From an uncultured Bacteroidales bacterium (GTDB lineage: Bacteria; Bacteroidota; Bacteroidia; Bacteroidales; UBA932): a stretch of 16,453 nucleotides of DNA. The translations under genes and the position numbers were made by a program. The DNA is taken from the NCBI GenBank assembly GCA_946062035.1, contig CAMGTS010000007.1:1-16453 (forward strand). Direction: 5' to 3'. This document shows, piece after piece, positions 1-16,453 of this stretch. Within the stretch, counting starts at the first letter, position 1, and each line of letters opens with the position of its first letter. The notes under the pieces were generated by a model. It saw only the letters and a program-made list of their open reading frames with translations, had not been told where the DNA came from and made no database searches.

Positions 1-6
1 AACCAA

Positions 7-1368
7 ATGAACATCATCGACTTCAAAATAGGCGCCGAGATACTTCTTGGTGGAAAACATCCGATTATTGTACAGACAATGTGCAATACACATACAACGG
101 ATGTTGAGAAGTCTGTAGAGCAATGCCGACAGATGGCAAAGGCAGGAGCGGGTATGATAAGACTTACGACACAAGGCCTGCCCGAAGTTGAAGCCTTAAA
201 AGAGATAAAGAGAATTCTTCGGGCCGAGGGAATCAAGACTCCGCTTGTCGCCGATGTTCATTTTAATTCAAATGTGGCGATAGAGGCCGCAAAGGTCGCT
301 GACAAGGTAAGAATCAATCCGGGGAACTTCGCGGCAGTTCACAAAGACGCTGAGAATCAGTTCCGCAAGTTTATCGATGTCTGCAAAGAATACGGTACGG
401 CAATAAGGATAGGGCTTAATCACGGCTCGCTTGGAGAAGAGATCGTAAACAAGTTCGGCAATACCCCTCTCGGCATGAAAGAGGCCGTAATGCAATGGAT
501 AAAAATGTGCCGACAGCTTGACTTTGAGCGTGTGGCAGTCTCAATAAAAGCAAGCAACACTATAGTCATGAGCCAGGCATACCGCCTGCTCTATAAAGCG
601 ATGGAGGAAGACGGAATCATATACCCTATCCACCTCGGAGTGACCGAAGCGGGTAACGGTGACCAGGGAAGAATTAAATCCGCAGTAGGAATAGGTTCGC
701 TTCTAAAATCAGGAATAGGTGATACTATAAGAGTCTCACTCACAGAGAATCCCGTTAACGAAATACCGGCAGGACGCACTATGGCCGCCTATTTTGAAAG
801 TGGGGAATTCGCGGAGGTTCAGAAGATTGTTGATGCGCAAAGTTCTTGCGGCAACAGAGTGCCGGCAATAAAATACTCTGACCTTAAAATCAGCGGTAAC
901 ATTGAGAAAGAACCTGTCGAAGCATGGAGAGAATTCATTATCAAGGTGGCGTGTACGTTCGGCACAATGCTGCTCGACAAGGAGATAGACGACTACAGGA
1001 TTGAAGACGCTCCATATTCCGAAGCGGAACTCCGCACGCTTAATGAGGATATACAACAGGCGGCAAGACGTAAGTTTTCGCATCCTGAATATATCGCATG
1101 CCCTGGTTGCGGAAGAACCATGTACAACCTTGAAGAGACATTCAACGAGGTCAAACGTCGCACATCACACCTGAGCGGCGTAAAAATCGCCATCATGGGG
1201 TGCATTGTAAACGGCCCAGGAGAGATGGCGGATGCCGACTACGGATACGTTGGACAAGGTGGAGGTAAAGTCACCATCTACAAAGGGAAGGAACCTGTAT
1301 ACAAGGGAGTACCTGACAACGAGGCTATTGACCTGTTACTTAAATTGATACAAGAAACGCAAGGATAA
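7..1368 (+). CDS. ispG: 4-hydroxy-3-methylbut-2-enyl diphosphate synthase (IspG) with shortened insert domain
   Basis: IspG (GcpE) reductively opens MEcPP to HMBPP in the MEP pathway of isoprenoid synthesis, using a [4Fe-4S] cluster in the cytoplasm. The protein has 453 residues. An N-terminal TIM barrel runs to about residue 255 and includes LGGKHPI, RLTTQG, VADVHFN, RINPGNF, IKASNT and GVTEAG. The C-terminal cluster domain has Cys365, Cys368 (ACPGCGRT), Cys399 (IMGCIVNGPGE) and Glu406, the usual cluster ligands and catalytic Glu. Roughly 110 residues lie between barrel and cluster domain, against about 20 in the E. coli A-B enzyme and about 250 or more in the plant/Bacteroidota A-A*-B form. 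It therefore seems to keep only the last part of the A* domain. The start at 7 is the first ATG. The reading frame is open to the window edge (AAC CAA), so a start further upstream cannot be excluded. The 3' end overlaps the convergent exporter gene by 29 bp. Confidence 0.95.
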   Translation: MNIIDFKIGAEILLGGKHPIIVQTMCNTHTTDVEKSVEQCRQMAKAGAGMIRLTTQGLPEVEALKEIKRILRAEGIKTPLVADVHFNSNVAIEAAKVADKVRINPGNFAAVHKDAENQFRKFIDVCKEYGTAIRIGLNHGSLGEEIVNKFGNTPLGMKEAVMQWIKMCRQLDFERVAVSIKASNTIVMSQAYRLLYKAMEEDGIIYPIHLGVTEAGNGDQGRIKSAVGIGSLLKSGIGDTIRVSLTENPVNEIPAGRTMAAYFESGEFAEVQKIVDAQSSCGNRVPAIKYSDLKISGNIEKEPVEAWREFIIKVACTFGTMLLDKEIDDYRIEDAPYSEAELRTLNEDIQQAARRKFSHPEYIACPGCGRTMYNLEETFNEVKRRTSHLSGVKIAIMGCIVNGPGEMADADYGYVGQGGGKVTIYKGKEPVYKGVPDNEAIDLLLKLIQETQG

Positions 1369-1975
1369 ACGGAACGAGTATATTAATCACAATTCCGCTG
1401 TACATCGTTAGCGCAAAAGCGTTGTTGCCGCAGCACTTCAGTATTATCGGCATTGTCGTATCGGTAACAGTGACACCGCCGCTCGCTATCAAGGAGTGCG
1501 CTCCGAAGTATTTAGAAATCAGAGGTCCGAAAAGAATAGTCAGCAGCTCTCTAAAAAGATTAGACAGCAGGGCGATGGAGCCGATTTGTGCGCCCCATGC
1601 CTCCGTAAGCAATATACCGGAAAGCGAATAATATCCTAATGCGGAATTGACCGTCACAGTACTCTTTAACGAGAGATCGAACCCTTTAAGCAAGCCGGTT
1701 ACGCTCATTATATAATACACTATTATCGTAGCGACCGAAGTTCCGACAATAGTCAGGAACGGCCCTATCAAAGCTCTTTTAGGCAAGCCCTTGATTATCT
1801 GAACTATAGATTCATCTACGCCTATACTTACCCCCACAAAGAACATAAGCACATAAAGCAGATAGTTGGAAATGGTGCCGAAATCAAAAGCAAGGACAGA
1901 GTGAGGCAGGATAGAGAAAAATGCAAGGACGACACCTACGACAAAACACCCTAAAAGCGTAATACTTACTTTCAT
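1340..1975 (-). CDS. lysO: LysO-family lysine exporter, large (C-terminal) part
   Basis: This 211-residue hydrophobic protein corresponds to the C-terminal two thirds of the E. coli L-lysine exporter LysO (YbjE, DUF340). Family signatures are GYYSLSGILLTEAWG at about 114-128, SNLFRELL at 138-145, and the GGVTVTDTTMPII block near 166-178, whose Asp172 sits where LysO has a conserved Asp. Around five to six membrane segments are visible. The protein would act in the inner membrane, exporting lysine or related toxic amino acids. The start ATG (1973-1975, complement) lies 2 nt after the stop of the small-subunit gene, so the two are co-transcribed and presumably assemble together. Its 3' end overlaps ispG on the opposite strand. 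Recognition of the family is firm. The substrate is inferred from E. coli. Confidence 0.88.
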   Translation of the reverse strand: MKVSITLLGCFVVGVVLAFFSILPHSVLAFDFGTISNYLLYVLMFFVGVSIGVDESIVQIIKGLPKRALIGPFLTIVGTSVATIIVYYIMSVTGLLKGFDLSLKSTVTVNSALGYYSLSGILLTEAWGAQIGSIALLSNLFRELLTILFGPLISKYFGAHSLIASGGVTVTDTTMPIILKCCGNNAFALTMYSGIVINILVPFILAFLVSI

Positions 1976-1977
1976 AA

Positions 1978-2244
1978 CTACTTCCCTTTAGACATCCATT
2001 TGGAAAACACGACAGCAAGAATTATCGAACCCGCCATCGCCGCAAGTGCAAGTAATAATGAGACCACTCCCAAAGAGGAGAGGTTCCCCATTATATGGTC
2101 ATCGAGACCCACTTTAAGTACCATCGCGAAAAGAAGTGCGCAACAAGAGATCAATATTACAAGTGATACGGAGAACTTGATCTTTTTTCTGAACAAGCGT
2201 CCGATTATCACTCCAAGTATCATTATACCAAGCGCTATTAACAT
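1978..2244 (-). CDS. LysO-family transporter, small (N-terminal) part
   Basis: This 88-residue protein is nearly all membrane. Three hydrophobic segments lie at about 2-16, 24-43 and 59-80, with basic loops (RLFRKKIK at 16-23) and a Lys-rich end. It matches the N-terminal portion that is fused to the transport core in the single-chain LysO of proteobacteria. As a separate small gene just upstream of the large part, it probably forms the other half of the exporter. The start at 2244 is supported by the consensus promoter just upstream (-7 box at 2272-2279), which would place transcription initiation about 20 nt before the ATG. The sequence itself has few diagnostic residues, so the assignment rests mostly on size, topology and position. 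Confidence 0.8.
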   Translation of the reverse strand: MLIALGIMILGVIIGRLFRKKIKFSVSLVILISCCALLFAMVLKVGLDDHIMGNLSSLGVVSLLLALAAMAGSIILAVVFSKWMSKGK

Positions 2245-2406
2245 CAGTCTAAAAATATTATTCCTTTAGTGCAAAAATACATTGATTTCTATTTACTGCA
2301 AAAGTCAATATTTTATTAAATAAGAGAACAGCCAAGAGATGGGCAATGTTGGATAATTCCTAAATTAATTGTAGTCTTGAACTCGTTTTTTCAAACAGAC
2401 ACAAAT
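2245..2406. other. AT-rich divergent intergenic region
   Basis: This 162-bp gap separates the leftward exporter operon from the rightward ADP-ribosylglycohydrolase gene. It contains the leftward promoter at 2272-2302. No rightward match to TTTG-N19-TAnnTTTG was found for the downstream gene, which may use a weak or regulated promoter. No convincing hairpin or small gene was seen. Confidence 0.6.
2272..2302 (-). promoter_or_regulatory. Bacteroidota-type promoter of the LysO exporter operon
   Basis: Read on the minus strand, TTTG (2299-2302) is followed by exactly 19 nt and then TATTTTTG (2272-2279). This is a full match to the Bacteroidota primary sigma consensus TTTG-N19-TAnnTTTG. Transcription would start near 2265, about 20 nt before the small-subunit ATG at 2244. 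Confidence 0.8.
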
Positions 2407-3582
2407 ATGTTAGGGGCAATTATCGGTGACATAGTAGGTAGTCGTTGGGAGTTCAATCCTACAAATGACTACAACTTTAAACTCTTTTCTGACAAGAACA
2501 GCTATACTGATGACACCATCTGTACAGTTGCAGTAGCAGACGCATTGCTGCATGATTCTGATGATTTCGGGGCATACATTCACAAATGGTGTCGCAAGTA
2601 TCCTCATCCAATGGGCGGTTATGGAGGTAGTTTCGTTAAATGGATAATGAGCGATAATCCGCAACCATACGGCAGTTATGGAAATGGTTCAGCAATGCGT
2701 GTAAGTCCTATAGGGTGGTGGCTTTCCTACGATATATGGGAAACGTCCGCAAAGTCGGCCGCCTGTACGCATAACCACGAAGAAGGCATTAGAGGGGCAC
2801 AAGCTGTAGTATGGGCTATGGCTGATGCAAAAGAGCTTCGAAATACCTATGGTAACAAACTAACTAGTGAGATATTATTAAAGAAAGGTCTGGCTCATGG
2901 AGTTGGTATTTATGAGGAATTTCCACAAAACTTTAAAATTAACCTCAATAAATGTCGGAACAGATTTGATGTAACATGCCAAGGTACAGTACCTGTAGCA
3001 TTATGGATAGTGCTTCATAGCAAGAGTTTTGAGGATGCAATCCGTCAGGCAGTCAGCCTTGGGGCAGATGCAGACACACTTGGTGCCATCGTTGGCAGTA
3101 TTGCAGAACGATTGTGGGGCATACCAGAGTGGATGAAGAAAAAAGCTCTATCGTATTTACCACGTGATATTAAAAACGTTGTAAAGGAATTTCATAAACG
3201 TACTATAAGACTTCGTCAATTGTCAAAACGTTGCCAATACTATGTCTTTGATGATTTTGTCCATCTCAGCGATGAAGACAAAGAAGCCTGTGATATAGAA
3301 CGAGAATGGACTCACTACTTGGCTCGAAGCTATGCACATGCCAAATTGATCAAGGAAGAAATGACAAAGCGTTTTCCCATAGCAGATTGGCAGAATGTAG
3401 CTGACGATTATGATCTTCCAGTATCTCTTGTAGGTACTATCGCAAAACATATCTTAACTCCAAAACATAAATCATTGAAGAGCGTAATTAAGTTTCTTGA
3501 AGCCCATTATTCAATAAGGAAACCACTAACTGCCAAGAAGAAAGAAAAGAAGGAAAAATTCCTAACTTTAAACCGCATATAA
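2407..3582 (+). CDS. ADP-ribosylglycohydrolase (DraG/ARH)-family protein with C-terminal extension
   Basis: The DraG/ARH family removes ADP-ribose from proteins or small molecules using two divalent metal ions. The N-terminal domain (about 1-250) shows MLGAIIGDIVGSRWEF, the metal-binding TDDT at 34-37, GNGSAM at 92-97, HNHEEGIRGA at 122-131, and the second metal motif GADADT at 219-224 (Asp221, Asp223, Thr224). The more usual form is GGDTDT, so the acidic pair and the Thr are kept. Residues 260-391 form a charged helical extension, with HLSDEDKE and a Lys-rich tail, that I do not recognise. I chose ATG 2407 because family members begin at MxGAIxGD. A TTG at 2377 would add ten unlikely residues. 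Base content is lower in GC than the neighbours (60 of 180 bases in three sampled lines, about 33%), which suggests later acquisition. It ends 10 bp before the peptidase gene. The physiological substrate is unknown. Confidence 0.88.
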   Translation: MLGAIIGDIVGSRWEFNPTNDYNFKLFSDKNSYTDDTICTVAVADALLHDSDDFGAYIHKWCRKYPHPMGGYGGSFVKWIMSDNPQPYGSYGNGSAMRVSPIGWWLSYDIWETSAKSAACTHNHEEGIRGAQAVVWAMADAKELRNTYGNKLTSEILLKKGLAHGVGIYEEFPQNFKINLNKCRNRFDVTCQGTVPVALWIVLHSKSFEDAIRQAVSLGADADTLGAIVGSIAERLWGIPEWMKKKALSYLPRDIKNVVKEFHKRTIRLRQLSKRCQYYVFDDFVHLSDEDKEACDIEREWTHYLARSYAHAKLIKEEMTKRFPIADWQNVADDYDLPVSLVGTIAKHILTPKHKSLKSVIKFLEAHYSIRKPLTAKKKEKKEKFLTLNRI

Positions 3583-3592
3583 ATCATTCACT

Positions 3593-5227
3593 ATGAACTA
3601 CACCAAAACTATCAGGAGAGCGATGGGCGGTATCGCCTTGATTTCGGCTCTCTTATTCGCGACAAATTCATACTCACAACCATTTGCGGATCATTACAAT
3701 TATTCGGATGAAGACGGTCACTCCGAGAGCTGCACATCCATTGTAGTCAGCAAGGGGGCGAGTTCCGACGGTTCGGTAATGACAGCCCACTCTTGCGATT
3801 CAAACTACAGGACATGGCTGACTATCGAACCTCCTAAGACATATAAAGACGGAAAAGATATTATCAAATGGGGGCTTCTGCATACGGAAGAGCCTTACGA
3901 TATACGCAGGGTATCTGAGAAAGGGAGTATCCCTGCAAAGGCGGGAGAAACTTTCAGATTTCTGAACGTAGCGTATCCGTGTCTCAACGAAAAACAGCTT
4001 GCCATTGGAGAGACCACTACTGAAGGCAAGAGAGAATTGGTCAACGATAAAGGGCTTTTCCTGATAGAGGAATTGGAAAGAGTCGCTTTAGAAAGATGCG
4101 ACAACGCCCGTGATGCGATCAGGCTGATGGGTTCACTTGCGGAAGAATATGGTTATGGAGATTGGGGAGAGTGCCTGACAGTCATTGACAAAAACGAAGC
4201 GTGGTTTTTCGAAATCTACGGAACAGGCAAGAGCGGCAAGAAACCGGGAGCAATGTGGGTGGCGCAGAGAATCCCTGAGGGAGAAGTAGGTGTTTCCGCC
4301 AATGTTCCGAAAATAGGCGTGGTCGAGTTCGACAAACCTGAAAAGTTCATGTACTCCAAAGACCTGAAAGAGAGAGCTAAAGAACTTAAGATTTGGGATG
4401 GTAAGAGTGAATTCAAGTTCTATCCTATGGTTACAACCTACGGTAAGAACTTCATGTGGCGAGAGTATATGGTTCTTAGCAAACTTGCTCCGAGTCTCGG
4501 CCTTAAATATACTGACGATGAGATGCCGTTCTCAGTAGTCCCGGATGAAAAAGTCACCCCTGAGAGAATGTTCGCTTTCTACAGAGAGACCTTTGCCGGA
4601 ACAGAATTCGACCCTATAAAAGACTTGAAGATTGCTGTCAAAAGACGCAATTCTGATATAACCGACACTATCGCTCCGATAAGTCCTTTCATGCCGAACA
4701 ATGTCCGCACACTTCTAAATACTTTGAAACCTGATGTTGCTCCGAGAATCAGGACAATCGCGGTTATCCAGTGCTCATACTCTCATGTATTGAGACTCCG
4801 CAACTGGCTTCCGGACGAAATAGGAGGTGTCGCTTATTTCTCTTTCGACAATCCTGCCCAAAGCCCGAGAATCCCTATTTATGCAGGGCAGACTGAGCTT
4901 CCTGACGGGTTTGGAGTCTGCGGGCAGCACCGCTACCGTAAGGATGCCGCTATATGGGATTTCAGAGAGACCAACCGCCTCGCTACAGTATGTTGGGACA
5001 GATCTGAAAAGCTTATCAATGAAGCTGTTGCAAGCTATGAAAAAGAAATGATGGAGCAGACGGCAGAACTCGAAAAGAAAGCCGCCGAACTTATCAAAGA
5101 AGGTAAAAAGGATGAAGCCGTAAAGATGCTCAACGACTACTGCAAGAAAACTTCAGCGTCTCAGAGATACACATGGCGTGAAGATCTCAAGGCAAAGATC
5201 ATGATGTATCTTGTCAGAAGTCTGTAA
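3593..5227 (+). CDS. Secreted C69-family dipeptidase (N-terminal nucleophile)
   Basis: C69 peptidases (PepD family) are Ntn hydrolases that cleave dipeptides or small peptides with a cysteine freed by autoprocessing. The 544-residue product begins with a signal peptide: basic MNYTKTIRR, hydrophobic 10-23, and likely cleavage after SYS at residue 28. The first Cys after it, Cys47 in ESCTSIVVSKGASSDGS, matches the family's catalytic CT(S/T) start of the mature chain, so residues 29-46 would be a short propeptide. Other typical blocks are GLLHTEEPY, AIGETTT, YGYGDWGECLTVID and EAWFFEIYGTG. A charged helical stretch (about 480-530) ends the protein. Location would be periplasm or outer surface, with a role in peptide scavenging. 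The start follows the preceding stop by 10 bp, so read-through from the ADP-ribosylglycohydrolase gene is likely. No separate promoter was recognised. Confidence 0.9.
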   Translation: MNYTKTIRRAMGGIALISALLFATNSYSQPFADHYNYSDEDGHSESCTSIVVSKGASSDGSVMTAHSCDSNYRTWLTIEPPKTYKDGKDIIKWGLLHTEEPYDIRRVSEKGSIPAKAGETFRFLNVAYPCLNEKQLAIGETTTEGKRELVNDKGLFLIEELERVALERCDNARDAIRLMGSLAEEYGYGDWGECLTVIDKNEAWFFEIYGTGKSGKKPGAMWVAQRIPEGEVGVSANVPKIGVVEFDKPEKFMYSKDLKERAKELKIWDGKSEFKFYPMVTTYGKNFMWREYMVLSKLAPSLGLKYTDDEMPFSVVPDEKVTPERMFAFYRETFAGTEFDPIKDLKIAVKRRNSDITDTIAPISPFMPNNVRTLLNTLKPDVAPRIRTIAVIQCSYSHVLRLRNWLPDEIGGVAYFSFDNPAQSPRIPIYAGQTELPDGFGVCGQHRYRKDAAIWDFRETNRLATVCWDRSEKLINEAVASYEKEMMEQTAELEKKAAELIKEGKKDEAVKMLNDYCKKTSASQRYTWREDLKAKIMMYLVRSL

Positions 5228-5530
5228 CTGGCGTCGTATTTACGGTGCTGTTAAGTATAATGATGAGTGGAGAGCCTGCATAATAGAGACTAAATAAACT
5301 TCAAAGAATCAATATCAGTTGTAATGCAAATAAGTATTACTATTGCTATCGGTTACATAATCGGAGGAAAACGATAGAAACTGATTTTTTCCACACCAGA
5401 AGACAACATCTTTGACCTTTTGTGAAGTGTTGATCTCAATGATTGACTCTGCAACCTGTTAAATTTTACCGAATATGCTTGCCGTAAACCTTTTTATAGG
5501 TATTTTTACACGGCATAAGCAACCTCAGAA
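5228..5530. other. Intergenic region upstream of carA
   Basis: This 303-bp stretch has no credible gene. CTATCG (5346-5351) and CGATAG (5372-5377) could form a 6-bp hairpin with a 20-nt loop, and a run of six T follows at 5385-5390. That is a weak candidate for the terminator of the peptidase transcript. The last 55 bases hold the inverted repeat and the possible carA promoter described separately. No known riboswitch or pyrimidine attenuator was recognised. Confidence 0.5.
5477..5520 (+). promoter_or_regulatory. Possible carA promoter overlapping an imperfect inverted repeat
   Basis: GCTTGCCGT (5477-5485) is repeated inverted as ACGGCATAAGC (5510-5520), with a 2-nt bulge, and ends 10 nt before the carA ATG. 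Within it, CTTG (5478-5481), 19 nt and TATTTTTA (5501-5508) match the Bacteroidota promoter with one mismatch in each box. The repeat would thus frame the promoter like an operator, or form a hairpin in a longer leader. Evidence is only the pattern. Confidence 0.35.
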
Positions 5531-6604
5531 ATGAAGCAATCAGATAAAATAAAACTTGTATTGGAGAATGGCCTTGAGTTTCAAGGCTATTCTTTTGGAT
5601 ACCGCTCCGAAGCGGATGGAGAAGTAGTTTTCAATACCGCGATGGTAGGATATCCCGAAAGCCTTACCGACCCTTCCTATTCAGGACAGATTCTCTGCAT
5701 CACCTATCCCATCATAGGCAACTACGGAATACCGGGAGACAAGTTGGAAAATGGCGTATCGAAAGTGTTCGAATCAGAGAAAATTCATGTAAGAGCACTT
5801 GTAATTTCTTACTATTCAGAAGACTACAGCCATTGGGATTCTGTCATGTCATTGGACAGCTGGCTGAAAGAGCATAAGATTCCTGGGATATACGGAGTCG
5901 ATACCCGCGAACTTACAAAAGTCCTGAGGGAAAAAGGCGCTATGCTCGGAAGGATTATCCCTGCCGACAAAGAATGCGTTTTGCCTATTCCCGACCCTAA
6001 TCTTGACAATCAGGTCGCCATCACGAGCTGCAAAGAAGTCGTAAGGTACGGCAGCGGAAAGAAAAAGGTAGTATTGGTCGATTGCGGAGTCAAGAACAAT
6101 ATCCTCAGATGTCTGATAAGAAGGAATGTAGAAGTCATCAGAGTTCCGTGGAACTATGATTTCAATCAATTGGACTGGGACGGACTGTTTATCTCCAACG
6201 GCCCGGGCAATCCTGCGCTCTGTGATGAAGCCGTTGAGCATCTTAAGGTTGCGCTTCAAGGGGATAAGCCTGTGTTCGGAATATGCATGGGCAACCAGCT
6301 TATGGCAAGAGCCGCAGGAGCCAAGACATTCAAACTCAAATACGGCCATCGCAGCCACAATCAGCCTGTGCGTCTGATTGGTACGGAAAAATGCTTTATC
6401 ACCTCACAGAACCACGGATTTGCGGTTGATGACAGCACTCTCGGAGCAGATTGGGAGCCTCTGTTCGTCAATATGAACGACGGAACAAATGAGGGCATAA
6501 AACATAAGACAAAACCGTTCTTCTCAGCCCAGTTCCACCCTGAGGCGACAAGCGGCCCTACAGACACAGAGTTTTTATTCGATAAGTTCGTCAATCTACT
6601 TTAG
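5531..6604 (+). CDS. carA: Carbamoyl phosphate synthase small (glutaminase) subunit
   Basis: CarA hydrolyses glutamine and channels ammonia to CarB for carbamoyl phosphate, the shared precursor of pyrimidines and arginine. Its length of 357 residues is normal. The N-terminal CPSase small-chain domain has FNTAMVGYPESLTDPSY (34-50), TYPIIGNYG and GIYGVDTRELT (119-129). The C-terminal class I glutaminase domain has ISNGPGNP (221-228), the nucleophile Cys252 in GICMGNQ, and His336 and Glu338 in AQFHPEA, so the triad is complete. GNQ replaces the more common GHQ after the nucleophile. That His is not part of the triad, so activity is expected. The gene sits 4 bp before carB, as expected for a two-gene operon. 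The start ATG matches family N-termini and follows the possible promoter at 5477-5520. Confidence 0.97.
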   Translation: MKQSDKIKLVLENGLEFQGYSFGYRSEADGEVVFNTAMVGYPESLTDPSYSGQILCITYPIIGNYGIPGDKLENGVSKVFESEKIHVRALVISYYSEDYSHWDSVMSLDSWLKEHKIPGIYGVDTRELTKVLREKGAMLGRIIPADKECVLPIPDPNLDNQVAITSCKEVVRYGSGKKKVVLVDCGVKNNILRCLIRRNVEVIRVPWNYDFNQLDWDGLFISNGPGNPALCDEAVEHLKVALQGDKPVFGICMGNQLMARAAGAKTFKLKYGHRSHNQPVRLIGTEKCFITSQNHGFAVDDSTLGADWEPLFVNMNDGTNEGIKHKTKPFFSAQFHPEATSGPTDTEFLFDKFVNLL

Positions 6605-6608
6605 ACCT

Positions 6609-9600
6609 ATGAAAGAGAACAACAAGATTTCAAAAGTACTTATACTCGGTTCAGGCGCATTGAAAATCGGTGAGGCCGGAGAATTCGACTATTCAGGTTC
6701 CCAGGCGCTTAAAGCGATGAAAGAGGAGCATATCGAAACTATTCTCATTAACCCTAACATCGCTACCGTACAGACCTCAGAAGGTATAGCGGATAAGATA
6801 TACTTCCTCCCGGTAACTCCCTATTTTGTCGAGAAAGTCATTAAAAAAGAGAATCCACAGGGCATTCTCCTTTCGTTCGGAGGTCAGACAGCCCTCAACT
6901 GCGGAGTCGAGCTATACAAGAGCGGAGTCCTAAAAAAATACGGCGTTGATGTCCTCGGAACTCCGGTACAGGCGATCATGGATACGGAAGACCGTGAACT
7001 CTTCGTAAAAAAGTTGGATGAAATCGATGTCAAGACCATCAAAAGCCATGCGGTGGAAAACGCCGAAGACGCTCTGAAAGCGGCCAATGAGCTCGGCTAC
7101 CCTGTTATTGTCAGGGCCGCATACGCCTTAGGAGGATTAGGCAGCGGATTCTGCAATAATGATGACGAGCTGAAGAAGCTTGTAGCCAAGGCATTCACGT
7201 TCTCGCCGCAAGTTCTTGTCGAGAAATCCCTGAAAGGTTGGAAAGAGATTGAATATGAAGTTGTCCGCGACCGTTTCGATAACTGCATCACAGTCTGCAA
7301 CATGGAGAATTTCGATCCTCTCGGCATCCATACCGGGGAGAGTATCGTTGTCGCTCCTTCTCAGACACTTACCAACTATGAGTATTATCTCCTCAGAGAG
7401 ATTGCGATAAAGATTGTAAGACACATCGGCATTGTAGGAGAGTGCAACGTACAGTACGCATTCGACCCGCAGAGCGAAGATTACAGAGTTATCGAGGTAA
7501 ATGCCAGACTTTCAAGGTCATCGGCTCTTGCCTCAAAAGCTACGGGATATCCTTTGGCTTTTGTTGCCGCCAAACTTGGTCTGGGCTACGGACTCTTTGA
7601 TCTTAAGAATTCAGTGACAAAGACAACACCTGCATTCTTTGAGCCGGCGTTGGACTACATAGTCTGCAAGATTCCTCGTTGGGACCTGAGCAAATTCCAT
7701 GGCGTAAGCCGACTCATCGGCAGCAGCATGAAATCCGTAGGAGAGGTCATGGCTATAGGAAGAAGTTTCGAAGAGGCTATTCAGAAAGGACTAAGAATGA
7801 TAGGCCGAGGCGCACACGGATTCGTAGCGAACAAGGAGATGCATGTTGACAATATAGAAAAAGAGCTCTCCGAACCTACTGACAGCCGTATATTCGTGAT
7901 AGCCAAGGCAATGGAAGCGGGCTACACTGTAGATCAGATTCATGCCGCTACAAAAATCGACCGTTGGTTCCTCGACAAGCTACAGAACATTTGCAGAATC
8001 TCTAAGGATATTGAGAAGTGCGGTTCATTAGAGGAGATGGGAAAAGACCTTTTGACGACAGCCAAGCAATGCGGCTTCTCCGATTTCCAGATTGGCCGCC
8101 TCATCTTCAAAGACAAGGAAGATCCTGACACCTATACTCCTATTGTACGCGAATACAGAAAGAGCCTGAATGTCCTTCCTGTTGTAAAACAGATAGACAC
8201 ATTGGCGGCTGAATTCCCCGCAAAGACCAACTACCTCTACCTGACATATAACGGGACGGCTCATGATATAGACTACGAAAAAGACAAAAAGTCTATAATT
8301 GTCATAGGTTCAGGAGCATACAGAATCGGAAGTTCGGTAGAATTCGACTGGTGCAGCGTCAACTGTCTTAAGACTATCCAGAACTGCGGATACAGAGGGA
8401 TCATGATAAACTACAATCCTGAGACAGTCTCGACAGACTACGATATGTGCGACCGCCTCTATTTCGATGAACTTACTTTCGAAAGGGTCATGGATATCTA
8501 CGACTTGGAGACACCTCACGGAGTTGTAGTATCAGTTGGAGGACAAATTCCTAACAATCTGGCTATGAGGCTGAATGATGCAAACGTAAACATCCTCGGC
8601 ACATCAGCCAAATCAATAGACAACGCAGAAGACCGCCACAAGTTTTCCGCAATGCTCGACAAGTTAGACATCAATCAGCCGAGATGGAGCGAGCTTACCA
8701 CACTCGACGACATCAACAAATTCGTCGGAAAAGTCGGATTCCCTGTACTTGTAAGACCGTCATACGTACTTTCAGGTGCGGCTATGAACGTATGTTCTAA
8801 TGATGACGAACTCAAAGAGTTCCTGCAGCTTGCGACGGAAGTATCTCAGAAACATCCGGTAGTCGTAAGCGAATTTATTCAGCACGCAAAAGAGATTGAG
8901 TTCGACGCTGTCGCATGCAAAGGTGAAATCATAGCCTATGCGATTTCTGAGCACATAGAATTTGCCGGTGTCCACTCAGGCGATGCGACTATTCAATTCC
9001 CTCCGCAAAAACTTTACGTTGAGACCGTACGCAGAATCAAGAAGATTTCCCGCAAGATCGCCGAGGCTTTGAAAATCAGCGGACCGTTCAACATCCAGTT
9101 CATGGCGAAAGAGAATGATATTCTCGTGATTGAGTGCAACCTCAGAGCTTCAAGAAGTTTTCCGTTTGTTTCCAAAGTACTGAAAGTCAACCTTATAGAA
9201 TTAGCGACCAAGGTGATGATAGGAGAACCTGTCAAACCTTTGGACAAGAGTGCGTTCGACCTGGATTATGTAGGCATCAAGGCTTCCCAGTTCTCATTCT
9301 CTCGTCTTTTGAAAGCGGACCCTGTCCTCGGTGTCGACATGGCATCGACGGGTGAAGTAGGATGTATAGGTGATGATACGGCGGAGGCTATTTTGAAGTC
9401 AATGCTATCGGTAGGATATTCAATACCGAAGAAAGGTATCCTCCTCTCGACGGGAGACGGCAAGCAGAAGGCGGAAATGCTTGATGCGTGCAGCGAACTT
9501 GCGAAGAAAGGATATAAGCTGTATGCGACGGGTGGTACATTCAGATACCTGAAAGACAATAATATAGAGACGACTGAAGTCTATTGGCCTGATGAGGCCG

Positions 9601-9836
9601 GAAAATCTCCGCAAGCCATCGACCTTATTAAGAACAAGGAGATAGATATGGTCGTCAACATTCCTAAGAACCTCTCTAAGAGCGAGTTGGACAATGGGTA
9701 CAAAGTCAGGAGAGCTTCCGTTGACTTCAATATCCAGTTGCTGACCAACACCCGCCTTGCAAGCGCATTCATAAATGCGTTCTGCTCACTCGATCAGGAC
9801 GACATACAGATAAAGAGTTGGGATCAGTATAAATAA
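6609..9836 (+). CDS. carB: Carbamoyl phosphate synthase large subunit
   Basis: CarB makes carbamoyl phosphate from bicarbonate, two ATP and the ammonia delivered by CarA. The 1075-residue protein has the full duplicated layout. The first half (about 1-400) begins with ILGSGALKIGEAGEFDYSG and includes LSFGGQTALNCG (88-99), an ATP-grasp domain with RAAYALGGLGSG (169-180) and the IEVNARLSRSSALASKATG block (295-313). An oligomerisation domain follows. The second half starts near 562 with VIGSGAYRIGSSVEFDWC and has VSVGGQIPNNLA and VRPSYVLSGAAM. From about 940 comes an MGS-like regulatory domain (KKGILLSTGDG, LYATGGTFRYL), the site of UMP/ornithine control in E. coli. It is therefore the long bacterial form with the allosteric domain present. 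It is transcribed with carA, and 25 bp separate it from the antiporter gene downstream. Confidence 0.97.
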   Translation: MKENNKISKVLILGSGALKIGEAGEFDYSGSQALKAMKEEHIETILINPNIATVQTSEGIADKIYFLPVTPYFVEKVIKKENPQGILLSFGGQTALNCGVELYKSGVLKKYGVDVLGTPVQAIMDTEDRELFVKKLDEIDVKTIKSHAVENAEDALKAANELGYPVIVRAAYALGGLGSGFCNNDDELKKLVAKAFTFSPQVLVEKSLKGWKEIEYEVVRDRFDNCITVCNMENFDPLGIHTGESIVVAPSQTLTNYEYYLLREIAIKIVRHIGIVGECNVQYAFDPQSEDYRVIEVNARLSRSSALASKATGYPLAFVAAKLGLGYGLFDLKNSVTKTTPAFFEPALDYIVCKIPRWDLSKFHGVSRLIGSSMKSVGEVMAIGRSFEEAIQKGLRMIGRGAHGFVANKEMHVDNIEKELSEPTDSRIFVIAKAMEAGYTVDQIHAATKIDRWFLDKLQNICRISKDIEKCGSLEEMGKDLLTTAKQCGFSDFQIGRLIFKDKEDPDTYTPIVREYRKSLNVLPVVKQIDTLAAEFPAKTNYLYLTYNGTAHDIDYEKDKKSIIVIGSGAYRIGSSVEFDWCSVNCLKTIQNCGYRGIMINYNPETVSTDYDMCDRLYFDELTFERVMDIYDLETPHGVVVSVGGQIPNNLAMRLNDANVNILGTSAKSIDNAEDRHKFSAMLDKLDINQPRWSELTTLDDINKFVGKVGFPVLVRPSYVLSGAAMNVCSNDDELKEFLQLATEVSQKHPVVVSEFIQHAKEIEFDAVACKGEIIAYAISEHIEFAGVHSGDATIQFPPQKLYVETVRRIKKISRKIAEALKISGPFNIQFMAKENDILVIECNLRASRSFPFVSKVLKVNLIELATKVMIGEPVKPLDKSAFDLDYVGIKASQFSFSRLLKADPVLGVDMASTGEVGCIGDDTAEAILKSMLSVGYSIPKKGILLSTGDGKQKAEMLDACSELAKKGYKLYATGGTFRYLKDNNIETTEVYWPDEAGKSPQAIDLIKNKEIDMVVNIPKNLSKSELDNGYKVRRASVDFNIQLLTNTRLASAFINAFCSLDQDDIQIKSWDQYK

Positions 9837-9861
9837 TTGGCACACAAAGTTTTAGTACACT

Positions 9862-10851
9862 ATGCTGATTAATTTTCTGAGGCTGGCCGTCGGACTTATG
9901 ACAGTAATTGCCGGAGCGGAGTTCCTCGTAAAAGGAGCTACCGCTTTGGCGAAAAGATTCAGGCTCTCGGATATGGTTATAGGTATGACCATTGTCGCCA
10001 TAGGTACGTCTACACCCGAACTTGTTGTGAGTTTTATAGGTGCGGCGAGTGGAAATGCGGATATTGCGGTCGGTAATGTCATAGGTTCGAACATTTGCAA
10101 TATCTTGCTGATACTCGGCATTACAGCACTGATATACCCGTTGCCGCTTACGAAAAGCAATATCAGGATTGACATCCCTTTCGTAATAATCTCCACGCTA
10201 CTGCTCTGTATATTAGCTTGCGATACCCTCATCGGTACAGGAAACCTTAATTCAATAGGCAGAACCGACGGTGCGATACTTCTGTTCTTCTTCGCCGCAT
10301 TCATGACCTATTCATTCAAGACAGCTAAAAAGGGAGAAATTCAACAAAACGTTTCGCCTCAGGAAAGATCTGAAGAACAGGCTAATAGCGACAAAAGACA
10401 GAACGTTTTCGTATCGATTCTACTGATTGTACTGGGACTTGTCTCACTTGTTTTCGGAGGAGATTTCATGGTAAATCAGGCGATAATCATTGCTAAGGCA
10501 TTTGGGGTCAGTGATATAGTAATAGCAGCGACTGTCGTGGCTATAGGCACAAGCCTTCCGGAACTTGCGACCTCTGTCGTAGCGGCCTGCAAGAAAAACG
10601 TAGGTCTCGCTCTTGGCAACGTAGTAGGTTCTAATGTCATCAATATTCTTCTTATACTCGGCGGTAGTGCGATTATCACACCTCTCGGTCTTGCAAATGT
10701 GAGCTATATTAACCTGTTGATATTGTGCCTCTCAGCCCTGTTTATGATGGCATGTGCGTTTCTCTTCAAGAAGAGGATGATAGACAGAGCAGAAGCGGTA
10801 ATATTTCTGGTCACCTACGCCGCATACATATACTTTTTAATTAGGGCTTAA
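9862..10851 (+). CDS. CaCA-family Na+/Ca2+ (K+-dependent type) antiporter
   Basis: This 329-residue inner-membrane protein belongs to the Ca2+:cation antiporter family, similar to E. coli YrbG and the archaeal NCX_Mj. Two alpha repeats are clear. Repeat 1 has AIGTSTPELVVSF (46-58, Glu53) and GNVIGSNICNILLILG (71-86). Repeat 2 has AIGTSLPELATS (227-238, Glu234) and GNVVGSNVINILLILG (252-267). The paired Glu and Asn/Ser residues form the ion sites in the family. About ten membrane segments are split into two halves by a polar cytosolic loop at 152-182 (KKGEIQ...SDKRQN). The gene could be read through from carB across a 25-bp gap, although no functional link to pyrimidine synthesis is evident. 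The true ions are not fixed by sequence. Confidence 0.92.
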   Translation: MLINFLRLAVGLMTVIAGAEFLVKGATALAKRFRLSDMVIGMTIVAIGTSTPELVVSFIGAASGNADIAVGNVIGSNICNILLILGITALIYPLPLTKSNIRIDIPFVIISTLLLCILACDTLIGTGNLNSIGRTDGAILLFFFAAFMTYSFKTAKKGEIQQNVSPQERSEEQANSDKRQNVFVSILLIVLGLVSLVFGGDFMVNQAIIIAKAFGVSDIVIAATVVAIGTSLPELATSVVAACKKNVGLALGNVVGSNVINILLILGGSAIITPLGLANVSYINLLILCLSALFMMACAFLFKKRMIDRAEAVIFLVTYAAYIYFLIRA

Positions 10852-10855
10852 CATT

Positions 10856-10887
10856 TTTGCCGTTTTGCGATATATAAGGTACATTTG
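10856..10887 (+). promoter_or_regulatory. Bacteroidota-type promoter of the marR-hdr operon
   Basis: TTTG (10856-10859), a 20-nt spacer and TACATTTG (10880-10887) match the TTTG/TAnnTTTG consensus with both boxes perfect and the spacer one nt longer than the usual 19. Transcription would start near 10894, about 30 nt before the MarR ATG at 10924. No other good promoter was seen up to the end of the Hdr genes, so this one probably drives them all. Confidence 0.7.
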
Positions 10888-10900
10888 AACCATGATATAT

Positions 10901-10916
10901 AGTAAAATAGTTTACT
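10901..10916. promoter_or_regulatory. Palindrome AGTAAA-N4-TTTACT, candidate MarR operator
   Basis: Perfect 6-bp inverted arms flank ATAG. The site lies between the predicted transcription start and the ATG of the MarR gene, where binding would block transcription. MarR dimers usually bind 16-20 bp palindromes near their own promoter. The role as operator is inferred from position and symmetry. Confidence 0.45.
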
Positions 10917-10923
10917 GTTAAAT

Positions 10924-11400
10924 ATGATACTTAATAAGCAAGTCGGAGTGTTTTTGAATCTTGTTCACAACAAGTTCAAGCAGTATGTCACTGAAATCTT
11001 TGAAGAACAAGGGTTTAATATCACTCCCGAGCAATTTATAGTGATGGATACCCTTTGGGATGAAGGGACTCTTACCCAACAGCAGATAGCGAATATCGTA
11101 ATGAAAGACAAGAACTCCATCGTCAAACTCGTTGACGGTCTGGAAAGACGTGACTTGGTCCGTAGGGTAAGCAATCCAAATGACAGGAGGCAGAATCTTA
11201 TAGAGGTTACCGAATATGCGAAAAAAATCCGTGACAGGATTACTCAGCTTGCCATGGATGCGGTAGACCGCATTATCAACGGCATCCCAAAAGAGCAGAT
11301 GAAGACATTCATCATCGTACTCTCCAAGATGGCGGACAATATGAATAATGACGTTAATCTGTTGGAGCTTGCGAATAAGTTTCCGACAAAAGAGAGATAA
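10924..11400 (+). CDS. MarR-family transcriptional regulator
   Basis: This 158-residue protein has the MarR winged helix-turn-helix fold. It starts with a dimerisation helix (1-30), then FNITPEQFIVMDTLW, the HTH region TLTQQQIANIVMKDKNSIVKLVDGLE (about 49-74), and a wing with the family's NPNDRRQNLIEVTE (about 84-97), where the Asp-Arg-Arg is typical. A C-terminal helix (about 100-145) completes the dimer interface. MarR proteins usually act as repressors released by small ligands or by oxidation. This one has no cysteine, so a thiol-switch mechanism in the style of OhrR is excluded. Its stop is 10 bp before the HdrC1 start, which indicates a shared transcript. It most likely controls itself and the Hdr-like genes through the palindrome in its leader. 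Confidence 0.92.
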   Translation: MILNKQVGVFLNLVHNKFKQYVTEIFEEQGFNITPEQFIVMDTLWDEGTLTQQQIANIVMKDKNSIVKLVDGLERRDLVRRVSNPNDRRQNLIEVTEYAKKIRDRITQLAMDAVDRIINGIPKEQMKTFIIVLSKMADNMNNDVNLLELANKFPTKER

Positions 11401-11410
11401 GACTGAAAGG

Positions 11411-12106
11411 ATGGAAAAGTTATATGACAGACTGATGAAGGACTACAGGCTACGCGAAGGGCTTAACGCCTGCATCAATTGCGGAACCTGCACAGCTATA
11501 TGTCCTGCCGCAGAATTCTACAGATACGATCCGAGAAGAATCGTTGACATTGTGCAAAGCAAGGATGAGGCTGAAATAGAGAAACTTCTCAAAAGCGATG
11601 TAATCTGGTACTGTGGAGAATGCATGAGCTGTGTTACCCGCTGTCCGAGAAAAAACGCTCCCGGGCTTGTAATAATGGCGCTTAGGTCTCTCTCGATTGA
11701 TACGGGATTTTTTATGGAATCCGAGAAGGGACGGCAGATGTATGTCCTTTGCAAAGATCTGTGCGGCAATGTATTGAATTATGGCTATTGCATATATCCC
11801 CGTGAGTTTCACTACAAAGGACACGAAGAGGCCGGTACAGTATGGGAGTGGCAGGAAAAGCATTTGGAAGATGTATATGAAAGATTAGGAGCCAACTTCG
11901 ATGGAGAAGGTCCGGGCGCATTGAGAAAGATTCCAGACTCCGACCTTGCGGAGCTGAAAAGGATTTTTGACATCACCGGCGGTACGGAAAGGATGGAAAA
12001 GGTGAAGGAAGCCGCAATGAAAAAGGCGGAAGAGTTGGGACTGAGCGAGGAAGAATATTTCAACAAAGTTTATACTGAGTGCAAAGGAGCACATTTCAAT
12101 CACTAA
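11411..12106 (+). CDS. HdrC-like iron-sulfur subunit (HdrC1), two 4Fe-4S clusters
   Basis: The product has 231 residues. The N-terminal third is HdrC-like with two cubane motifs: Cys21-xx-Cys24-xx-Cys27-xxx-Cys31 (CINCGTCTAIC) and Cys68-xx-Cys71-xx-Cys74-xxx-Cys78 (CGECMSCVTRC). These would pass electrons between HdrA and HdrB. Residues about 90-231 are a longer tail without cysteine clusters, rich in aromatic and charged residues (EEAGTVWEWQEKHLEDVYERLG). HdrC1 of sHdr complexes is also larger than methanogen HdrC, which suits that comparison. I chose ATG 11411, preceded by GAAAGG, because the Hdr-like fold starts there. An in-frame start at 11348 would lie inside the MarR gene and add 21 unrelated residues. 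The next gene starts 3 nt after the stop. Confidence 0.88.
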   Translation: MEKLYDRLMKDYRLREGLNACINCGTCTAICPAAEFYRYDPRRIVDIVQSKDEAEIEKLLKSDVIWYCGECMSCVTRCPRKNAPGLVIMALRSLSIDTGFFMESEKGRQMYVLCKDLCGNVLNYGYCIYPREFHYKGHEEAGTVWEWQEKHLEDVYERLGANFDGEGPGALRKIPDSDLAELKRIFDITGGTERMEKVKEAAMKKAEELGLSEEEYFNKVYTECKGAHFNH

Positions 12107-12109
12107 GAG

Positions 12110-13174
12110 ATGATTTACGAAGGGAAACAGAAAATATGGAGCGACTATCAGAAGGAGATTCCTGACGACCACTACTTCTATGTCAGAAGCTGTATCAGGC
12201 AGTCATTTTTTCCTGCCTCAGAAGCCGCGTTCCTGCATATAACAAGAAACATTCTTAATAAGGATATATTTGAGACAGAGCATCATACGACTTGCGGAGG
12301 TATTGCCTACCACTCCGATGCGATACCGCAGGAGACGGCGATGACCATTATCGCAAGACAGTTCGCCCTGATGAAAAAATACGGGTATGAAAACTACGTA
12401 TGTTCATGCATCACATCTTTCGGACTCTACTGCGAGACGATGGAGACTTGGAGAGAGTTTCCTGATCTTAAAGAGAAGATTGCGGAAAACCTATGGAAAA
12501 GCTGCAAATTAGAGTTCGCAGTCCCGAAGTTCCTCGTCCATGCGAGCGATATGATTTACAAATACAGGAATCAGATTGCAGCACATGCGAAGTTCAAACT
12601 TGTCGACCATAAGACCGGCAAACCGCTTAAGGTTGTCGAGCATATCGGGTGTCACTATTCGAAGATGTTCCCGTCCAAAGGGGTAGGAGGAGCCGAATAT
12701 CCATACGTTCTGGCAGGTATGATAGAAGCGTGGGGCGGTGAGGTCGTGGACTATCCTGAAAGGAGACACTGTTGTGGTTTCGGTTTCAGGCAGTATTTTG
12801 TCAAAAGCAACAGAGGCTACTCATTGTCAAATACTTACAAGAAATTCGAGAGTATGGAGCCTTACGAACCGGATCTGATAATAACCAACTGCCCAGGATG
12901 CCCTTACTTTATGGACAGATGGCAGTATGTCATAGCCGAGAGCGAAGGCAAGACTTACGGAAAGAACGGGCATGGAATCCCTGTCATGACATACGAAGAG
13001 GTAGCGGGACTTGTACTCGGATTCGACCCATGGGATCTTGGGCTTCAGACCCACCAGATAGGCCCTGAGCCGCTGTTGGATAAAATGGGGATACCATATA
13101 ATCCTGAAGAGAAATATAAAGGGAAGAACGGAAAAGATTTAGGTCAACCAAGACAACTTGATTGTATACGATGA
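12110..13174 (+). CDS. HdrB-like CCG-domain subunit (HdrB1) with degenerate first CCG motif
   Basis: HdrB proteins bind unusual noncubane [4Fe-4S] clusters through repeated CCG domains and, in methanogens, reduce the CoM-S-S-CoB disulfide. This 354-residue protein has one complete motif in its second half: Cys181, then Cys221-Cys222-Gly, then Cys261-xx-Cys264. The first half keeps only parts: Cys28, TCGG at 61-64 (one Cys, Cys62, where two are expected), then Cys98 and Cys100 as CSC in place of CxxC, and Cys108. The first cluster is thus probably altered or of a different type. The C-terminal 45 residues are polar (KYKGKNGKDLG). The stop TGA overlaps the ATG of the HdrA gene (ATGA), which indicates translational coupling. 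The family is secure. The substrate is unknown, since no coenzyme M/B pathway is expected in this lineage. Confidence 0.88.
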   Translation: MIYEGKQKIWSDYQKEIPDDHYFYVRSCIRQSFFPASEAAFLHITRNILNKDIFETEHHTTCGGIAYHSDAIPQETAMTIIARQFALMKKYGYENYVCSCITSFGLYCETMETWREFPDLKEKIAENLWKSCKLEFAVPKFLVHASDMIYKYRNQIAAHAKFKLVDHKTGKPLKVVEHIGCHYSKMFPSKGVGGAEYPYVLAGMIEAWGGEVVDYPERRHCCGFGFRQYFVKSNRGYSLSNTYKKFESMEPYEPDLIITNCPGCPYFMDRWQYVIAESEGKTYGKNGHGIPVMTYEEVAGLVLGFDPWDLGLQTHQIGPEPLLDKMGIPYNPEEKYKGKNGKDLGQPRQLDCIR

Positions 13175-14184
13175 AAAAGAACGTACTGATAATCGGAGGC
13201 GGACCTGCCGGAATGGAGGCCGCACATCAGATAAACAAGCTCGGACACAATGTAATTCTTATCGAGAAAGAGCATGATTTAGGCGGACATCTCGCTAAAT
13301 GGGACAGACTCTTCCCTACCGGGCGCAACGCCCGTGAAGTTCTCGACACATTGAAAGAGAACATGAAAGGGATAAATTGTTTTACGGACACAGAGGTAAA
13401 ATCGATAAACATCCTCAAGGAGTCGTACAATGTCATCCTTTCAAACGGCATTACGATTCTTGCGGACGCTGTGCTGATTTCAAGCGGTTTCGACCTGTTC
13501 GACGCCCACAAGAAAGAGGAATATGGCTATGGAATTTACGACCATGTGATAACCAACGCTGACCTCGAAAAATACTATAAGACGCACAATGACGAGCGAA
13601 TCAAGAACCCTAAACGTATCGGTTTTGTGCATTGCGTAGGTTCGAGAGACGAGAAGGTCGGCAACATCGCATGTTCAAAAGTATGTTGTGCGACCGCAGT
13701 CAAACAGGCTTGCGAAATCAAGGAAGAGTTTAAAGATGCGGAAGTGATATGCTTCTATATGGATTTGAGAATGTTCGGAAGAGGATATGAAGACCTCTAT
13801 CTGAAAGCTCAGAAAGAATACGGAATCAGATTCATAAGAGGCAGGGTGTCAGAGGTTTCTGAAAATATAGACAAAAGCCTGCAGATAAAGGCGGAAGACA
13901 CCTTGTCAAGCAAGCCGATGAAAGTCTCTCTTGACCTGCTTGTACTTATGGCAGGAATGAGACCGTCCAAGAGTGGCAATGACATTGGCAAGATGCTGGA
14001 ACTCAGTACTATGGAAGACGGTTTCTTCAACACCAAAGACGATTTCAACAATCTTCAACAGAGTAAACGCCCGGGTGTTTTCTACGCCGGTGTCGCTACA
14101 GGTCCTAAAACTCTGCCGGAAACATTGAACGAGGCAAGGAGCGCCGCATTGGAGATTCATAATTATTTAGCTGAAACATTATGA
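13171..14184 (+). CDS. Short HdrA-like FAD/iron-sulfur subunit
   Basis: The product has 337 residues. It has a thioredoxin-reductase-like FAD fold with the dinucleotide motif IGGGPAGMEAA at 8-18 and an acidic strand end (IEKEHDLGG, 31-39). The HdrA-specific cluster segment is HCVGSRDEKVGNIACSKVCC, with Cys155, Cys168, Cys172, Cys173 and then Cys181. The HdrA hallmark DLRMFGRGYEDLY lies at 198-210, and the C-terminal FAD motif GVFYAGVATGPKTLPET at 302-318. It lacks the N-terminal domain and C-terminal ferredoxin inserts of methanogen HdrA, so it resembles QmoA or the HdrA of sHdr complexes. In the complex it should link the two HdrC proteins. ATG 13171 overlaps the previous stop as ATGA and gives the normal N-terminus, so I prefer it to the TTG at 13162. 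Its own stop overlaps the next start the same way. Confidence 0.9.
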   Translation: MKKNVLIIGGGPAGMEAAHQINKLGHNVILIEKEHDLGGHLAKWDRLFPTGRNAREVLDTLKENMKGINCFTDTEVKSINILKESYNVILSNGITILADAVLISSGFDLFDAHKKEEYGYGIYDHVITNADLEKYYKTHNDERIKNPKRIGFVHCVGSRDEKVGNIACSKVCCATAVKQACEIKEEFKDAEVICFYMDLRMFGRGYEDLYLKAQKEYGIRFIRGRVSEVSENIDKSLQIKAEDTLSSKPMKVSLDLLVLMAGMRPSKSGNDIGKMLELSTMEDGFFNTKDDFNNLQQSKRPGVFYAGVATGPKTLPETLNEARSAALEIHNYLAETL

Positions 14185-14510
14185 TTGACTTCGGTTTCAA
14201 ATTGAGTCCGAGTTCAAGAATAGATCTTGACAAAGTCGACCGTACGCTTCTAAAGCGCATTGCGGATATGGAGCCGGATTTTAAGAAATGTATGGCATGT
14301 GGAAGTTGCAGCGCTACGTGCAGTGCAGGGGCGTACAAGGCGACAAGCATGAGACGTGCGATTTTGGCACTTCAAAACGGTTTGACAAACAAGGCTTTAG
14401 AGGAGTTAGAGAGTTGCATGTTGTGCGGTAAGTGTACTCTTGTCTGCCCTCGGGGCATCAACACAAGACATCTTATTCTGTCCATCCAAAAAATCTGTGG
14501 AGAAAAATGA
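14181..14510 (+). CDS. Small HdrC-like iron-sulfur subunit (HdrC2), two 4Fe-4S clusters
   Basis: This 109-residue protein is little more than two cubane motifs: Cys37-xx-Cys40-xx-Cys43-xxx-Cys47 (CMACGSCSATC) and Cys79-xx-Cys82-xx-Cys85-xxx-Cys89 (CMLCGKCTLVC), each followed by a helix. It lacks the Pro that usually follows the first motif's last Cys (CSAG). Size and spacing match HdrC of methanogens. It should carry electrons between the HdrA flavin and the CCG domains of the membrane protein encoded next. Both ends are ATGA overlaps with neighbouring genes, the tightest form of coupling, which suggests equal amounts in one complex. Confidence 0.88.
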   Translation: MIDFGFKLSPSSRIDLDKVDRTLLKRIADMEPDFKKCMACGSCSATCSAGAYKATSMRRAILALQNGLTNKALEELESCMLCGKCTLVCPRGINTRHLILSIQKICGEK

Positions 14511-16420
14511 TTCTGACTACATTAACATCTGACATATCGGCGCAAGCTATTACGACAAGTGAGGTAATAGACAGAATTCCAAGTGGATACAGCAACTTTG
14601 TCATTCCGTTTGTCTGCGGGATAGTATTTATCCTCGTCTATCTTTTTATAGGCATGATAAGGATTCTGTATCACCTGACGAAAGAGGACAGAAGGCAGCT
14701 GCTGATCTCACTATTCACACCGAGGATAATATGGAAAAACATAAAGGATATTTTCTGCGACTGCCTGATACACACAAAAATATGGAAACGGAAACCATTA
14801 CTTGGATATATGCACTCGGCGATCGCCTTCGGGTGGTTCATGCTGATTGTGCTCGGTCATATCGAAGTGTGGCTTTTTGTGCCGAGGAGTATGAGTCAGC
14901 TCTCCGCAGGCGCGCTCTACTACCCTATTTTCTACCGTTTCTTTGTTTGGGTCAATCCAGAACATGTCTCTCTTCAGGGCAGTCTGTTCTTCTTTCTGAT
15001 GGACTTTTTCCTACTGTATGTCCTTTCAGGCATCGGTATAGCGATGTTCAAGAGAATAAGGTCTATAGCTCTCGGAATGCGGCACACGACAAAGCCGTCC
15101 CTCGCTGACCGTGTAGCGCTATATAGTCTATGGGCGATATTTCCGTTAAGACTTCTTGCCGAGGGCTTTACAGCGGATCTAAGCGGAGGTAGCTTTCTTA
15201 CCAAGCCGGTAAATATGCTCTTCCACTCATTCTTGGGCAATAGCCTGAACTTTATGCCTACTTGGTGGGCGTACTCGATCGCACTCGGCCTGTTCTTCTT
15301 CGCGATGCCGTTCAGCAGGTATATGCACATCCTCACAGAGCCGCTGCTTATCTTGTTCCGCAATGCAGGATTATGCGTCCGCAAACCGAGAAAAGGGTTT
15401 GCAGAGGCGGAAATCTATGCATGCTCAAGTTGCGGACTTTGCCTGGATGCCTGCCCGATGAATGTAAGCAAGAAAAACCTGAAATACTCATCTGTCTATT
15501 TCATAAGATTCCTTAGAAGACACAACAAGAAAAAGGTCAAGGCGATCGCCGACAAATGTCTCATGTGCGGAAAATGCAAGACACTATGCCCTGTCGGAAT
15601 AGACGCCCCGGCAATAAGACGCGCATACAGAGCATTGGACAACAACAAGCTGAAATTCAACTATGACTTTCAGAATGAGGCTCATATCGGGAGAATCGGT
15701 GAATCCGGCACAGACGGCAACGGAAGCGGAAACGGCAACAAGGTCATGTACTTCGCAGGTTGCATGACTCATCTTACTCCTGTGATAATCAATTCATTGA
15801 AGAAAATTTTCGAGGCTGCCGGAGAAAAATATATCATAGCGGACGAAGAGAGAGGGCTTTGCTGTGGCCGTCCTCTGATACTTGCAGGGAAATTCGATGC
15901 GGCTAAAAAACTTATCGAAAAAAATACAACAATGATAGAGGAATCCGGCTGCAAACGCCTGATACTCTCCTGCCCTATATGCTACAAAGTGTTCAAGGAA
16001 GAATACCATCTCAAGGGTATAGAAGTCATCAACTATACCCAATACATCGACGGGCTGATAAAGGAAGGAAAGATAAAAGTCAACAATACAGAGAAGAGCC
16101 TTGTTTATCACGACCCTTGCGATTTAGGCAGAGGATCAGGCATTTACGATGAACCGAGAGAGGTCGTAAAATCTGTCGGCAAACTCAAGGAAGCAGCCAA
16201 AAACAGAGATGAAAGCATTTGTTGCGGAGGCAGCCTTGGAAGTCTGACACTCGACAGCAAAGACAGAGGACATATAACCGAAGATTCGTTGAGAAATCTT
16301 CTTGCCGACAATCCTGAAGAGATTGTAACAGCATGCCCGCTATGTCTGAAAACGTATAATGCTGCATCCACAATTCCTGTAAAGGACATTGCAGAAATTG
16401 TGAGCGAAAATCTTACATAA
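14507..16420 (+). CDS. Fused membrane cytochrome-like/4Fe-4S/CCG protein (HdrB2- or DsrMK-like, EMO/EtfD architecture)
   Basis: The 637-residue protein has three parts. Residues 30-275 form a membrane domain with about five segments (near 31-54, 100-124, 155-180, 203-220 and 250-270), like NarI or DsrM. Candidate heme b ligands are His103, His118 and His274. Residues 306-361 hold two cubane motifs (Cys306/309/312/316 and Cys351/354/357/361). Residues 415-615 hold two complete CCG motifs: Cys419, Cys452-Cys453-Gly, Cys489-xx-Cys492; and Cys538, Cys572-Cys573-Gly, Cys610-xx-Cys613. A Gly/Asn-rich linker (399-411) precedes the CCG part. Such an order is known from DsrM/DsrK as two proteins and from ETF:menaquinone oxidoreductases as one, so exchange with menaquinone is likely. 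ATG 14507 forms an ATGA overlap with HdrC2. A longer frame from 14432 would only translate HdrC2 out of frame. It is the last gene of the operon inside the window. Confidence 0.88.
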   Translation: MILTTLTSDISAQAITTSEVIDRIPSGYSNFVIPFVCGIVFILVYLFIGMIRILYHLTKEDRRQLLISLFTPRIIWKNIKDIFCDCLIHTKIWKRKPLLGYMHSAIAFGWFMLIVLGHIEVWLFVPRSMSQLSAGALYYPIFYRFFVWVNPEHVSLQGSLFFFLMDFFLLYVLSGIGIAMFKRIRSIALGMRHTTKPSLADRVALYSLWAIFPLRLLAEGFTADLSGGSFLTKPVNMLFHSFLGNSLNFMPTWWAYSIALGLFFFAMPFSRYMHILTEPLLILFRNAGLCVRKPRKGFAEAEIYACSSCGLCLDACPMNVSKKNLKYSSVYFIRFLRRHNKKKVKAIADKCLMCGKCKTLCPVGIDAPAIRRAYRALDNNKLKFNYDFQNEAHIGRIGESGTDGNGSGNGNKVMYFAGCMTHLTPVIINSLKKIFEAAGEKYIIADEERGLCCGRPLILAGKFDAAKKLIEKNTTMIEESGCKRLILSCPICYKVFKEEYHLKGIEVINYTQYIDGLIKEGKIKVNNTEKSLVYHDPCDLGRGSGIYDEPREVVKSVGKLKEAAKNRDESICCGGSLGSLTLDSKDRGHITEDSLRNLLADNPEEIVTACPLCLKTYNAASTIPVKDIAEIVSENLT

Positions 16421-16453
16421 TGAATAAGTAATTATTAAAATATTTGGAAATGG

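Follow-up and report, generated by a model that had tools for sequence, protein, structure and literature searches.

A conserved, probably membrane-bound Hdr-type complex of Bacteroidales and its possible role in supplying sulfite for sulfonolipids

Introduction

Gut Bacteroidota, among them Alistipes and Odoribacter, contain bioactive lipids known as sulfonolipids. The parts of the sulfonolipid literature available to us state no source of the sulfite for cysteate in strict anaerobes of the sulfide-rich gut, and the word "sulfite" is absent from the main text of each of PMC11211663, PMC9304779 and PMC10191378. Likewise, no Hdr complex was tied to the Alistipes/Odoribacter sulfonolipid pathway in the literature listings that we searched.

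Here we consider a stretch of 16,453 nucleotides from an uncultured Bacteroidales bacterium (the window), whose last five genes resemble subunits of heterodisulfide reductase (Hdr) and raise the question of what such an enzyme does in such an organism. A preliminary description made from the sequence alone had proposed a distinct membrane-bound Hdr complex, linking menaquinone to an unknown thiol, sulfur or carrier couple in a bacterium that should not be a sulfur oxidiser.

Results

The five open reading frames and their strand were confirmed at 11411-16420, tightly packed and with a marR gene in front (Table 1). Three of the junctions (hdrB1/hdrA, hdrA/hdrC2 and hdrC2/memB2) are ATGA overlaps, 3 nt separate hdrC1 from hdrB1, and the marR gene ends 10 nt before the start of hdrC1. 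The open reading frame list begins hdrA at a TTG at 13162, giving 340 aa, as an alternative to the ATG that gives 337 aa. The order first described, HdrC1, HdrB1, short HdrA, HdrC2 and a membrane-CCG fusion, was borne out by the reading frames and their domain matches, as was the absence of Hyp, with no gene lying between A and C2. The contig stops at 16453 and the downstream side of the operon is therefore out of view in the window.

Table 1. Features of the Hdr-type operon and its surroundings in the window (nucleotide positions).
Feature	Position	Strand	Remarks
marR-family regulator, 158 aa	10924..11400	+	upstream of hdrC1
hdrC1-like dicluster ferredoxin subunit, 231 aa	11411..12106	+	HdrC model 95 bits, under the model's cut-off
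hdrB1-like CCG subunit, 354 aa	12110..13174	+	domain match and motif alignment
short hdrA-like FAD subunit, 337 aa	13171..14184	+	ATG at 13171, overlapping the hdrB1 stop
hdrC2-like dicluster ferredoxin subunit, 109 aa	14181..14510	+	ATGA overlap with hdrA
membrane B2 subunit (memB2), 637 aa	14507..16420	+	ATGA overlap with hdrC2
hydrophobic domain of B2 subunit	14597..15334	+	aligned rows
two complete CCG motifs of B2 subunit	15743..16345	+	aligned rows
contig end	16421..16453	.	33 bases past the last gene

HdrB1 combines a degenerate N-terminal CCG motif (C28, C62, C100), in which [T/S]C and CxTS stand in place of CC and CxxC, with a complete C-terminal one (C181, C221, C222, C261, C264). 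The short HdrA is the HdrA core, aligning solely to the central part of full-length HdrA models and far under their curated cut-offs; its residues 6-331 align with 2-335 of 6tjr, a chain of 349 aa that we take to be Hyphomicrobium sHdrA, and the N-terminal and ferredoxin extensions are absent. In the B2 subunit, an HdrD-type fusion, the hydrophobic N-terminus is followed by a dicluster ferredoxin and a pair of CCG domains. Both of its CCG motifs (C419/C452-C453/C489/C492 and C538/C572-C573/C610/C613) are invariant in 18/18 aligned rows, as are His 89, 103, 118 and 274 of the hydrophobic domain. The complex is probably membrane-bound, and we infer that the five subunits assemble as one complex, along with its cofactors and electron path.

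The five-gene order is kept in 18 of the 20 relatives' loci that were fetched, in 76 of the 80 named loci of Bacteroidales (a contig end breaks the remaining 4) and in 37 of the 46 loci of the order-wide set. These sets partly overlap (the named set includes 6 of the 13 same-genus loci), and the five-gene order is far above chance. Synteny holds across Bacteroidales, and the complex is widespread in rumen and gut members of the order; in one database 2671 proteins match HdrB1 at E <= 0.001. The marR gene lies upstream on the same strand in all 13 same-genus loci from the relatives' set and was not found at a further same-genus locus, L188.

Trees of both HdrB and HdrA place the complex in a separate clade, sister to the sHdr systems. 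Support is 84/81 in the HdrB tree, for a clade including cyanobacterial and deltaproteobacterial rows, and 95/99 in the HdrA tree, in each case with a long-branch warning from the tree tool. HdrB1 groups with sHdrB1 against the other HdrB rows (100/100), and the nearest relatives found outside Bacteroidales are cyanobacterial (HdrB 40%, HdrA 46% identity). Against the Hdr, Qmo and sHdr rows the subunits fall inside none of them, and a distinct complex, conserved and with its own clade, is thus upheld.

The gene next to the operon was sought in relatives. In all 14 same-genus loci with long flanks (13/13 and L188) it encodes cysteate synthase, 40-114 bp past the memB2 match, with TIGR03844 scores of 465.5 bits (L150) and 442.6 bits (L146) against a cut-off of 324.9. 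The same enzyme lies directly downstream in 32 of the 72 named loci whose downstream side can be seen and in only 2 of 37 order-wide loci. It is present in 37 of 39 genomes of the window's genus; in the window's own genome (74% complete) it was not found elsewhere, and the contig ends before the next-gene position. At L188 an acyltransferase gene, an SDR gene, hdrC1-B1-A-C2-memB2 and the cysteate synthase gene are consecutive on one strand, a row that we read as a predicted sulfonolipid operon. In three loci from three other families (L177, L180, L182) the operon is flanked by an acyltransferase gene and by a cysteate-synthase-like gene of a second type, and two of these loci also have an SDR gene. 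The acyltransferase of L182 scores 636 bits against 7u7h, SulA according to the structure's paper, 596 bits against the cysteate-C-fatty acyltransferase 28eh and only 237 bits against serine palmitoyltransferase. A SulA-type acyltransferase with the lysine reported as diagnostic for SulA is also encoded in the window's own genome. Two members of a weaker cysteate-synthase set were scanned, and both lie under every curated cut-off among the matches listed.

Across 247 unstratified genomes the co-occurrence of Hdr and cysteate synthase was not significant (OR 1.4, p 0.22). Stratification by cysH was a prediction fixed ahead of the search. Among the 90 Bacteroidales genomes without detected cysH, 20 have both, 6 have Hdr alone, 8 have cysteate synthase alone and 56 have neither (OR 23, p 7e-9). 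The association is kept at a completeness of at least 90% (18, 4, 7 and 46 genomes in the same order, p 2e-8) and when each family is represented by a single genome (median p 8e-4); counting cysH only above its cut-off gives 20, 11, 15 and 59 and a p value, 3e-5, weaker than at the first threshold. With cysH present the association is negative (OR 0.39, p 0.007) or nil, other thresholds giving OR 0.48-0.92 and p 0.05-1.0. The signal thus appears only after stratification, in the cysH-less genomes. Cysteate synthase went undetected in 39 of 79 Hdr carriers, and other uses of the complex therefore exist; in the 40 named loci lacking it downstream, a look for recurring downstream genes gave 22 largest clusters, none of them of a sulfur gene. 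Conversely, 8 genomes (15 under the strict cysH cut-off) have cysteate synthase and neither cysH nor Hdr, and in one such genome (G530, locus L189) no obvious sulfite source lies beside the cysteate synthase gene.

Other sulfur genes occur near related loci, among them methionine-gamma-lyase-like genes near L037 and L153 and, at 37% identity, upstream at L133, a named locus without downstream cysteate synthase, as well as TusA/DsrE/YeeE genes near L164. That no lipoate gene is in view holds for the window, although 38 of 39 genomes of the genus have a GcvH-like protein, one strong match each, whose gene adjoins menA in the two genus genomes read. Of the genes for which a search beyond the contig end had been suggested, no linked lbpA was found in the window, among the flank neighbours listed or in the largest neighbour clusters, and no stand-alone TusA in the 39 genus genomes, 5 of which match within frames of 723-837 aa (the one read is a CoADR-rhodanese-TusA-DsrE fusion). 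The absence of a linked lipoate protein and of a stand-alone TusA counts against a reading in which the complex makes sulfite.

Discussion

The adjacency of cysteate synthase in 14/14 same-genus loci and a co-occurrence that depends on the absence of cysH replace the unknown couple first proposed, and mean that the organism is probably an assimilatory maker of sulfite and not a respiratory sulfur oxidiser, a revision of the earlier expectation that it should not oxidise sulfur. In the cysteate synthase reaction the acceptor of sulfite is phosphoserine. That the enzyme adds sulfite is stated in the available part of PMC12713407, and that sHdr releases sulfite in that of PMC12423496. We lean, by a modest measure, towards a menaquinone-reducing sHdr-like complex whose oxidation of sulfide-level sulfur would yield the sulfite needed to make cysteate and sulfonolipids. 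A broader proposal, which we hold in even balance, is that Bacteroidales without sulfate assimilation may use an assimilatory membrane sHdr-type enzyme to turn sulfide into sulfite via menaquinone for these products, an anaerobic six-electron oxidation that would serve lipid synthesis rather than energy.

In this model, sulfur at the oxidation level of sulfide, be it sulfide itself or the persulfide of a protein or thiol, would be bound at noncubane [4Fe-4S] sites of HdrB1 and the two memB2 CCG domains and oxidised stepwise to sulfite. The electrons would flow via FAD (in the short HdrA) and ferredoxin-type clusters (in HdrC1, HdrC2 and memB2), reaching the b-type heme of memB2 and finally menaquinone. 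The membrane subunit shares its chain architecture with HdrDE and with EtfD, an enzyme that reduces menaquinone, but its cysteine motifs are complete and of the Hdr type. In the window's genus the sulfite may be consumed at once by cysteate synthase, the product of the next gene, and the resulting cysteate condensed with an acyl chain by a SulA-type enzyme, as the first step of sulfonolipid synthesis. The complex would then take the place of sulfate assimilation (CysH) in providing sulfite to an anaerobe that lives amid sulfide.

Other functions can be read from the same genes. A menaquinone-linked oxidoreductase might form a disulfide by oxidising a low-molecular-weight thiol or persulfide, producing no sulfite and serving thiol homeostasis or electron disposal. 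The complete Hdr-type CCG motifs would suit it, as would the type-2 C1-B1 pairs near thioredoxin-like and thioredoxin-reductase-like genes (L173, by eye) and a CoA-disulfide-reductase-like gene (L153), and the half of carriers lacking detected cysteate synthase; however, it neither predicts the tight cysteate synthase linkage nor accounts for a co-occurrence restricted to cysH-less genomes, and we consider it unlikely, though the strongest of the competing readings. Somewhat less probable still is the reverse direction, a menaquinol-driven reductive cleavage of a sulfur oxyanion, for example thiosulfate to sulfite and sulfide. This would also provide sulfite to cysteate synthase and is favoured by the SulP-family transporter gene that follows cysteate synthase in several loci, but thiosulfate reduction with menaquinol is strongly uphill, and no rhodanese, Phs-type or molybdopterin gene was seen to recur beside type-1 operons among the neighbours listed or the 22 largest clusters.

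In the PDB the membrane subunit matches EtfD best and has the same chain architecture, which could indicate a general electron conduit from HdrA or a partner flavoprotein to menaquinone, with an accidental link to cysteate synthase. We give this little credence, as the Hdr-type cysteines lost in EtfD are complete at both sites here, and no ETF genes were seen among the neighbours listed. Finally, cysteate synthase opens coenzyme M (CoM) synthesis in some methanogens (available part of PMC12713407), and a bacterial CoM-like thiol made from cysteate might have its heterodisulfide reduced by this Hdr; the partner genes are instead SulA-type acyltransferases and SDRs, with no ComDE-like gene noticed beside the operon, making this very improbable.

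If the sulfite-making function is correct, the operon offers a concrete and testable answer to the origin of sulfite for cysteate in gut anaerobes. It would also carry the sulfur chemistry of Hdr-type enzymes beyond energy metabolism into the synthesis of lipids, and a large protein family that has so far had no name but "heterodisulfide reductase" would acquire a likely role.

Among known systems, EtfD (mycobacterial ETF:menaquinone oxidoreductase, PDB 9ojn) likewise has a membrane domain, two [4Fe-4S] clusters and two CCG domains in one chain, and menaquinone reduction is likely common to both. Its CCG sites are non-catalytic (Cys-Thr, with a His-completed cluster), whereas those of memB2 are complete, which rules out EtfD membership despite the shared architecture; unlike EtfD, memB2 also has HdrA, HdrB and HdrC genes as neighbours. 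The HdrDE of Methanosarcina consists of a membrane cytochrome and an HdrD-type catalytic part, here joined into one chain, and is not known to have HdrA, HdrB1 or HdrC1 partners. HdrABC of the methanogen or FlxABCD type, in which HdrA is full-length with additional domains and HdrB carries two CCG motifs, is ruled out by the short HdrA and the single complete CCG of HdrB1. QmoABC, which has two flavoproteins (QmoA and QmoB) and a fusion subunit, QmoC, is ruled out by a single HdrA that does not group with rows labelled Qmo.

The sHdr of Hyphomicrobium type shares the C1-B1-A-C2-B2 order, the short HdrA and the derived, degenerate N-terminal CCG of B1 (sHdrB1 rows L138 and L140), and relatives of the present operon are also linked to sulfur genes. 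However, sHdr has Hyp between A and C2 (a 251-aa ORF in L138), is characterised by a linked lipoate-binding protein (lbpA), which the window lacks, has DTGC in the C-terminal CCG of B1 (L138, L140) where CPGC is complete here, and does not have B2 fused to a membrane domain. The lack of Hyp and of a linked lbpA, with subunits outside the sHdr clade, rules out sHdr proper. For the sHdr trait of making sulfite out of protein-bound sulfane sulfur, the evidence here is genetic linkage. The cyanobacterial C1-B1-A-C2-B2-SQR-like operon on a plasmid of Picosynechococcus PCC 7003 (L136), which holds the nearest relatives outside Bacteroidales, has the same order, but its B2 is soluble (290 aa), and the gene after it encodes a flavoprotein that NCBIfam matches best to SQR (83 bits, under its cut-off). 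On the biosynthetic side, the counterpart is the pathway of Alistipes and Odoribacter, with archaeal-type cysteate synthase and SulA, since like enzymes adjoin the operon or share its genomes.

Results

Open reading frames and domain searches confirmed the order C1-B1-A-C2-memB2 (memB2 being the membrane B2 subunit) that the preliminary description had read from the sequence, and placed a marR gene immediately upstream. The last three junctions of the operon are ATGA overlaps. Its proteins match Pfam and NCBIfam models of dicluster ferredoxins, CCG domains and the HdrA core, and score well under the curated cut-offs of the NCBIfam Hdr equivalog models. The 16,453-base contig stops 33 bases past memB2 and the genome is 74% complete; its named close relatives are Bacteroidales MAGs, by title mostly from rumen or gut.

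Features of the window and of loci (L) from other genomes
Feature	Position	Strand	Basis
Two adjoining small ORFs, possibly a split LysO-type lysine exporter gene	window 1340-2244	-	
marR	window 10924-11400	+	ORF, domain search
hdrC1	window 11411-12106	+	ORF, domain search
hdrB1	window 12110-13174	+	ORF, domain search
short hdrA (ATG start at 13171)	window 13171-14184	+	ORF, domain search
hdrC2	window 14181-14510	+	ORF, domain search
memB2 (637 aa)	window 14507-16420	+	ORF, domain search
sHdr cluster	L138:4358-12595		
sHdr cluster	L140:5457-11627		
QmoABC/DsrE-like cluster	L037:377-7934		
Sulfur cluster	L164:140-16861		
813-aa fusion	L192:3541-5982		by eye
GcvH-like gene	L190:4537-4911		
GcvH-like gene	L191:1175-1552		

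The best PDB match of memB2 is EtfD, the mycobacterial ETF:menaquinone oxidoreductase. Both CCG motifs, the eight ferredoxin cysteines and His 89, 103, 118 and 274 are invariant in 18/18 aligned rows, and the hydropathy profile contains four strongly hydrophobic regions.

HdrB1 is present in 42 of 61 genomes (the window's own and relatives), including 34 of the 37 from its genus, two of them via fragments. Conserved synteny, which the preliminary description had proposed looking for, was found: the five-gene order is kept in 18/20 loci fetched from relatives, in 76/80 named, 13/13 same-genus and 37/46 order-wide loci (overlapping sets, the order-wide loci including six of the 20 fetched and six of the 13 genus loci being also named), and at a further same-genus locus, L188. 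A marR gene lies upstream on the same strand in all 13 genus loci of the 20-locus set and was not found at L188. Genomes of one family (L040, L179) retain only hdrB1-hdrA at this locus. Across the order, HdrB1 occurs in 79/247 genomes and 65/174 genera (E <= 1e-30). Among 296 genomes sampled across the phylum, few of them same-order, no HdrB1 match exceeded 32% identity beyond the window's own genome, and the nearest relatives found outside Bacteroidales are cyanobacterial, plus one protein named deltaproteobacterial.

The HdrA and HdrB trees that had been suggested place the Bacteroidales rows separate from, but neighbouring, sHdr, the sulfur-oxidising Hdr-like complex. In the HdrB tree, which drew a long-branch warning from the tool, one group at 100/100 unites the Bacteroidales rows with the cyanobacterial, deltaproteobacterial, Acidithiobacillus plasmid and sHdr rows, apart from seven other HdrB-type rows; within it, support is 84/81 for the clade that excludes sHdr and Acidithiobacillus and 94/97 for the Bacteroidales rows by themselves. 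A C1-B1-only paralogue (type 2; L151, L153, L156, L164, L173) forms its own clade there (100/100). The HdrA family, including a nested cyanobacterial row, is a single clade (95/99) adjoining sHdrA at 84/88. The N-terminal CCG domain of the window's HdrB1 retains only C28, C62 and C100, its motifs reading [T/S]C and CxTS. The cyanobacterial HdrB1 proteins and the sHdrB1 of L138 and L140 share these motifs; the HdrB of locus L052 does not, and in the deltaproteobacterial row they read CC and CxTS. L138 and L140 come from a non-Bacteroidales Bacteroidota family; their C2 and B2 are fused (428 aa), Etf-like genes adjoin (by eye), and L138 additionally has GcvH-like and DsrE genes.

Cysteate synthase is the next gene in all 13 same-genus loci (match gaps 40-114 bp) and likewise directly follows memB2 at L188. 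The synthases of loci L150 and L146 exceed the curated TIGR03844 cut-off, as do matches in 37/39 genus genomes, those without being the window's truncated MAG and G008; in L150 and several other loci a SulP transporter comes next. The gene is directly downstream in 32 of the 72 named loci with enough sequence and in only 2/37 order-wide loci. At L188, an acyltransferase, an SDR, the five Hdr genes and cysteate synthase stand in a row on one strand, the acyltransferase matching that of L182 at 58% and the SDR that of L177 at 62%. In three other families (L177, L180, L182) an acyltransferase and a second, cysteate-synthase-like PLP enzyme adjoin the operon, with an SDR in L177 and L180. In the two members scanned, this second type scores best, under cut-off, against threonine synthase models, so that a role as cysteate synthase is putative.

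The L182 acyltransferase scores 636 bits with 7u7h, 596 with cysteate-C-fatty acyltransferase and 237 with serine palmitoyltransferase. A copy 60% identical to it in the window's own genome has lysine at the position of alanine in serine palmitoyltransferase; by our count this would be Lys281, reported in excerpts of one study as diagnostic for SulA, the acyltransferase that starts sulfonolipids from cysteate (PMC9304779). SulA-type copies occur in 37/39 genus genomes, two by fragments, G005 and G034 being without.

If the complex is a sulfite source, it would be expected to accompany cysteate synthase only in genomes that cannot obtain sulfite through sulfate assimilation. The cysH test of this expectation was conceived after the linkage was seen and before the cysH search, with thresholds of our choosing. 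Among the same 247 genomes, cysH was scored in 157 (E <= 1e-12; 142 over cut-off), and cysteate synthase in 65 over cut-off and 46 weaker at 94-145 bits; ten of 121 matches were excluded (truncated G440 and nine at 58-85 bits). Unstratified, no association appeared across the 247 genomes; in genomes without cysH, Hdr and cysteate synthase co-occur.

Co-occurrence of Hdr and cysteate synthase (CS)
Set	Both/Hdr only/CS only/neither	OR	p
Without cysH (90 genomes)	20/6/8/56	23	7e-9
Without cysH, all 121 CS matches retained	21/5/8/56		9e-10
cysH strict cut-off (105 negative genomes)	20/11/15/59	7.2	3e-5
Without cysH, strict cut-offs for cysH and CS	12/19/7/67		0.0014
Without cysH (original threshold), strict CS only	12/14/6/58		2e-4
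Without cysH, one genome from each of 55 families, mean table	10.9/4.8/7.5/31.9		median 8e-4, 95th percentile 0.005
Without cysH, one genome per family, strict CS alone			median 0.029
Without cysH, 75 genomes >=90% complete, contamination unfiltered	18/4/7/46		2e-8
With cysH (157 genomes)	20/33/63/41	0.39	0.007
cysH-positive, alternative thresholds		0.48-0.92	0.05-1.0

The six Hdr-only exceptions include the window's truncated MAG and G047, which has only an HdrB1 fragment. Against the idea stand the missing unstratified association and a group of 33 Hdr carriers that possess cysH but in which cysteate synthase was not detected; the complex must therefore have further uses.

Other neighbours vary. 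A two-component system lies near the operon in at least seven of the order-wide loci; in at least four (L041, L154, L168, L184) it immediately precedes the operon and shares its strand. A methionine-gamma-lyase-like gene is directly downstream in L037 and L153. In L037 a QmoABC/DsrE-like cluster lies 1.3 kb upstream of the operon, its QmoA-like protein (916 aa) having an inserted GltD-type domain. Type-2 pairs neighbour, partly by eye, methionine-gamma-lyase-like and CoA-disulfide-reductase-like genes (L153), thioredoxins and thioredoxin reductase (L173), and NifX-like, DUF134-like or MinD-like genes (L151, L153, L156); the latter three, with CGGC-like genes also near, we take to resemble orange-protein operons of sulfate reducers. 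In L164 the type-2 pair and a CRP/Fnr-like regulator adjoin a cluster of two TusA-like, DsrE-like and rhodanese-like genes, a YeeE-type transporter and Qmo-like genes. The same-genus L192 fusion joins CoA-disulfide-reductase-like, rhodanese, TusA and DsrE parts; TusA matches in 5/39 genus genomes all fall within frames of 723-837 aa, and no stand-alone TusA was found in the 39. No linked lipoate-binding protein was seen in the window or among the flank matches listed. In L190 and L191 a GcvH-like gene, possibly encoding a lipoate carrier, has menA-like and ruvA-like genes as neighbours; neither gcvT nor gcvP was seen next to it.

Discussion

We propose that the Hdr complex supplies sulfite for sulfonolipids. 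The sulfite/sulfide couple lies at about -116 mV and menaquinone at about -75 mV, so that oxidation of sulfide to sulfite by menaquinone would be mildly favourable, and cysteate synthase and fumarate respiration would pull it forward. Electrons would likely pass from the CCG clusters and FAD through the ferredoxin clusters to heme and menaquinone, both of which memB2 may bind, judging by its likeness to EtfD. Excerpts of published work describe cysteate synthase as eliminating phosphate from phosphoserine and adding sulfite (PMC12713407), and the archaeal-type enzyme as used by Alistipes and Odoribacter (PMC10191378). Among the matches listed from open-access PMC full text, subscription papers lying outside, none linked sulfonolipids, or sulfite supply in Bacteroidota, with an Hdr complex; the six papers there that mention both 'heterodisulfide reductase' and 'cysteate synthase' concern, judging by title and abstract, methanogens or related archaea.

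Known systems offer several comparisons. The operon on a plasmid of Picosynechococcus PCC 7003 (L136) reads C1-B1-A-C2-soluble B2-flavoprotein, the flavoprotein scoring 83 bits against the SQR model (cut-off 525). Excerpts of another study describe hdrA2B2C2 genes in a sulfide-tolerant Phormidium, for which electron bifurcation is suggested (PMC8002359). In Hyphomicrobium, sHdr releases sulfite, according to the part of the study cited here (PMC12423496). EtfD has a chain architecture in common with memB2, and its linear [3Fe-4S] cluster and His-completed noncubane cluster are, in an excerpt, described as non-catalytic (PMC13083937).
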